This document shows positions 1 through 64,000 of a DNA stretch of 64,000 bases, one piece after another (position 1 is the stretch's first letter; each line of letters opens with the position of its first letter). A model generated the notes under the pieces. The model searched no databases, had not been told where the DNA came from, and saw only the letters and a program-made list of their open reading frames with translations. The DNA comes from Streptomonospora mangrovi (GTDB lineage: Bacteria; Actinomycetota; Actinomycetes; Streptosporangiales; Streptosporangiaceae): positions 1 to 64,000 of the forward strand of contig NZ_JAJAQC010000036.1 in NCBI RefSeq assembly GCF_027604915.1. The letters run 5' to 3'. The translations under genes were made by a program, and so were the position numbers.

Positions 1-40
1 GCGCCCCGCGCCAGGCGCGAAGCGCCCCCGCGCGGGGCGC
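1..40. terminator. GC-rich hairpin at the left edge
   Basis: Bases 1-10 and 31-40 are perfect 10-bp inverted arms around a 20-base centre. The stem may extend beyond the window. It lies downstream of the minus-strand PH-domain gene that ends at 172, so it could terminate that operon. There is no T-run, as is common in actinomycetes. Confidence 0.45.
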
Positions 41-171
41 CGGGTAGGGACCAGTGCCGCTCTCGCAAGGCCGAGGAGGGAGTCAGGGTGGTTCCCTGTC
101 GACCGACGAGAACGCAGCGAGAGTGGTGCTGGGGCGCCCGCGCAGTAGGGCGAGTATCCATAAAACACGCC
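41..171. other. noncoding stretch with nested inverted repeats
   Basis: No convincing ORF. Arms CTCTCGC (60-66) and GCGAGAG (117-123) enclose a second hairpin, CAGGG (84-88) with CCCTG (94-98). Nested pairing of this kind fits a structured RNA or a long 3' untranslated region of the PH-domain operon. I do not recognise a known RNA family. Confidence 0.35.
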
Positions 172-2064
172 CTAGCCTCGGGGCGGCGCGGGGTCGGCGG
201 CGGGCTCGCGCACCACGAACGGGCGCACCATGTCGGGGGTGACCCCTTCGGCGAAGGCCACCGACTCCGCCATGTCGGCGTCGATCGCGGTGTAGCCGCC
301 CGGACCCGCGCCCACCGCCAGTTGCAGGTTCACCAGGTCGGTGCGGCGCTGGAAAAGCGACTGCTGCCACTTCCAGCCGATGATCGCCTCGCGGTGCACC
401 ACGGACTGCTCGCGGTGCAGCGACCCCGAGCGCACGCTGACCTGGTGGGCGTCGGCCCCGTGGCCGAGGTTGCGGTACCGGTCGACGCCCAGGGGGACGC
501 CCAGCAGGGCCAGCACGCCCAGGGCGACGGCCACCCACGTCGGCGCCGTGAACGCGGCCACGGCCGCGGCGGCGGCGAAGGGCGCCACGGCCCGGAACAG
601 CCGGCGGCCCAGCGCCGCGCGCGGGTGGCGCAGCAGCGGGCCGGTGAACGGCAGCAGCGCCCGCTCCACGACCGACTCCACGGTGGCGCGCGGCCCCATC
701 GGCAGCAGGGCGGCGCGGGTGGCGGTCTGGCCCAGACCGGTCACCACGGCGCGCAGCCGCACGACCCGGCGCAGCCGCTCCAGCGGGTTGTCCCACAGTT
801 CGTGACCCCGGATGCGGCGCAGTTCCAGGGTGACGCTCTGGCGGGTGAACAGGCCGCGCTCGGTCACCAGCGCGTGGCCGCGCCGGCGGAGGGTGAACTG
901 CCAGTGGGCGATGGCGTAGGAGACGACCGCGAAGACCGGCATGGCCGCCAGCACCACGAGCAGCAGCGCCACGGCGATGAGCACCAGCAGCAGGGTGCCG
1001 CCCTCGGAGGTGCGCAGGTAGAGGTCGCGGGCCAACTCGCCGGCGTCCTGGACGCTGCGCTCGGCGGCGGCGTCGCCCAGGCCCTGGCTGACCACGCCCG
1101 AGACCGCCGCCAGCGCGGCGAAGGGGGTCAGCAGGTAGGCCAGGCTCAGCACCGCGTAGAAGTACCAGCTCAGCGGCATGGTGAAGTACGTCTCGGTGTC
1201 GGCGTCGCCGTCGCCGTCGTCGCCGGGGGCGGTCCCCGCCGGTGCGGCGGCGGGCGCACCCGGCGCGCCCGCCGCGGCGCCCTCGGCCACTGCGGCGCCC
1301 TCGGCGAGGACCGGTGCGCCGGCCGGTGCGGCGCTCTCGCCGCGCAGCACCGCCCGCCGGTGCAGCAGCACCCGGCGCAGCCGTTCGGCCTCGGCGGCGG
1401 TGACGGCGTCGAGCTTGCCCTCTTCGCTGGCCTCGCCGCCGGCCGCCGCCTCGACGCGGACCACGGCCAGGCCGAGCACGCGGTGCAGCAGGGTGGCGGT
1501 GATGTCCACGCCCCGGATGCGCTCCAGGGGAATGGACCGGCGCGAGCGGCTGATCAGGCCGCGCCGGATCTCCAGGCGGTCGGCGCTGACCTGGTAGCGG
1601 AAGGTGCGCCAGGTGACCAGGCCGCCGACGAGCATGGCGACGATGGCGGCGCCGGTGCTGCCCAGCACCCAGGGGTTGACGCTGTAGGTGCCGGCCACCA
1701 GCGCGATGACCACGGGCACCAGGAAGTTGCGCAGGTAGGCGATGGGCGCGGTGACCATCGTCAGCGCGCTGAGCCGACGGGCCGGCTCGGGCGGCGGCAC
1801 GGCGGCGGGGGCCTCGGGCGGCGGCGCGCCGCCGGAGGCGTCGGCGGGGGCGTCGGTCTCCGCCGGCGGGCGCGCGGGGTCGGGGACCCGCTCCCCGGCC
1901 TCGGGCCGGTCCGGGGCGGGGCCGCCTGCCGCTCCCGGCGGGTGTCCCGGCTGCTCAGGGCCGGGGCCGCCGGCCCCGGGCTTCCGGGGCGGCTCGTGTG
2001 GCCGCTCGGCGGACGGCCCAGGGGTCGGCTCGTGGGGCGGCTCGGTGGGGCCGGGGCCGCTCAC
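172..2064 (-). CDS. PH domain-containing membrane protein (YdbT-like)
   Basis: A 630-residue protein of the bacterial PH (bPH2/DUF304) family. A proline-rich, probably disordered N-terminal stretch of about 70 residues is followed by repeated units, each made of a hydrophobic hairpin and a bPH2 domain with RR(S/I)-type basic strands. The GTG start at 2064 overlaps the stop of the upstream PH gene by 4 bp (GTGA), which decides the start and implies translational coupling. This arrangement matches the ydbS-ydbT pair of Firmicutes and actinomycetes, whose members are membrane proteins of unclear role, in Bacillus linked to resistance to some antibiotics. A long Ala/Pro/Gly linker interrupts the middle. 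Confidence 0.85.
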   Translation of the reverse strand: MSGPGPTEPPHEPTPGPSAERPHEPPRKPGAGGPGPEQPGHPPGAAGGPAPDRPEAGERVPDPARPPAETDAPADASGGAPPPEAPAAVPPPEPARRLSALTMVTAPIAYLRNFLVPVVIALVAGTYSVNPWVLGSTGAAIVAMLVGGLVTWRTFRYQVSADRLEIRRGLISRSRRSIPLERIRGVDITATLLHRVLGLAVVRVEAAAGGEASEEGKLDAVTAAEAERLRRVLLHRRAVLRGESAAPAGAPVLAEGAAVAEGAAAGAPGAPAAAPAGTAPGDDGDGDADTETYFTMPLSWYFYAVLSLAYLLTPFAALAAVSGVVSQGLGDAAAERSVQDAGELARDLYLRTSEGGTLLLVLIAVALLLVVLAAMPVFAVVSYAIAHWQFTLRRRGHALVTERGLFTRQSVTLELRRIRGHELWDNPLERLRRVVRLRAVVTGLGQTATRAALLPMGPRATVESVVERALLPFTGPLLRHPRAALGRRLFRAVAPFAAAAAVAAFTAPTWVAVALGVLALLGVPLGVDRYRNLGHGADAHQVSVRSGSLHREQSVVHREAIIGWKWQQSLFQRRTDLVNLQLAVGAGPGGYTAIDADMAESVAFAEGVTPDMVRPFVVREPAADPAPPRG

Positions 2065-2576
2065 GTGGCGTCGTCCCGCAGTTCGGTGGCGCGCTCGGCC
2101 AGTTCCTCGGAGATGCGCTGGGCGTCGGCGGCGTCGAGCCCCGCGATGGTGGTCGACCCGGCGTGGGAGGCGGTCTGGATCTCCAGGGTGGCCACCCGGA
2201 ACAGCCGCTCCATCCAGCCCTGGCGGTGGTCGACGGTCTGGATGCGGCTGACCGGGACCAACTGCCACTGCCGGCTCAGCCAGCCGGTGCGGGTGTAGAC
2301 GACGTCGGCGGTGACCTCCCACCGGTGCACGCGGTAGCGCCAGCGCGGGGCGACCACCGCGCGGACCAGCGCGTAGGCGCCGTAGAGGCCGGGCAGCCAC
2401 CAGGCGTAGCGCAGCACGGGGTCGGGTACCCAGAACCACGACGCCGCGCGCAGTCCCCAGGCCGCGGCGCACAGCAGTGCGGTGACGATCACGGCCGACA
2501 CGGCCATCTGGAGGGTCCACATCGTGACCGATCTTCGGGAAACACGATGTGCGGGGGATCTCAGTCGAGTCGTCAC
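2061..2576 (-). CDS. PH domain-containing membrane protein (YdbS-like)
   Basis: A 171-residue protein. Two hydrophobic segments near residues 20-70 are followed by one bPH2 domain whose typical strand pattern reads RYRVHRWEVTADVVYTR and later VPVSRIQTVDHRQGW. It is the short partner of the larger PH protein directly downstream and shares a 4-bp overlap with it. Probably a small inner-membrane subunit of the same complex. The start could instead be the ATG 18 codons further in, since the first residues are basic and not hydrophobic. Confidence 0.85.
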   Translation of the reverse strand: MTTRLRSPAHRVSRRSVTMWTLQMAVSAVIVTALLCAAAWGLRAASWFWVPDPVLRYAWWLPGLYGAYALVRAVVAPRWRYRVHRWEVTADVVYTRTGWLSRQWQLVPVSRIQTVDHRQGWMERLFRVATLEIQTASHAGSTTIAGLDAADAQRISEELAERATELRDDAT

Positions 2577-2614
2577 GGCACGAGTGTAGAGGGGGCGGCG
2601 TCGGCGGCGTCCGC

Positions 2615-2691
2615 GTCAGCGCCGCCGGGCGGCGGGCGCCCGCGCTGACGGCCGCCTGTCAGCGCCGCGCACCCGTTATCAGCGCTTTGTC
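2615..2691. promoter_or_regulatory. cluster of GTCAGCGC repeats upstream of the ABC exporter
   Basis: GTCAGCGC occurs at 2615-2622 and 2658-2665, inverted at 2642-2649, and as ATCAGCGC at 2678-2685. The last two direct copies are 20 bp apart (about two helical turns). The stretch sits between the divergent PH-domain genes and the DrrAB-type operon, where an operator would be expected. No regulator gene lies next to it. Confidence 0.45.
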
Positions 2692-2738
2692 AGTACCGGT
2701 GACCAGACTTGAGGCATGAACGGACGTTGGGAGGAACG

Positions 2739-3728
2739 ATGACTCACGCCATCCATGTGGAGGGCCTGGTCAAGAGGTTCAAGGGGAACACGGCGCTGGA
2801 CGGCGTGGACCTGACCGCCCGCACCGGGGCCGTCCTGGGCGTGCTGGGCCCCAACGGTTCGGGCAAGACCACCACGGTCCGCATCCTGGCCACGCTGCTG
2901 CGGCCCGACGGCGGCCGGGCGCTGGTGGCCGGTCACGACGTCGTGCGCGAACCCCACGCGGTGCGCCGCCTGATCGGGCTGACCGGCCAGTACGCCGCCG
3001 TTGACGAGGACCTGAGCGGCACCCAGAACCTCGTGCTGATCGCCCGCCTGCTGGGGTTCTCGCGGCCCGACTCCCGGGCGCGCGCCGCCGAACTCCTCGA
3101 CCGCTTCGCGCTGAGCGACGCCGCCGACCGCGCGGCCAAGACCTACTCCGGCGGCATGCGCCGCCGGCTCGACCTCGCGGCGAGCCTGGTGGGCCGCCCC
3201 AGCCTGCTCTATTTGGACGAGCCCACCACCGGTCTGGACCCCCACAGCCGCAACGAGCTGTGGGACGTCGTGCGCGACCTCGTGCGCGACGGCGTCACCG
3301 TGCTGCTGACCACGCAGTATCTGGAGGAGGCCGACCAGCTCGCCGACGACATCGTGGTCCTCGACCGGGGCCGCGTCATCAGCGAGGGCACCCCCGACCA
3401 GCTCAAGACCCGCGCGGGCTCCCAGGTGCTCCAGGTCCGCCCGGTGGAGGCCGCGCGGCTGCCCGAGGCCGCCCGGATCGTGGAGGCCGTCACCGGCGCC
3501 GAGGTCCGCTCGGGCGACGGCGCGGCCAACGCCTCGGTCAGCGACACCGCCGTGCTGCCCGAGGTCGTGCGCCGCCTTGACGACGCGGGCGTGCAGGTGG
3601 CCGAGCTGACCCTGCGCAAGCCCAGCCTTGACGAGGTCTTCCTGGCCCTGACCGGCCACACCGCCGAACCCGCCCCGGCCCAGGACGATCCCGCCGGCGC
3701 CGACCACACCGAGAGGACCCACGCATGA
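2739..3728 (+). CDS. ABC transporter ATP-binding protein, daunorubicin-resistance (DrrA) family
   Basis: A 329-residue ATPase that would energise export through the membrane protein encoded next. Walker A is GPNGSGKTT (about residue 36), the signature is YSGGMRRR, and Walker B is LLYLDEPTTGLDP. The C-terminal 90 residues match the DrrA-type extension (DUF4162). The ATG at 2739 is preceded by GGGAGGAA at good spacing; an in-frame ATG 30 bases upstream lacks this. The gene overlaps the permease by 4 bp (ATGA), so the two form an operon. DrrAB relatives export hydrophobic drugs or lipids; the substrate here cannot be told from sequence. Confidence 0.93.
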   Translation: MTHAIHVEGLVKRFKGNTALDGVDLTARTGAVLGVLGPNGSGKTTTVRILATLLRPDGGRALVAGHDVVREPHAVRRLIGLTGQYAAVDEDLSGTQNLVLIARLLGFSRPDSRARAAELLDRFALSDAADRAAKTYSGGMRRRLDLAASLVGRPSLLYLDEPTTGLDPHSRNELWDVVRDLVRDGVTVLLTTQYLEEADQLADDIVVLDRGRVISEGTPDQLKTRAGSQVLQVRPVEAARLPEAARIVEAVTGAEVRSGDGAANASVSDTAVLPEVVRRLDDAGVQVAELTLRKPSLDEVFLALTGHTAEPAPAQDDPAGADHTERTHA

Positions 3729-4552
3729 GCGCCGTGAACACGGCGGAGCGCTCGCCGCTGTCGGCCGGCCCCGCCACCGCGCAGCGCATCACCCCGCTGG
3801 GCACCGTGCGCCACGGCGCGCTGCTGACCTGGCGCAGCCTGCTGAAGATCCAGCGCAACCCCGAAGAGGTCCTGGGGTTGACCTTCATGCCGCTGATGTT
3901 CGTCGCCCTGTTCGTGTTCGTCTTCGGCGAGGCGATGATGGGCGACTGGCGGGCCTACCGCGACCTCATCACGCCGGGCATCATCTCCCAGTCGGTCATC
4001 TTCGCCACCATCGGCACCGGCGTGGCGCTGAACTCCGACATCGAGAAGGGCATCTTCGACCGGTTCCGGTCGCTGCCGATCGCCCGCTCGGCCCCGCTGA
4101 TCGGCGCCATCCTGGGCGACCTCGTGCGCTACCTGCTCACCGTCATCATGGTGGTGCTGGTGGCCATGCTGATCGGCTACCGCCCCGAGGGCGGCGCGGT
4201 GGGGCTGGTGGCGGCCACCGCCGTGGTCATGGTGTTCGCCTTCGCGCTGTGCTGGCTGTCGGCGTTCATGGGGCTGCTGCTGCGCACCCCGATGGCGGTC
4301 AACATCTTCGGCTCCATCTGGATGTTCCCGCTGACCTTCGCCAGCTCGGCGTTCGTGCCCACCGAGCGCATGCCCGGGTTCATGCAGACCTTCGCGGAGT
4401 TCAACCCGGTCACCCACGTCATCGACGCCATGCGGGCGCTGCTGGAGGGTCAGCCCGCCGGCGAGCCGCTGCTGTGGGTGGCGGGCTGGAGCGTGCTGCT
4501 CACCGCCGTGTTCTTCCCGCTGGCCACCCGCGCCTACCGGCGCCGCGCCTGA
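3725..4552 (+). CDS. ABC-2 type permease, DrrB family
   Basis: A 275-residue integral membrane protein and partner of the preceding ATPase. About 40 cytoplasmic residues are followed by six predicted membrane segments, with the ABC-2 signature stretch (FxSSAFVPTERMP) between the fifth and sixth. Its ATG overlaps the stop of the ATPase gene, so translation is coupled. Length and layout match the DrrB family. Together the two probably make a dimeric half-exporter; the substrate is unknown. Confidence 0.93.
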   Translation: MSAVNTAERSPLSAGPATAQRITPLGTVRHGALLTWRSLLKIQRNPEEVLGLTFMPLMFVALFVFVFGEAMMGDWRAYRDLITPGIISQSVIFATIGTGVALNSDIEKGIFDRFRSLPIARSAPLIGAILGDLVRYLLTVIMVVLVAMLIGYRPEGGAVGLVAATAVVMVFAFALCWLSAFMGLLLRTPMAVNIFGSIWMFPLTFASSAFVPTERMPGFMQTFAEFNPVTHVIDAMRALLEGQPAGEPLLWVAGWSVLLTAVFFPLATRAYRRRA

Positions 4553-4570
4553 GCCCTTCCCCCTCCCCTC

Positions 4571-4607
4571 CCCCGCCCGCGCCCGGCATGGCCGCGCGCG
4601 GGCGGGG
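4571..4607 (+). terminator. terminator after the DrrAB operon
   Basis: Perfect 12-bp arms (4571-4582 and 4596-4607) lie 19 bases after the permease stop, with no T-run. Confidence 0.6.
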
Positions 4608-4707
4608 AACCCCCACGGTGCCGTGCGCGTCGGACGGGTGAGCACCGTGAGCGTGTGCGATTGGCTGCGCGCGGCGGTCCCCACCCCCTGCACCGGAAGA
4701 GGACGGC

Positions 4708-5502
4708 ATGGGCATCAAGCGTTTTCTCGCCGCGTTCGGCATCGGCGGCCCCAGTATCGACACCGTCATCGAGCAGCCGCTCGTGCGCCCCGGCGACCGC
4801 CTGGTCGGCCGCGTGGACCTCGTGGGCGGTGAGGTCGAGGCCCGCATCGACGAGATCGCGGTGTCGTTGGCCGCCCGGGTCGAGGTCGAGATCGGCGACC
4901 ACGAGGGCCAGACCACCATGGAGTTCTCCCGGGTCGCCGTCAGCGGCCCGTTCGTGCTGGCCGCCGGGGAGCAGCGGCGGCTGCCGTTCGAGTACCCCGT
5001 CTCCCTCCAGAGCCCGCTGACCGAGGTCGACGGCCGCCCGCTGCCGCGCGCGGCGCTGGGGCTGAGCACCGACGTCGTGATCGGCGGCCAGCCCGACAAG
5101 GGCGACCTCGACCCCGTGCGGGTCGACCCCCTGCCGGCGCAGCGGGCGGTGCTGGAGGCCGTGGACCGGCTCGGGTTCGGCCTGGTCAAGACCGACATCG
5201 AGCACGGCACCCGCCACGGCACCCGCCAGGAGTTCCCGCTCTACCAGGAGTTCGAGTACCGGGCGGCGCCGCGCTACGCCGGTCGGCTCAACGAGATGGA
5301 GCTGTCCTTCGTGGCCGACGACCGCGGGGTCGACGTGCTGATCGAGGTCGACAAGCGCGGCGGGCTGTTCCTGGAGAGCCAGGACCGGTTCGGCCGGTTC
5401 CGGGTCGAGCACGCCGCCGTCGCCGGCGCGGGCACCGACCTCGCCCCCGTGGTGGCCGAGCAGGTGGACTCCCTGCTGCGCCGCCGCGGCCTGTTCGGCT
5501 GA
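4708..5502 (+). CDS. spo0M: Spo0M-family sporulation protein
   Basis: A 264-residue cytoplasmic protein of the Spo0M (SpoOM) family, which has an arrestin-like beta-sandwich fold. The N-terminus (MGIKRFLAAFGIGGPSIDTV) and the repeated PGDRLVGRVDLVGG-type strands are typical. In Bacillus, Spo0M affects entry into sporulation and the cell cycle; in actinomycetes its role is little defined. GGAAGAGGAC precedes the ATG. It stands alone and converges on the SARP regulator gene, whose stop is 13 bp away. Confidence 0.9.
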   Translation: MGIKRFLAAFGIGGPSIDTVIEQPLVRPGDRLVGRVDLVGGEVEARIDEIAVSLAARVEVEIGDHEGQTTMEFSRVAVSGPFVLAAGEQRRLPFEYPVSLQSPLTEVDGRPLPRAALGLSTDVVIGGQPDKGDLDPVRVDPLPAQRAVLEAVDRLGFGLVKTDIEHGTRHGTRQEFPLYQEFEYRAAPRYAGRLNEMELSFVADDRGVDVLIEVDKRGGLFLESQDRFGRFRVEHAAVAGAGTDLAPVVAEQVDSLLRRRGLFG

Positions 5503-5515
5503 GCGGCCCCGCGGG

Positions 5516-8500
5516 TCACGCGCCCGGGGTGCCCGGCCCGGCGGGGCGGGCCGGGCGCCACTCCGCCAGCCAGCCGGCCACCTGCGCGGCCATGGTGGCG
5601 CGGTCGGCGCCGCTGCCCTGGGCGTAGGCGCGGTCGAACTCGTCGGCGCCCAGCAGGTCGCGCGCCCGCCGGCGGCACCGCGCGACCTCGGGGTCGGCGT
5701 CGTTGGGCAGTCCCCGCACGGCCTCGGCGTAGCCCAGGACCACCGCGGCGCGCTCGGGCGCGGCGCCCGCCAGCACCTCGGCCAGCGCCTCCAGGACCTC
5801 GGCGGCGTGCATCTCGCCGATGAAGGGGTTGAGGGTGTCCCAGGCGGCGGCCACCCGGGTGCGGGCCTCGGCGGTGCGGCCCAGCGCCATGGCGGTGCGC
5901 GCCCGCCGCACCTGCACCAGCGGCTCCACCTGGGTGCGCATGACCTCGCTCATGTCCTGGACGGCGGCGGTGAGGTCGGCCAGGTGCTGGTCGGCCGCCA
6001 GGGGGTCGCCGGCCAGCCGGGCGACGTCGGCCTCGCCCACGCGCAGGAACACCCGGGTCTCGGGGTCGGGCAGGGCGCCGCGGGCCACGGCGAGTTCGCG
6101 GCGGGCCTCGGCGACCGCGCCGCGCGCGGCCATCAGCACCGCGCGCCGCACGCGGAACACCGTGGCCAGGCCGGGCAGGTGGAGTTCGTCGGCCAGGCGG
6201 CCGCCCTCGGTGAGGAGTTCGTGTTCGCGCTGGGGGTCGCTGTAGCGCACGACGTCGGCGGCGCAGGTGAGGGCGTGGGCGATGCCCCAGCGGTCGCCGA
6301 TGGCGCGGTAGCGCGCCAGGCCGTCCATCACCCATTCGCGGCCCTGGGCGCCGCGCCCCTGGTGGGAGGCCAGCAGGCCGCCGAACAGCCGGGCGCAGGC
6401 GCGGGTCCAGGGGTCGGGGTGGGTCTGGGCGACGGTGTCCAGCCGGGCCAGGCGGGCGGCGGGGTCGTAGCCGAGCATGCCCAGCAGCAGCGGCAGCGAG
6501 AACAGGGCGGGGTGGTCCTCGGTGTGGTCGCCGGCCTCCAGCAGGATCTCCTCGGCGCGCAGCAGGCTCTTCACCGCGGTGTCGACCAGGGCGGGCTGGT
6601 CGCCGATGACGCTGGTGGTCAGGCACTGGGCGTAGGCGGCGGCGCGCCCGGGCGGCACGCGGTCGCCCACCAGGTCGAGGATCTCGCCGCACCAGCGCAC
6701 GAGGTCGGTCCAGGTGTTGACCATCTGCCAGTACCAGGCGGACCCGGCGACCAGGTCGAGGGCGAGGTCGGTGTCGCGTTCGGCCACGGCCCAGCGCAGC
6801 GCGGCGGTGAGGTTGTCGTGCTCCTGGCGCAGCCGGGTCAGCCACGCCAACTGCTCGGGGCCGCGCAGGTGGGGGTCGGCCTCGCGGAAGAGGTCGCGGA
6901 CGTAGTGGGCCAGGGCGCGGCGCAGCGCGGGCTCCTCGCCGCTTTCGGCCAGGCGCTGGGCGCCGTAGGCGCGCACGGTCTCCAGCATGCGGTAGCGGGG
7001 TTCGGAGTCAGAGTCTTCGGGGACGTCGGCGATCACCAGGGACTTGTCGACCAGCGCGAACAGCACCGACCAGACGTCGGGGCCGCCGCGGAGGTCGCAG
7101 ACGGCCTCGACGGCGTCCAGGGTGGCGCCGCCGGCGAACACCGACAGCCGCCGCAGCAGGGTGCGCTCGGTGTCGTCCAGCAGCTCCCAGCTCCAGTCCA
7201 CGACGGCCTGGAGGGTCTGGTGCTGGGGCAGCGCGAACCGGCTGCCGTTGGTGAGGATGCGGAAGCGGTCGCTGAGCCGGGCGGCCAGGTGGGCCAGCGG
7301 CATGGCGCGCAGCCGGGCGGCGGCGAGTTCGAGGGCCAGCGGCAGGCCGTCGAGTTCGCGGCAGACCCGCACGACGTGCTCGGCGTTGGCGGGGTCGACG
7401 GTGAACTCGGGCAGGACCGCGCGGGCGCGTTCGGCGAACAGGCGCACCGAGGCGTAGTCGCCGGCGCGGTCGGCGGGGGTGTCCTCGGGCGGGAGTTCCA
7501 GGGAGGGGACGCCCAGCAGGCGCTCGCCGGCGATACCGAGGGGTTCGCGGCTGGTGGCCAGGATCCGCAGCCCGGGGCAGGCGGCCAGCAGGCGCTCGGC
7601 GACCTGCGCGGTCTCGGCCACCAGGTGCTCGCAGTTGTCCATGACGACGAGGAGGTCCTGGCGGCCGATGAAGTCGACGACGCGGTCGAGGATGGCGGGG
7701 ACGTGGGCGGTGGCCGAGGACACCGTCATGGCCGCGGAGTCGCCCAGGCCCAGGGCGGCGAGGAGGGCGTGGGGGATGTCGGCGCCCTCGCGCAGCGGCG
7801 CGAGTTCCACGAACCACACGCCGGCGGCGAGGTCGGCGTGGTCCTCCACGAACCGGGCGCCGGCCTCGATGGACAGCCGGGTCTTGCCGGCGCCGCCGGG
7901 GCCGATCAGGGTGACCAGGCGTTCGCGGGCGAGGAGGTCGCGCACCCGGGTCAGCTCGTCCTCGCGGGCGATGAAGCTGGTGAGGTGGTGCGGCAGGCGT
8001 TTGACGGGGGCCGGGCGCGGGGGCGCGGGTGGGGGCGGCGGGGTCTCGCGCCGGGGCGCGGGCGGTGCGGGCGCGGTCAGCTCCCCGCGCAGCAGGCGGA
8101 CGTGCAATCGCTGGATCTGGGGCGAGGGGTCGATGCCGAGGTCGTCGGCCAGGGCGCGGCGCAGCCGGTCGTAGGCGGCGAGCGCGTCGGCCTGGCGCCC
8201 GGCGCCGGCCAGCGCGCGCATGAGGAGTTCGACGGGGCGCTCGGCGTGGGGCTCGCGCGCGGCGGCGGCCTCGATGTCGGGCAGGACGGAGTCGGCGCCG
8301 TGGAGGTCCAGGCGCAGGGTGAGCAGGTCGAGTTCGACGCCGCGGCGGGATTCGGCCAGGCGCACGGCGACGTCGTCGGCGCCGCCGGCGCCCGCGCCGC
8401 TGAGGTCGGCCAGGGCGGGGCCGCGCCACAGCTCCAGCGCCTCGGCCAGGCGCGCGGCGGCGGTGGCGGGATCGCCCTCGGCGCGGGCGCGCCGCCCCTG

Positions 8501-8821
8501 GTCGGCGAGGTCCTCGAAGCGGACGAGGTCGACGCTGCGGGGGTCGACGTCGAGGCGGTACCCGGTGGGGTCGCCGTGCAGCGGCGCCGAGGGCCCCAGG
8601 GCGCGGCGCAGCCGGGAGGCGAGCGCCTGGAGGGCGTTGCCCGCGCTCACGGGGGCGGGTTCGTCGGCCCAGATGCCGCGCACCAGGCGTTCGCTGCGCA
8701 CGGTGCGCCCCGGGGAGAGCAGCAGCAGGACCAGCAGGCGGCGCAGCCGCGTGCCGCCGATGGGGAGCGCCGCGCCGTCGTCGCCGTGCACGACGAGGGG
8801 GCCGAGGATGGAGAACCGCAC
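5516..8821 (-). CDS. AfsR/SARP family transcriptional regulator with NB-ARC ATPase and TPR-like region
   Basis: A 1,101-residue regulator. Residues 1-95 form a winged-helix OmpR-like DNA-binding domain (LGPLVV...RLRRLLVLLLLSPG), residues 100-245 a bacterial transcriptional activation domain, and a proline-rich linker follows. The NB-ARC/STAND ATPase has Walker A GPGGAGKT near residue 310 and Walker B LLVVMDNCEH. The C-terminal 450 residues are helical and TPR-like. This is the AfsR architecture, in which SARPs activate secondary-metabolite genes by binding direct repeats near the -35 region. No biosynthetic cluster is adjacent, so it may act elsewhere. The start is the ATG at 8821, chosen because the family begins with (M)xFxxLGPL. 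Confidence 0.92.
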   Translation of the reverse strand: MRFSILGPLVVHGDDGAALPIGGTRLRRLLVLLLLSPGRTVRSERLVRGIWADEPAPVSAGNALQALASRLRRALGPSAPLHGDPTGYRLDVDPRSVDLVRFEDLADQGRRARAEGDPATAAARLAEALELWRGPALADLSGAGAGGADDVAVRLAESRRGVELDLLTLRLDLHGADSVLPDIEAAAAREPHAERPVELLMRALAGAGRQADALAAYDRLRRALADDLGIDPSPQIQRLHVRLLRGELTAPAPPAPRRETPPPPPAPPRPAPVKRLPHHLTSFIAREDELTRVRDLLARERLVTLIGPGGAGKTRLSIEAGARFVEDHADLAAGVWFVELAPLREGADIPHALLAALGLGDSAAMTVSSATAHVPAILDRVVDFIGRQDLLVVMDNCEHLVAETAQVAERLLAACPGLRILATSREPLGIAGERLLGVPSLELPPEDTPADRAGDYASVRLFAERARAVLPEFTVDPANAEHVVRVCRELDGLPLALELAAARLRAMPLAHLAARLSDRFRILTNGSRFALPQHQTLQAVVDWSWELLDDTERTLLRRLSVFAGGATLDAVEAVCDLRGGPDVWSVLFALVDKSLVIADVPEDSDSEPRYRMLETVRAYGAQRLAESGEEPALRRALAHYVRDLFREADPHLRGPEQLAWLTRLRQEHDNLTAALRWAVAERDTDLALDLVAGSAWYWQMVNTWTDLVRWCGEILDLVGDRVPPGRAAAYAQCLTTSVIGDQPALVDTAVKSLLRAEEILLEAGDHTEDHPALFSLPLLLGMLGYDPAARLARLDTVAQTHPDPWTRACARLFGGLLASHQGRGAQGREWVMDGLARYRAIGDRWGIAHALTCAADVVRYSDPQREHELLTEGGRLADELHLPGLATVFRVRRAVLMAARGAVAEARRELAVARGALPDPETRVFLRVGEADVARLAGDPLAADQHLADLTAAVQDMSEVMRTQVEPLVQVRRARTAMALGRTAEARTRVAAAWDTLNPFIGEMHAAEVLEALAEVLAGAAPERAAVVLGYAEAVRGLPNDADPEVARCRRRARDLLGADEFDRAYAQGSGADRATMAAQVAGWLAEWRPARPAGPGTPGA

Positions 8822-8858
8822 AGGTCCATGATTCCCGATGCCACCAAAGCGGGCTCAA

Positions 8859-8887
8859 CGGGTTTTCGGTGAGCTGTGGAAAACCCG
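8859..8887. promoter_or_regulatory. inverted repeat upstream of the SARP gene
   Basis: CGGGTTTTC (8859-8867) and GAAAACCCG (8879-8887) are perfect 9-bp arms 38 bp upstream of the regulator's start. The AT-rich cores stand out from the surrounding GC-rich DNA. It could be an operator or a 5' leader hairpin. Confidence 0.45.
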
Positions 8888-9950
8888 ACGGAAGGCGGGG
8901 GCGGTGGCCTGATGCGGCCAGCGGTGGTGGATGAGCCGGCGCGGTGCGTGGAGGGGGGCGGCGGGGGCTGGGCCTGCGATGACCGCGACCGAAGGATCGC
9001 CGTGCGGGCTCCGACGAGGCGGCGAGGGCGACAGGGGCCGGGCCTGCGACCCTCGCAAGCGAAGGATCCGGCGTGAGCACCCGACGAGGCGGCGACGGGT
9101 GCGGCGGGGGCTCGGGTTGGTCGTCGGGCGGCCGGGTGGCGGCGGATTGGGCGACGTTGCGCGGTCCGACCATCGGCCGGTCGCGCCTGGCGCGGAGCCC
9201 GGCGAAGAAAAGCCGCGGCAATGCAGGATTCAACTACCTGCCATGTCACCCTTGGCCCGGTTTGCCCTGGCAGTGAAGCCCACAGGAGCCCACACTCGGG
9301 CGCCATCCATAGCGCCTACCACCTCCATGCCCAACATGTGAGACAACTTTCGCCGCTTGCTGCCCGATTTGGTGCGCGGGCCCGTTTGCAACGGCCGCCT
9401 GTCGCGACTTCTGAGCGAAATGGCGAACGGCAGCGGCATCTCGCCGCGCGATCGCCCCCACCGTCTCTCATATTGAGCCGAACAGTGGGGCATTCGCGTC
9501 AAATCGGACGCCTCAGCGGTGCCCCTTCTCCCGCAGCGCGGATTTCGCCGACCTCCCGCACCGCTGCCTTCGCCGAGTCGGTCCGGGGCTCCGCCGCCCA
9601 CCGCCGGCACCGATGCCCGCGTGCCCGGCCCGCGCCGCCGCCCCGGCGCGGCCCGCACCACCCGCCGCCGTCGCAGCCCCGTCGCCACCGGCACCACCCG
9701 CCTCCCGACACGGTGCCCGCCCGGCCCAACCCCCGCAGCCCCGCGCCTCCACTCCCCCGCTTCCCCGGGGCGATGTGTCCGCCCGGCCGGAGTGCCGCCG
9801 AGCGTTGCTCCATCCCGTGGGCGAACGGGCTCATCGCTCCGCCGACCGCAGTAGGGTTCGGTGGGACGCCGCAGCACGCGCCCGGTACGCACCTCCCTCA
9901 CCGCGTCCGGGGCGCCGCGGCGCCGCAGGAGCCACCGACGCATCGTTTCG
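8888..9950. other. gene-poor stretch between SARP regulator and PEBP lipoprotein
   Basis: No ORF here resembles a protein family. At 8970-9094 an imperfect direct repeat is seen: GGGCCTGCGA at 8970 and 9050, and GACGAGGCGGCGA at 9013 and 9083. Bases 9220-9500 have clearly lower GC than the surroundings, which could be the remnant of an inserted element. AGGAGT just before 9961 is the ribosome site of the next gene. Confidence 0.5.
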
Positions 9951-9960
9951 CAGGAGTCCC

Positions 9961-10542
9961 ATGTTCCCGGTCGAACGCCGACGTTCACCCCGATCGCGCC
10001 GCGCGGGAGCGCGGTCCGCCGCGGCGGGCGGCGCCGCGCTGCTGCTGGCCGCAACGGCGGGGTGCGGGACGCTGCCCTCCGGCACCGACGCCGAACTCAG
10101 CGACGAGATCAACCTGATGAGCACGATGCTCCAGGAGGGCGAGGCGCTACCCGACCTCTACACCTGCGACGGCGAAGGGGTCTCCCCCTCGCTCCAGTGG
10201 TCGGGCCTGCCCGGCGGCGACGTCACGCAGTCGCTGGCGCTGGTGGTGGACGCCCCCGAGGACGCCGTCGTGTTCTGGGTGCTCTACGGCCTGGACCCGC
10301 AGAGCGCGGAACTGCGGCAGAACACCGTGCCCCAGCCGGGCGAGCAGGGCCTCAACAGCGAGGGCGAACCGGCCTACGACCCGCCGTGCTTCTCCGAGGA
10401 CGGCGCGAGCGAGATCCGGTTCACGCTGTACGCGCTCAACAGCGAGGTCGACCTGCCCAACGACGCGCCGCTGGACGAGTCCCTGGACGCCATCGCCGAC
10501 CGGGCCGTGGCACGGGGCTCCCTTACAGTTACCAATGAGTAG
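9961..10542 (+). CDS. YbhB/YbcL-type PEBP family lipoprotein
   Basis: A 193-residue predicted lipoprotein. A basic, Arg-rich N-terminus, a hydrophobic stretch and a lipobox ending in TAG-Cys35 direct it to the outer face of the membrane. The mature part is a phosphatidylethanolamine-binding-protein fold like E. coli YbhB: YTCDGEGVSPSLQW, then SLALVVDAPED, then the GEPAYDPPCF-type loop. The canonical DPDAP/GxHR residues are changed (VDAPEDAVVFWVLYGL), so ligand binding may differ. The start is ATG 9961 after AGGAGT; upstream in-frame codons lack coding character. It stands alone. Confidence 0.85.
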   Translation: MFPVERRRSPRSRRAGARSAAAGGAALLLAATAGCGTLPSGTDAELSDEINLMSTMLQEGEALPDLYTCDGEGVSPSLQWSGLPGGDVTQSLALVVDAPEDAVVFWVLYGLDPQSAELRQNTVPQPGEQGLNSEGEPAYDPPCFSEDGASEIRFTLYALNSEVDLPNDAPLDESLDAIADRAVARGSLTVTNE

Positions 10543-11012
10543 TGAAATCGGACACCCGCAGGCGGGCGCCGTCGACGGCGGTCGCGCGGGGGCGGGGCCT
10601 CCTGCGGCCCCGCGCGAACCGTGGGAAGCGTCCGTCGCCCTCTGCACTCATGCCGCATCTATGCATAAAGTGGGTCCGTGCCCCCCGTTGATTACCTCAT
10701 GACCGAATCGTGCAAGCGCTCGCATCGGCGCCCGCGCCCGGCGACGGGTCGCGTCCCCGGCGCCGCGCCCGGCCTGCCCACCGCGCCCGCGCGCGGCCGG
10801 CCGCCTGGCGGCGATCCGCTCCGCGTCGTGGCGGGGGCTCCCGAACGGGCCACGGTTTCCCGAGACCGCTTCAGCGCGCGGTACGGCCCGCTCCCCTCAG
10901 CGCGGCCCACCGCCCCCGCTCCGCGCGCCTCCACACCGGCCAGCCACATCACCACCGCCGGTGGCAGCTCTGTCCTCTACCAGGCCGCGGGCCCTAGGGT
11001 GGTGCATTCACC
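10543..11012. other. intergenic region before the repeat-rich membrane protein
   Basis: No gene recognised. A weak hairpin with 7-bp arms (10593-10599 and 10606-10612) may terminate the PEBP gene. ORFs here are Arg/Pro-rich and look like GC-bias artefacts. The promoter of the next gene is presumably in the last 150 bases, but no clear -35/-10 pair is visible. Confidence 0.4.
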
Positions 11013-13505
11013 ATGACCATTGCGCTTATCGCGATCATCGCCATCATCGTGGTCCTGATCGTGCTGGTCCTCATCCTGCTGGGAATGCGGGCGCTCAGCG
11101 CCGGCAACGCCGACGACCGCTACGACGACGACTACGAAGACGACGACTACGAGGGCGAGGACGCCGAGGCCGGCGACGCCGACGTCGACCGCGAGGGCGG
11201 TTCCCGCTCGCGCGGCCGCGAGCGCCGCTCGCGCGCGGAGTCCGCGCCCGCCCGCTCGCGCTCCCGCCGCGGCCGCGCCGCCGCGCGCGACGATGACGAC
11301 GACGAGGACTCCGGGGGCCTGTCGGACAACGACTTCTGGTCCAGCCTCTCCGGCGACGACTCCGACGGCGACGACGACCGCCCCTTCGCCGGGCGCCGCG
11401 ACACCCGCGCCGAGTCCACGGCCGCCATGGCCGCGCTGCCCGACGACGATGACGACGACGCCCCCGCGCCCCGGCGCGACTCCGGACGCGGCTCGCGCCG
11501 CCGCGCGGGCGCCGAGCCCGCCGCCCCGGCCGCGCCCGCGCCCGCCGCCACCCAGGCCGCCGACCCCGGCGACGCCTCGGGGCTGGCCGTGCTGGCGAGC
11601 CTGGGCCAGGGCTCGGGTCCAGCAGCCGGAACCGGAACCCCCGGCACCGGGGCCGAAACCCCGCGCACCGACGCTTCCCGGGCCGAGGAGTCCCGCCCGC
11701 AGGCCGGCGCCGCCGACCCGCGCGCCCTGCCGAGCGCCGGGCAGCGGCCTTCGGCGCCCGCCTCCCCCGACCCGCTGGGCGACCCGCTGGGCGGCCCCGC
11801 CGGCGGCTCGGGCGCCGCGGCTCCGCTGTCGCACAGCGGGCCGATCACCGGCGCGACCGGCCGGTCCGCCGCCTCGCCCGTCGACCCCCTCGACCCGCTG
11901 GCGCCCACCTCGGGCGCCTCGGGCACCGGCTCGGGCTCGGCCACGGACCGCACCGCGCGCTGGGACACCCCCCGCGACACCCGCGACACCGGGTCCTACT
12001 CCCGCGACCCGCTGAGCGGCCCCGCCCCGCTGAGCGGTTCGGGATCCACCTCCTACGACACCGGGTCGCACGCCCGACCGTCCTACGACTCCGGGCCGCT
12101 GTCGCGCTCCTCCTACGACACCGGCTCCCACGCCCGTTCCGGCTACGAGCCCGGCGCGGCCGGGCGCTCCCCGCTGGACCCCGGCACCTCGCCGAGCGGC
12201 TCCTACACCACCGGGTCGTTCGACACCGGCTCGTTCGACACCAAGTCCTTCGACACCGGCTCCCACGCCCGCCCCGGCTACGAGCCCCCGTCGGGCGCCT
12301 CGCCCTACGACACCGGGTCCCACAGCCGCCCCTCCTACGACTCCGGGCCGCTGCCCCGCTCCTCCTACGACACGGGGTCGCACAGCCGCTCCGGCTACGA
12401 GCCCGGCGCCGCCGGCCGGTCCCCCTTCGACACGGGGACCTCCTCGCGGCCCTCCTACGACACCGGCTCCCACACCCGGCCGGGCTACGAGCCCCCCTCG
12501 GGCGCCTCGCCCTACGACACCGGCTCCCACAGCCGCACGTCCTACCCGGGCGGCCGGGGCTCCGGCGGCGGCGACCCGCTGACCGACCCGTCGTTCACCC
12601 CGGCCGAGGCCGACTCCCCGATCTGGTCGAGCCTGGAGACCGGCTCTCACCAGCGGCCCGCCGTGCCGCCGACCGCGCCCGGCCCCGGCGCGCGGCCGGG
12701 CGGCCCCGCAGGCGCGGGCACCCCGCCCGGCGGGCTCACCCCGCCTCCGGGTGCGGGAGCGCCCGCGAGCGGTCCGGCCGGCCCCGCTGGGGGCGCGGGG
12801 GCGCCGTCGGCGCCGACGCAGTACACCACGGGCTCGTTCTCGCGCGACTCCTTCGACACCGGCTCCTTCGACACGGGCTCCTACGCCGCCCCGCAGGCGC
12901 CCGAGCCGCCGCAGCCGCAGCCTCCGCAGCCCGCGTCGCCGCCGGTGCCCCCGGCCGCCGCGCCCGGCGGCGGGTACGGCTACAGCGCCCCGCCCGCCGC
13001 GCTGTGGGACCAGCAGCAGCAACCAAGCTGGAGCGACCCCACCGGCGAGCAGCCGTCCATGGCGCCGCGCAGCACCGGCTACGAGCCGCCCTCCCCCTAC
13101 GGCTCGGGCCCCTACGGGCGCGACCCCTACGAGAGCGGCGCCTACCCCGCGCCGCCGCGCGGACCCGAGGGTCCGGGCGGGTACTCCGGCGTCGGCGCCC
13201 CGGGCGGACCCGCTCCGACCGGCGGGCCGACCCCGCCCACCGGGCCGGGCGTCCCCGGTCCCGGGCAACCTGGCGGCCCGGATCCGATCGGGCCGCCCTA
13301 CTCCGGCTACCCCGACGTGCTCGGCGGGTACCCGCAGTCCGGGGAGCCCTACAGCGGCGGCTACCCGGCGGGCCCGGGCTACGACGCCCCCTCGGGCGAG
13401 TGGCCCGCCTACGGCGGCGGCCGCCCTGACCAGCACGATCCTGAGAACGCGCCGCCGCCCTACGACCAGGGCGGGTACGGCTACAACGACGGACGGTACC
13501 GCTAG
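11013..13505 (+). CDS. membrane-anchored, low-complexity repeat protein
   Basis: An 830-residue protein with no recognisable catalytic domain. One N-terminal membrane helix (residues 2-26, almost all Ile/Val/Leu/Ala) is followed by a highly acidic segment (Asp/Glu/Tyr, residues 30-60), an Arg/Ser-rich stretch and a long Pro/Gly/Ser/Ala-rich region. Residues 345-510 contain tandem motifs of the type YDTGSHxRxxY, YDSGPLxRSS and YEPGAAGRSP. The C-terminus is rich in Pro, Gly and Tyr. It is probably intrinsically disordered on one side of the membrane, with many Ser/Thr/Tyr next to acidic residues, as in kinase-targeted or scaffold proteins of the actinobacterial envelope. The role is unknown. 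A strong terminator follows. Confidence 0.75.
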   Translation: MTIALIAIIAIIVVLIVLVLILLGMRALSAGNADDRYDDDYEDDDYEGEDAEAGDADVDREGGSRSRGRERRSRAESAPARSRSRRGRAAARDDDDDEDSGGLSDNDFWSSLSGDDSDGDDDRPFAGRRDTRAESTAAMAALPDDDDDDAPAPRRDSGRGSRRRAGAEPAAPAAPAPAATQAADPGDASGLAVLASLGQGSGPAAGTGTPGTGAETPRTDASRAEESRPQAGAADPRALPSAGQRPSAPASPDPLGDPLGGPAGGSGAAAPLSHSGPITGATGRSAASPVDPLDPLAPTSGASGTGSGSATDRTARWDTPRDTRDTGSYSRDPLSGPAPLSGSGSTSYDTGSHARPSYDSGPLSRSSYDTGSHARSGYEPGAAGRSPLDPGTSPSGSYTTGSFDTGSFDTKSFDTGSHARPGYEPPSGASPYDTGSHSRPSYDSGPLPRSSYDTGSHSRSGYEPGAAGRSPFDTGTSSRPSYDTGSHTRPGYEPPSGASPYDTGSHSRTSYPGGRGSGGGDPLTDPSFTPAEADSPIWSSLETGSHQRPAVPPTAPGPGARPGGPAGAGTPPGGLTPPPGAGAPASGPAGPAGGAGAPSAPTQYTTGSFSRDSFDTGSFDTGSYAAPQAPEPPQPQPPQPASPPVPPAAAPGGGYGYSAPPAALWDQQQQPSWSDPTGEQPSMAPRSTGYEPPSPYGSGPYGRDPYESGAYPAPPRGPEGPGGYSGVGAPGGPAPTGGPTPPTGPGVPGPGQPGGPDPIGPPYSGYPDVLGGYPQSGEPYSGGYPAGPGYDAPSGEWPAYGGGRPDQHDPENAPPPYDQGGYGYNDGRYR
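12045..12560 (+). repeat. in-frame tandem repeats in the membrane-anchored protein
   Basis: A block that begins SYDSGPLSRSSYDTGS at 12081 recurs almost unchanged at 12333, a 252-bp (84-codon) period. Within each block YDTGSHxR and FDTGS units repeat every 7-20 residues. Codons vary at third positions, so the repeat has been kept at protein level. Confidence 0.85.
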
Positions 13506-13515
13506 CCGGGACCAA

Positions 13516-13552
13516 CGAAGGGGCGGGGCGCACCATGCGCCCCGCCCCTTCG
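13516..13552 (+). terminator. strong terminator
   Basis: A perfect 16-bp stem (13516-13531 with 13537-13552) and a 5-base loop lie directly after the stop codon of the repeat protein. Confidence 0.85.
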
Positions 13553-13755
13553 CGTACGCAAGAGGCCAGAGCGGTCCTTCCGCCACAAAAACCGGTTATC
13601 CACATCACTTGGCGTGTCCAGTTATTCACCGCCTGGATTCGTTACCTTGGGTGTCCAACAGCGTTCGGTGGGTCAGGTTCCGAGGTCGGCTCACTGATCC
13701 TTCGCACGGCCGCTGTCCCAGAGCGCCATTTCGTTCACGCCCATCGGGGGGAACC

Positions 13756-16134
13756 ATGCGTCACGACGCCCAGGGAACATCGACCGCGCCCCGGGAGGCG
13801 GGCACCGCCCCGCTGTCCCGTCTCCACTCCCTCCCCTTACTCCGCAACGTCCCGGCCGACCTCACCGCGTCGCTCATGGTCTTCCTGGTGGCGGTGCCGC
13901 TGTCGCTGGGCATCGCCGTCGCCTCGGGCGCGCCGCTGGTGGCCGGGCTCATCGCCGCCGCCGTCGGCGGTATCGTCGCCGGCGCCGTGGGCGGCTCGGC
14001 GGTGCAGGTCAGCGGCCCGACCGCCGGGCTGACCATCATCATCGCCGACCTCGTCCACACCTACGGCTGGCGCGTCACCTGCCTCATCACGCTGCTGGCC
14101 GGGCTGATCCAGATCGCGATGGGCGCCTTCCGCATCGCCCGGGCCGCGCTGGCGGTCTCGCCGGCGGTCATCCACGGCATGCTCGCCGGGGTGGGCATCA
14201 CCATCGGGCTGGCGCAGGTGCACGTCCTGCTCGGCGGCGAGCCGCAGAGTTCGGCCATCGCCAACATCACCGGACTCCCCCGCCAGCTCCTCGACAACCA
14301 CACCCCGGCCGTGGCGGTGGGGGTGCTGACCATCGCGGTGCTGCTGGTGTGGCCGCGGCTGCCGGTGGTGGGCCGCATCCGCCTGCTGCCCGCCGCCCTG
14401 GTGGCCGTTGCCGGGGCCACGGCCTTCGCAAGCCTGGCGCAACTGCCGGTCGAACGCGTCGACCTGCCCGACTCCCTGGCCGCCGCCTGGAGCGGCCCGC
14501 TGCTGCCCGAGCGCGCCGACCTCCACGGGGTGGCCATCGGGGCCGTGACGGTGGCGCTGGTGGCCAGCGTGGAGACCCTGCTGTGCGCCATCGCCGTCGA
14601 CCGCCTGCACGACGGCCCCCGGGCCAACCTCAACCGCGAACTGATCGGCCAGGGCGCCGCCAACACCGTCAGCGGCGCGCTGGGCGGCCTGCCCGTGGCC
14701 GGTGTGATCGTGCGCAGCACCGCCAACGCCCGCGCGGGCGCGCGCACCCCGCTGTCGGCCATCATGCACGGCGTGTGGGTCGTGGTGTTCATCGCGCTGC
14801 TGGCCACCGCCGTGGAGCAGATCCCCATGGCGGCCCTCGCGGGCCTGCTGGTGTTCATCAGCGCCCAGATGATCAGCCTCGCGCGCCTGCGCGACCTCCG
14901 CCGCCACCGCGAGGCCAGCGTCTACCTGGTGGCGCTGGGCGCCGTGGTGGTGTTCGGGCTGCTGGAGGGCGTGATCATCGGGTTCGCGGTGGCGATCCTG
15001 GTGTCGCTGCGCCGCCTCACCCGGGTCACCGTCCTCACCGAGGAGTTCGAGGGCCGCTGGCACATCGTGGTGCAGGGCTCGCTGACCTTCCTGGGGGTGC
15101 CGCGCGTGGCCCACGTGCTGCGCACCGTGCCCAGCGGCACCCACGTCGACCTCGACCTGCACGTCGACTTCATGGACCACGCCGCCTTCGAGTCCATCCA
15201 CGCCTGGCGGCTGGACCACGAGCGCACCGGCGGCAGCGTCGACATCGACGAGGTCCACGAGAACTGGTACGAGCGGCGGTCGCGGCAGACCCCGCCCGCC
15301 GACAAGACCACGCCCAGCGGCCTGTCGCGCTGGTGGGCGCCCTGGCAGATGCGCGGTTTCGACCACAGCGCGCCGCCCTCGGGGCTGCTGCTGAGCGGCG
15401 CGCGCGAGTACCACGCGAGCACGGCCGGGCGCATGCGCTCCATCATGAGCCGGCTGGCGCACCGCCAGCACCCCAAGGCGCTGTTCATCACCTGCGCCGA
15501 CTCCCGGGTGGTGCCCAACGTGATCACCGCCAGCGGGCCGGGCGACCTGTTCACGGTCCGCAACATCGGCAACCTGGTGCCGCGCCAGGGCACCGGGCAG
15601 CCCGACGACTCCGTCGGCGCGGCCGTGGAGTACGCGGTGACCGTGCTGGAGGTGCCCTCGGTGGTGGTGTGCGGGCACTCCAACTGCGGGGCGATGAAGG
15701 CGCTGCTGGAGGGCACCGGCGCGCCCGACTCCGAACTCGCGCACCTGGGCCGGTGGCTGGGCCACGGAGAGGCCAGCGCCGTGCGCGCGGGCCGCTCCCA
15801 ACTGCTGGACACCCCCGCGCCCGAGGCCATGCGGCTGCTGTCGCAGGCCAACGTGGTGCAGCAGTTGGAGAATCTGCTGACCTACCCGGTGGTGCGCCGC
15901 CGCCAGGAGGAGGGCCGCCTGGAGCTGACCGGCATGTACTACGACCTGGAGACCGCCGAGATCTCCGTCCTGGACCCCGCGACCGGGGAGTTCGCGCCAA
16001 TACCCGCCGCCGAACTCAACGCGGGGCCGCCGGGCTCGGCGGCCAAAGGGGCGGTGCCGCCGCAGGGCGCGCCGCCCGCCGATTCCGACCCCGCGGGTTC
16101 CGCGCGCACGCAGGACCCCTCGCCGGCGGGCTGA
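13756..16134 (+). CDS. SulP family anion transporter fused to a beta-carbonic anhydrase
   Basis: A 792-residue two-part protein. Residues 30-440 form a SulP/SLC26 permease with about 12 membrane segments and the signature VSGPTAGLTI; residues 440-530 look like a STAS-type region. From about 550 to 750 there is a beta-carbonic anhydrase with the zinc-site motifs TCADSR (near 579) and GHSNCG (near 640), so Cys, Asp/Arg, His and Cys are all present. The architecture is that of M. tuberculosis Rv3273. The likely role is coupling bicarbonate movement to CO2 hydration at the membrane. ATG 13756 follows a GGGGGGAACC site. The gene is monocistronic, with terminators on both sides. Confidence 0.93.
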   Translation: MRHDAQGTSTAPREAGTAPLSRLHSLPLLRNVPADLTASLMVFLVAVPLSLGIAVASGAPLVAGLIAAAVGGIVAGAVGGSAVQVSGPTAGLTIIIADLVHTYGWRVTCLITLLAGLIQIAMGAFRIARAALAVSPAVIHGMLAGVGITIGLAQVHVLLGGEPQSSAIANITGLPRQLLDNHTPAVAVGVLTIAVLLVWPRLPVVGRIRLLPAALVAVAGATAFASLAQLPVERVDLPDSLAAAWSGPLLPERADLHGVAIGAVTVALVASVETLLCAIAVDRLHDGPRANLNRELIGQGAANTVSGALGGLPVAGVIVRSTANARAGARTPLSAIMHGVWVVVFIALLATAVEQIPMAALAGLLVFISAQMISLARLRDLRRHREASVYLVALGAVVVFGLLEGVIIGFAVAILVSLRRLTRVTVLTEEFEGRWHIVVQGSLTFLGVPRVAHVLRTVPSGTHVDLDLHVDFMDHAAFESIHAWRLDHERTGGSVDIDEVHENWYERRSRQTPPADKTTPSGLSRWWAPWQMRGFDHSAPPSGLLLSGAREYHASTAGRMRSIMSRLAHRQHPKALFITCADSRVVPNVITASGPGDLFTVRNIGNLVPRQGTGQPDDSVGAAVEYAVTVLEVPSVVVCGHSNCGAMKALLEGTGAPDSELAHLGRWLGHGEASAVRAGRSQLLDTPAPEAMRLLSQANVVQQLENLLTYPVVRRRQEEGRLELTGMYYDLETAEISVLDPATGEFAPIPAAELNAGPPGSAAKGAVPPQGAPPADSDPAGSARTQDPSPAG

Positions 16135-16143
16135 TCCCCTGAC

Positions 16144-16195
16144 GGATCCCCCGAGGGCGGTGCCGCGCCGACGGCGCCGCCCTCGCGGGGGATCC
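16144..16195. terminator. bidirectional terminator
   Basis: Arms GGATCCCCC (16144-16152) and GGGGGATCC (16187-16195), continued inward by GAGGGCGG/CCGCCCTC with a 2-base bulge. It lies between the SulP-carbonic anhydrase gene and the convergent small membrane protein gene. Confidence 0.75.
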
Positions 16196-16201
16196 GGTGC
16201 G

Positions 16202-16333
16202 TCACTTGTCGTCCGGCAGGTCGTCGCGCCCGTCCTGCTGGACCTCGGAGGAGTGATACCTGGCGAACGCGATGATCGCGATGATCGCGATGATCGGCAG
16301 GGCGAACAGGATCACCCAGGTCGTGGAGGACAA
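16202..16333 (-). CDS. 43-residue single-span membrane protein
   Basis: A short ORF with a TTG start after GGTGAG at 6-base spacing. The product is one hydrophobic helix of alternating Ile-Ala-Ile pairs (IIAIIAIIAFA, residues 14-24) followed by a hydrophilic tail ending DDLPDDK. The helix is encoded by three tandem 9-base units (GCGATGATC type, about 16269-16297). The stop sits just inside a terminator shared with the SulP gene. Small proteins of this design are common in actinomycetes and often unannotated; no function can be assigned. Confidence 0.6.
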   Translation of the reverse strand: MSSTTWVILFALPIIAIIAIIAFARYHSSEVQQDGRDDLPDDK

Positions 16334-16774
16334 CGTATTCTCACCGATACCCGAATCGCTGCGGCACGGGCGCCGATCGGCACCCGCGAAAGCCCCCGGG
16401 CGGCGGCGATCCGGGGGCCGTCATGACCCTCCCCAATCTAACGCCGCCCGGCGCCGGGTCGCCCCATTCGAGGCACTATGGCCGCACCCGGGCACCCGTC
16501 CCTTGCGCCCTTCCGGCCCCGTCCGGCCGTCGCCTCGTCGGCCGGGCCGCTCCCCCGCCGCCGTCTCCATCGCCGAGCGTGCTCACGACACCACGGATTG
16601 TCGGAGGGGAGTTCGCCCGCAACAGGTCCGATGACCCGTTGGATGGCACGGCAGCGGGCGACCGAAACGGGAGTGCCGGGGGCGCGGGCGGCGCGATGCC
16701 GGGGCCGCGCGCACGCGGCGGAGCTGCCGGAGGCAGGGCGGCACACCAGAACTGCCGCGCGAAGGGGCTGCGCG
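16334..16774. other. intergenic region downstream of rnpB
   Basis: Nothing recognised. The several overlapping ORFs are Arg/Pro/Ala-rich in all frames and share no family motif. The promoter of the small membrane protein gene is expected in 16340-16450. Confidence 0.4.
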
Positions 16775-17168
16775 GGGAAGAGTCGGCCGGTAAGCCGGAT
16801 TCTGTCGGTCCGCTGGGGACCGGGCGGTCATCCATCTGGGACTGGCGTTGCCGTCAGCCTCGGTGCGGTCTACCCGCGAACCTCGGGCGGGCCGCCCTCA
16901 AGCGTTCGCGCGGGGGAACTGATCGCTCCCCCTTTTTGACCTTGCTCCGGGTGGGGTTTACCTAGCCGACCGGATCGCTCCGGCCGCTGGTGGTCTCTTA
17001 CACCACCGTTTCACCCTTACCACCGGTCGGGCCGGTGGCGGTCTGCTTTCTGTGGCACTGTCCCGCGGGTCGCCCCGGGTCGGTGTTACCGACCACCCTG
17101 CCCTGTGGAGTCCGGACTTTCCTCGACACCGCACGCGGTGCCGCGACCGCCTGGCCGACTCTCCCCTG
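16775..17168 (-). ncRNA. rnpB: RNase P RNA
   Basis: Catalytic RNA of ribonuclease P, which trims the 5' leader of pre-tRNAs. On the minus strand the conserved GAGGAAAGTCCGGAC core is complementary to 17109-17123, and the 3' signature ACAGAATCCGGCTTAC is complementary to 16790-16805. The ends GAGTCGGCC (near 17161) and GGCCGACTC (near 16780) pair to form helix P1, which fixes the ends to within about 10 bases. TACACT on the minus strand (17175-17180 on plus) sits at the right distance for a -10 box. Type A, about 390 nt. Confidence 0.95.
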
Positions 17169-17244
17169 CCCGCAAGTGTATCGCCCCCGCTTTGCGCCGG
17201 GCGCGGCGCGGAGCGGGGGCGCACAGGGGCGCACGGGGTGCGGC

Positions 17245-18576
17245 TCAGGCGAGGTGGCCGGTGAGGTGGCCGGTGTCGTTGAGGGCGCGCACCACCATCG
17301 GGCCGTCGCTGTAGCAGTCGATCCGCGACAGGCAGCCCACGTCCAGGTGCATGCGGAACAGCGCCTCGGGCGGGGCGCCCAGCGCCTGCTGGAGCAGCAC
17401 CTTGATGGGGGTCACGTGGCTGACGACCAGGATGGTCTTGCGGGCGTGGCGGGACAGCAGCCGGTCGCGGGCCTCGGCGACCCGGTGGGCGACCTCGGCG
17501 AAGCTCTCGGCGCCGAACGGCGCGGTGTGGGGGTTGGCCAGCCAGCGCGCGAGTTCCTCGGGGTGGGCCTCCTGGACCTCGCCGAAGGTCATGCCCTCCC
17601 ACGCGCCGAAGTCGAGTTCGCGCAGGTCGGGCTCCTCCTCGACGCTCAGGCCGAGTTCGGCGGCGATGGGGTCGGCGGTGTCGCGGGTGCGGCGCAGCGG
17701 CGAGGACACGATGGCGTCGATCCCGCTGTCGGCCAGGTGGCGGGCCGCCGCGCGGGCCTGGGCGTGCCCGGTGTCGGTGAGCGCGATGTCGCCCACGCCC
17801 GCGAAGCGCTGCTCGCTCGACAGCGGAGTCTCGCCGTGCCGCAGCAGGATGAGCCGGGTCGGCGAGGTGTCGGGGGCGGCCCACCCGGTGGCGGCGGCGG
17901 ACCCGGCCACGCCCGGTTGCGCGCCGGTGTCGGCGTCGGCGGCCGGGTCGGGCGCCGCGCCCGCGTCGGCCGGTGCCGGGGCGGGGTCCTCGGAGGCGCC
18001 CGAGCCCTCGGCCGGGGCCGCCGGGCCGCCGTGCGCCGACGCGTCGGCTCCGGCACCCGCCGTGCCGCCGCCGGGCGCGCCTTCGGCGGACGCGGCCGCG
18101 CCGGCGCCCACGGGTTCCCAGGGCTCCGGCGACTCCGCCGTGTCCAGCCGCACCGGGCGCCCCTCGGCCGCCGCGTCCATGGCCTCGTTGGCGAGCCGGT
18201 CGGCGTGGGCGTTGCGGGCGCGCGGTACCCAGGTGTAGCGGACCGCGCCCAGTTGCTCGGCGGTGTCGCGGGCGCGCTCGTGCAGCGGGCGCAGGTCGGG
18301 GTGCTTGACCCGCCAGCGGCCCGCCATCTGCTCGACCACCAGCTTGGAGTCCAGGCGCGCCTCGACCTCGGCGGCGGGGTCCAGGCGGGCCGCCGCCGCG
18401 AGGCCGGCGATGAGGCCCTGGTACTCGGCGGCGTTGTTGGTGGCGGTCCCGATGGACTCGGCGATCTCGGCCAGGACGGTGCCGGTGGCGGCGTCGCGCA
18501 CGACCGCGCCGTACCCGGCCGGGCCGGGGTTGCCGCGCGAGCCGCCGTCGGCCTCCACGATCAGGCGGCGGCTCAT
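17245..18576 (-). CDS. bifunctional RNase H / acid phosphatase (Rv2228c-like)
   Basis: 443 residues. The N-terminal 135 residues are RNase H type I with the acidic set: VEADGGSRGNPG (Asp), EYQGLIAGL (Glu), RLDSKLVVEQ (Asp) and RNAHADRLANEAMD (Asp). An Ala/Pro/Gly linker of about 90 residues follows. The C-terminal 200 residues are a histidine phosphatase (LLRHGETPLS, later SHVTPIKVLL). M. tuberculosis Rv2228c has this fusion and shows both RNase H and alpha-ribazole phosphatase-type activity; the linker here is longer. ATG 18576 follows GGGAGG. First in the family's conserved trio with a zinc-ribbon protein and a Nif3-like protein. Confidence 0.93.
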   Translation of the reverse strand: MSRRLIVEADGGSRGNPGPAGYGAVVRDAATGTVLAEIAESIGTATNNAAEYQGLIAGLAAAARLDPAAEVEARLDSKLVVEQMAGRWRVKHPDLRPLHERARDTAEQLGAVRYTWVPRARNAHADRLANEAMDAAAEGRPVRLDTAESPEPWEPVGAGAAASAEGAPGGGTAGAGADASAHGGPAAPAEGSGASEDPAPAPADAGAAPDPAADADTGAQPGVAGSAAATGWAAPDTSPTRLILLRHGETPLSSEQRFAGVGDIALTDTGHAQARAAARHLADSGIDAIVSSPLRRTRDTADPIAAELGLSVEEEPDLRELDFGAWEGMTFGEVQEAHPEELARWLANPHTAPFGAESFAEVAHRVAEARDRLLSRHARKTILVVSHVTPIKVLLQQALGAPPEALFRMHLDVGCLSRIDCYSDGPMVVRALNDTGHLTGHLA

Positions 18577-18949
18577 CGGCCCGCCTCCCGTCCGGCCGCG
18601 ACCGCTGACACCGCCGTCAGCGCCGCGGGTGCGGAAGCCGCCGCGCGCGGCGGCCACCACCGCTCCGGCCGCCGTGCCGCCGTCCCCCGCGCCGTGCGCC
18701 ACCGCGCCGCCCGCCCGACCTCGTCCTCCATGCCTTGCCTGCCTCCGCGTCGTCGTCTGTGTGTGTCCCGGCCCGCCGCCCTCAGGGGAGCGGCGATCCG
18801 GCGGCGGGTGGATACCCGCCGTCGGGCGCGGCATGCCGGACCCGGCGTCCGGAAGGACGGGACGCCGTCCGGCGGTCGCCTTCGCGCGCCCCAGACGTCC
18901 CCGCCGGAACCGCAGGAACCGGCGGGATCGGGAATCCGGAAAACCGGCG
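18577..18949. other. gap within the RNase H - zinc ribbon - Nif3 trio
   Basis: 373 bases without a recognisable gene. Short inverted repeats of GTCCGG/CCGGAC are present but no single long hairpin. It probably carries the promoter of the RNase H/phosphatase gene. Confidence 0.4.
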
Positions 18950-19693
18950 TTAGATACCCGACTCCTCGGTGCGGATCAGGATGCGGCGGCACTCCTCGCA
19001 CCGCAGCACCTCGTCGGGCGGCGACTGGCGGATCTGGCCCAGTTCAGCCGTGCTCAGCGCCAGCTTGCAGCCCTCGCAGCGGCCGTAGCGCAGCGCCGCC
19101 GCGCCCACGCCCTGGTACTGGTCGCGCAGCTTGGTGTAGAGCGTGAGCAGGTCGCCGGGGATCTCACCGGCGACGCGCTCGCGCCGGGTGGCCTCGTTGT
19201 CGCGGTCGGCCTCGATCTCCAGCACCGCCGAGGACCGCCGGTCCTCGGCCGCCTCGCGTTCGGCCTGGGCCGCCGCCAGTTCCTTGTCCAGCTCGGCGTC
19301 CTCGGCCTCGGCCGCCTCGCGGCGCTCCATCACTCCCAGGACGATGTCCTCCAACTCGCTCTGGCGGCGCTGGAGCGACACGATTTCCGACTGGAGGTGC
19401 TCCAGGTCCTTGGGCGAGCCGACCTGGCCGGAGTCCAGGCGCTTGGCGTCGCGCTCGGCGCGGGCGCGCACCTGCTCCACGTCCGACTCGGCCTTGCGCT
19501 GCTCGCGGTCCAGGTCCGAGAGGGTGGTGGCGACGGCGGCCTTGCGGTCGCGCAGCTCGGTGAGGCGGGCGTCGAGCCGCTGGATCTCGGCGATCTCGGG
19601 CAGGGTGCGGACCCGGTGGGCCAACTGGGCCAGCCGGCTGTCGATCTCCTGTAGGTCGAGCAGGCGCACCTGGTCGGCGGGTTCTGCTTTCAC
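18950..19693 (-). CDS. coiled-coil zinc-ribbon protein (CdsZ/Rv2229c-like)
   Basis: A 247-residue protein. Residues 5-175 form a long antiparallel coiled coil rich in Glu, Arg, Ala and Leu (LDLQEIDSRLAQLAHR...). Residues 195-240 form a C4 zinc ribbon (zf-RING_7) with CEGC and CEEC about 30 residues apart. The family is almost always next to a Nif3-like gene, as it is here and in Rv2229c-Rv2230c. It resembles ring-forming zinc-ribbon proteins that bind nucleic acid, but its role is not settled. The start has the usual KAEPxxQxxLLDLQ N-terminus. Confidence 0.9.
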   Translation of the reverse strand: MKAEPADQVRLLDLQEIDSRLAQLAHRVRTLPEIAEIQRLDARLTELRDRKAAVATTLSDLDREQRKAESDVEQVRARAERDAKRLDSGQVGSPKDLEHLQSEIVSLQRRQSELEDIVLGVMERREAAEAEDAELDKELAAAQAEREAAEDRRSSAVLEIEADRDNEATRRERVAGEIPGDLLTLYTKLRDQYQGVGAAALRYGRCEGCKLALSTAELGQIRQSPPDEVLRCEECRRILIRTEESGI

Positions 19694-19781
19694 TTGGGTT
19701 CCAGGCTCCTTGTGTGCGGCGTTGGAGGCGGTGGCGGCCGGCCGCGGGGCCGCCGAAGGGATCAGGTGGTGCGGGGGCGGG

Positions 19782-20633
19782 TCAGATCGCCAGTGACCAG
19801 GCGTCGGTGACGATCTCCGATACGCGGATCTCCACGTTAGCCCGTCCGTCGCCCAGCGCGCTCGCCAGTCGGGCGGCGCCGTCGGCCAGCCAGGGCCACT
19901 CGCTGGCCCAGTGCGCGGTGTCGATCAGGGCGATGCCGCCGTGCTCGGCGAACTCCGAGGCGGGGTGGTGGCGCAGGTCGGAGGTGAGGAAGACGTCCAC
20001 CCCGGCGGCGCGGGCGCGCCCCAGCAGGGAGTCCCCGGCGCCGCCGGAGACCGCCACACGGCGCACCGGGCGGTCGGGGTCGCCGCTGACGCGGATGCCC
20101 CCGGCCGTGCGCGGCAGCCCCTCGGCGGCGCGCGCGGCGAACTCGCGCAGCGCGACGGGCTCGGGCAGGGTGCCGATCCGGCCGATGCCCCGGCGCCCGG
20201 CCGGGTCGGCGGGGTCGGGGTCGAGCGGGGCGAGGTCGCCGGTCAGCCCCACGGCCGCCGCCAGCGCGTCGGAGACCCCGGGCACGGCGGTGTCGGCGTT
20301 GGTGTGGGCGGTGTAGAGGGCGATGCCCGCGCCGATGAGCCGGTGCACCAGCCGCCCCTTGGGCGTGGTGGCGGCGACGCTGGTGACGCCGCGCAGCAGC
20401 AGCGGGTGGTGGGTGATGACCAGGTCGGCGTCCCACTCCCGGGCCTCCTCGACCACGGCGGCCACCGGGTCCACGGCGAACAGCACCCGCCGCACCGGCT
20501 GGGCGGGGTCGCCGCACACCAGGCCGACCGCGTCCCAGGAGGCGGCCCATGCGGGGTCGTAGATCCGCTCGAAGGCGGCGAGCACGTCGCCCAGGGCGGG
20601 CGGGGATGCGGGGTTAGCGGGAGTCGATGTCAC
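19782..20633 (-). CDS. Nif3-like dinuclear metal centre protein
   Basis: A 283-residue member of the NIF3/YqfO/YbgI family, which forms hexameric toroids with a two-metal site. The metal-binding motifs ITHHPLL (near residue 75) and HTNAD (near 110) and the C-terminal DTAHWASE are visible. Some relatives act as GTP cyclohydrolase I-like enzymes, but the cellular role is mostly unknown. The zinc-ribbon gene lies 88 bp downstream on the same strand, the conserved actinobacterial order. Confidence 0.93.
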   Translation of the reverse strand: MTSTPANPASPPALGDVLAAFERIYDPAWAASWDAVGLVCGDPAQPVRRVLFAVDPVAAVVEEAREWDADLVITHHPLLLRGVTSVAATTPKGRLVHRLIGAGIALYTAHTNADTAVPGVSDALAAAVGLTGDLAPLDPDPADPAGRRGIGRIGTLPEPVALREFAARAAEGLPRTAGGIRVSGDPDRPVRRVAVSGGAGDSLLGRARAAGVDVFLTSDLRHHPASEFAEHGGIALIDTAHWASEWPWLADGAARLASALGDGRANVEIRVSEIVTDAWSLAI

Positions 20634-20742
20634 GGACCGCAGATTAGCGGCTCAGCCGCCGTGCCCACGGCGCCCGCGCGCGGGAGGAGGGCGGAGTCCC
20701 CCGCCCGGCCGGGGCCGGCCCGCCGCGCACCGCCCGCGCGCC

Positions 20743-20771
20743 TTGTCCCGGCCGGGGCCGTCCCCTAGCGT
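20743..20771 (+). promoter_or_regulatory. sigma-70-like promoter of the LURP-one gene
   Basis: TTGTCC (20743-20748) and TAGCGT (20766-20771) are separated by 17 bp and fit the principal-sigma consensus of actinomycetes reasonably well. Transcription would start near 20778, about 50 bases before the GTG start. Confidence 0.5.
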
Positions 20772-20828
20772 CGTCAGCGACCCCCGGCCGCCGGAGCCGG
20801 GGCCAACCGCGACAAGGATGGGGCGGCC

Positions 20829-21341
20829 GTGAAGTTCCTGGTTCGTGAGCGCATGTTCGACATCGGCGACGACTACTGGGTGACCGACGAGGCGGGCCAG
20901 CGGGTCTTCCTGGTCGACGGCAAGGCGATGCGGATCCGCACCACCTTCGAACTCAAGGACGCCGAGGGCAACGAACTCCTGACCATCCGCAAGAAGCTGC
21001 TCAGCGTGCGCGACGCCATGCGGATCGAGCGCGACGGCGACACGGTGGCCACCGTGCGCAAGCGCATCATCAACCCCATCAAGGACAAGTTCGTGGTGGA
21101 CCTCAAGGACGCCGACGACTGGGAGGTCAGCGGCGACTTCCTCGGCAAGGAGTACGTGATCAGCGACCCCAACGGCACGGTCGCCCACATCTCCCGCAAG
21201 TGGTTCCGGCTGCGCGACACCTACGCGGTGGACGTCAACACCTACCGCACCGACGCCGGTGGCGACCCCGCGCTCGTGCTCAGCGTGGCCGTGTGCGTGG
21301 ACGCCATGACGGACGAGGACGGCGAGGCGGGCGACGACTAG
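20829..21341 (+). CDS. LURP-one-related (DUF567) family protein
   Basis: A 170-residue soluble protein with a Tubby-like 12-strand barrel. It starts KFLVRERMFDIGDDYWV and contains GKAMRIRTTFELKD and later FLGKEYVISDPNG, all typical of LURP-one-related proteins. The family is found in plants and bacteria; the Tubby fold binds phosphoinositides in eukaryotes, while the bacterial role is unknown. GTG start with AAGGATGGGG upstream. Monocistronic, with a good promoter. Confidence 0.92.
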   Translation: MKFLVRERMFDIGDDYWVTDEAGQRVFLVDGKAMRIRTTFELKDAEGNELLTIRKKLLSVRDAMRIERDGDTVATVRKRIINPIKDKFVVDLKDADDWEVSGDFLGKEYVISDPNGTVAHISRKWFRLRDTYAVDVNTYRTDAGGDPALVLSVAVCVDAMTDEDGEAGDD

Positions 21342-21493
21342 AGCGCGCCGGGGCGGGGGTGGCCAACCACCGGCCCGCCGGACGATCACCGCCCATCCGC
21401 CGGAGTGCCACCGGGCATGGGTCGCTCCGAGGAGGGCAGCATTGCGCTCTGGGCGGTGATCGGCGCCGCCCCTTTCGTGGAAGGAGCCCGCAG

Positions 21494-21865
21494 ATGGTCG
21501 GTCGCCTTGAGGCCGTGGTCCTCGACGCAGCGGACACCCACACCCTCGCCCGCTTCTACTCCGAACTGCTCGGCCTGCCCATCACCCGCGTGGACGGCGA
21601 CTGGATCGAACTGGGCGGCCCCGAGGGCACCATGGTCTGCTTCCAGCACGTGCCCGACCACGTGCCGCCCCAGTGGCCCGACCCCGCCCACCCCCAGCAG
21701 GTGCACCTGGACGTGCGCGTGGACGACGTCGATGCGGCCGAGGCCCAGGTGCTGGCCCTGGGCGCCACGCGGCTCGGCGGGGGCGAAGAGGGCCAGGACT
21801 TCCGGGTCTACGCCGATCCGGCGGGCCACCCGTTCTGCCTGATCTTCGAGGCGCCCAAGGGCTAA
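21494..21865 (+). CDS. VOC family protein (glyoxalase/bleomycin-resistance fold)
   Basis: A 123-residue single-domain vicinal-oxygen-chelate protein. Two beta-alpha-beta-beta-beta halves are visible: LEAVVLDAADTHTLARFYSELLG and QVHLDVRVDDVDAAEAQVLALGA, ending with DPAGHPFCLIFE. The His and Glu metal ligands are plausible in the second half. The substrate is unknown; small VOC proteins include antibiotic-binding and dioxygenase-like members. ATG 21494 follows AAGGAG. It converges on the SDR gene. Confidence 0.9.
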   Translation: MVGRLEAVVLDAADTHTLARFYSELLGLPITRVDGDWIELGGPEGTMVCFQHVPDHVPPQWPDPAHPQQVHLDVRVDDVDAAEAQVLALGATRLGGGEEGQDFRVYADPAGHPFCLIFEAPKG

Positions 21866-21909
21866 GGAGCGATCGTGCCCTGAGGCGCCCCGCCGCGCGC
21901 CCCCGTTCC

Positions 21910-22860
21910 TCACCCTCGGGCGGCTCCCGTACCCACCGGGATCCGCACTCCCGCCAACTCCTCCAACTGCCGCCACACCGCCGCCATGGCCTCCGGTGCC
22001 GGATTCGCCGTCAGCGGCGGCGGGGTGGCGCGGACCGGCGGCCCCTTCACCCCGCTCTGCGGTGCGTACAGTTCCCCTCCCTTCGCCCGGGGGTCGGTGA
22101 GGGCGCGCACCGCCGGCCAGGCGGCGGCGTCCTTGCCCTGCGCCCACGGCGCGAAGGGGTGCCGGCGCACCGGTACCGTCTCGTCGCGGATCCCCGGCCG
22201 ACGCGGCGTCCTGGCGTCCACGCCCACACCCGGCTGCGTCACCAGGGAGGCCACCGGCATGTCGGCCGCCCGCAGTCGGCGGTCCAGCTCGAACGCGAAC
22301 ATCTCCGTCACCGCCTTGGCCCGGGTGTAGGCCACGACGCCGATCCGCGACCCGCGCCGCACGTCGCTGACCCCCTTGCGCAGCAGCCCCACGAACCCCG
22401 TCGAGGTGTGCACGATCCGCACCGGCCCGCCGTGCCGCCACCCGGTCTCGGCCATCGCGGGCAGCAGCCGGCCCACCAGCTCCACGTTGGCCACGACGTG
22501 GGTGGCCAGCAGCGTCGACAGCCCCTCGGCGGTGCGGCTCGACCCCCACGCCGACATGGAGCCCCCGTTGAGCAGCAGCCCGTCGATCCGCTGCCGCGCC
22601 GCCAGCTCGGCGGCGGCGTCGGCCACCGACTCCTTCGACGCGAGGTCCAGCATCACGCGGCTCAGCGACGCCGAGGGCACCTGCCCGCGAATCGCGGCCT
22701 CGGCGGTGTCCAGCCGTGTGGCCGACCGCCCCGCCAGCACCACGTGCGCCCCGGCGGCGGCGAGCTGCTCGGCGGCGAAGTAGCCGATCCCCGCCGTCGC
22801 CCCGGTCACGACCACGGTGCGCCCGGCCTGCTCGGGCAGCCTGTCGGGATCCCACATCAC
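21910..22860 (-). CDS. short-chain dehydrogenase/reductase
   Basis: A 316-residue NAD(P)-dependent oxidoreductase. The Rossmann glycine motif is TGATAGIG (residues 19-26), NGG stands in place of NNAG, and the active site is a serine in VHTSTG followed by YTRAK (YxxxK). Length and the C-terminal extension resemble the retinol-dehydrogenase/WWOX-like SDR group. It is transcribed divergently from a TetR regulator with a paired operator between them, so the regulator very likely represses this gene. The substrate, probably a hydrophobic alcohol or ketone, is not determined. Confidence 0.92.
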   Translation of the reverse strand: MMWDPDRLPEQAGRTVVVTGATAGIGYFAAEQLAAAGAHVVLAGRSATRLDTAEAAIRGQVPSASLSRVMLDLASKESVADAAAELAARQRIDGLLLNGGSMSAWGSSRTAEGLSTLLATHVVANVELVGRLLPAMAETGWRHGGPVRIVHTSTGFVGLLRKGVSDVRRGSRIGVVAYTRAKAVTEMFAFELDRRLRAADMPVASLVTQPGVGVDARTPRRPGIRDETVPVRRHPFAPWAQGKDAAAWPAVRALTDPRAKGGELYAPQSGVKGPPVRATPPPLTANPAPEAMAAVWRQLEELAGVRIPVGTGAARG

Positions 22861-22878
22861 AGCACTCTCCCATCAAGT

Positions 22879-22924
22879 GGATAACTCATCCGCTTACGCT
22901 AGCACTATACGGATAGACCATCCG
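22879..22924. promoter_or_regulatory. double palindromic operator between SDR and TetR genes
   Basis: GGAT-N5-ATCC (22879-22891) and CGGAT-N5-ATCCG (22910-22924) have centres 32 bp apart, about three helical turns. Both continue into CGCTT on the right side, so they are also direct repeats. Their position between the two divergent starts fits autoregulation and control of the SDR by the TetR protein. Confidence 0.7.
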
Positions 22925-22943
22925 CTTTTGGTAGAGTGCCGTC

Positions 22944-23483
22944 ATGACCCCACTCCGCGCCGACGCCGCCCGCAGCCGCGAGCGCATCCTGGAGGCCGCG
23001 CGGCGGCACGACCCCCGCGACCTCCGCCTCAACGACGTCGCCCGCGAGGCGGGCGTGGGAGTCGGGACCGTCTACCGCCACTTCGCCACGGCCCACGCCC
23101 TGGTGGAGGCGCTGACCTTCGAGGCATTGGACCGGCTGGCCGAGGTCGCCCGCACGGCCGCCGCCCGCCCCGACCCCGGGCACGCCTTCGAGACGGCGCT
23201 GCGCGCCGTGCTGGACCTGCATTTGGAATCGGGCGGGCTCCAGGCCGTCCTGCTCGCCAACGAGGACATGAGCGAGGAGGTCGCCGCTCTCAAGTCCGCG
23301 ATCCTCACCGAACTCGGCAGCCTGCTGGAGCGCGCCCAGGCGGCGGGCGTGGTGCGCCCGGACGTCTCGCCCGAACAGGTGCAGCGCCTCGTCTGCGGCA
23401 TCGAGTACGCGGTGCGCCTGGGCACACTCCAGGACCGCGACGTCTTCGTGGACACGCTGCTGGCCGGGCTGCGGGCGCACTGA
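22944..23483 (+). CDS. TetR/AcrR family transcriptional regulator
   Basis: 179 residues. The N-terminal helix-turn-helix reads RERILEAARR...LRLNDVAREAGVGVGTVYRHF (residues 10-55); the rest is an all-helical ligand-binding domain. The C-terminus resembles the SCO1712/CprB-like TetR_C_33 group that regulates SDR genes. The gene is divergent from the SDR gene and the two start codons are 83 bp apart, with two palindromic sites between. Probably a repressor of both genes, released by a small molecule. Confidence 0.92.
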   Translation: MTPLRADAARSRERILEAARRHDPRDLRLNDVAREAGVGVGTVYRHFATAHALVEALTFEALDRLAEVARTAAARPDPGHAFETALRAVLDLHLESGGLQAVLLANEDMSEEVAALKSAILTELGSLLERAQAAGVVRPDVSPEQVQRLVCGIEYAVRLGTLQDRDVFVDTLLAGLRAH

Positions 23484-23542
23484 CCGTCGACCCGCCCGGC
23501 CTCCCCTACGGCCTCAGCGCCGCTCGGCGCCGCTCGGCACTG

Positions 23543-23971
23543 CTAGCGCCCGGCCCGCTCCCGCGCCGTGCAGCCGCCCGCGTACACCCCCACCGCGCCC
23601 GCCAGCGCGCCCAGCACCAGCCAGGCCGCCACCACCCCCGGCGGCGCGGGGTCCGTCCACCCCGGCAGGGCCAGCAGCAGGTAGGCCGCCGTGCCGAACA
23701 GCGCCGCCGCGCCCGCGCGCGGCACCCCCCACAGCCGCAGCAGCCCCCACCCCGCCAGGGGTGTGGCCACCAGGCGCACGGCCATGATCCCGATGCCCAC
23801 CCCGATGTTGGCGCCCACCACATCACCCCCGAACAGGGCGTCCACCGCCCAGCCGCCGCCCAGCGCGGCCAGCCCGACGGCCACCGTCGCGGCGCCGCCC
23901 ACGGCGGCGCCCCGGGCGATGCCGCTCCAGTCGGGCGCGAATCGGGACGAGCGTGCGGTCGCGTCAGCCAT
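23543..23971 (-). CDS. four-span membrane protein of unknown function
   Basis: A 142-residue protein with about four hydrophobic segments (near residues 18-42, 52-75, 85-103 and 108-130), short loops and a CTARERAGR tail. No family recognised with certainty. The N-terminus is hydrophilic (MADATARSSRF) and the ATG follows GGATGGAGG. It lies alone between the TetR and endonuclease IV genes. Confidence 0.65.
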   Translation of the reverse strand: MADATARSSRFAPDWSGIARGAAVGGAATVAVGLAALGGGWAVDALFGGDVVGANIGVGIGIMAVRLVATPLAGWGLLRLWGVPRAGAAALFGTAAYLLLALPGWTDPAPPGVVAAWLVLGALAGAVGVYAGGCTARERAGR

Positions 23972-24042
23972 GCCTCCATCCTGCCAGCGGCGCCCGCCGC
24001 CGAGGGGCGGCTTGCCGGGCCAGCCTCTAAGCTGGGGGAACC

Positions 24043-24897
24043 ATGACTGATCTCGCCGTATCGCCCATCGGGGCGCACGTTCCCGTCGCCGGCGGCCTGG
24101 CCACCCGGGGCCTGGCCTACGCCGCCGAGGTCGACGCCGAGGCCGTGCAGGTCTTCGTCTCCAACCCCCGGGGATGGGCGGTCACCGCCGGTGTCCCCGC
24201 CGAGGACACCGCGCTGCGCGAGCGCGCCGACGCCGGGCTTCCGGTGTTCGTGCACTCCACCTACCTGATCAACCTCGGCGCGCCCGACGACGCCGTCGCC
24301 GAGCGCTCGCTGGCCTCCCTGGAGCACGCGCTGGTGCGCGGCGCGGCCATCGGCGCCCGGGGCGTGGTCGTGCACACCGGTTCGGCGGTGCGCGGCGGGC
24401 GCGAGGAGGGCCTGGCGCGGATGCGCGACCGGCTGGTCCCGCTGCTGGACCGCCTGGGCGAGGACGTCCCGCCGGTGCTGCTGGAGCCGATGGCGGGCCA
24501 GGGGCAGGTGCTGTGCGCGACGGTGGACGACCTCGCGGGCTACCTCGGCGCCCTGGGCTGGCACCCGCGCGCCGCCGTCTGCCTGGACACCGCGCACGTC
24601 TTCGCCGCCGGGCACGACGTGGCCACCCCGGCGGGCATGGCCGAGATGCTGGACCGCTTCGGCGAGGTCGTCGGCGCCGACCGGCTGCGGCTGATCCACG
24701 CCAACGACTCCAAGGCGCCGTGCGGCAGCAACAAGGACCGCCACGAGAACATCGGCGCGGGCCACATCGGTGCCGAGCCGTTCGGGGTGCTGTTCACCCA
24801 CCCGGTGAGCGCGGGCGTGCCCGTGGTGTGCGAGACGCCGGGTCCGGCCGGGCCGCACGCCACCGACATCGCGGCGCTGAAGAAACTGCGCGGCTGA
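24043..24897 (+). CDS. nfo: deoxyribonuclease IV (AP endonuclease)
   Basis: A 284-residue member of the endonuclease IV family, which cuts 5' of abasic sites in base excision repair. The trinuclear zinc site is complete: VHSTYLINLG, VVVHTGS (His), LEPMAGQG (Glu), CLDTAHVFAAGHD (Asp, His, His), HANDSK, DRHENIGAGHIG (Asp, His, His) and CETPGP (Glu). It keeps the TIM-barrel length of the family. ATG start; monocistronic, followed by a strong hairpin shared with the convergent gene. Confidence 0.95.
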   Translation: MTDLAVSPIGAHVPVAGGLATRGLAYAAEVDAEAVQVFVSNPRGWAVTAGVPAEDTALRERADAGLPVFVHSTYLINLGAPDDAVAERSLASLEHALVRGAAIGARGVVVHTGSAVRGGREEGLARMRDRLVPLLDRLGEDVPPVLLEPMAGQGQVLCATVDDLAGYLGALGWHPRAAVCLDTAHVFAAGHDVATPAGMAEMLDRFGEVVGADRLRLIHANDSKAPCGSNKDRHENIGAGHIGAEPFGVLFTHPVSAGVPVVCETPGPAGPHATDIAALKKLRG

Positions 24898-25030
24898 CAC
24901 CGGCCCCGGCCCGCCCTTTCCGTTCGGCCCGTTCGGCGTTGCCCGTTCCCCGCGCCGACGCTGGGAGCGGGGAGAGGGCCGCTTTCGGACCGAAACGCGA
25001 GCGGGCCGAACACCGGCGGACCGAAAAACA

Positions 25031-25068
25031 AGGACGGGCGCCTTCGCTGCGGCGAAGGCGCCCGTCCT
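25031..25068. terminator. strong bidirectional terminator
   Basis: A perfect 17-bp stem (25031-25047 with 25052-25068) and a 4-base loop between nfo and the convergent DUF7144 gene. A-rich and T-rich flanks lie on the two sides. Confidence 0.85.
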
Positions 25069-25132
25069 GTTCTTCGGAGGCGGACGGCGGAGGCCGATCG
25101 CCGTCCGCCCGTCTGCGGTCGCGTACGGGCGG

Positions 25133-26101
25133 TCAGCCCATCCGCTGCTCGTGCTTGCCGGGCCGGGTGCCCGGAGGGCGCTCCATGCCCTGGCGCGGGT
25201 CCGGGGCGCCGCCCATCCCGCTGTCGGGCCTGCGGCGGCGGCCCCCGCCGGTCTCGGGCATCCACTGCTCGCCGACGCCCCGGGACTCGGCGCGGCCGGA
25301 CGGCTCGCCGTAGCCCATCGCGCCGCGCGGGCCGGTCTCGGTGTAGTACGTCTGCTGCTGCGGACCGGTCGGCCCGGCGCCCTGGGGCATGTCGCCCTGG
25401 ACCATGGGCTGGCTGTAGTCGTGCTGATCGCGCACGCCTCCGGCGGCCACGGGCTCACGCATGCCGCCCTCGGCGGCCTGCCCGCGCTCACCGCTGTGGG
25501 CGGGGTAGCCCTGCTCGCCGTAGCCGTACTCGCCGTAGCCCTGCTCGCCGCCCATCCCGGCGGCGGCGGGCTCGCCGCCCTGGCCCGCGTAGGCGGTGCG
25601 GCCGCCCTGGTCGACCATCTCGCCGGTCTGGCCGGACATGTGGCCGCCCCGGGGCGCGCCCTGGCCGTAGTGGGCGGGCGCGGTCTGGGCGTCGGAGCGG
25701 CCCGCGTCGTAGGCGTCGCGGCGGGGCTCGTCGGGCCAACCGGCGGTCATGCCGTAGACGATGAGCAGGTCAACGGCGATCACCACCAGCGACCACAGCG
25801 GGTGCGCGGAGATGAACGCCAACTGGGCCACGGCGTTGACGGCGGCCAGGACGACCGCGAACACCCGCGCCCACATCTGCCCGGAGAGCAGCGCGAGCCC
25901 GGCCAGCACCAGGACCACGCCCCAGATCCCCAGGACCAGCCCCCAGAGCAGGTAGTTGAAGACAAGCAGTTCCCCCTCGGCACCGAGGAAGAAGGCGGGC
26001 CGGAACATGCCCACAAGGCCCTGGACGATGTTGATGGCGCCGACGACGAACAGCATCGTCGCGCCGAAGACGCCCCATCCGTTCGCCCGTGATCGCTTCA
26101 T
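25133..26101 (-). CDS. DUF7144-type membrane protein with long Gly/Gln-rich tail
   Basis: 322 residues. The N-terminal 130 residues hold four membrane segments typical of DUF7144 (GWGVFGATMLFVVGAINIVQGL, WGLVLGIWGVVLVLAG, ARVFAVVLAAVNAVAQL, ...VIAVDLLIVYGMTA). From about residue 140 the protein is hydrophilic and disordered, rich in Gly, Gln, Glu and Tyr, with GEQGYGEYGYGEQGY-type repeats. The tail is longer than in most family members. Function unknown. The start has Lys/Arg before the first helix, so the N-terminus is probably inside the cell. Confidence 0.82.
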   Translation of the reverse strand: MKRSRANGWGVFGATMLFVVGAINIVQGLVGMFRPAFFLGAEGELLVFNYLLWGLVLGIWGVVLVLAGLALLSGQMWARVFAVVLAAVNAVAQLAFISAHPLWSLVVIAVDLLIVYGMTAGWPDEPRRDAYDAGRSDAQTAPAHYGQGAPRGGHMSGQTGEMVDQGGRTAYAGQGGEPAAAGMGGEQGYGEYGYGEQGYPAHSGERGQAAEGGMREPVAAGGVRDQHDYSQPMVQGDMPQGAGPTGPQQQTYYTETGPRGAMGYGEPSGRAESRGVGEQWMPETGGGRRRRPDSGMGGAPDPRQGMERPPGTRPGKHEQRMG

Positions 26102-26250
26102 TGCTGGCGCTCCTCTCGGGGTCGAGGGGCTGCCGTACCAGTGGTACCGCTCCTCATGGTGTCTTTGTGAGAACTAGGTATGGCCTCACGATGCACGACA
26201 CCCAAGGCGCGAATCCACGTACGGGCGACCAGGGTCCGGTAAAGCAGGGC

Positions 26251-26299
26251 AAAAAAGAGATGCCCTGGTCCCCACGCCGATGGCGGGGCATCCAGGGCA
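26251..26299 (-). terminator. intrinsic terminator after the DUF397 gene
   Basis: Arms TGCCCTGG (26261-26268) and CCAGGGCA (26292-26299), with further pairing inside, are followed on the minus strand by six T. It lies 15 bases after the DUF397 stop. Confidence 0.8.
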
Positions 26300-26313
26300 C
26301 GGTCGGAGGGGTG

Positions 26314-26490
26314 TCAGAGGGAGTCGACGTCGGCGAGGAAAGCGGCCCACTCCTCGCGGGGGAAGGCGAGCGTGGCCCTGTCCCGGTTCTGGGTGTCTCT
26401 CACCAGAGCGTCGCCGGTGTGGGCGACGCGGCACTCCACACAGTCACCCCGAACTTGCGAGTAACTACTCTTCCTCCACTGCGAATCCAT
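26314..26490 (-). CDS. DUF397 domain-containing protein
   Basis: A 58-residue protein that is a whole DUF397 domain: WRKSSYS near the start, a CVECRV-type core, VRDTQNRD, and FPREEWAAFL at the end. It overlaps the 3' end of the upstream HTH gene by 26 bases, so the two are coupled. In actinomycetes DUF397 proteins pair with DUF5753 HTH regulators (WhiJ/BldB-like systems affecting development), and some behave like antitoxins of the HTH partner. Typical length. Confidence 0.9.
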   Translation of the reverse strand: MDSQWRKSSYSQVRGDCVECRVAHTGDALVRDTQNRDRATLAFPREEWAAFLADVDSL

Positions 26491-27259
26491 GCAGAACCTC
26501 TCTTATCAGCTCACTGCTGGTACGGAAATCGTAGGCCCAGCCGGAGAGCTCGCTGAACACCGAGGTCAGCCGTCGTACCTCAGCGGCATCGGACACCAGG
26601 ACCGAGCCGCCCGCATGTTCGCATTCGACACGCGGCGTGCGATCCGCGAAGGACAGCAAGCGGAACGATCCAGTGAGTCCGCCGAAGAACCCGCAGCCCA
26701 ACGGAAGGACCTGGACGCGTGTTCGGCTTCCAAGGTCGAGCAAGTGCTGAAGCTGCTCCCTCATGATGGCCGGAGTCCCGACAATCGACCGCAATGCGGA
26801 TTCGGAGATGACCGCCCGGAACTCGGCTCGCAACTGCCCCAGGCGTTCGCAGCGGGCTTTGGCGAGGGCTGTGACGGTATCCGGATTCTCGCCCGGTGAG
26901 CCGTGGCCGATCAGGATCTCCGCATAGCGGGGGGTTTGCAGGAGGCCGGGGAGTAGGTAGGGATGCCAGTTCCGGATCTCCGTGGCCCGCTCTTCGCTTT
27001 CTCGGACCAGGTTGAGCCACGGGGGGTCGGCTGCACGTTCCCTTGACTCCTGCCAGGCTCGGACCAACTCTCCACCTGCTTCATACAGGTGGTCGAGACG
27101 TTCGATGTTGCCGAGAGCCGTGGATCGCTGCCCGCCCTCTAGCTTGCTGAGGGTGGATTTGGAGAGATTCGACAGCGATGCCACTTGGTCCAGAGTCAGC
27201 GACTTACTCTTACGCCATTCGCGGAGTTTCTCCCCGAACTGTCGATGATGCGCGTTCAT
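26465..27259 (-). CDS. XRE-family regulator with DUF5753 (Scr1/WhiJ type)
   Basis: 264 residues from the ATG at 27259. Residues 5-62 form an XRE helix-turn-helix (LREWRKSKSLTLDQVASLSNLSKSTLSKLEGG); the rest is DUF5753, with the family's YxPxLLPGLLQTxxYA (here HPYLLPGLLQTPRYAEI) and VQVLPLGCGF. It forms an operon with the DUF397 gene. Local GC is clearly lower than on either side, suggesting recent transfer. Such pairs are strain-variable in actinomycetes. A start seven codons upstream is possible. Confidence 0.9.
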   Translation of the reverse strand: MNAHHRQFGEKLREWRKSKSLTLDQVASLSNLSKSTLSKLEGGQRSTALGNIERLDHLYEAGGELVRAWQESRERAADPPWLNLVRESEERATEIRNWHPYLLPGLLQTPRYAEILIGHGSPGENPDTVTALAKARCERLGQLRAEFRAVISESALRSIVGTPAIMREQLQHLLDLGSRTRVQVLPLGCGFFGGLTGSFRLLSFADRTPRVECEHAGGSVLVSDAAEVRRLTSVFSELSGWAYDFRTSSELIREVLHGFAVEEE

Positions 27260-27400
27260 GTTTCCAAGGATCGCACACAATGTTTCTCTCCGCGTGCGAG
27301 TCTACCCAGATCGTCCACGGCGTGGTCATTCCCCTTACCCAAGCGTGTTGGCGGAGCGACCCTGGAAGCGCCAAGAAGTTTCTTGAGACGTGGAGACACC

Positions 27401-27685
27401 ATGAGACTGCCGCCCGATCACATCATCGCCGCGCTTCCGTCCGATGTCGCAATTCGCGTGATCGACCTCAATGCGGTCAATCCGGCCTATTACGTCTGGC
27501 CTTCAATGGAGGACGGGGAATTCGGCGGCTCCTACTACGCCACCCTCGACCCCGCGAAGATGCCCGAGGGAAAGGACTGGGCGCCCACGCTCGCCAGTCC
27601 GCACCCCGGGCAGATGGAACGGCTCCTCGAATCCCCACCCGACCGGGTGGAGGTGAGCGCATGGCGGACACCGATGTCCCGGTAG
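27401..27685 (+). CDS. small protein of unknown function beside the HTH-DUF397 pair
   Basis: A 94-residue acidic soluble protein with no recognised domain. It begins MRLPPDHIIAALPSDVAIRVID and contains AYYVWPSMEDGEFGG. ATG after GTGGAGACACC. It overlaps the next small gene by 25 bases, implying an operon. The position, divergent from the DUF5753 regulator, suggests it may be a target of that regulator. Confidence 0.6.
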   Translation: MRLPPDHIIAALPSDVAIRVIDLNAVNPAYYVWPSMEDGEFGGSYYATLDPAKMPEGKDWAPTLASPHPGQMERLLESPPDRVEVSAWRTPMSR

Positions 27686-27855
27686 ACCCGGCAGAGGAGC
27701 CCCCCGATTCCGGGCAATGGACCTGCCGACTCTGCGAACGTCCCAGCCGGACCGATCCCTGCGGCTACTGCGGCAACCCCCGCCGCGAGAACAGCAGGTT
27801 CCCGCCCCTCCCCCAGGAGAGGCCCGCGCGGGTCCGGCCCTACCTGCGGCCGTAA
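27661..27855 (+). CDS. small CxxC-CxxC zinc-ribbon protein
   Basis: 64 residues. An acidic N-terminus is followed by WTCRLCERPSRTDPCGYCGNP, in which the pairs CxxC and CxxC, 8 residues apart, would make a small zinc finger; the end is Pro/Arg-rich. It starts inside the preceding gene in another frame (25-base overlap). Not a family I can name. RanBP2-like or rubredoxin-like zinc ribbons of this size often bind nucleic acid or protein. Confidence 0.55.
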   Translation: MADTDVPVDPAEEPPDSGQWTCRLCERPSRTDPCGYCGNPRRENSRFPPLPQERPARVRPYLRP

Positions 27856-28026
27856 TCCATTGGACGGCCCGCCAACCCGGCCACCCGGCCGCGCGAATCG
27901 CGCCGGGTGGCCATGGCGTCCCGGCGGTTGCGGACGCAGAATGGAGGGGAAAACGGCCCGGACCACCGGGCGCCGGGCGGGGTCGTCGGTGACAATGAAG
28001 AGAACTTCGTCGGAGGGCGGTGCAGG

Positions 28027-28353
28027 ATGGATCCGGTCAGCCTCGTCGTTGGAGCCGCCATTGCCCTCGGCGGCGTCATGATCGGCCGCCTCATCCCACG
28101 GCGCTCCCCCGCGCAGCAGCGCCCGCCCGTCGCCGTCCCCGCCGCGCCGCGCACCCCTCAACCCATCTGCGGCTGCGGCCACCACCTGGTGTTCCACGAC
28201 CAGGAGTCCAAGCTGTGCCAGGCCCAGGTCGTCATCCCCGGCCGCTGGGTCGGCCAGAGCGGCGGCACCTACCGCCAGTGCATGTGCCAGGGGTACCGAG
28301 GCCCGGTCCCGGTGGACGAGTACTACGCTCCCGACATCCTGGGCGACTCCTGA
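28027..28353 (+). CDS. small membrane-anchored Cys/His-rich protein
   Basis: 108 residues. One N-terminal membrane helix ([20 protein letters not shown]) is followed by a Pro-rich spacer and a cytoplasmic domain with [17 protein letters not shown] and CMCQGY, six cysteines and three histidines that could hold one or two metals. ATG after a GGAGGG site. The next gene starts 8 bp after its stop, so the two are probably co-transcribed. Function unknown. Confidence 0.7.
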
Positions 28354-28361
28354 ACGCCGAC

Positions 28362-28925
28362 GTGTGGGTGGTGGCCGGTGCGCCCGGGGCGGGGAAGTCC
28401 ACCGCCGCCGAGGTGCTGCTGGCCGCGCTGCGCCCCGTCCCCGCGCTGCTTGACAAGGACACCCTGTTCAGCGGGTTCGTCGCCGAGGTGCTGTCGGCCC
28501 ACGGCCGCCCCTACGGCGAGCGCGAGGGCGCCTGGTACGACGACCACGTGAAGGTCCACGAGTACGCGGGCATGACCGCCGCCGCGCGCGAGATCCGCTC
28601 GGCGGGGTGCCCGGTGATGCTGGTGGCGCCCTTCACCGGGCAGATCCGCGACCCCGAGCGCTGGCGCGCCTGGGCCGCCGACCTGGGCGGGCCGCCGGTG
28701 CGGCTGGTGTGGGTGCGCAGCGACGCCGACACCCTGCGGGCGCGGATCGGCGGGCGCGGGCGCTCCCGCGACTCCGGGAAGACCGACGACTTCGCCAGCT
28801 TCCTCGCCCGCGTCCGGCCCGACGAACCCCCGCCGGTCCCCCACGCCGAGATCGACAACCGGCGCGGCGCCCCGCCGCTGGCGGACCAGGTGGCGGCCCT
28901 GATCAGCGGGCGCTGCGGCGGCTAA
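28362..28925 (+). CDS. P-loop kinase-like ATP-binding protein
   Basis: A 187-residue protein. Walker [10 protein letters not shown] lies right at the N-terminus; [11 protein letters not shown] follows with the Asp expected in zeta-toxin/chloramphenicol-kinase/gluconate-kinase-like folds, then [12 protein letters not shown] and [14 protein letters not shown] (lid Arg). It is therefore a small-molecule or nucleoside kinase of the AAA_33 type. The substrate is not evident. The GTG start at 28362 is 8 bp after the upstream stop. Confidence 0.78.
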
Positions 28926-28966
28926 ACCCCGGTGTGGGGCGCGTATCAGCGGGTAGTCGCCTGATC

Positions 28967-29086
28967 ATGGAGATCGGAACCGCTGAACTCATCGTCATAG
29001 CCGTGCTGATCATCGGGATCCCCACCATCTTCGTGACCGTCGCGACCCTGATGCGGCGCCAGTCCCGCCGGAGCAACCGGCGCTAG
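28967..29086 (+). CDS. 39-residue single-span membrane protein
   Basis: A short ORF whose product has an acidic N-terminus (MEIGTAEL), one membrane helix of about 20 residues (IVIAVLIIGIPTIFVTVATL) and a basic tail (MRRQSRRSNRR). The charge pattern fits a stable membrane miniprotein with the tail inside the cell. No strong ribosome site. It lies directly after the kinase-like gene and converges on the next gene, whose stop is 3 bp away. Confidence 0.55.
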   Translation: MEIGTAELIVIAVLIIGIPTIFVTVATLMRRQSRRSNRR

Positions 29087-29089
29087 TGC

Positions 29090-29785
29090 TTAGCGCGCAG
29101 CCGACCGACCGCCGGATCCCGGGGCGGGGTCGGCTCGGGAACCGGCTCCGGTCTCGACTCCGGAGCCGGGGCCGGGACCGATGTCCAGTGCCCGGACCTC
29201 CTGGAGCAGGCCCCACGTGAAGTCGGCGACGTAGCGGCCGGGTTCGCCTTCGCCTGCGAGGCCGCCACCGGGACCGCCATCAAGGCCGCCGCCGGGCGCG
29301 GTGAAGACCAGTCGCCAGCGCGCGGGCGCGGTTCCCTCCAGCGGCCGGGCCGAGGGGAACGCGCGCCCCACGTCCTCGACCACGCACGACCACGGCGCAA
29401 GGTCGGCCACCCCGCGCAGCGCGGGCGGCGCCGACCCCGGCGCGCGCACCAGCCACTCCTGGAGCACGGTGCGCTCCCCCAGCGCGACCACCTCGAACCG
29501 CAGGTCGGGCCACAGCGGCAGCGGCCAGCGCAGGACGCGGCAGACCAGGTCGCCCACCGCCCGCTCGCCGTCGCTCTCGGGCGGGCCGAGGACCGAGGTG
29601 TGGCGCCGCGGCCCGGCGGGGGCGCGGGGGGAGCGGATCATGCGCTGCCAGGCGGCGTTGACCTCGCGCATCTCAGTGCGCGAGGCGCCCAGGGCGCGCC
29701 TGGCGTCCTCGACCAGGCCGGGCTGGAAGTCGGCCATCCGCCGCAGCAGCACCAACTGGAACTCGCGCACGCCGATCCCCGGCAC
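29090..29785 (-). CDS. uncharacterised protein
   Basis: About 231 residues, no domain recognised. The first 160 residues have normal coding character (FQLVLLRRMADFQPGLVEDARRALGAS; WPDLRFEVVALGERTVLQEWL; WSCVVEDVGRAF) and the last 50 are Gly/Pro-rich and disordered. The start is uncertain: GTG 29785 has GGAGGG upstream, while GTG 29809 gives eight more residues. Confidence 0.6.
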   Translation of the reverse strand: MPGIGVREFQLVLLRRMADFQPGLVEDARRALGASRTEMREVNAAWQRMIRSPRAPAGPRRHTSVLGPPESDGERAVGDLVCRVLRWPLPLWPDLRFEVVALGERTVLQEWLVRAPGSAPPALRGVADLAPWSCVVEDVGRAFPSARPLEGTAPARWRLVFTAPGGGLDGGPGGGLAGEGEPGRYVADFTWGLLQEVRALDIGPGPGSGVETGAGSRADPAPGSGGRSAAR

Positions 29786-29929
29786 CCCGACCGCCCTCCG
29801 CTCCCGCACCCGCCCGCGCCACCGGCGCCCACCCGCCGAGTCGTTTTCCGCAGCCTTCCGCAGCCGTGCGCGCCCGGTGCAGGGCGGAGTCGCCGACCGG
29901 TCAACGACCGGCCGGCCATCGCCCCTCGG

Positions 29930-31126
29930 CTACCAGCGCAGCAGCGCGGCCACGCCCTTGGCCTCGGCCAGCGCGTCGGCGGCCCCCTCGGGCAGCAGCG
30001 TGACCTCGGCGCCGGTGGCGAGCCCCATCTCGATCATCCGCTCGCCCAGGTCCAACTCCTCGGCCATGGAGGTGTAGGACTCCCCGGGCGGCAGCTCCCC
30101 TTGAGGGTAGTACCGCCCGTCGCGGCCCCGGTGCCCGGTCAGCGTGCGGGTGCCGTCCATCACCAGGTGGGCGACCCGGTTCTCGCGCAGGGCGCCCAGG
30201 GTGTCGCTGAGTCCGGTGGTGGCGTTGCCCCCCGAGCGCGCGATGTCGCACACCCGCTCGGCCAGCGACCGGCAGGCGCGGATGCGCGCCTCCTCCAGTT
30301 CGGGCCGCACCAGCTCGGCGATCTCGGGGACGGGGCGCTGCGGCGACACCCGGCGGTCCAGCAGGATGACGTCGCGGCGCGGCCGGTCGGCGCGCAGGCC
30401 CTCGCGCACCACCTCCAGCAGGCGGGCGTCACCGGTGACCACGACCTCGCGCCAGCCGCGCGCGTCGGCGATCTCGGCGATGCGCGGACGCACCGAGTTG
30501 AGGTAGCGCAGCAGGTTCTCGGTGACGCGGCGGTCGAAGCGCTCGGCGGCCCCGGCCGTGCGCGAGGGGGCGCCGCCGCCCGGCCCCCGGTTCCCGGCGG
30601 CGGCGGGGCGGGTGCCGCGCCAGTCGTCGTTGTCCAGGGCGAAGTCGAGCCGGGTGACCTCCGAGGCGGCCCCGAAGCGCAGGTCGATGACCCGCACGCC
30701 GTCGTGGGAGACCGCCACCACCCCGGCGGGCGCGCCCAGGGTGAGGGCGGCGGCCAGCGGGCGCAGGTAGGGGTGGGGCGCCAGGACGGCGCAGTCGTCC
30801 AGGGGCACCTGCACGGTGAGGGTGTGCACCTCGTCCCCGGTGACCGGGGCGAACAGCGCGCGGCCGACCCCGGGCTCGGTGGTGTGCAGCACGCTGTCGA
30901 TCTCGGGGCGCAACCGGTCCAGGCGGTCCAGCACGGCCGCCTGGCGATCCTTGTCGCCGCCGTTGGCGGCGCCGCCGCGCACCTCGCCCAGGGCGTTGTC
31001 GACCGACAGGCGCCAGGCGGGCGAGGCGGTGCGGTCGCGGGGGTCGGCGGTGGCGTACACGGTGAGCACGCCGATGTCGTCGGAGATGGCGGCCAGGTCG
31101 CGCAGCGACGTCGGGTCGACGTTCAC
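29930..31126 (-). CDS. baeRF-type (bacterial archaeo-eukaryotic release-factor-like) protein
   Basis: A 398-residue protein with the layout of the bacterial aeRF1-like families (baeRF10 type). An N-terminal domain starts LAAISDDIGVLTVYATAD, a middle RNase H-like domain contains VVVTGDARLLEVVREGL, and the C-terminal domain has GGNATTGLSDTLGALRENRVAHLVMDG. Relatives are proposed to act on stalled ribosomes or peptidyl-tRNA, by likeness to eRF1/Pelota, but there is little direct evidence. GTG start after GAGAGGGGACGAGC. It is divergent from tex, another RNA-binding factor. Confidence 0.85.
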   Translation of the reverse strand: MNVDPTSLRDLAAISDDIGVLTVYATADPRDRTASPAWRLSVDNALGEVRGGAANGGDKDRQAAVLDRLDRLRPEIDSVLHTTEPGVGRALFAPVTGDEVHTLTVQVPLDDCAVLAPHPYLRPLAAALTLGAPAGVVAVSHDGVRVIDLRFGAASEVTRLDFALDNDDWRGTRPAAAGNRGPGGGAPSRTAGAAERFDRRVTENLLRYLNSVRPRIAEIADARGWREVVVTGDARLLEVVREGLRADRPRRDVILLDRRVSPQRPVPEIAELVRPELEEARIRACRSLAERVCDIARSGGNATTGLSDTLGALRENRVAHLVMDGTRTLTGHRGRDGRYYPQGELPPGESYTSMAEELDLGERMIEMGLATGAEVTLLPEGAADALAEAKGVAALLRW

Positions 31127-31331
31127 GCTCGTCCCCTCTCGTTCTGCTGAGGCGTCCTTTCCCTACAGGAGACCAGCAGGGCGTTCAACGCCCGGTCGGC
31201 GCGGGGTCAGCACCGGACCAAAACCGGCGCGGCGGCGTGAGGGGGCGGGCGGCGCGGGTCCGGCGTGACAACATCTGTGGGCCACAGGAGAATGCACCGT
31301 CGGACCAGAACGAGAAAGTGGACACCCCAAC

Positions 31332-33764
<2,433 letters not shown>

Positions 33765-33804
33765 GGACCGCCTAGGAGGGGCGGGAGCGCCGATGGGAGG
33801 GGGC

Positions 33805-33835
33805 CGCCTGGGCGGGGGCGGCCTCCGCCCAGGCG
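33805..33835 (+). terminator. terminator after tex
   Basis: A perfect 11-bp stem (33805-33815 with 33825-33835) and a 9-base loop, 40 bases after the tex stop. Confidence 0.65.
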
Positions 33836-34010
33836 CCCCGGCGCCGACGCGGCGGGGCGGCGGACGCGTCGGCGCCCGTGTCGGCGTGGCGCGCCATCGT
33901 CGCGTGTCGGCCTGGCGCGCCGTCGATCGCCGCGCGCCGCCGCCGCGCCCGCCCCTCTCATCTGGACGTAGAGGGGCGTAGAGCCCTACGAACTGTGCCA
34001 CGATCACGGG

Positions 34011-34430
34011 GTGCACTACCACGTCTACCGCTGGCGCGGCACCGCCACCGAGTACCAGCGCCGCCACACCTACGAGTCCCACATCGACCAGGCCGCGTTC
34101 GCGAGGTCGCCCGTGCCGCCGCTCAAGGCGTGCTGGTGGCTGCGCAAGCCCGCCGAGGCGGCGGCGGGCACCTACAACACCGCGCACGACGCGGCGCGGT
34201 GGCTGGCGGCCGAGTACCGCGCGGTCGCCGACACGATCGCCGTCCCCGGCCTCTGGACGGCCGACCGCCAAGAGCACGCCGCCCGCGACCTGGCCGACGG
34301 CCGCGACATCACCTGGTCCTGGTCGCTGGAGGGCGACCGACGAGCCTTCGCCTCCGCCGTGGCCTGCTCCCCCAACCGCTGGGACCCCGACGCCGCCTGC
34401 CCCCTGCGCGACCGCCCCCGCCACACCTAA
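34011..34430 (+). CDS. uncharacterised protein
   Basis: 139 residues from a GTG start (34011). Rich in Trp, Arg and Ala; begins MHYHVYRWRGTATEYQRRHTYESHIDQ. No domain recognised and no membrane segment. Codon use is normal throughout (third positions almost all G/C while the residues stay varied), so I believe it is translated. It stands alone and is followed by a decayed methyltransferase fragment on the other strand. Confidence 0.55.
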   Translation: MHYHVYRWRGTATEYQRRHTYESHIDQAAFARSPVPPLKACWWLRKPAEAAAGTYNTAHDAARWLAAEYRAVADTIAVPGLWTADRQEHAARDLADGRDITWSWSLEGDRRAFASAVACSPNRWDPDAACPLRDRPRHT

Positions 34431-34469
34431 GGCCGTGGACGCCGGCGCGGCCGGCCGCGCGGGAGGCCC

Positions 34470-34592
34470 GGCCCATGCCCGCGGATCGACGGCGCGGTCC
34501 ACCGGCGGCTCAAGTCCGGCAGGCCAAACGCGGTCGGGGATGAGCACGGCCCGGTCGAGGCCCGCGAAAGCGCGCCGGATGTCGTCGGTCAC
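34470..34592 (-). pseudogene. remnant of a PIMT-like methyltransferase N-terminus
   Basis: From GTG 34592 about 40 codons read like the start of the intact methyltransferase at 34919. Both begin VT(D/E)(D/E), then AF-N5-R-A, then PD-N-(I/V)WP, then VDRAxDPxAWA. The remnant is in the opposite orientation and the resemblance ends near 34470, after which the frame runs into antisense of the neighbouring gene. AGGAGG precedes it at only two bases. Probably the stump of a second methyltransferase gene lost by deletion or inversion. Confidence 0.5.
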
Positions 34593-34817
34593 TTCCTCCT
34601 GAACAGCGATCCCCCGAGGTCACCAGCGGAAGGCGACCGTCCCGCAGCGCACTGCCATTGCCTGTCCACAACGGAGAGTGGCAGACGAGCACGGGAGCGG
34701 GGGCGCGTTCGGCCGGGGTCGGGTGACCGGATCCGGACACATTCGGTCACCGGAAATAACAGCAGGTAACCATGGGGCTACGGTGGTGCCGCGAGCCGCC
34801 GACCCCGAGGAGAACCG

Positions 34818-34922
34818 ATGGGCCGCCACGAAGGACCGCCGCAGCCGCGCCCCCAGCCGATGCCCCCACCGCCGCCGCCCAGCCCCGACGGCGGCCCGCG
34901 CCCCGGACGGCACGAGAAGTGA
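34818..34922 (+). CDS. 34-residue proline-rich leader ORF coupled to the methyltransferase
   Basis: ATG 34818 is preceded by GAGGAGAACCG, the best ribosome site in this region, and encodes a Pro/Gly/Arg-rich peptide (13 prolines; starts MGRHEGPPQ and ends PGRHEK). Its TGA overlaps the GTG start of the methyltransferase (GTGA), so ribosomes finishing it would start the enzyme. It could be a coupling leader only, or a substrate peptide. No Cys, Thr or aromatic residue is present, which argues against most known modified-peptide classes. Confidence 0.5.
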   Translation: MGRHEGPPQPRPQPMPPPPPPSPDGGPRPGRHEK

Positions 34923-36049
34923 CCGAGGAGCTGGAACAGTTCCTCTTGGCCACCGAGACCCTGGATCCCGCGTGGCGCGGCGCCTTCCGCGCCGTGCCAC
35001 GCGCGGACTACCTGCCCGACGTCATCTGGCCCTTCACCCCCGAGGACGACCGGCGCCGGGTGGACCGCGCCGCCGACCCCGACGCCTGGGCGCGGTGGGC
35101 CGAGGCCGATGTGCCCATCACCGTGCAGTGGGACGACGGCGCCACCGCCGAGGCCGGTGAGGTGTACACCTCCAGCGCGTCCATGCCCAGCCTCGTCGCC
35201 GCGATGCTGCGCGACCTGGACTCCCGGCCCGGCATGCGCGTGCTGGAGATCGGCACCGGCACCGGCTGGAACGCCGCGCTGCTGTGCGAGCGCCTGGGCG
35301 CGGAGGCGGTGACCACCGTCGAGGTCGACGCGTCGCTGGCCGAGCGCGCCCGCGCGCGGTTGCGCGCCGCCGGGTACCGGCCCGTGGTGGTCGCCGGGGA
35401 CGGCCTGGCCGGGTGTCCCGACCGCGCGCCCTACGACCGCGTCATCGCCACGGTGGGGGTGCGCGCGGTGCCCGTGGCGTGGATCGACCAGACCCGGCCG
35501 GGCGGGGTGATCCTGGCGCCCTGGGGCACCCACTTCAGCACGCACGACGCCCTCGCGCGGCTGGTGGTGGCCGCCGACGGCAGCGCGTCGGGGCAGTTCA
35601 CCGGACCCGCGCAGTTCATGAAGGCGCGCTCCCAGCGCCGGGCGTGGCCCGACCACGAGGAGTACGTCCGCACCGGCGACTCCACGGCCATGCGCACCGA
35701 CCTGGACGTGGCCGACCTCTTCGATCCCGGCTACGGCGGGACCGGCATGCTGCTGGGCCTGCTCGTGCCCGACGCCGTCCACAACGCCCGCGACGGCAAG
35801 GTGTGGCTGTACGGGCTCACCGACCACTCCTGGGCCGCGGCCGTCACCGAGGACGGCACCACCTCGGCGTACCAGGGCGGCCCGCGCCGACTGTGGGAGG
35901 AGGTGGAGGCGGCGTACCGGTGGTGGCTGGCCCAGGGAAGCCCGGGAGTGGACCGGTTCGGCCTGACCGTGCACCCCGACGGCACCCACGAGGTGTGGCT
36001 GGACACCCCCGACCACCCGGTGTCCCAGCCGGTCGGGGCATCCCGGTAG
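34919..36049 (+). CDS. PIMT-like SAM-dependent methyltransferase
   Basis: 376 residues from GTG 34919. The core matches protein-L-isoaspartate methyltransferase: SSASMPSLVAAML, then SAM motif I MRVLEIGTGTGWNAALL (near residue 100), then VEVDASLAERARARL and PYDRVIATVGVRAVP. It has an N-terminal substrate-like region (RAVPRADYLPDVIWP) and a C-terminal domain of about 120 residues (YGLTDHSWAAAV...EVWLDTPDHP) absent from the repair enzyme. This longer form occurs in actinomycetes, in some cases with ribosomal peptide (graspetide, FxLD) systems. No ligase or lanthionine synthetase lies nearby. The start is chosen from coupling to the upstream mini-ORF. Confidence 0.85.
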   Translation: MTEELEQFLLATETLDPAWRGAFRAVPRADYLPDVIWPFTPEDDRRRVDRAADPDAWARWAEADVPITVQWDDGATAEAGEVYTSSASMPSLVAAMLRDLDSRPGMRVLEIGTGTGWNAALLCERLGAEAVTTVEVDASLAERARARLRAAGYRPVVVAGDGLAGCPDRAPYDRVIATVGVRAVPVAWIDQTRPGGVILAPWGTHFSTHDALARLVVAADGSASGQFTGPAQFMKARSQRRAWPDHEEYVRTGDSTAMRTDLDVADLFDPGYGGTGMLLGLLVPDAVHNARDGKVWLYGLTDHSWAAAVTEDGTTSAYQGGPRRLWEEVEAAYRWWLAQGSPGVDRFGLTVHPDGTHEVWLDTPDHPVSQPVGASR

Positions 36050-36193
36050 CGGGGGCCGCTGCCCCGCGCTGCTCCAGCAGGCCGAGAGCACGCCGCTGCG
36101 CGATGCGGAGCCGTCGCGCGGCGGGTCCGACCTGCTGGGCGCGCTGTGCCGCTGGGGCCGCTGAGGCGGCCCGGAGTGCGGCGCACCGCGCAC

Positions 36194-36256
36194 GCCGGGG
36201 GGAGGGCGCCGGGCGGGGCCGCCGTCCACGGCGCCGCCCGGCGCCCTCCCCCCGGC
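36194..36256. terminator. very long bidirectional terminator
   Basis: Perfect 23-bp arms (36194-36216 and 36234-36256) with a 17-base loop lie between the methyltransferase gene and the convergent DUF2157 gene. Confidence 0.85.
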
Positions 36257-36277
36257 GGGGCGCGCCCGTCCGGCGGG

Positions 36278-37267
36278 TCATCCGGCGGTGCGGGCGGCGG
36301 GCTTGGCGCGGCGGTGGGTGCGCAGCCCCACCCAGCTCGCCACCAGCAGCACCGCGCCCGCCAGCAGCAGCACCGCCGCCGCGCCGATCGCGCCGTCGGT
36401 GAGGTCCCACACCAGCTCGGGCAGGCCCACGGTGATCCCCAGGACGCCGAACACCAGCAGCACGGCGCTGCGCTCCCACCGGTAGAAGACCAGGCAGGCC
36501 GCCGCCACGGCCAGGGTGGCGGCGTATCCCCAGGCGGTGTAGCCGTCCCAGGCCAGCACGATCTGGGAGCCCACCAGGGCCAGCGCGGGCGCCAGCCCCA
36601 GGCCCAGGCGCCGCTCGACGAGCGCGCCGGCGGCGGCCAGGGCGGCCCAGGCCAGCCCGAGCCCGATCCAGGCACCGCCCAGCAGCAGGCTGAAGTGGCG
36701 GGTCTGGGGCCACCAGGTGTCGATCAGCGCCGGCACCAGCCCGGCGGCCATCCCCCACACCGCCACCTGCCCCACCGCCGAGGGCAGCGCCGCGTAGCCG
36801 GCCGCCGCCACCACCAGGCCGACCAGCACCGGCGCCCAGGTGAGGTCGCCGTCGTACTCCAGGGACTCCCCCACCGCGAAGGCGGCGAGCACCGAGGCCA
36901 ACGCCAGCAGCACCCCGCCTATGCGGCGCCGCACCGTGGGGACCGTGCCCCGGCGGCCCCGCAGGTGCTGGGGGCCGCCCGCCATCACCAGGGCGCCGGC
37001 GACCGCGACCACGGCGAGCGCGGCGAGCAGGGCCACCCGCACCGGGCGGCTCAGCTCGCTCCAGGAGGCGCCCACCAGCGCGCAGGCGCCGGCCAGCACC
37101 AGGCCGCCGCCGATGTAGCCCACGACCTCCGTCCAGCGCGCGCCGGCGCGCCGGGGCTCGTGGGCGGCCAGCGCCGCCCGCACCTGGTCGGCCTGCCAGC
37201 CCGACAGCACACCGCGCTCCACGAGGCCGCGCAAAGCCTCGTCGTGCGCACCCTCGGTTCCGCTCAT
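36278..37267 (-). CDS. DUF2157 domain-containing membrane protein
   Basis: 329 residues. The N-terminal 50 residues form a soluble helical DUF2157-like region (LRGLVERGVLSGWQADQVRAAL), followed by about ten membrane segments (first VVGYIGGGLVLAGACALVG). ATG 37267 starts the conserved helical part; a longer upstream ORF lacks coding character. The function of the family is unknown. Two hairpins separate it from pdxA. Confidence 0.88.
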   Translation of the reverse strand: MSGTEGAHDEALRGLVERGVLSGWQADQVRAALAAHEPRRAGARWTEVVGYIGGGLVLAGACALVGASWSELSRPVRVALLAALAVVAVAGALVMAGGPQHLRGRRGTVPTVRRRIGGVLLALASVLAAFAVGESLEYDGDLTWAPVLVGLVVAAAGYAALPSAVGQVAVWGMAAGLVPALIDTWWPQTRHFSLLLGGAWIGLGLAWAALAAAGALVERRLGLGLAPALALVGSQIVLAWDGYTAWGYAATLAVAAACLVFYRWERSAVLLVFGVLGITVGLPELVWDLTDGAIGAAAVLLLAGAVLLVASWVGLRTHRRAKPAARTAG

Positions 37268-37399
37268 GTCCGTCCGCCTCCTCGTCGCCTCCGGGGTGAC
37301 CGGTCGCCGACCGGTGTACCCATCCCATCGTGGCGGCGCGGTCGGGGGCGTGAGTACGGGCACTCAACTTGCGGCGCGCGCCCGGGGCCGAAACCGGCG

Positions 37400-37444
37400 G
37401 AGGCGCCCCCGCGCCCCCCGGCGGGCGGGGTGCGGGGGCGCCTC
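37400..37444 (-). terminator. second hairpin downstream of pdxA
   Basis: Perfect 13-bp arms (37400-37412 with 37432-37444) and a 19-base loop. Confidence 0.6.
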
Positions 37445-37453
37445 GAAGCCTGC

Positions 37454-37498
37454 GGGCGCACGCGCGGCCGGCGGACGGACACCGGCGCGCGTGCGCCC
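37454..37498 (-). terminator. first hairpin downstream of pdxA
   Basis: Perfect 12-bp arms (37454-37465 with 37487-37498), 32 bases after the pdxA stop. It stacks with a second hairpin, so the sugar-acid operon is doubly terminated. Confidence 0.7.
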
Positions 37499-37529
37499 CT
37501 GGGGGGAGGGCGCGGGGGCGCGGGTGCGG

Positions 37530-38573
37530 CTAGGAGCCGTACTCGGCGCGGATGCGGTCGGCGTAGTGGGAGAACTCGCAGGCGTGCAGGAAAGCCGAGC
37601 GCATGGTGCCCGGGTTGGCCTTGCCGGTGCCCGCGATGTCGAAGGCGGTGCCGTGGTCCACCGAGGTGCGCAGGATCGGCAGCCCCACGGTGACCGAGAT
37701 CGTGCCGTCGAAGTCGAAGGTCTTGGCGGCGATGTGCCCCTGGTCGTGGTATTGGGAGAGCACGCCGTCGTAGCGGTCCTGGAGCAGTTGGTGGAACACC
37801 GAGTCGGCGGGCACCGGCCCGGACACGTCGGCACCGGTGGCGCGCACCCGCTCCACCGCCGGGGCCAGGTGGTCGATCTCCTCGCGGCCGAACGCGCCGT
37901 TCTCGCCGCCGTGGGGGTTGATGGCGGCCACGGCCAGGCGCGGGTTGTCGTGGCCGAACACCCGCAGCGCCGTCAGCGCCTCCTCGATGCTCTTGACCTG
38001 GTGCTCGACGCTGACCTGGTCCAGCGCCGTGCGCAGCGACACGTGCCGGGTGGCGAAGAAGATCTTCTTGCCGCGCACCACGAACATGGTGTTCTGCCGG
38101 GTGACCCCGGTGAGCGCGCCCAGCATCTCGGTGTGGCCCAGGTGCTCGCTGCCCGCCGCCCAGATGGCCTCCTTGTTGATGGGGCCGGTGACGATCCCGG
38201 CGACGCCGCCCTCCATCGCCGCGCCGGTGGCCACCTCGATCGCGCGCACGGCGGCCTCGCCGGCCCGCTTGTCGACCACGCCCCAGGGCAGCTCGGTCTC
38301 GCCCAGCACGCCGATGTCGAAGCAGTCGATCACGCCGTCCTGCTCGGCGGGCAGGTCCCACGAGTCCAGCGCGCGCACCTCCACGTCGATGCCGCACACG
38401 GCGGCGGCGCGGCGCAGCACGGCCGGGTCGGCCACCACGACGGCGCGGGCCGACGCGGAGGCGCCGACCTCGGTGAGGGTGCGCACGGTGATCTCGGGGC
38501 CGATCCCCACGGGGTCGCCCACGGTGACCGCGAGGGCGGGGCGCCCGGGGGCGGTCTGCGTTCGTTCGGACAT
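37530..38573 (-). CDS. pdxA2: PdxA2-type 4-phospho-D-threonate dehydrogenase
   Basis: 347 residues of the PdxA family. Metal-binding histidines appear in HLGHTEML, YHDQGH and DHGTAFDIAGTGKANPGTM; substrate residues in GDPVGIGPEI. In B6 synthesis PdxA oxidises 4-phosphohydroxythreonine, but homologues next to a DUF1537 kinase (PdxA2) oxidise and decarboxylate 4-phospho-D-threonate to dihydroxyacetone phosphate. The operon with that kinase, a GntP permease and a DeoR regulator supports the PdxA2 role. ATG 38573 follows GGAGGAA. Last gene of the operon. Confidence 0.9.
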   Translation of the reverse strand: MSERTQTAPGRPALAVTVGDPVGIGPEITVRTLTEVGASASARAVVVADPAVLRRAAAVCGIDVEVRALDSWDLPAEQDGVIDCFDIGVLGETELPWGVVDKRAGEAAVRAIEVATGAAMEGGVAGIVTGPINKEAIWAAGSEHLGHTEMLGALTGVTRQNTMFVVRGKKIFFATRHVSLRTALDQVSVEHQVKSIEEALTALRVFGHDNPRLAVAAINPHGGENGAFGREEIDHLAPAVERVRATGADVSGPVPADSVFHQLLQDRYDGVLSQYHDQGHIAAKTFDFDGTISVTVGLPILRTSVDHGTAFDIAGTGKANPGTMRSAFLHACEFSHYADRIRAEYGS

Positions 38574-38649
38574 CTCGGGTTCCTCCCAGTTGGCCGGCCC
38601 GGCCGCGCGGGCGCGCGGCCGGGCGCCGTCGTTTTCCTGCCGGTGCTGC

Positions 38650-40062
38650 TCAGCCGGCGCGGCGGTGCGCCGGAGCCGGTCGGGCGCCCTGGCCCGGCCC
38701 GGCGGGGGGTGGGGACGCGGGCGCGGGGCGCGCCGGGGGCGGGGGGTGCTCGGCGACCTCGGCGGCGACCGTGCGCATGCGCGCCTGGACCGCGCGGCGC
38801 AGCCGGTTGAAGCACTCCACCAGGGTGCTGTCGTCGCCCACGAGCCCGCCCTTGGTGACCACCGGCACGCCGTCGAGCGGGCCGCCGCTGAGGCGGCCGT
38901 GCACGGCGAGCGGCACGACCTCGCCGCCCACCTCGAAGGCGCGCACGCCCAGCGCCTCCAGCACGGCCGAGGTGACCTCGCCGCCGCTGGTGTAGAGGCC
39001 GCTGGGGACGGCGGTGCCCGCGGCGCGGGCCACCACGTCGGCCACCAGCGCCGCCAGCAGTCCGGGCAGCGCGAGCTTGGCGGCCTCGGGCAGGTCCACC
39101 ACGTCGCGGGCCGAGCCGGCGGTGCGCACCACGACCGGTTCGGGGAACTCCGCCTCCTCCAGGTGGGCCAGAACCTCCCCGGCCACCTCGGCACGGTAGG
39201 CGGGCTCGGCCGAGGCCAGGCGGGCGGCGTCGACGTCGACGAACCGGACCGGGCCGGTGCGCGCCAGCGCGTCCAACTGGCGGCGGGTCAGCTCGGTGGC
39301 GCTTCCCACCACCGCCAGCAGCGGGCCCGCCGCCGCCGCCCGGCCGCGCAGCCGCAGCGCGTCGGCCAGCAGCGCCCCGGTGGGTCCGGGGTCCACCGCC
39401 ACCCACACGGTGTCCTGCTCGCGGGCGACCTCGGCGGCGGCCTGGGCGATGTCGGCCAGGTGCTGCTCGGTGAGCGCGTCGCACAGCACGACGGGCTCCT
39501 CGCCGGCCGCCAGCGCGGTGGCCAGGGTGCCCTGGGTGACCGTGCGCAGCGGCACGTGGCGCACGGCCAGGCCGGTCTGCTCGGCGACGATGTCGGCGAC
39601 CACGCTGGTGCGCATGGGGTTGAGCGGGTCCAGGGCCAGCTCGCTGCGCTCCAGCGGCAGCCCGTCGAGCAACTGCACGCCGTCGACGGTGACCCGGCCC
39701 GAGGCGGGGAAGGCCGGGGCGAACAGGGCGCGCACCCGCGCGCGGGGGTCGACCCGGTCGCGGACCGCCCGCCAGGCCGCCTCCAGTTCGGCGCCGATGT
39801 TGCCGCGCAGGGTGGTGTCGGTGCGCTTGACCACCAGGCCCACGGGCCACACCGCCGCCACCGCCTCGGCCACCAGGTGCGCCGCCCGGGCGGGCGGCAC
39901 GTGCCGGCTGTCGAGGTTGGTCACGACCACGTCGTAGTCGCGGGCCGCGCGCGCCGCCTGGTCGGGGGCGACGGTGGCCACCCGCATCCCGGCGCGCGCG
40001 AAGCGGGCGCCGGTGGCGTTGGCGCCGGTGAGGTCGTCGGCGACGACGAGCACGTGGGCCAC
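38650..40062 (-). CDS. dtnK: four-carbon acid sugar kinase (D-threonate kinase)
   Basis: 470 residues, DUF1537 family (SBD_N plus NBD_C). It begins with the substrate-binding DDLTGANATGARFA motif and has VVKRTDTTLRGNIGAEL. The C-terminal nucleotide-binding part includes GLYTSGGEVTSAVLEALGV and VVTKGGLVGDDSTL. It would phosphorylate D-threonate (or D-erythronate) at C4, supplying the dehydrogenase encoded next. The last 40 residues are a Pro/Ala-rich tail beyond the domain. It starts 9 bp after the permease gene ends. Confidence 0.92.
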   Translation of the reverse strand: MAHVLVVADDLTGANATGARFARAGMRVATVAPDQAARAARDYDVVVTNLDSRHVPPARAAHLVAEAVAAVWPVGLVVKRTDTTLRGNIGAELEAAWRAVRDRVDPRARVRALFAPAFPASGRVTVDGVQLLDGLPLERSELALDPLNPMRTSVVADIVAEQTGLAVRHVPLRTVTQGTLATALAAGEEPVVLCDALTEQHLADIAQAAAEVAREQDTVWVAVDPGPTGALLADALRLRGRAAAAGPLLAVVGSATELTRRQLDALARTGPVRFVDVDAARLASAEPAYRAEVAGEVLAHLEEAEFPEPVVVRTAGSARDVVDLPEAAKLALPGLLAALVADVVARAAGTAVPSGLYTSGGEVTSAVLEALGVRAFEVGGEVVPLAVHGRLSGGPLDGVPVVTKGGLVGDDSTLVECFNRLRRAVQARMRTVAAEVAEHPPPPARPAPASPPPAGPGQGARPAPAHRRAG

Positions 40063-40071
40063 GGTGTCCTC

Positions 40072-41472
40072 CTATCCCAGAATCAGCGCGGCGATGCCGA
40101 GCAGCGGCAGGCTGGCCGCCCACAGCACGGTCGACATGCCCGACCACATCTTCACGGCGGCGCCCCCGGTCAGCCCGGTGAAGCGGGTGACCACCCAGAA
40201 GTAGGAGTCGCTGACGTAGGAGAAGACGAACGACCCGGCGCAGGCGGAGAGCACCGCCACCGTGGGGTCGATGCCGGCCGACTGCACGACGGGGGCGCTG
40301 AGGGTGGCGGCGGTGATCATGGCGACCGTGCCCGAGCCCTGGGCCAGGCGCACGAAGGTGGCGATGATGAACGGCATCAGGAACATCGGCACGGGCCAGC
40401 CGGCCACGGCCTCGCCCAGCGCGTCGCCCACGCCGGACTGGCGCAGGACCTCGCCGAAGGCGCCGCCGGCGCCGGTGATGAAGACGATCATGCCGGCCGA
40501 GGCCGCGGCGGCGGTCAGCCAGCCGATGACGGTCTTGCGGGGGGTGCCGCGGCGGGGCAGCACGTAGACGCCGACCGCCAGGCCGATGAGCAGCGCGATG
40601 GCGGGGTTGCCGATGAAGGTGAAGACCTCGGCCAGGGCGGTGCCCTCGGCCACGGCCGTGCTGACGGTGTTGCCGATGATCAGCAGCAGCGGCAGCAGCA
40701 GCGGGATCGCGGCCACCAGCGGGTTGACGCGGGGGCGCTCGGGGGCGGTGGGCTCGGCGTCCGTCCCGGCGGACCCGGCGGAGCCGGTGCCGGACTCCCC
40801 GGCCGATCCGGAAGTGCCGGCGGCGGCCATCTCGGGCACGAGGTCGGGGTCGAGCTGCTTCTCCAGGCGCGGACCCATGATGCGGGCGTAGGCCACCACG
40901 ACGGGGATGAGCACGATGGACATCAGGCCGCCGGCCAGGATCACGGTGCCCAGGTCGGCGCCGAGCAGGCCCACGGCGGCGAGGGGGCCGGGGGTGGGCG
41001 GCACCAGGTGGTGGGTGATGGACAGCCCGCCGGCCAGCGCCAGCGACAGGGTGACCAGGGGCTTGCCGTAGCGCCGGGCCAGGGAGCGGGCCAGCGGGTG
41101 CAGGATGACGAATCCGGAGTCGCAGAACACCGGGACGGACACGACCGCGCCGGTGGCGGTCATGGCGACGTCCTCGCGGCCCTTGCCGGCCATGTTCAGG
41201 AACATTCGCGCCAGCGCGTCGGCGCCGCCGCTCTCCTCCAGCACCTTGCCGATCATCACGCCCAGGGCGATGACGATGCCGATCCCGGCCAGGGTGTTGC
41301 CGAAGCCGGTGGTGATGTGCTCGATCAGCTCGGTGACCGGCACGCCGGCGATCACACCGGTGACCAGCGCGCCGGCCAGCAGGCCGACGAACGCGTCCAA
41401 CCGCGTCCAGACGATGATCGCGACGACCGCGGCGACGCCGATGATCAGCGCCGCGAGAAGGTGTAGTTCCAT
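40072..41472 (-). CDS. GntP family gluconate/sugar-acid:H+ symporter
   Basis: A 466-residue permease with about 12 membrane segments. GntP signatures: ITTGFGNTLAGIGIVIALG near the N-terminus, VPVFCDSGFVILHPLA, and SITHHLVPPTPGPLAAVGLLGADLG. A Gly/Ser-rich hydrophilic loop of about 40 residues lies in the middle. Given its operon partners it should import D-threonate or a related four-carbon acid rather than gluconate. ATG 41472, 19 bp after the regulator gene. Confidence 0.92.
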   Translation of the reverse strand: MELHLLAALIIGVAAVVAIIVWTRLDAFVGLLAGALVTGVIAGVPVTELIEHITTGFGNTLAGIGIVIALGVMIGKVLEESGGADALARMFLNMAGKGREDVAMTATGAVVSVPVFCDSGFVILHPLARSLARRYGKPLVTLSLALAGGLSITHHLVPPTPGPLAAVGLLGADLGTVILAGGLMSIVLIPVVVAYARIMGPRLEKQLDPDLVPEMAAAGTSGSAGESGTGSAGSAGTDAEPTAPERPRVNPLVAAIPLLLPLLLIIGNTVSTAVAEGTALAEVFTFIGNPAIALLIGLAVGVYVLPRRGTPRKTVIGWLTAAAASAGMIVFITGAGGAFGEVLRQSGVGDALGEAVAGWPVPMFLMPFIIATFVRLAQGSGTVAMITAATLSAPVVQSAGIDPTVAVLSACAGSFVFSYVSDSYFWVVTRFTGLTGGAAVKMWSGMSTVLWAASLPLLGIAALILG

Positions 41473-41491
41473 GTCCGCCCCTTTCGTGGGG

Positions 41492-42277
41492 TCAATCCGT
41501 TGCCGCAGGCGTGTTGGGGCCGCCTGCCGTCTCCACGACGCGGAGTTCGCACGCGGGGTCGGCGTCGAGGAGCCGGGTGTCCTCCGCGCTGATGCCGTCG
41601 TCGGTGAGGAGGACGTAGTGGCCGGGCAGGACCGCCCAGTAGGCGTACTCCTCGGCACGCACCTTGCTGGAGTCGGCCACCACCACGACCGTGCGCGCGC
41701 TGCGCATCTGGAGTTCCTTCATCGCCGCCAGTTCGGGGCTGGGGCAGTTGACGCCGCGGCCGGGGACGATCCCGTCGGCCCCGATGAAGGCGATGTCGGC
41801 GGTGATGCGGTCGAGCACGCCGCGGGCGTAGTCGCCCACGATGGAGCCGCGCCGGCGCCGCACCCGGCCGCCGATGACGATCAGCTCGATCCCCTCGGCG
41901 TCGTGGAGCGCGGTCATGGGCCCCAGCCCGCTGGTGACCACGGTCGGTCCCGACCGCTGGGCCAGCCGCTCGGCGATGAACGTGGTCGTGCTGCCCGCGT
42001 CGAGCAGCACCACGTGGTCGTCCTGGACCAGGTCGGCGGCGCAGGCGGCGATGCGCCGCTTGGCCGGGGCGTGGCGCAGGCTCTTCTGGGTCCACGACAG
42101 CTCCCCGCCCGCGGGTGCGGGCACGGCCCCGCCGTGGGTGCGCACGACCTTGCCGGCCTGCTCCAGTTCGGCGAGGCCCCGCCGGACGGTGGAGGGGCTG
42201 ATGCCGAGTGCCCGGGCGAGGTCCTCGACCCGCTGGACGCCGTCGGTGACGGCGTCGAGCAGCTCTTGATGGCGCAC
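41492..42277 (-). CDS. DeoR/GlpR family transcriptional regulator
   Basis: 261 residues. The N-terminal DeoR helix-turn-helix (RVEDLARALGISPSTVRRGLAELEQAGKVVRTHGG) is followed by a DeoRC sugar-phosphate sensor domain (LLDAGSTTTFIAERL, VVTSGL, IGADGI). It is the first gene of the operon for uptake and breakdown of a four-carbon sugar acid and probably represses it until a phosphorylated intermediate appears. Two 16-bp direct repeats lie upstream of its GTG start, so it is probably autoregulated. Confidence 0.92.
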   Translation of the reverse strand: MRHQELLDAVTDGVQRVEDLARALGISPSTVRRGLAELEQAGKVVRTHGGAVPAPAGGELSWTQKSLRHAPAKRRIAACAADLVQDDHVVLLDAGSTTTFIAERLAQRSGPTVVTSGLGPMTALHDAEGIELIVIGGRVRRRRGSIVGDYARGVLDRITADIAFIGADGIVPGRGVNCPSPELAAMKELQMRSARTVVVVADSSKVRAEEYAYWAVLPGHYVLLTDDGISAEDTRLLDADPACELRVVETAGGPNTPAATD

Positions 42278-42290
42278 CCTGACTCCTACG

Positions 42291-42347
42291 TGCTCATTTC
42301 GCGCAAGTTAACTCCCAGATAATGACCCATGTGCTCACGTTGCGCAA
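42291..42347. promoter_or_regulatory. paired operator of the DeoR-controlled operon
   Basis: TGCTCATTTCGCGCAA (42291-42306) and TGCTCACGTTGCGCAA (42332-42347) are direct repeats 41 bp apart, about four helical turns, with the outer six bases on each side identical. They begin 14 bp upstream of the deoR start. The spacing fits co-operative binding of a DeoR tetramer. The AT-rich stretch between them probably holds the promoter. Confidence 0.75.
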
Positions 42348-42618
42348 CAGATGACCGGAAAATTGACTAAAACGCGCAGCGGGGTCGGGAGTGTGCACCG
42401 CGTCACCAACGCGCCGGAAACCGGTACGGCGCCGGGCCTGCCGTTTCGGGAGAGGGGTGCGCCGAGGCGGCGGAGGCAGCCGGGCGCGCACGCCGACGGC
42501 CCCCGGAGAGCGTGGAAACCACCCCAACCGGGGGCCGGCCGCGCGCGGATCAACGGTCCGCGCGCCACCTGAACGCGCGGGTCCACCGCCGACCGGGCGA
42601 CCGCCCGGCCGCGGGCGG

Positions 42619-44406
42619 TCAGGCCGCCAGGTGGCGGCGGACGCGGCGGGCGATTCCGGCGGCGTCCAGGCCGGCCTCGGCCAGCAGGCGGTCGCGGGAG
42701 GCGTGCGCCAGGAAGCGCGGCGGCAGCGCCTGGGTGAGCACCCGGGGCGGGCGCGGGCGGTTCGCCAGCGCCTGGGCCAGCCGGCCGCCCAGCGCGCCGG
42801 TGGTGCAGGTGTCCTCGACCGCGACCACCAGGTCGCGGCCCTCGGCCAGCGCGCACAGCCCCGCCGGCAGCGGCGCGCACCAGCGCGGATCGACCACGTC
42901 GGTGGGCACGCCGCCGGCGGCGAGGTCGGCCGCCGCCTCCAGGCAGGGCTGGGCCATCGGCCCCACCGCCACCAGCAGTACCCGGGCGCTCGGGTCCTCG
43001 CGCAAGACGTCGCAGCCGCCCGCCCGGCGCACCGTCGGGATGTCGGGGCCCGCCGCCGCCTTGGGGTAGCGCAGCGCGGTGGGGCCGTCGGCGGTGCCGA
43101 CCGCCTCGCGCAGGAGTTCGCGCAGCCGGGCGCAGTCGCGCGGGGCGGCCAGCGCCAGCCCCGGCACCACCGGCAGCAGCGAGGCGTCCCACATGCCGTG
43201 GTGGCTGGCGCCGTCGGGGCCGGTGATCCCGGCGCGGTCGAGCACGAAGGTCACCGGCAGCCGGTGCAGCGCGACGTCGGTCAGCACCTGGTCCACGGCC
43301 CGGCCCAAAAACGCGGCGTAGACGGCCACCACCGGGTGCAGCCCGCCCAGCGCCAGCCCGGCGGCCGAGGTGACCGCGTGCTGCTCGGCGATCCCGACGT
43401 CGTAGACCCGGTCGGGGAAGCGCTCGGCGAACGGCCCCAGGCCGGCGGGCAGCCGCATGGCGCCGGTCACGCACACCAGGTCGGGGCGCTCGGCGCCCAG
43501 CGCGGTGACCTCCTCGCCGAAGACCGAGGTCCAGGTGGGGCCGCCGGGGCGCACCGGGCGCCCGGTGCCGGGGTCGATCACGCCCACGGCGTGCATGTGG
43601 TCGCTGTCGTCGGCCTCGGCCGGGGCGTACCCCCGGCCCTTGCGGGTCAGGCAGTGCACCACCACCGGGCGGCCCAGCGCGTCGGCGGCGCGCAGGGCGT
43701 CCTCGACGGCGGCGGTGTCGTGGCCGTCGACCGGGCCGAGGTAGGCCAGCCCGAGGCCCTCGAAGACCGTGGTAGCGCCCGACCCGCCGCGCAGCGCGGC
43801 CAGGTGGCGGGCGATTCCGCCGACCGTGGGCGAGTAGGAGCGGCCGTTGTCGTTGAGCACCACCACGACCGGCCGGTGCGGCGCCGCGCCCAGGTTGTTC
43901 AGCGCCTCCCAGCTCATGCCGCCGGTCAGCGCGCCGTCGCCGACCACGGCCACCACGCGCCGCCCGGCCGGCCCGCGCAGCGCGGCGGCCTTGGCCAGGC
44001 CGTCGGCGTAGGACAGCGCGGTGGAGGCGTGGGAGTTCTCGATGAGGTCGTGGCGCGACTCCGCCCGCGAGGGGTAGCCGGAGAGGCCGCCCTCCTGGCG
44101 CAGCGTGGCGAACGCCTCGGCGCGCCCGGTGAGGATCTTGTGGACGTAGGTCTGGTGGCCGGTGTCGAAGACCAGGGCGTCGCGCGCGGAGTCGAACACC
44201 CGGTGCAGCGCGATGGTCAGCTCGACCGCGCCCAGGTTGGGGCCCAGGTGCCCGCCGGTGCGCGCGACCGTCTCGACCAGGAACCGGCGGATCTGGTCGG
44301 CGAGGTCGGGCAGCGCCTCGGCGGGCAGCCGGCGCAGGTCCTCGGGGCCGGTGATGGCCGCCAGGGCGGCGGTGTGCGCGCCAGTGGCGGAGGTGGCGGG
44401 GCTCAT
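42619..44406 (-). CDS. dxs: 1-deoxy-D-xylulose-5-phosphate synthase
   Basis: 595 residues. DXS makes deoxyxylulose phosphate from pyruvate and glyceraldehyde 3-phosphate with thiamine diphosphate, the first step of the MEP pathway. Seen: [20 protein letters not shown] motif [16 protein letters not shown] then [12 protein letters not shown], catalytic Glu in [10 protein letters not shown], and [15 protein letters not shown]. About 30-40 residues shorter than typical housekeeping DXS, mainly in the middle. Its ATG overlaps the ispH stop by 4 bp. As the last gene of the encapsulin operon it is probably a second, dedicated copy. Confidence 0.94.
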
Positions 44407-45734
44407 GGCCGCCTCACCGCCGAGGGCAGGGTGAACCGCACGGTCTCGCGGGTGGTCTCGCGTTCGCGCACGGCCACGCGGCCCAGCCCGCCCAGCGCGG
44501 TGATCACGGCCTCGACCAGGCCGGGCGGTGCCGAGGCGCCGGCGGTCAGGCCGACCGTGGCGGCGCCGGCCAGCCAGTCGGCGCGGATGTCGCCGGTGTC
44601 GTCCACCAGGTGGGCCGGGGTGCCGCCGCGCCGGGCGAGTTCGACCAGGCGCTGGGAGTTGGAGGAGTTGTGCGAGCCCACCACCAGCACGAGGTCGGCG
44701 TCCTCGGCGATCGAGCGCAAGGCGTCCTGGCGGTTGGTGGTGGCGTAGCAGATATCGGCGGAGGCGGGACCGCGCAGGTCGGGGAAGCGGGCGCGCAGCG
44801 CATCGACCACCTCGGCGGTCTCGTCCACGGCCAGCGTGGTCTGGGTCAGGTAGGACACCCGGCGGGGGTCGGGGACCTCCAGGGCGGCGGCGTCGGCGGG
44901 GGTCTCGACCAGGACGGTGCGCTCGGGCGCCTCGCCGAGGGTGCCCTCGACCTCCTCGTGCCCGGCGTGGCCGATCAGCACCACGGTGTCGCCGCGGTCG
45001 GCGTAGCGGCGGGCCTCGGTGTGGACCTTGGTGACCAGCGGGCAGGTGGCGTCGACCACCCGAAGGTCGCGGTCGGCGGCCTCGGCGCGCACGGCCGGCG
45101 AGACGCCGTGGGCGGAGAACACCACGGTGGCGCCCTCGGGCACGGCCGAGAGTTCGTCCACGAACACCGCGCCCCGGGACTCCAGGTCGGCGACCACGTG
45201 GGTGTTGTGCACGATCTGCTTGCGCACGTAGACCGGGCTGCCGCGCTGGGCCAGCGCCCGCTCCACGATCTCCACGGCGCGCTCGACCCCGGCGCAGAAG
45301 GAGCGCGGTGCGGCGAGCAGGACAGTGCGGGTGGGGCCGGCCGCCGCCCGCCAGGCTGCGAAGGCGGCGCGCGCGGCGTCGGCGGGGTCGGGCCCGCCGG
45401 CGGCCAGGGGGCCGGGCACCAGGCCGATGCCGGCGGGCGGGGCGGTGCAGGTGAGCACGGCCGCGGCGGCGCCGTCGGGCGCGGCGGCGGGTGCGGCGCC
45501 GGGCGGGCCGAGGGCGCCGGGCGCGGCCACCGGCAGCGGGCCGCGCACCACGGCCGCGCCGCGCCGGCGCAGCTCGCCGGCCACCAGGTCGGCGGCCGGG
45601 CACGGGATCTCGGCGGGGGCGGCGCCGTCGGTCCGCACGAGGCGGTCGGCGACGAGCACGGCGCCGGCGGGCACGTGCCCGGGGTCGCCCGCCGCCAGCA
45701 CATGTACGGTGCCGTTCGGGGATGTGTCGGTCAT
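44403..45734 (-). CDS. ispH: 4-hydroxy-3-methylbut-2-enyl diphosphate reductase with N-terminal extension
   Basis: 443 residues. IspH reduces HMBPP to IPP and DMAPP, the last MEP step, using a 4Fe-4S cluster. The cluster cysteines are present: C147 ([10 protein letters not shown]), C231 ([11 protein letters not shown]) and C329 ([10 protein letters not shown]). The active-site region [13 protein letters not shown] is intact. About 138 residues precede the catalytic domain and look like a separate alpha/beta domain of the kind seen in some streptomycete IspH proteins. It is coupled to dxs by a 4-bp overlap and lies 39 bp after the polyprenyl synthase gene. Confidence 0.94.
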
Positions 45735-45773
45735 GGGCGGTATGCCTCCTCGGCTGGGCCGGTGGCCCGGTGG

Positions 45774-46814
45774 TCAGTGGTCGCGTCGGGTGGCCAGCCG
45801 CGCCAGCAGGGCGAGTTCGGCGGCGGCCCGGCGGTCGGGGGCCGCCGAGCGCAGGCGGGCCAGCGCGGTCTCCAGCAGCGCGGCGGTCTCGCGCTCGCTC
45901 CAGGCCCGCCCGCCGGCCAGGTCCACGAGTTCGGCGGCGCGGACGAGTTCGGCGCCGTCCAGCGGGCGGTCGGCGGCCAGCAGTTCGGCGAGTTCGGCGG
46001 CATGGGGGGTGCCGCCGGACAGCGCGGCGACCACCGGCAGCGACTTCTTGCGGTTGCGCAGGTCGGAGTGGACGGGTTTGCCGGTGACAGCGGGGTCGCC
46101 CCAGATGCCGAGGAGGTCGTCGGCGATCTGGAAGGCGAGCCCCAGCAGCTCACCGAAGCGGCGGAGGTCGGCGCGCTGCTCGGCGCCGCCCCCGCCGAAG
46201 ACGGCGCCCAGTTCGCAGGCGCTGCCCAGCAGGGCGCCGGTCTTGGCCTCGGCCATGGCGCGGCACTCGGTCAGCACGACGTCGCCGCGCCGCTCGAAGG
46301 CCATGTCGCGGCTCTGGCCGTCGATGAGGCGCTGCACAGTGGCGGTGAGGCCGCGCACGGTGTCGTCGGCGGCGGGGTGGCCGCTGGCGGCGAGCACGTC
46401 GAAGGCCAGCGCCAGCAGGGAGTCGCCGGCCAGGATGGCCCCGCCCACCCCGAACACGCTCCAGGCGGTGGGGCGGTGGCGGCGGGTGGTGTCGCCGTCC
46501 ATCACGTCGTCGTGCAGCAGGGAGAAGTTGTGCACCAGCTCCACCGCCACGGCCGCCGGGACGGCCGCCTCCCAGGTGCCGCCGACCGCGTCGGCGGCGA
46601 GCAGGGCCAGCGCGGGGCGGAACAGCTTGCCGCCCCCACCGCCCGCCGGATTGCCGTCCTGGTCGCGCCAGCCGAAGTGGTACTCGGCGATCGCGCGCGG
46701 CGCGGGGGGCAGCGTCTCCACGGCCGCCCGCACAGCCGGCCCCGCGATGTCGCGGGCGCGGGCCAGGACCTCCGCCGCCGGACGTGCTCCCGTGGTGTCC
46801 TCGACTGTCGCCAT
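45774..46814 (-). CDS. polyprenyl synthase, predicted family 2 encapsulin cargo
   Basis: A 346-residue trans-prenyltransferase. First Asp-rich motif DDVMD (residues 102-106, in [18 protein letters not shown]); second motif [13 protein letters not shown] (near 229-240) with Gly where the last Asp is usual. Phe sits five residues before the first motif, which in related enzymes favours a short product (C10-C15). NCBI-type annotation of this family is family 2 encapsulin cargo polyprenyl transferase, and it lies 36 bp after a shell gene. Only about 14 flexible residues precede the fold if ATG 46814 is the start, or 25 from 46847, so no long disordered loading tail is visible. Confidence 0.9.
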
Positions 46815-46850
46815 GCGGCGCCCCATCCCTTCGGTTGGAAACGGCACGTC

Positions 46851-48242
<1,392 letters not shown>

Positions 48243-48349
48243 GGTGTGCACCACCCATCGTGTGAGGTGTCGGTTTGCGGGGGTCGGGCCGGCGCGGCGG
48301 GGGCCCCCGGGGGGGCCGGAGGCGCCGGCGGGGGCGCCGCCCCGACCGT

Positions 48350-48383
48350 GCCCGGCCGCCGCGGGGGGAGGCGGCGGCCGGGC
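48350..48383 (-). terminator. intercistronic hairpin between the two shell genes
   Basis: A perfect 13-bp stem (48350-48362 with 48371-48383) with an 8-base loop lies 20 bases after the upstream shell gene's stop and about 110 bases before the next start. It could terminate part of the transcripts or protect the 3' end of the first message, setting the ratio of the two shell proteins. Confidence 0.65.
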
Positions 48384-48403
48384 GCCGGCCGGGGGGCCGG
48401 GGG

Positions 48404-49804
<1,401 letters not shown>

Positions 49805-50587
49805 GGTGTGTTCCACCCATTCCTTTTTGCTGCGGGTTGGTGCTGTGGCGGTCGTGTTCCGATCGGTGTTCGGCCCCCACCGGAGGGTTCAGGGTGCACG
49901 GGCGACCGATTCCACCCGGATTGCGGAACCAGACGCATTCTGACCCAGTCCGCTATCTATTTCCGTTTTCTCCACCCGGCCGAACGGACCCCCGAAAAGG
50001 CGGCGCCTTTCCCGGGAGACCCGCGAGAGGCCGCGTGTTCACCTGCGTCACGTGCACGCCTGGTCGGCCCCCACGTACCCGTGGATCACTCCCGCATGCC
50101 GCGCGGCCACCGACTTTCCCGGCGCACACGCATCCACTTTCCATAGGACCCCAATTCGGACCGGAAGCAACGGCACGCGGGAAAATCGGGAAAAGAATCG
50201 CCAACCTGCGCGGAAGCGGTTTCGGACCCGGTTGCGGACCGTCTTCAATGCCGCACCCGGAAACACGGGGAATCGCGCGGAATGCGGCGCCCGGGCCTCG
50301 TTAAGGTCATGCGGAATGCGCCGTAAAAGCACAGCGGAAATCGGCGACCCCGCTATTCGCGGATCCCTTGATAAACGTCTAAAAACGGTAAAACAGACAA
50401 GAGAGGCGGCGGGAACACCCGGGGGCACCCGGGGCCGCCGGCGCCGGGAAGCGGCGCGGCGGGACGCACCGGCGCGAAAGCCTCGCGCCGGCACCGGTCC
50501 GACCCCGGCCCCGGCCGCGCACGGCGGCGGGCGGCGGCGAGGCGCCCCGCCCCGCCGCCGCCCGCCGCTGCCCGGACCGGCGCCCGG
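49805..50587. other. long leader/promoter region of the encapsulin operon
   Basis: 783 bases without a credible gene. GC is visibly lower between 49900 and 50400 than in the genes on either side. The operon promoter must lie here, but no clear -35/-10 pair stands out. ORFs on both strands lack family motifs and overlap each other. Bases 50400-50587 are Arg/Pro-coding, GC-rich 3' flank of the transketolase gene. Confidence 0.45.
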
Positions 50588-52453
50588 TCAGCCCCCGGCG
50601 GCCACCGGCGCGGTCTCCGCCTGGCGCAGGATCCCCCGCACGGCCGCCTCGACGGCGCCGGCGTCGATGCCCGCCTCGCGCCGCTGCTCTTCGGGCGTTG
50701 CCGAGGCCGGCATGCCCGACACCGCCAGCTTCATCGTGCGCGGCATGGTGCGGGTGTCGGCGAACACGTCGAGGACGGCGTCGCCGAGCCCGCCTTCGGG
50801 CCAGTGGTCCTCCACGGTGACCACGCACCCGGTCTCGCGCGCGGCGGCGCGCAGCGTGGCCGCGTCCACGGGCTTGATCGAGTAGGCGTCGATCACCCGC
50901 ACCGCGATGCCGTCGGCGGCCAGCGCGTCGGCGGCGGCCAGCGCCTCGTGCACGGTGGCCCCGGCCGCGACCACGGTGGCCCGGTCATCGGCGGAGGACC
51001 GCAGCACCTTGCTGCCGCCGATGTGGAACCCCTCGTCGGGGCCGTAGAGCACCGGGGTCTCGCCGCGCAGGGTGCGCAGGTAGCTCACCCCGCGGTGCTC
51101 GGCCATGCCCGCGGTCAGCCGGGCGGTGGAGTTGGCGTCGCAGGGGTGCAGCACGACGCTGTTGTGCACCGCGCGCAGCGACGCGATGTCCTCCAGGCCC
51201 ATCTGCGAGGGGCCGTCCTCGCCGATGGAGACCCCCGCGTGGGAGCCCACCAGGTTGATGTCGGCCCCGCTGACGGCGGCCATGCGCACGAAGTCGTAGG
51301 CGCGCGAGAAGAACGCCGCGAACGTGGCCGCATAAGGCGTGTAGCCGCGCACCTGGAGGCCCACGGCGGTGGCCACGAGCTGCTGCTCGGCGATGTACAG
51401 CTCCACGAACCGGTCGGGGTGGGCGTCGGCGAACGCCTTGGTGCGGGTGGAGTCGGCCACCTCGCCGTCGAGCACGACCACGTCGGGGCGGCCGTCGCCC
51501 AGCGCGGCCACCGCCTTGCCGAAGGCGTCGCGGGTGGCGACCTCCTCGCCCGGCTGGTAGACGGGCAGGTCCACCTGGGTGCCGCCGGGGCGCTGGGAGG
51601 CCCCGCCGCTGGTGGGCCGGGCCACCTCGATGCGCAGGTCGCGGCGGCCGCCCAACTCGGCGATCGCCTCCTCTGCGTCGGGCACCGGCTTGCCGTGGGC
51701 GCCCTCCTTGTCGGCGACACCGCTGACACCCTGGCCCTTGACGGTGCGGGCGATGACGGCGGTGGGGCGGTCGGTGGTCTCGCGCGCCTCACGGTAGGCG
51801 GCGCTGATCGCCTCGGGGTCGTGGCCGTCGACCTCGACCGTGTGCCAGCCGAAGGCGGCGACCCGGCGGCGGTAGGCGTCCAGGTCCCAGCCGTGGCGGG
51901 TGGGGCCGCGCTGGCCCAGCCGGTTGATGTCGAGGATGGCGGTGAGATTGGCCAGCCGCTCCTGGCCGGCGTACTCCAGCGCCTCCCACACCGAGCCCTC
52001 GGCCAGCTCGCTGTCGCCGCACAGCACCCACACGCGGTAGGGCAGCCGGTCGAACCGGGCGCCGGCCAGGGCGATCCCGGCGCCCACGGGCAGTCCCTGG
52101 CCCAGCGAGCCGGTGGCCACGTCGACCCAGGGCAGGCGCGGCGTGGGGTGGCCCTCCAGCGGGCTGCCGAGCTTGCGGTAGCGCAGCAGCTCGTCGTCGG
52201 TGATGGCCCCGCACGCCTTGTACAGCGCATACAGCAGCGGCGAGGCGTGGCCCTTGGAGAAGATCAGGTGGTCGTTGCCGGAGTGGTCGGGGGCGTCGAA
52301 GTCGTAGCGCAGGTGGTCGGCGGCGAGCACCGCGATCAGGTCCGCCGCCGACATGGACGAGGTCGGGTGTCCCGAGCCCGCGGCGTCGGCGGCGCGCACG
52401 GCGTCGACGCGCAGTTGCTGTGCCAGTTCCGTGAGCCGGTGCCGGTCGGTCAT
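50588..52453 (-). CDS. tkt: transketolase
   Basis: A 621-residue thiamine-diphosphate enzyme that moves two-carbon units between sugar phosphates. N-terminal GHPTSSMSAADLIAVL and GSLGQGLPVGAGIALA; TPP motif GDSELAEGSVWEALEYAG...LDINRLGQ; central pyrimidine domain with ELYIAEQQLVATAVGLQVRG (catalytic Glu) and SHAGVSIGEDGPSQMGLEDIA; C-terminal FHIGGSKVL and VTVEDHWPEGGLGDAV. Its length and the His-to-Gln change in IAEQQ resemble the animal-type transketolases also found in actinomycetes. Its products include glyceraldehyde 3-phosphate, a DXS substrate, which may explain the position upstream of the encapsulin operon. Confidence 0.93.
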   Translation of the reverse strand: MTDRHRLTELAQQLRVDAVRAADAAGSGHPTSSMSAADLIAVLAADHLRYDFDAPDHSGNDHLIFSKGHASPLLYALYKACGAITDDELLRYRKLGSPLEGHPTPRLPWVDVATGSLGQGLPVGAGIALAGARFDRLPYRVWVLCGDSELAEGSVWEALEYAGQERLANLTAILDINRLGQRGPTRHGWDLDAYRRRVAAFGWHTVEVDGHDPEAISAAYREARETTDRPTAVIARTVKGQGVSGVADKEGAHGKPVPDAEEAIAELGGRRDLRIEVARPTSGGASQRPGGTQVDLPVYQPGEEVATRDAFGKAVAALGDGRPDVVVLDGEVADSTRTKAFADAHPDRFVELYIAEQQLVATAVGLQVRGYTPYAATFAAFFSRAYDFVRMAAVSGADINLVGSHAGVSIGEDGPSQMGLEDIASLRAVHNSVVLHPCDANSTARLTAGMAEHRGVSYLRTLRGETPVLYGPDEGFHIGGSKVLRSSADDRATVVAAGATVHEALAAADALAADGIAVRVIDAYSIKPVDAATLRAAARETGCVVTVEDHWPEGGLGDAVLDVFADTRTMPRTMKLAVSGMPASATPEEQRREAGIDAGAVEAAVRGILRQAETAPVAAGG

Positions 52454-52509
52454 CGGCGTCCTCCTCTCGTGTGGCGAATGCGCCGTGGGTCGGCGAACTC
52501 GCCGTGCGC

Positions 52510-53697
52510 CTACCCGCCGGCCGGGCGGGCATGCGCGGGAGGGGGCTGCGGTGCGGCCGACAGGACCAGGCCGTCGAGGGTGGCGGTGGCGAGGTGGTCG
52601 ACCACGTCGGTGAGGCGGCCGCGCGCGGCGAAGGCGGCGCGCTGGCGGGCGGCGCCGCCGCCGGGGCCGCCGAGGGCGCCCAGCACCTCCTCGGCCAGGG
52701 CGAGGTCGCCGGTGTCGGCGAGGTAGGGCCGCAGCCGCTCCAGGGCGCGTTCGGCCACGTCGCGGGCGGGCCGGGCGGCGCCGGCGGCCAGCGGGTCGGC
52801 GCAGCGGCCGGCGAAGCCCTCGCGGGCGGCGTGCCACAGGTCGGCGCGCAGGGTGGTGTGCTCGCGGGCGAGCGGGGGGCGGTCGGCGGCGATGTCGTCG
52901 AGGGCGGCGCGCACCAGGGCGCGCACCAGCACCGCGATCAGCGCGGTCTCCTCGGCGGTCTGCGGGATGTCGCAGATGCGGACCTCGACGGTGGGGTGGT
53001 GGGCCGAGCGGCGGATGTCCCAGTAGAGCATGCCGGGGTCCAGGGCGGCGCCGGTGTGCAGCAGCTCGGTGACGCAGGCGTCGTAGTGGGCGGCCGAGGC
53101 CAGGTGCGGCGGCGGGCCGGCCGAGGGCCAGTTCGACCAGCGCTGGTGGCGCCAGCTCGCGTACCCGGTGTCGGTGCCCTCGCAGTAGGGGGAGTTGGCG
53201 CTGAGGGCGAGCAGGAACGGCAGCCAGGGGCGGAGGTGGTTGATGACGCGGGTGGCGGTCTCGGGGTCGGGGACGGCGACGTGGACGTGGCAGCCGCAAC
53301 TGCTGGCGGCCAGGTTGGCCAGGCCGCCGAAGTGCTCGGCGATGCGCGTGTAGCGGGGCGCGGGGTTGAGAGGCGGGGCCTGGCGCTCGGCCAGGACGGG
53401 GGCGCCCGCCGCGAGGAGGCGCAGGCCGCGCCGGGACGCCGCGGCGCCGAGGCGGCGGCGCGCGGCGCGCAGTTCGGTGAGGAGTTCGCCGCCGGTGGTG
53501 CAGACGGGGCCGGCGGCCTCGACCTGGCAGCGGGCGAACTCGCCGACCAGTTCGGCCGGGCCGTCGCCGGCCTCGGCGATGACCTCCTGGCCCTCGTGGG
53601 CGAGGAGGCCGTCGCGGCCGACGAGCAGGAACTCCTCCTCGACACCCATGGTGGGGGCCTCCGTCGCCGGAGGGCCGCCCTGTGGTGCCCGTGCCAT
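52510..53697 (-). CDS. ybdK: YbdK-type glutamate-cysteine ligase-like carboxylate-amine ligase
   Basis: 395 residues of the GCS2 family (glutamine-synthetase-like fold). MGVEEEFLLVGRDG holds the metal-binding Glu residues, SSCGCHVHVAVPD the family His pair, and HPTVEVRICDIPQT the C-terminal core. E. coli YbdK has weak glutamate-cysteine ligase activity; the true substrates of most members are unknown. The transketolase gene follows after 56 bp on the same strand. The start at 53697 is uncertain: an internal ATG 48 bases on gives a protein starting at the conserved MGVEEEF. Confidence 0.9.
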   Translation of the reverse strand: MARAPQGGPPATEAPTMGVEEEFLLVGRDGLLAHEGQEVIAEAGDGPAELVGEFARCQVEAAGPVCTTGGELLTELRAARRRLGAAASRRGLRLLAAGAPVLAERQAPPLNPAPRYTRIAEHFGGLANLAASSCGCHVHVAVPDPETATRVINHLRPWLPFLLALSANSPYCEGTDTGYASWRHQRWSNWPSAGPPPHLASAAHYDACVTELLHTGAALDPGMLYWDIRRSAHHPTVEVRICDIPQTAEETALIAVLVRALVRAALDDIAADRPPLAREHTTLRADLWHAAREGFAGRCADPLAAGAARPARDVAERALERLRPYLADTGDLALAEEVLGALGGPGGGAARQRAAFAARGRLTDVVDHLATATLDGLVLSAAPQPPPAHARPAGG

Positions 53698-54012
53698 GGA
53701 TCACCGCCGTTTCCGCTGGAGTGGGGTGGTTGCCTGGACCGCCGGCCGGGCGGATGAGCGGGGTGGAACGCCATCGCGGTCCCGGCCGGTCCGCCGCCCG
53801 CGGGGGCGGCGGACGTGCCGCCGCACCTGGGCGCGGCGTGCGGCTTGTGAGTGGGTTCGTGGTGATTCGAGCGGCTGTTCCAATGGGCTACCCCGCCCGG
53901 TGCGGGGGTTAACCGCCGCCCGGGCCCCGCCCCGCCCGGCGCATGGCGGCGGGCGCGCGGGGGTAGCGGGGCGGGTCGAAGACGCGCCGACGACACGCGA
54001 GGGGTGAGGGGC
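53698..54012. other. divergent promoter region
   Basis: 315 bases between the YbdK-type gene and the phosphoribosyltransferase gene, which point away from each other. No ORF of note. It must hold both promoters, but I cannot place them with confidence. GAGGGG just before 54013 is the ribosome site of the plus-strand gene. Confidence 0.4.
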
Positions 54013-54651
54013 GTGCGGGTCTTTCGCGACCGGGCCGAGGCCGGGGAACTGCTGGCGGAGCGCGTTGCCGAGCTGGACCTGGCCGATCCCGTGGTGCTGG
54101 CGCTGCCGCGCGGCGGCGTGCCCGTGGGCTGGGCGGTCGCGGCGCGGCTGGGGGTGGGGCTGGACGTGCTGGTGGTGCGCAAGATCGCCACGCCGCGCAA
54201 CCCCGAGACGGCGGTGGGCGCGGTCACCGCCGAAGGCGCGCCCGTGATCGACCCGGAGCTGTGCCGGATGGCCGGCGCCGACACGGTGGAGCTGGCGCGC
54301 ACGGCCGCGGCCGAGCAGGACGAGGCGCGGCGCCGGGTGCGGGCCTACCGGGGCACCCGGCCGGCCCCGGAGGCGGCGGGGCGCGACGCGGTGGTGGTCG
54401 ACGACGGGCTGGCGACGGGCATGAGCGCGCGGGCGGCCCTGCTGGCGCTGCGGGAGCGCGGGCCGGCGTCGCTGACCCTGGCGGTGCCGGTGTGCTCGCC
54501 CGACGCCGCGCGGGCGCTGGGCGACGTCTGCGACCGGGTGGTGTGCGTGCACAGCCCGCCGGACTTCCGCGCGGTGAGTATGTGGTACGCGTCGTTTCCG
54601 CAGGTGGAGGACGACGAGGTCCGGGCGTTCCTGGAGCGGGCGCCGGGCTAG
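54013..54651 (+). CDS. phosphoribosyltransferase family protein
   Basis: 212 residues from GTG 54013 (GAGGGG upstream). Type I PRTase fold: VRVFRDRAEAGELLAERV, VVLALPRGGVPVGWAVA, VVRKIATPRNPETAVGAV, and the PRPP loop DAVVVDDGLATGMSARAAL. This small stand-alone group is common in actinomycetes and occurs with or without an alpha/beta hydrolase partner; the nucleobase acceptor is unknown. A GTG three codons upstream is an alternative start. Confidence 0.9.
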   Translation: MRVFRDRAEAGELLAERVAELDLADPVVLALPRGGVPVGWAVAARLGVGLDVLVVRKIATPRNPETAVGAVTAEGAPVIDPELCRMAGADTVELARTAAAEQDEARRRVRAYRGTRPAPEAAGRDAVVVDDGLATGMSARAALLALRERGPASLTLAVPVCSPDAARALGDVCDRVVCVHSPPDFRAVSMWYASFPQVEDDEVRAFLERAPG

Positions 54652-54923
54652 GGGTGGCCGCGCCGGGCGGCGACACGCCCGGAACCGGGAATTCCAGGTC
54701 GGCGCGACGGGAGCTCGCCCGGGGCGGGCGCAGGGGCCGCCGCCGAGGGTATCGCCGCAGGCCGGGCGGGGTCCGGCAGGGGATGCGCGGATGCGGCCGG
54801 CCGGGGGCGCGCGCCGCCGGGCGGCCACCGGTTGTCCACAGATCCGCCGCAACGGGTCGCGCAGCCACCAGGGACTGTGCCAGCATGTGTCCGTCCGATC
54901 ACCCAAAGTGAAAGGTGTGGCAC

Positions 54924-55022
54924 ATGAGCGAGCTTCCCGGCGTCCTCGACCTCCTCCTGAGCGACGAGTCCATGTGGATCGAGGGCTGGCGCCTCGACCT
55001 CCTCGAGGGCGACCAGGGCTGA
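54924..55022 (+). CDS. 32-residue peptide gene, first of a tandem pair
   Basis: ATG 54924, with AAAGG upstream, encodes MSELPGVLDLLL followed by SDESMWIEGWRLDLLEGDQG and TGA. The C-terminal 20 residues are the same as in the second peptide except Ile for Val. The peptide is acidic (three Asp, four Glu, one Arg), hydrophobic in its N-terminal half and has two Trp. It has no Cys or Lys. The design, a variable N-part and a fixed C-part, could be a signalling peptide or precursor of a modified peptide. No recognised maturation enzyme is adjacent; the nearest candidate is the DUF574 methyltransferase on the opposite strand. Confidence 0.6.
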   Translation: MSELPGVLDLLLSDESMWIEGWRLDLLEGDQG

Positions 55023-55038
55023 GCCCCCGCCGTCACGC

Positions 55039-55071
55039 GCGACGGCCCTCCGGACCCTTCCGGAGGGTCGC
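55039..55071 (+). terminator. hairpin after peptide gene 1
   Basis: CCCTCCGG (55046-55053) with CCGGAGGG (55060-55067) and outer GCGA/TCGC. It starts 16 bases after the stop and lies between the two peptide genes. Confidence 0.65.
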
Positions 55072-55107
55072 CCGCCGTCCGTCACCTGACCAGAAAGGCA
55101 GAACTCG

Positions 55108-55212
55108 ATGTATGAGCTTCCCGGCGGCCTCCTCGGCGGCCTCCTGATGAGCGACGAGTCCATGTGGGTCGAGGGCTGGCGCCTCGACCTCCTGGAGGGC
55201 GACCAGGGCTGA
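55108..55212 (+). CDS. 34-residue peptide gene, second of a tandem pair
   Basis: ATG 55108, with GAAAGG upstream, encodes MYELPGGLLGGLLM followed by SDESMWVEGWRLDLLEGDQG and TGA. It keeps xELPG at positions 2-6 and the 20-residue end of peptide 1; the middle is Gly/Leu-rich and longer by two residues. Arrangement, charge and composition are as in peptide 1. The nucleotide changes between the copies are largely synonymous in the shared part, which argues that the peptides are made. Function unknown. Confidence 0.6.
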   Translation: MYELPGGLLGGLLMSDESMWVEGWRLDLLEGDQG

Positions 55213-55229
55213 GCCCGCGTCCCCGCTCC

Positions 55230-55262
55230 GCGACGGCCCTCCGGGACACCCCGGAGGGTCGC
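55230..55262 (+). terminator. hairpin after peptide gene 2
   Basis: CCCTCCGGG (55237-55245) with CCCGGAGGG (55250-55258), a 4-base loop and outer GCGA/TCGC. Same structure as after peptide gene 1, with a longer stem. Confidence 0.7.
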
Positions 55263-55341
55263 CCCCTGCCGGGGGCACCGCAGCGGCGGTCGGGGAAGCC
55301 GCCGCTGGGCCGCGCGCGGCGCGGCGGTGCGGGCCGGCCGC

Positions 55342-56172
55342 TCAGGGCTTGCGGGCCACCGCGCCGAACTGCGCCACCGGGCTCGGCTCGTCCTCGGCGG
55401 GGTCCGGCCGCCACAGCGCGCACGACACCACGCCCGGGTCCACCACCTCCAGGCCCGCCAGCAGCCGCTCCAGCCCGGCGGCGTCGCGCAGCCGCAGGGG
55501 CGTGGAGCCTCCGGCGTTCCACAGCCGCGCGGCCTCCTCCATCGCGGCGGTGTGCACCTCGTTGGTGGAGTGCGCGATGACGATGTGGCTGCCGCCGGGC
55601 ACGGCGGCCAGTAGGCGCTGGACGATCGCGGCGGCCTGGCCGTCGTCGGGGACGAACTCCAGGATGCCCAGCAGCAGGACCGCCACCGGGCGGTCGAGGT
55701 CGAGGGTGGCGGCGGCCGCCGCCAGCACCCCCTCGGGATCGCGCAGGTCGGCGTCGACGTAGTCGGTGCGGACCGAGCCGTCGCCCACCAGCAGCGCGCG
55801 GGCGTGGGCCAGCACCACCGGGTCGTTGTCGACGTAGACCACCCGCGACCCGGGGGCGACCTCCTGGACGATCTCGTGGGTGTTGCCGGCGGCGGGGATC
55901 CCGGTGCCGATGTCGAGGAACTGCCGCATCCCGGCCTGGCCCGCCAGGTAGCGCACCGCGCGCCCGAGGAACTCCCGGTCGGCGCGGGCGTTGGCCACCA
56001 TGTCGGGGAAGGCGGCGAGGATCCGGTCGCCGGTCTCGCGGTCGGCCGCGAAGTTGTCCTGGCCGCCCAGCCAGTAGTCCCAGACACGTGCGGGATGGGC
56101 CACGCTGGAGTCGATCTCGGGCGGCGGGGAGCTGGGGGCCCGCACGCGCATCCACTCCGGCGACTGGTTCAT
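55342..56172 (-). CDS. SAM-dependent methyltransferase, DUF574 (Methyltransf_19) family
   Basis: 276 residues. Starts with the family's SSVAHPARVWDYWLGGQDNFAADRE (in part: ARVWDYWLGGQDNF), SAM motif FLDIGTGIPAAGNTHEIV, acidic-loop VVYVDNDPVVLAHARALL, and later LLGILEFVPD. This actinomycete-specific family has many paralogues per genome and few known substrates. It converges on the tandem peptide genes, ending 79 bp from the second hairpin, so a link to the peptides is possible but unproven. Confidence 0.92.
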   Translation of the reverse strand: MNQSPEWMRVRAPSSPPPEIDSSVAHPARVWDYWLGGQDNFAADRETGDRILAAFPDMVANARADREFLGRAVRYLAGQAGMRQFLDIGTGIPAAGNTHEIVQEVAPGSRVVYVDNDPVVLAHARALLVGDGSVRTDYVDADLRDPEGVLAAAAATLDLDRPVAVLLLGILEFVPDDGQAAAIVQRLLAAVPGGSHIVIAHSTNEVHTAAMEEAARLWNAGGSTPLRLRDAAGLERLLAGLEVVDPGVVSCALWRPDPAEDEPSPVAQFGAVARKP

Positions 56173-56288
56173 CGGGTGCTCCTGCCCATCGGGGGTGGGA
56201 CGGTGGCCCCGCGCCGCGGCGGAGCCTTCGGCATCGTAGTACCGCCTCCGCGCGCCGGCACGGGCCTTCGGTCCCCGCTCCCGCGCGC

Positions 56289-56320
56289 CGGAGGGCCGCC
56301 GGTCGCCCGGCGGCCCTCCG
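56289..56320 (-). terminator. terminator after the small membrane protein gene
   Basis: A perfect 14-bp stem (56289-56302 with 56307-56320) and a 4-base loop, 60 bases downstream of the stop at 56382. Confidence 0.75.
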
Positions 56321-56381
56321 AGTGTTCGTTGTCCGGTTGTGCGTCAGCGTTGGGGGGCGGCTCCTCGGGTGCCGCAAGCGT

Positions 56382-56621
56382 CTAGAAGGGCGTCTTGCCC
56401 CGGCCCCGCCGTCCGGCGCGGGCGCTCTTGCCGAGCAGCCGCTGCGAACTGGAGAACGGCTTGGCGGCCCAGCGGCCCAGCGGTCCGGGGGCCTTGCTCG
56501 CGCCGCGCCGGCCCACGCCCAGCACGTCCTTGCTCCCCCGCTCCGGCCAGCGCGAAAGCATGGGGAACAGGAACGCCAGAACGAGCAGGACCGCTGCGGC
56601 GATGATGACCCCGACAACCAT
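56382..56621 (-). CDS. small membrane protein (DUF6411-like)
   Basis: 79 residues: one N-terminal membrane helix (VVGVIIAAAVLLVLAFLFPML) then a basic tail with GSKDVLGVGRRGASKAPGPLGRWAAKPF and a Lys/Arg/Gly end. It resembles the actinomycete DUF6411 small proteins, by memory of the family and not by search. ATG after GAAGGTCGG. Monocistronic, with a good terminator. Confidence 0.75.
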   Translation of the reverse strand: MVVGVIIAAAVLLVLAFLFPMLSRWPERGSKDVLGVGRRGASKAPGPLGRWAAKPFSSSQRLLGKSARAGRRGRGKTPF

Positions 56622-56839
56622 TCCGACCTTCTTTCCGGTGTCCTTGCGTCCACCTGATCGGCTCTTTGCCTCGCGTCACCGGGCTACCCGTTCCGTAATG
56701 CGCAAACCTTGGAGCCCCCTGCCGTCACCCTCCCCCACCCCACCACGCACCCTCTTGACCTGCGCAAATACCCGATCCGCAGAAGTCTCCGGTCTGCCGG
56801 CCGGGGGCGCCGGCGGGCGGACGGGGACGCCCCGGCGCC

Positions 56840-57718
56840 TCAGCCGGCGCGGAGCCGGTCGAGCAGCCGCCGCAGGACGGGTTCGGCGTGGGTCCACAGC
56901 ACCGCTCCCCCGATGCCGGGCACCAGGTGCCGGACCGCGCCGGGGATGCGGCCGGTGAGCGTGGCGCCCAGGTCGGGCGAGTGGCTGCGGTCCTCCTCGC
57001 CGTACCAGAGGTCGACGGGCACCGCGACGGCGTCGAGGTCGATCGCCCAGTGCCCCATGGCCAGGACGGTGTCGCGCGCGTACCCGGCGGCGGCGCCCTG
57101 GGCGAAGCCCTCCTCCAGGGCCGCCCGGTAGGCGGCGGCGAATCCGGGATCGGCGTAGACCGCCAGGTCGGAGTCGGGGCTGCCGGCCATCACCATGTCG
57201 CGCATGGCCTCGGCGGTGAACCCGGCGAGGTGCGCCTCGGCCTCCTCGCGGTCGGCGACGGCGGTGTCGACCAGCCGCCCGAAGTCCTCGGGCAGGCGCG
57301 CCCGCACGGCCGGATGCGCGACCTCGTCGGCGGCCGAGACCAGCGCAAGGGCGCTCACCGCCCCGGCGGCCGCGCACGCCAGCGCGAACGGCGCGCCCTG
57401 GGAGTTGCCCACCATGGCGGGCCGGCCGAGCCCGCGCCGCTCGGCGAGCCGGGCGATGTCGGCGGCGAAGTCGGCGAACCCGCGCCCGGGGGCGGGTGTG
57501 GAGGCGCCCAGGCCGGGGCGGTCGACGGCGATGATCCGCACCCCCAGCCGCCCGGCGGCGTCGGCCCCGAAGCCCAGCCGCCGGCTCGTGCCGGCTCCGG
57601 GGGAGAACAGCACCGGCACGCCGTCGGGCGCCCCCCACTCGGCCCACCCGAGGACCCGACCGTCGGGCAGCACCTCGCCCCCCGTCCTGTCGGGCTCGCC
57701 GACCCACCGCTCCCCCAT
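56840..57718 (-). CDS. alpha/beta hydrolase
   Basis: 292 residues. Oxyanion-region PVLFSPGAGTSRR, strand with IIAVDRPGLGAS, nucleophile elbow GNSQG (Ser near residue 106), acid in PVDLWYGEEDRSHSP and a C-terminal His (PGIGGAVLWTHAEP, less typical). Similar in layout to the TAP-like/proline-iminopeptidase hydrolase group; the substrate is unknown. ATG 57718 follows GGGGAGAGG; a GTG two codons upstream is an alternative. Confidence 0.9.
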   Translation of the reverse strand: MGERWVGEPDRTGGEVLPDGRVLGWAEWGAPDGVPVLFSPGAGTSRRLGFGADAAGRLGVRIIAVDRPGLGASTPAPGRGFADFAADIARLAERRGLGRPAMVGNSQGAPFALACAAAGAVSALALVSAADEVAHPAVRARLPEDFGRLVDTAVADREEAEAHLAGFTAEAMRDMVMAGSPDSDLAVYADPGFAAAYRAALEEGFAQGAAAGYARDTVLAMGHWAIDLDAVAVPVDLWYGEEDRSHSPDLGATLTGRIPGAVRHLVPGIGGAVLWTHAEPVLRRLLDRLRAG

Positions 57719-57915
57719 GGCCACCTCTCCCCTGCACCGATTCGAGCAGCCCGGACCCTAGCGACCCGCACGCCCGCCCGGCCACCGGTTTTCGCCGGGG
57801 GCGGGCGGGCGTGGGGTCGTCGGAACCGGCTCAGCGGCCACCCGCCACGGCCGGGCGGACAGGGCGGCCGGTCAGAACGGATGTTGGCCGGCGCGCGATC
57901 GCGTCGTCCGTGCAC

Positions 57916-58935
57916 TCAGACCGTGAGCACGACCACCCCGGTCTTGTGCCCGGTGTCCACCCGCCGGTGGGCCTGGGCCGCCTGGGCCAGCGGGTAGCGG
58001 CTGTCGATCACGGCCTTCAGAGCGCCGGTCGCGGTCAGTCCGAGGAGGTGGTCGAGGTCGGCGGCGCGGGCCTCGACCGGGCGCAGGCCGGTGAAGGCCA
58101 CGGCGGCGCGGTGGCGGCCCAAGCGGGCGGTCCAGACGGTCTGGAGCAGGACCGCCGCGCCGGGCACGGGCGTGAGGTAGGCGCCGCCGGGCTTGAGCAG
58201 CGGGCGGCAGCGGGTGAAGCTGCTGGTGCCCACCGCGTCGAAGACCAGGTCAAAGCCGCCCCGGGGCGCGATGCGGGTGAAGTCGGCGGCGGTGCGGTCG
58301 ATGACCTCGTCGGCGCCGAGGCCGGCCACGACCTCGGTGTTGGTGGGGCCGCAGACACCGGTGACGCTCGCGCCGAGGTGCTTGGCGAGTTGCACGGCGG
58401 CCGAGCCCACCGAGCCGGAGGCGCCGTTGACGAGCACGCGCTGGCCGGCGCGCAGGCGGGCGTGGTCGCGCAGGAAGGGCAGGGCGGTCAGTCCGCCGTC
58501 GGCGATCGCGACGGCGGACTCGGCGCTGACGGCGGGGGGCAGCGCGGTCACGCCCGCGCGCGCCAGGACGACGTACTCGGCGTGGGCACCGAAGGAGGTG
58601 CCGGTGACGCCGACGACCCGGTCCCCGACGCGCAGGTCGCCGACCCCTTCTCCGCAGGCCGCGACCACGCCGGCGGCGGCGCTGCCGAGCACGGGGTTGC
58701 GGGGCCGGCGCAGCCCGAAGGCCAGGCGGGCGAGGACTGGGGATCCCATGCGGGCCGCGGAGTCGGCGCGGTCGACCGTGGTCGCCTCGACGCGCACGAG
58801 GACGTCGGTGTCGCCGGCGCGGGGCACGGGCACGCGCGCCACGTCGAGCACGTCGGGCGGCCCGTACCGCCGGCAGACGACGGCGCGCATCGCGGGGGGC
58901 AGGGGTACGGGGGTGGGGGCGGGCTGCGGCGACAT
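57916..58935 (-). CDS. zinc-independent NAD(P)-dependent alcohol dehydrogenase (quinone-oxidoreductase type)
   Basis: 339 residues of the MDR superfamily. GroES-like part with MRAVVCRRYGPPDVLDVARVPVP and GSAAAGVVAACGEGVGDLRVGDRVVGV; Rossmann motif VLVNGASGSVGSAAVQLAKHLGA; DLVFDAVG. It lacks the GHE zinc motif, so it belongs to the zeta-crystallin/quinone reductase branch and probably reduces enones or quinones with NADPH. It lies 26 bp after the XRE regulator gene, so it may be in that operon. Confidence 0.92.
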   Translation of the reverse strand: MSPQPAPTPVPLPPAMRAVVCRRYGPPDVLDVARVPVPRAGDTDVLVRVEATTVDRADSAARMGSPVLARLAFGLRRPRNPVLGSAAAGVVAACGEGVGDLRVGDRVVGVTGTSFGAHAEYVVLARAGVTALPPAVSAESAVAIADGGLTALPFLRDHARLRAGQRVLVNGASGSVGSAAVQLAKHLGASVTGVCGPTNTEVVAGLGADEVIDRTAADFTRIAPRGGFDLVFDAVGTSSFTRCRPLLKPGGAYLTPVPGAAVLLQTVWTARLGRHRAAVAFTGLRPVEARAADLDHLLGLTATGALKAVIDSRYPLAQAAQAHRRVDTGHKTGVVVLTV

Positions 58936-58961
58936 GACGCGCCTTTCCGGCCGGCGGCGGC

Positions 58962-59216
58962 CTAGGTGGATGAGGTGCCGATACCGGTGCCGGAGTCTGC
59001 CGGGTCGGGGTAGTGGAACACCTCGTCGACCGGGACGCCGAACACGCGGGCGATCTGGAACGCCGTCTCCAGCGAGGGCGAGTACCGGCCCTGCTCGATG
59101 GCGATGATGGTTTGGCGCGTCACGCCGACGCGGTCGGCCAGGGCCGCCTGCGTCATCTCGCCGTGGGCGAAGCGGAGCGCGCGGATGGAGTTGGTGATCC
59201 GGGTGGGTTTGGGCAC
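58962..59216 (-). CDS. small XRE-family (YgzD-type) HTH regulator
   Basis: 84 residues: [60 protein letters not shown], a complete HTH of the group typically paired with a small DUF2178 membrane protein, as here. A short Ser/Thr tail follows. It starts 3 bp after the membrane protein gene. The shared inverted repeats upstream suggest autoregulation. Confidence 0.92.
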
Positions 59217-59219
59217 GGT

Positions 59220-59618
59220 TCACAGGCCCCGGCGGTAGGCGACGATCTTGACGGCCGAGGCGGTCACCGCGTTGAGTACGAACCCCAGGTAGAGGACGTT
59301 GGCGATCCAGAAGTGCGGCACCCCGGCCATGGTGAGGCCGAGCGCGGCGGCGGTGACGGCGGCGAGGACGTAGAAGCCGATGTGCTCGCCGTGCCGGTTG
59401 ACGGCCGCGTCGCGCTCGTCCGACTGAGCGCGCCGCTTGGGCCCCAACAGCATGTTCAACGGCAGGGCGACCCCGATGGCGACCAGCATCGGCACCACGT
59501 ACCCGATGTCCGCGACATCCGCACCCGGCACCTGCGCCAGCACCACTCCGAAGTACCCGACCGGCACCACCAGCGCCACCAGGCCGTACACCCACACCCG
59601 CCGCTCTTCGTAGGACAC
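59220..59618 (-). CDS. DUF2178-like membrane protein
   Basis: 132 residues with four membrane segments: VWVYGLVALVVPVGYFGVVLA, VVPMLVAIGVALPLN, GFYVLAAVTAAALGLTMAG and VLYLGFVLNAVTASAVKIV. Between the second and third is RRAQSDERDAAVNRHGEHIG, the DERD-type motif of DUF2178/YgzD partner proteins. GTG 59618 follows AAGGGG. First gene of an operon with the HTH regulator; role unknown. Confidence 0.85.
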   Translation of the reverse strand: MSYEERRVWVYGLVALVVPVGYFGVVLAQVPGADVADIGYVVPMLVAIGVALPLNMLLGPKRRAQSDERDAAVNRHGEHIGFYVLAAVTAAALGLTMAGVPHFWIANVLYLGFVLNAVTASAVKIVAYRRGL

Positions 59619-59629
59619 CGTCACCCCTT

Positions 59630-59697
59630 CATGTAAAACAAACCTGACATGGCGAAGGTAAAACGTATCCGACACGATGTCAATTATCTTTTACATG
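59630..59697. promoter_or_regulatory. paired TGTAAAA elements between divergent operons
   Basis: CATGTAAAA (59630-59638) and TTTTACATG (59689-59697) are perfect 9-bp inverted arms 50 bp apart, with another GTAAAAC near 59658. The stretch is the most AT-rich in the window and probably contains the promoter of the DUF2178-XRE operon and its autoregulatory sites. Confidence 0.6.
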
Positions 59698-59804
59698 CCC
59701 CTTTCCTTGCCCGCAGCACACGGACGACCGCCAAACGTCACCGGCGAGCTGTACCGTGGCTCCAACGTCCAGCCCTCCACCTCACCGCGGAAGGAACAGA
59801 CGCT

Positions 59805-61685
59805 GTGGGTTCGCGCTGCCTCTACCACGGATCCGCCGACGAGATCGCCGCCCTCCTCCCTGACGACGAACTCTTCAAGAGGATGTGGAAGAACTTCGTG
59901 GACCTCTGCGGCCACGCCCCCGAAGGCAGCGAGTACAAGTCCTGGCGCAGCAGCATCCCCACGGTCATCCACCGCCTGGTCGCGGCCGGGCTGGGTGGTG
60001 TGCACGTCCTGCTTGAGCTGAAGACCCCGATCACCGACATCCGGATGGACGTCGTGCTCGTCGGATCACGCCCCGACGACGGCGGCATGGCGGTGATGGT
60101 CGTCGAGAACAAGCAGTGGTCGGAGGTGTGGCCGGAGCCGGACTCCGAGCTTGTCCGCTGGCGAAGGGGCGCCATGGAGAAAGGCGGCATCCTCCATCCC
60201 GTCAACCAGGTCTGGGGCTACCGGCAGGTACTGATCGACTTCATCCCCCTCCTCCGCGAAGCGAAGGTCACCTGCCTCGTCAACATGCACAACGCCGAGA
60301 GACACGTACTGAAGGCCATCGCCCCGACCGCCCAAGGTCTTAGCGCGGTCAAGGAGATGAGCGGCTACGCCCGCATGTACGGCCTCGGTGAGGACGTCCT
60401 CTTCGAGCGGTTCCTGCGCGCGCACCTGTCGGCCGAGAAAGCGGACGCCTACGCCCGGGACCTGCTGGAGGCCCCGGTTATTCCCACCGAGAGCCTGATG
60501 ATCACGGTCAGCGAGGGGATCGGCAAGCGCACGGTGTTCACCCTGCTCGACGAGCAGCGGCTGGCCTACGACTACGTCAGGTCCAGGATCACGAAGAGCA
60601 AGAAGGGCGACCGCAAGGAGGTCGTCATCATCGTGGGCGGACCGGGGACGGGCAAGAGCGTGATCGCCCTGGAACTGCTCCGGCAGTCCAGCCGACAGGG
60701 GCTGCGAGCGGTCCACGCCACCGGAAGCAAGGCCTTCACCACGACCCTGCGCACGAACGTGGGCGCGGCGGACAACCGCGCCGGCGCGGTCTTCCGGTAC
60801 TTCAACAACTTCTCCGCCACCGCGCCCAACGACCTCGACGTCCTTGTCGCGGACGAGGCCCACCGCCTGCGCGCCGACCTCCGCTCAGACCGGGGGCCCA
60901 GGGCCTCGCAGGTCGCGGAACTCATCAGGGCGGCACGTGTCCCCGTCTTCCTACTGGACGACCACCAGAAGGTCCGCCCGAGCGAGGCGGGATCGGTCGA
61001 ACTCATCACCGAGACCGCGCGCGAACTGGGGGCCGGCGTCCACACGATCGACCTGCGGCACGAGTTCCGCTGCGGAGGTTCGCCGGAGTTCCTCGCCTGG
61101 GTCGAACGCCTGCTGGAACTCAAGCCCAAACATCCCCTGGCGCGGTGGCGGCAACCGGACGACTTCTCACTGCACGTCGCCCGGACCCCTGCCGAGATGG
61201 AGGACTTTCTGGCGGCACGCATCCGCGAGGGGCACACCGCCCGGATCGCGGCCGGCTTCTGCTGGAGGTGGGGAGCCCCGCGCGCCGACGGCAGCCTGCC
61301 CGTCGACGTGAAGATCGGCGACTGGCACCGCCCCTGGAACTCCAGGGCCACGCGTCGGGTCAACGGGGTTCCCACGTCGTCGCTGTGGGCCACCGAGGAA
61401 GGCGGGTTCGGCCAGATCGGATGCATCTACTCGGCCCAAGGCTTCGAGTACGACTACGCCGGCGTGATCTTCGGGCCCGATCTCGTGTGGACCGCGCAGG
61501 GCTGGCGGGCGAACCCGAGGGCGAACCGGGACGGCCAGGTCAACGACGCACCGGATTTCAATCGCCTCGTCCGCAACATCTACCGCGTCCTGGCCACGCG
61601 CGGAATGCGGGGAGCCGTCCTGTACTCAACGGACGCGACCACGAACCGGTTCTTCGCGGAAGAGCTGGGCGTCCCCTACCTGTAG
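59805..61685 (+). CDS. nuclease-helicase protein (N-terminal PD-(D/E)xK-like region plus DUF2075 ATPase)
   Basis: 626 residues from GTG 59805 (GGAAGGA upstream). Residues 60-110 look like a restriction-type nuclease core: D82 in IRMDVVLVG and E101-N-K103 in VMVVENK. Residues 270-620 are a DUF2075 superfamily 1 ATPase: Walker A GGPGTGKS (278-285), Walker B VLVADEAHRL (DEAH 350-353), RHEFRCGGS and IGCIYSAQGFEYDYAGVIFG near the end. Relatives sit in phage-defence regions. GC is lower than in the housekeeping genes. The MazG-like gene follows after 76 bp. Confidence 0.88.
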   Translation: MGSRCLYHGSADEIAALLPDDELFKRMWKNFVDLCGHAPEGSEYKSWRSSIPTVIHRLVAAGLGGVHVLLELKTPITDIRMDVVLVGSRPDDGGMAVMVVENKQWSEVWPEPDSELVRWRRGAMEKGGILHPVNQVWGYRQVLIDFIPLLREAKVTCLVNMHNAERHVLKAIAPTAQGLSAVKEMSGYARMYGLGEDVLFERFLRAHLSAEKADAYARDLLEAPVIPTESLMITVSEGIGKRTVFTLLDEQRLAYDYVRSRITKSKKGDRKEVVIIVGGPGTGKSVIALELLRQSSRQGLRAVHATGSKAFTTTLRTNVGAADNRAGAVFRYFNNFSATAPNDLDVLVADEAHRLRADLRSDRGPRASQVAELIRAARVPVFLLDDHQKVRPSEAGSVELITETARELGAGVHTIDLRHEFRCGGSPEFLAWVERLLELKPKHPLARWRQPDDFSLHVARTPAEMEDFLAARIREGHTARIAAGFCWRWGAPRADGSLPVDVKIGDWHRPWNSRATRRVNGVPTSSLWATEEGGFGQIGCIYSAQGFEYDYAGVIFGPDLVWTAQGWRANPRANRDGQVNDAPDFNRLVRNIYRVLATRGMRGAVLYSTDATTNRFFAEELGVPYL

Positions 61686-61761
61686 GAAACCACAGCCGCC
61701 CCGGCGCCCCACCGTAGCCTCCCGGGCAGCGTCCCGGCCGGCGAGATGGTATCTCTCAGCC

Positions 61762-62121
61762 ATGGTGATCTCCTCTCTGCAGGCGCTGCTGGCCGATTTC
61801 GCGCACGAACGGGACTGGGGCCAGTTCCACACTCCCAAGAACCTGGCCATGGCTTTGGTGGGCGAGGCCGGCGAACTCGCCGCCGAGTTCCAGTGGCTGA
61901 CCCCGGAGGACTCCGCCAGAGTCATGGCGGACCCCCACCGGGCCGAGGCCGTACGCCAGGAGATGGCCGACGTGTTCTCCTACCTCCTCCGCCTCGCCGA
62001 CGTCCTGGACGTAGACCTGGACCAGGCCCTGCGCGACAAGGTCGAACTCAACAGGAAGCGCTACCCCACCGAACACGCCCGCGGTTCGTCCGCGAAGTAC
62101 ACGGCCTTCGAGCAGCCGTGA
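61762..62121 (+). CDS. MazG-like nucleotide pyrophosphohydrolase
   Basis: 119 residues. Metal-binding Glu/Asp set GEAGELAAEFQWL and EMADVFSYLLRLAD, typical of the all-alpha NTP-PPase (MazG/DCTPP1-like) fold that hydrolyses (d)NTPs to monophosphates. RxMALVGEAGEL placement and length match single-domain dCTPase-like members. It probably forms an operon with the nuclease-helicase gene; nucleotide depletion or house-cleaning during infection is a plausible role. Confidence 0.9.
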   Translation: MVISSLQALLADFAHERDWGQFHTPKNLAMALVGEAGELAAEFQWLTPEDSARVMADPHRAEAVRQEMADVFSYLLRLADVLDVDLDQALRDKVELNRKRYPTEHARGSSAKYTAFEQP

Positions 62122-62233
62122 AGCGCGCCCCCACTCCGAGGGGGTACGCAGGACCAGTGCGCCGCGACCGTGGGCGACTGACCCCTGTACTTCGGGGCTG
62201 CCTCGGTGCAGGCCACTGGGAGCCGCCCCTCCG

Positions 62234-63256
62234 CTAGGTGGCGAACCACAACTTGCGCATCTGCTCCCGCGACTCACCCGCGGGCTCCATGTGCTCGAAC
62301 ACCCCCGGCGCCACGCGAAAAGTACATCCGATTCCGTACCGATGCAGCAGTTCAATGTGCCGTGCCTCCGGCTGCTCCGGGAAAAGCGCAGTCATCCGAT
62401 CCAGCGGCCGGGGCGCATGGGGAATGTAATCGAGCAACTGGGCCAGCGCCTCACGGACATAGCGAACACCGATATCGCTCTTGGCCTCGATCAGCTCGGT
62501 CCCCTGCGCGCCACTCAGGTAAATGTCGGTGAGACCCGCCGGGGTGCTCAGTCTCTTCCATTGGACATCCTGCCGGGTGGCGAGGTACTCCCGCACGAGC
62601 ATCGACTCCGCGCGGCGGGCGACAACCTCACCGGCTTCGCGGGTATAAGTCGTGCTCTTGACGTGCATGCCCTCAAGCTCGACCACCACGGTTTCGCGGA
62701 CGACGGTCTTCGTTATCCCATGATCCAGATCGTCCTTGACTTCCCGTTCGACGTCGGTCTCGATATGGAGGCCCCTCAGGATCTCCTCGGCCTTGTCGCC
62801 GCGAAGTACACGCATGCCCATGAAATTGTCGCCGTGATTGAACCCCGGCAACTCCCATATTTCTTCGTACGGAATCATAACGGGAGAGAACGAGGCCAGG
62901 CTGTAGACGTTCCGCCAAGCACCGTTGGCCGGATCCGGGTTCCACAGCGTGTCCGCGAAATCCGCGTTCCGGAAGATGGCTCCCATCTCGCCGACGCCGC
63001 GCACGTACTTCTGCCCCGTGAAGAGAACGACGTCACCGCTCGACAGAATCTCCATCTTCTTGTCGTGCACCTTGGTCGCCCCCCAGAAGCGGGCTGTACC
63101 TCCGGGGTGCGCTTCGAGCAAGCGGTCCCGCTGCGCGGAAGTCAGCAACTCCCACCGGTGGGGCGCCTTGAAATCCACCTCCTGATCGAGCGTGTCATGC
63201 CAGTGACGTCGCGCGGCGGGGTTTCCATAGGACGGCTGGATGACCACTCTCAGCAT
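62234..63256 (-). CDS. predicted restriction-like nuclease with N-terminal reader-like domain
   Basis: 340 residues. Residues 1-160 contain a compact beta-rich part (SSGDVVLFTGQKYVRGVGEMG, then WRNVYSLASF) that looks to me like an EVE/PUA-type modified-base reader, with moderate certainty. Residues 215-285 are a PD-(D/E)xK nuclease core: D244 in LTDIYL and E257-A-K259 in ELIEAKS, followed by VREALAQLLDYI (QxxxY-like). This layout suggests a type IV, modification-dependent restriction enzyme. ATG 63256 follows GGAGAGAAGGG. GC is low for the genome; it converges on the MazG-like gene. Confidence 0.8.
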   Translation of the reverse strand: MLRVVIQPSYGNPAARRHWHDTLDQEVDFKAPHRWELLTSAQRDRLLEAHPGGTARFWGATKVHDKKMEILSSGDVVLFTGQKYVRGVGEMGAIFRNADFADTLWNPDPANGAWRNVYSLASFSPVMIPYEEIWELPGFNHGDNFMGMRVLRGDKAEEILRGLHIETDVEREVKDDLDHGITKTVVRETVVVELEGMHVKSTTYTREAGEVVARRAESMLVREYLATRQDVQWKRLSTPAGLTDIYLSGAQGTELIEAKSDIGVRYVREALAQLLDYIPHAPRPLDRMTALFPEQPEARHIELLHRYGIGCTFRVAPGVFEHMEPAGESREQMRKLWFAT

Positions 63257-63441
63257 TGCTGCCCTTCTCTCCGAACCAGATCGCGCTAGCGCTTTTCAAT
63301 CATTGCTCGCGCCGTCCCGATGCTTGGGTGTGCGGCACATGCTGCCGTGCCGACGCCCGACGGGCAACGGCTGCCCGCCACACGCCGCCGTGCATGTGGC
63401 GGAAACCGCCGCCGGGGTGGCCGCCGGCGCCGGCGCGTTTG

Positions 63442-64000
63442 TCAGCGGTAGCGACCGAAGAACTCCCGGATGTCGGCGAGCAGCCGGTCGGGGGCCTCCA
63501 TGGCGGCGAAGTGGCCGCCTCGGTCGTGGTCGGCCCAGAAGGTGATGTTGTTGGTGCGCTCCTCGTCGCGGCGCAGGGCGATGTCCTGGACGGTGAACAG
63601 GCTGACCCCCGTCGGCACCGGCGAGGTCTCCTCCTGGCCCCAGTCCTGTCCGTCCTCGTAGTACAACTCCGCCGAGGTGCCGGCCGTGCCGGTGAACCAG
63701 TAGATCGAGACGTTGGTGAGCAGGAGGTCCTGGTCGACCGCCTCGTGCGGAAGGTCCTTGGCCAGGTCCGTCATGTCGCGGATCTTGCCGACGCCCTAGG
63801 CCAACTGCCCGGCGGCCGAATGGATGAGGCCGTAGGCCAGGGTGCGCGGCCGGGTGGACTGGATGGCGATGTAGCCGCCGGCCTCGTTCATGAACTCGGG
63901 GCAAGCAGGCCCAGGGCGCGGGAGATGCCGCCGCCGAAGTCGCCGCCCTGCGCGCCGTACCGGTCGTAGCCCAGGCGGCGCATCAGCTCGGCCCACGTCC
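63442..64000 (-). pseudogene. decayed epoxide hydrolase (alpha/beta hydrolase), runs off the window
   Basis: Three reading-frame pieces of one epoxide hydrolase. From the window edge, WAELMRRLGYDRYGAQGGDFG (in part; GGDFG holds the nucleophile Asp) ends at a stop near 63900. The next piece, ending TLAYGLIHSAAGQLA, is in another frame and meets a TAG at 63796-63798. The C-terminal piece, with LLLTNVSIYWFTGTAGTSAELYYED and a final GGHFAAMEAPDRLLADI (catalytic His), continues in that frame to 63442. Much of the lid region is also missing. Upstream sequence lies outside the window. Confidence 0.85.

Follow-up and report, generated by a model that had tools for sequence, protein, structure and literature searches.

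A proline-rich peptide gene overlapping a PIMT-like methyltransferase gene in Streptomonospora mangrovi, a probable minimal cluster of the imiditide/type I pamtide class

The gene pair at 34818-36049 of the window (the whole 64,000-nucleotide stretch of Streptomonospora mangrovi DNA analyzed) very probably represents a minimal RiPP cluster of the imiditide/type I pamtide class. Imiditides were reportedly named by Cao et al. in 2023. Type I pamtides were named by Lee et al. in 2024 (PMC10787088), the two-gene clusters of a precursor and a methyltransferase that carry these names were defined in 2023-2024 (PMC10787088, PMC13001092), and a 2026 review puts the number of listed type I cases at 1,414 (PMC13001092). 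In such systems the enzyme methylates one aspartate of a linear peptide, giving an aspartimide and then isoaspartate. Every testable defining feature of the class is present in the pair, which is best read as real and, rather than a new kind of system, as a proline-rich subgroup of a known class. The initial annotation had suggested a "stripped-down or new" peptide-methylation pair. The ligase-free pair stands, as no graspetide ligase is close by and the mini-ORF is conserved in its sequence, length and junction; the novelty does not, given that the class had already been defined.

The precursor gene and its junction with the methyltransferase gene

The features of the locus, all on the forward strand, are as follows.

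34779..34784 (+): possible -10 element TACGGT, tentatively assigned from the recurrence of TAC[CG]GT across loci
34807..34812 (+): Shine-Dalgarno sequence GAGGAG, 5 nt 5' of the precursor ATG, retained in locus L009 despite the change of ATG to TTG there
34818..34922 (+): precursor peptide gene, 34 aa, MGRHEGPPQPRPQPMPPPPPPSPDGGPRPGRHEK, with an ATG start, identified from the sequence and from conservation in orthologous loci
34887-34889 (+): codon of Asp24 (D24) in PDGG of the precursor peptide, the modification site predicted from the alignment
34919..34922 (+): GTGA, in which the precursor stop overlaps the GTG start of the methyltransferase in a translational coupling arrangement, seen in the sequence
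34919..36049 (+): PIMT-like peptide aspartyl O-methyltransferase (PAMT), 376 aa, with a C-terminal domain, assigned from profiles, model and alignment

The arrangement as originally described, a mini-ORF with a GAGGAG site that ends in GTGA over the start of a PIMT-like methyltransferase, was confirmed from the sequence and from profile matches. The methyltransferase GTG has only a weak ribosome site, located inside the overlap, whereas that of the mini-ORF is good. Within the subgroup of closely related loci the junction is GTGA in most members and ATGA in L017 and L012.

When counted by eye, the hexamer TAC[CG]GT occurs approximately 30-45 nt 5' of the precursor start in 8 of the 12 loci compared and may be a promoter element common to orthologous and paralogous loci; from the TACGGT at 34779-34784, tentatively, transcription would start just upstream of the mini-ORF. 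A standard sigma-70 promoter scan and a terminator scan at the locus returned no hits. A longer methyltransferase of 425 aa, from an in-frame start at 34772 which is not conserved, was also considered. It was discarded because L009, the nearest relative, has this frame closed just 5' of the GTG and because the possible -10 element sits downstream of that start.

Conservation of the precursor peptide

The mini-ORF peptide is under purifying selection. A 34-codon ORF in GC-rich DNA means nothing alone, and this one rises above chance because it is conserved. The mini-ORFs upstream of orthologous methyltransferases were compared, as had been proposed with the initial annotation, and were found to be conserved in both sequence and length. 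Orthologous enzymes at 89, 65, 62, 62, and 60% identity are each preceded by a mini-ORF of 34 aa, and that at 55% by one of 33 aa, with the pattern Mx[KR]HEGPxQP...PD[GS]GPxPGRHEK. The charged termini by which type I precursors are defined are conserved as an N-terminal [KR]HE and a C-terminal GRHEK, with variants found in L009 (TTG start, HE to RE), L017 (C-terminal H to R), and L019 (ending in GRHGK). Eight pairs were then assessed against the number of amino-acid changes expected if the observed substitutions were scattered at random. The substitutions proved strongly synonymous: seven of these pairs showed 5-9 changes where 11-17 were expected (p < 0.001), and the closest pair showed 4 where 7 were expected (p = 0.04). 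The peptide's own frame gave 74-86% identity to MGRHEGPPQPRPQPMPPPPPPSPDGGPRPGRHEK, and the other two gave 32-82%, lower in every pair.

These data bear on the suggestion that the mini-ORF is merely a translational-coupling leader which sets the expression of the methyltransferase, with the enzyme acting on another protein. The good ribosome site at the mini-ORF and the weak one at the enzyme GTG would suit such a leader, but third positions diverge while the amino-acid sequence is retained along with the length, both ends and the Asp. A leader would need neither conservation at the amino-acid level nor a fixed Asp, and we consider this explanation very unlikely.

The precursors of the subgroup are unusual in containing 34-47% proline and a single Asp. 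This residue (D24), in PDGG or PDSG, is retained in 9 of the 10 subgroup loci, and one Asp column, followed by G, S, K, E or T, is common to nearly all of the aligned precursors. The exception in the subgroup is L011 (the same sequence as L040) of Nocardiopsis suaedae, whose variant MAKHEGPPKDMPKPPPPPPPPPGRHEK is missing the PDGG site and retains both ends as well as the methyltransferase. The Asp is thus not universal in the precursor, and this variant reflects either decay of the pair or a shift of its site. In L020 (the same as L041) of Nocardiopsis chromatogenes, it is the N-terminal motif of the mini-ORF that is lost. More distant enzymes are preceded by mini-ORFs of 31-54 aa, mostly starting with MG[DEK]H and many with a G[KRQ]HEK-like end; for four distant paralogs (L004, L013, L026, and L028) no clear mini-ORF was present in the stretch read.

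A DNA pattern for GRHEK followed by a stop was tried as a class-wide marker and rejected. It matched in 9 of 395 genomes, in four of which (this genome, G005, G013, and G345) it was located at a methyltransferase of the same family, the rest being unrelated ORFs or loci. It is not diagnostic alone, because a reversed-pattern control matched at a similar rate. The pattern PDGGP has dozens of chance occurrences in the S. mangrovi genome itself.

The methyltransferase

The 376-aa enzyme matches the PCMT family (PF01135) with 102 bits. Its best-scoring curated model is TIGR04188, for the methyltransferase of graspetide systems, at 327.8 bits, which fails the cut-off of 380, and its scores with the equivalog models for repair PIMTs are well under their cut-offs (TIGR00080, 82.6 of 159; NF001453, 103.5 of 188). 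A structure predicted from 26 sequences was confident (pLDDT 91.9) and contains the additional C-terminal domain, longer than 100 residues, by which type I enzymes are defined, with the predicted strands and helices at 256-338 in the order published for this domain. The nearest solved structure is that of the Thermotoga maritima PIMT (1DL5), which has the closest fold, C-terminal domain included, over 371 columns at 22% identity. We know of no partner mini-ORF for the T. maritima enzyme. Near the C-terminus lies the motif WxxxGxP, here WLAQGSP at residues 336-342, of which W336 and P342 are invariant across 26 aligned sequences and which has been reported for lasso, graspetide and imiditide methyltransferases (PMC13001092). 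Both the C-terminal domain and the WxxxGxP motif are those of RiPP-associated aspartyl methyltransferases. No counterpart of NmaM's acidic DEDGD loop was identified in the 376 residues, whose C-terminal part contains the acidic stretches DHEEY at 245 and EEVEA at 327.

It could be argued from the shared catalytic PCMT domain that the enzyme is a protein-repair PIMT which happens to have an unrelated proline-rich ORF in front of it. This is highly improbable, considering that all of the repair models score far under cut-off, that the enzyme carries a RiPP-associated type of C-terminal extension, that the genome encodes ten further full-length paralogs and that the mini-ORF peptide is conserved.

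Comparison with known systems

Like the imiditide/type I pamtide pairs NmaA-NmaM of Nonomuraea maritima and SpaA-SpaM of Streptomyces sparsogenes, the pair consists of two genes and encodes a short, linear Pro/Gly-rich precursor. NmaM and SpaM are likewise PIMT homologs with a C-terminal domain and WxxxGxP, and there is no cyclase in either system. The precursors NmaA and SpaA, compared here by their descriptions, share the one conserved Asp and the charged termini, but the S. mangrovi peptide is shorter (34 against about 45 aa), with far more proline and only one Asp. In composition MGRHEGPPQPRPQPMPPPPPPSPDGGPRPGRHEK has 41% Pro, 3% Asp (the single Asp), one Ser, one Lys and no Thr, and it departs from the published type I mean of 16.8% Pro and 10.2% Asp.

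Cysimiditides, or type II pamtides, as represented by FcaA-FcaM, use the same enzyme family in the same two-gene layout. The peptide differs from FcaA in that none of its 34 residues is Cys and that the CxxCxGxG zinc-ribbon motifs, two of which are needed for type II, are absent. Without Cys and Thr it would make no lanthipeptide and a poor graspetide. The group 13 graspetides with a methyltransferase (fuscimiditide, amycolimiditide, and SsfA) also have a homologous enzyme that acts on Asp, within Asp-Gly in the case of SsfA. They differ from the S. mangrovi pair, which has no adjoining ATP-grasp ligase, whose peptide is without side chains for cross-links, and whose enzyme falls outside the graspetide group of the genome's own paralogs.

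Proposed modification of the peptide

By analogy with these systems, the mini-ORF would be the substrate gene and the overlapping gene would encode its dedicated aspartyl O-methyltransferase, the two products being made together through translational coupling. The conserved charged ends ([KR]HE and GRHEK) may be what the enzyme binds in the linear peptide, to judge by the residues recognized in the homologs studied. The strong conservation of GRHEK agrees with the C-terminal residues of SpaA and NmaA being required for modification. Recognition by charge is plausible, but the NmaM-type DEDGD loop was not identified in this enzyme. As with SpaM and NmaM, the enzyme would then methylate its substrate, here at Asp24 in PDGG; the methyl ester would close spontaneously to an aspartimide, as in the studied homologs, and the latter would hydrolyze in part to isoAsp to give a mixture of Asp and isoAsp. 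Asp-Gly forms aspartimide readily, which makes PDGG a chemically favorable site.

It is also conceivable, if unlikely, that the near-identical GRHE motifs at either end, separated by a polyproline rod, meet on the enzyme or on a metal, with Asp24 presented in a hairpin. If true, the pair would belong to a subclass of its own, with a recognition logic unlike that of a plain, charge-recognized linear imiditide. A metal clasp formed by the two terminal His residues is not favored, because Arg takes the place of one of them in L009 and of the other in L017.

To the natural substrates of the imiditides the pair contributes a polyproline peptide that is very small and has a single Asp. Having one Asp, one enzyme and a naturally occurring ortholog without the site, it offers a clean case for how a stand-alone aspartyl methyltransferase chooses its residue in a linear peptide; otherwise, it is what would be expected in a class with more than 1,400 listed clusters.

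Genomic context, ligases and paralogs

The flanking genes encode Tex, a DUF2157 membrane protein, PdxA-like, DXP synthase and baeRF proteins, and AAA proteins, and no RiPP enzyme of another class was found among those profiled. The locus is, as type I clusters are defined, a two-gene cluster of a precursor and a PIMT homolog with no other primary RiPP enzyme nearby. The whole neighborhood is syntenic in the sister genome (L062), and in seven other relatives, which have unrelated flanks, the methyltransferase and the mini-ORF form the only block next to the locus that is shared. An ORF of 139 aa (34011-34430, +), which lies between Tex and the pair, has no Pfam or NCBIfam match. The spacing in this region is approximately 700 bases shorter in the sister genome, which suggests that this ORF was inserted in S. 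mangrovi or lost from the sister genome.

The earlier observation that no ligase is present was borne out, with matches to TIGR04187 only on contigs C72, C10, and C20, and weakly on C9. The genome has three ATP-grasp ligases, all on other contigs. Their existence, together with TIGR04188 being the best-scoring model for the enzyme, could suggest a graspetide cluster in which a ligase acts in trans and the methyltransferase is a tailoring enzyme. Each ligase, however, is already beside its own paralogous methyltransferase, and these three methyltransferases cluster apart in the tree with good support (100/98); the TIGR04188 score lies below the curated cut-off, and a peptide with no Thr, one Ser and one Lys has few partners for ester or amide cross-links. 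A ligase in trans is consequently extremely unlikely. In the same tree, the enzyme at 34919-36049 groups with stand-alone enzymes having type I-like mini-ORFs.

In all, the genome has eleven full-length members of this enzyme family, that at 34919-36049 included. One of the paralogs, on contig C6 (L007), is directly preceded by the CxxC-containing peptide MAQCAMCEGTGVVFTTTDGDGKNPWKSTRPVQCPNCKGTGRV (L007:1328-1456, +), which by its motif appears to be a cysimiditide/type II pamtide precursor, making this a pair of the FcaA-FcaM kind. On contig C69 (L005), a frame ending in ...DRSPPPPPDYGGGGGRHERDDEDR overlaps the start of a methyltransferase and lacks a good start codon. It could begin in a different frame, and a broken or misassembled precursor is thus possible. 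Type I-like precursors beginning MGHRKEG..., MGDHGNPDKP..., and MGDHGNQDKP..., with a DG[QS]xP site, are found before three other paralogs (L003, L006, and L008), so that one genome holds several different aspartyl-methyltransferase peptide systems. A tandem arrangement was also observed at L038 (overlapping L022), where two methyltransferase genes each have their own MGDHEGK... precursor.

Follow-up and report, generated by a model that had tools for sequence, protein, structure and literature searches.

A family of short actinomycete peptides paired with a dedicated prolyl oligopeptidase, with the layout of processed precursors

The locus studied here raises the question of whether two very short tandem open reading frames (ORFs) are genes at all and, if they are, what becomes of their products. 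They lie in a stretch of 64,000 nucleotides from Streptomonospora mangrovi, called the window here, and an earlier note made from the sequence alone had described two tandem ORFs of 32 and 34 residues, with a ribosome site and a separate hairpin for each. All of these elements are present (Table 1). Both ORFs fall within an 83-nt direct repeat (93% identity, 190 nt spacing), their ribosome sites are purine-rich (GAAAGG for gene 1 and AGAAAGG for gene 2), and each gene has its own strong hairpin directly past the stop codon. By sequence comparison, the block ahead of gene 1 is nearly identical to the upstream sequence of the sister species. A third peptide copy (MYELPGLIFVGWAFIADEVLHVEGWRGELLEGDLG) is found on another contig (C8) of the same genome, and the sister species carries orthologues of all three copies. 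The second tandem copy of this sister species (genome G003) retains its ribosome site and has ATA where the ATG should be; either this is an unusual start codon or the copy is decaying.

Table 1. Coordinates of the peptide genes, their signals and other features mentioned in the text (window positions unless another locus is named)
Feature	Position	Strand	Description	Basis
Peptide gene 1	54924-55022	+	MSELPGVLDLLLSDESMWIEGWRLDLLEGDQG; 32 aa	translation
Parts of peptide 1			leader MSELP / core GVLDLLLS / follower DESMWIEGWRLDLLEGDQG; putative core limits	family alignment, parsing
Peptide gene 2	55108-55212	+	MYELPGGLLGGLLMSDESMWVEGWRLDLLEGDQG; 34 aa	translation
Parts of peptide 2			leader MYELP / core GGLLGGLLMS / follower DESMWVEGWRLDLLEGDQG; putative core limits	family alignment, parsing
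Probable promoter and ribosome site of gene 1	54871-54915	+	block GGGACTGTGCCAGCATGTGTCCGTCCGAT-ACCCAAAGTGAAAGG	
Ribosome site of gene 2	55093-55107	+	AGAAAGG	sequence
Hairpin 3' of gene 1	55038-55073	+	CGGCCCTCCGGA/TCCGGAGGGTCG; terminator-like without T run; z -2.2	
Hairpin 3' of gene 2	55221-55274	+	terminator-like; z -2.8	
S-adenosyl methyltransferase	55342-56172	-	PF04672	
Type 2A encapsulin shell protein	46851-49880	-	SrpI-like, with cyclic-nucleotide-binding domain	
Schlafen group 3 protein	59649-61685	+	DNA/RNA helicase domain	
Second tandem copy, sister species G003	L055 9759-9857	-	ATA in place of ATG	
Dedicated POP of G215	L064 6631-9921	+	ORF of ~1096 aa	
Dedicated POP of Actinomadura macra	L052 10132-12365	+	frameshifted, split over two frames	

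We ran a profile search on 299 genomes of the window's GTDB family, counting matches at E < 1e-4, and members were found in 15 of them. Class-wide (395 genomes) and phylum-wide (396 genomes) samples gave no peptide beyond the same GTDB family. In total the family comprises 22 peptides of about 32 residues from 17 genomes, all in one actinomycete family, with members in Nocardiopsis, Marinactinospora, Allonocardiopsis, Actinomadura and Streptosporangium. The occurrence is patchy, as the peptide is found in 2 of 6 species of the window's genus and in 6 of 65 species of the genus of G221, home of the Actinomadura loci. Among named genomes a six-row alignment found no relatives and a 20-row alignment found ten loci, one of which is spurious: this locus, in a Chloroflexi MAG, sits inside a larger reading frame and was rejected as a chance match. 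Plasmid records gave no DNA match, and the peptide matched no family in Pfam or NCBIfam. In the literature searched, the family is undescribed and no bacterial prolyl oligopeptidase (POP) macrocyclase appears, an absence that is weak evidence.

The two ORFs are more than chance, because the same frame recurs in 22 distinct peptides, the pooled pN/pS across five sister pairs is 0.46 and the profile E-values inside one genome reach 1e-15 to 1e-20. Such a pN/pS value fits moderate constraint on a translated sequence. Both ORFs of the window are thus genuine genes, and the peptide family to which they belong is undescribed.

For the neighbours, we predicted genes up to 20 kb around every peptide locus and clustered them. 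The single shared cluster, found at 17 of 20 loci, is an S9A POP; it is the one gene that recurs in different genera, and the tested flanking genes belong to unrelated families. The earlier note had suggested asking whether the peptide recurs with a fixed neighbour, and the clustering identified this POP as that neighbour. With such a constant neighbour and no Pfam or NCBIfam match, the claim of an undescribed precursor peptide family was borne out. The POP lies downstream of the peptide gene at 16 loci and upstream at one (G215), where its ORF, ahead of the peptide gene, carries a long low-complexity insert. The POP begins 66-106 nt past the peptide stop at most loci; the distance is larger in Allonocardiopsis (211 nt) and in the window's genus (416-451 nt). 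In Actinomadura macra the split of the POP reflects either decay or a sequencing error.

Three loci are orphans with no POP beside them, namely the window pair, its orthologous pair and the second Allonocardiopsis copy, and every genome with an orphan locus has a peptide-POP pair elsewhere. In the window's genome the third copy adjoins a dedicated POP on contig C8, while an ordinary POP is encoded on contig C7. The dedicated partner is invisible in the window because the window pair is an orphan set. Beside this pair, in both species having it, stands a gene for an S-adenosyl methyltransferase, which may be linked to the peptides. Three sister species share the conserved upstream phosphoribosyltransferase and have neither the pair nor the methyltransferase within 1.5 kb, the flanks being short. 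Elsewhere the window encodes a type 2A encapsulin shell protein and a protein with a Schlafen group 3 helicase domain (Table 1).

A hairpin follows the stop codon in nearly all relatives. For most peptide genes it lies 20-70 nt past the stop and is GC-rich, with similar stems (GAGGGCTTCCCG...CGGGGAGCCCTC and variants) and mostly no T run. Where the POP is downstream, such hairpins stand between peptide and POP, possibly as terminators with read-through. A short ORF and then a hairpin ahead of the POP at 16 loci would also be the picture given by a cis-acting leader peptide, whose attenuator hairpin controls the downstream POP. However, the window pair, its sister-species orthologues and one Allonocardiopsis copy have no downstream POP, and the amino acids are conserved over the whole length, not as a regulatory codon run. 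Because the POP is upstream at the G215 locus, with the peptide after it, the peptide is not such a leader. The orphan copies and the reversed locus largely refute this explanation, which we consider very improbable.

Nearly every one of the 299 family genomes has an ordinary POP, so far as searched, and POPs with at least 58% identity to the query (at least 702 bits) occur among them in peptide-bearing genomes only, the next best hit, at 564 bits, being an ordinary POP. This search, which scored only three candidates per genome, did not pick up the dedicated POPs that G215 and G219 have according to neighbour clustering and the active-site profile. The same gap is seen in 390 class genomes (796 vs 635 bits). 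The pairing was rechecked with a profile of the POP active-site segment: all four peptide genomes scored at least 204 bits, none of 68 peptide-negative genomes exceeded 166 bits, and in the positive genomes no ordinary POP scored above 167 bits. The dedicated POP was seen in no peptide-lacking genome sampled, a statement that is firm for the genomes of the active-site profile only.

The dedicated POPs form one clade (branch support 100/100) and contain the domains PF02897 and PF00326. All intact members have the nucleophile motif G[AST]SHSG, while the 32 control POPs, none of which has a peptide nearby, have GGSNGG or GESNGG. The catalytic triad is complete in all intact members, with Ser in G[AST]SHSG, Asp in DxRV and His in VGHG, and alignment to 3iuj, a bacterial enzyme of solved structure, matches the Trp, Arg and YGGF positions that should surround a proline substrate. 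The closest solved chains are bacterial prolyl endopeptidases (355 bits to 3iuj vs 206 bits to PCY1 and 171 bits to the fungal 5n4f/5n4c group). Judged by sequence, the dedicated POPs are of bacterial descent and closest to proteolytic bacterial POPs. The Trp three residues before the catalytic His of GmPOPB is replaced by Asp or Gly. The enzyme is probably cytoplasmic, as its N-terminus has no obvious signal peptide by eye. The partner is thus an active-looking, Pro-specific enzyme by its triad.

To describe the peptides, we cut all 22 after Pro5 and ahead of the invariant Asp-Glu. Each one then consists of a leader of 5 residues (MxELP) with an invariant Pro5, a hypervariable and mostly hydrophobic core of 7-11 residues, and an acidic follower of exactly 19 residues with a net charge of -4 to -7. 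In the leader only position 2 varies freely, the remainder being near-invariant (E3 and L4 nearly so across the family). The core starts with Gly in 16 of 22 peptides and ends with Ala in 14, Ser in 7 and Gly in 1. Residues fixed in all 22 are M1, P5, D14, E15, E20, W22, R23, L26 and G29 of the family alignment. The C-terminal half, called invariant in the earlier note, is so between the two window copies, but across the family only scattered residues are fixed; this constant end is better taken for the follower, and the residues between Pro5 and Asp14, which precede it, for the core. Differences within the five sister pairs are concentrated in the core (15 of 44 sites vs 11 of 120 elsewhere; Fisher p = 4e-4). 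Ends of constant length around a middle that varies in both length and sequence are what a processed precursor has, and at the level of sequence this layout matches the POP-processed cyclic-peptide precursors of fungi and plants.

The chemistry suggested earlier fared less well. The window copies do contain Trp, Ser, Asp and Glu, from which Trp cross-links or ester and amide macrocycles through Ser, Asp or Glu had been proposed. Nevertheless the Trp pair is not conserved, since W18, the first Trp, occurs in 3 of 22 peptides, and at position 16 most members have Val or Ile where the window copies have Ser. The neighbours tested included no ATP-grasp, P450 or lanthipeptide synthetase gene. A generic radical SAM gene does lie beside the third copy, an adjacency seen in the window's own genus only. 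Cys is absent from all 22 peptides, in line with the earlier exclusion of lanthionine chemistry. On residues and neighbours, lanthionine, graspetide and Trp-cross-link chemistry were rejected, and we give a cross-linked or side-chain-macrocyclised precursor hardly any probability, the least of the alternatives considered.

The product could instead be the N-terminal MxELP (fMet-x-Glu-Leu-Pro) or a linear, Gly-initiated signal of about 26-30 residues, with the core serving as a spacer. The near-invariant leader would agree with this, as would the prediction for the peptide alone, in which one helix at modest confidence (pLDDT 78, pTM 0.36) covers residues 6-30 and starts right after Pro5. A spacer, however, need not keep a hydrophobic make-up and a small last residue, and no conserved exporter, receptor, immunity or tailoring gene was found linked to the peptide loci. 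A signal of either kind appears improbable to us.

The reading that we favour, and hold to be reasonably likely, is a bacterial precursor peptide processed by its dedicated POP. With similar, reasonable likelihood a short peptide and a cytoplasmic S9A POP dedicated to it make up a two-gene system, to which the window pair adds extra copies without a POP. Translation would give MxELP-core-follower, and the POP would recognise the acidic follower. A first cut after Pro5 would remove MxELP, and this is the step that we consider most probable. A second cut would fall at the boundary between a small residue (Ala, Ser or Gly) and Asp-Glu, and release of the core there is somewhat short of an even prospect. 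The freed hydrophobic core would stay linear or, in the manner of fungal POPB and plant PCY1, be joined head to tail through transpeptidation; such macrocyclisation is possible but less likely than release of the core. Since leader and follower are shared, the POP of contig C8 would also serve the orphan peptides of the window, judging from these sequences.

The second boundary, Ala, Ser or Gly in place of Pro, speaks against this reading, as do the closeness of the dedicated POPs to proteolytic bacterial enzymes, their lack of the GmPOPB Trp and the lack of a conserved exporter, immunity or tailoring gene at the loci. POPs cleave after Pro and less efficiently after Ala (PMC5648786), so the Ala found in most members fits this preference, while Ser and Gly fit less well. 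The strongest rival gives the peptide a regulatory role, as an inhibitor or activator that docks on the dedicated POP via the conserved acidic tail, with orphan copies tuning POP activity. It shares the constant pairing with the POP and is in keeping with the tail being the most constant part of the peptide. Such POP tails bind GmPOPB in the sub- to low-micromolar range (PMC5648786), and with its own hairpin at each copy the peptide may be produced in larger amounts than the POP. But a regulator leaves the fixed-length leader and follower around a variable middle unexplained, as well as the invariant Pro at the P1 site, and the partner looks active and Pro-specific. We regard this role as unlikely. 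An AlphaFold model was made of a read-through chain from a natural locus with peptide, one stop and POP in one frame; the POP is well predicted and the peptide is disordered (pLDDT ~22-31) and not placed on it, so the model would count as docking evidence neither way.

The precursor reading can be compared with known systems. POPB acts on a 35-residue leader-core-linker-tail substrate, cutting the leader after Pro and then cyclising the core, with the tail contributing to binding (PMC5648786). The MSDIN/POPB system of fungal cycloamanides and amatoxins resembles the present one in its precursor of about 35 residues, its short leader with a terminal Pro, its hypervariable hydrophobic core and conserved follower, and its dedicated POP paralogue besides the ordinary POP (PMC6514808, PMC5648786). 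In contrast, the leader here has 5 residues vs 10 in MSDIN, Pro flanks the core on both sides there and only as Pro5 here, where the core ends in Ala, Ser or Gly, and the POP here has the SHSG motif, bacterial descent and no histidine-loop Trp as in GmPOPB; for the peptides here, cyclisation is a tentative prediction. Segetalin cores have Gly first and Ala last. Orbitides (presegetalin, with PCY1) likewise have a 32-residue precursor, a short hydrophobic core and an S9A enzyme that recognises the follower (PMC6514808). They belong to a plant lineage, however, with longer leaders taken off by another protease, and PCY1 is a distant relative of the dedicated POP (206 bits).

Among bacterial RiPP routes, class III lanthipeptides also use a dedicated POP, FlaP, which cuts after Pro in the leader (PMC10885120), whereas here the POP is alone with a peptide lacking Cys, and no lanthipeptide synthetase was found at the loci. 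The fungal borosin POP OphP has a small P1 pocket and performs head-to-tail closure of hydrophobic peptides that carry a small residue at P1 (PMC12235650). Unlike the system here, it takes N-methylated cores and ignores the follower, which here is the most constant part, and the fused methyltransferase is absent here. By analogy, the peptide-POP system would work like POPB and PCY1 without being a member of either, because the second Pro is missing, the POPs are of bacterial descent, the histidine-loop Trp of GmPOPB is absent and no cyclic product is known.

Mushrooms and plants are known to cyclise peptides by means of POPs. The peptides described here might be the first bacterial head-to-tail cyclic peptide family that needs nothing but a POP for its making. 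This minimal system of two genes would have arisen independently of fungal POPB and plant PCY1, and a single POP would both cleave behind Pro5 and close the hydrophobic rings of 7-11 residues; we put this forward as a speculative proposal, more doubtful than probable. The prediction of a POP precursor is sharp, with two cut sites and exact masses. If true, the pairing of a bacterial peptide with a dedicated POP would show that the same logic arose convergently from an ordinary POP, would provide a compact cytoplasmic enzyme for producing hydrophobic cyclic peptides, and would explain a set of small genes overlooked by annotation.
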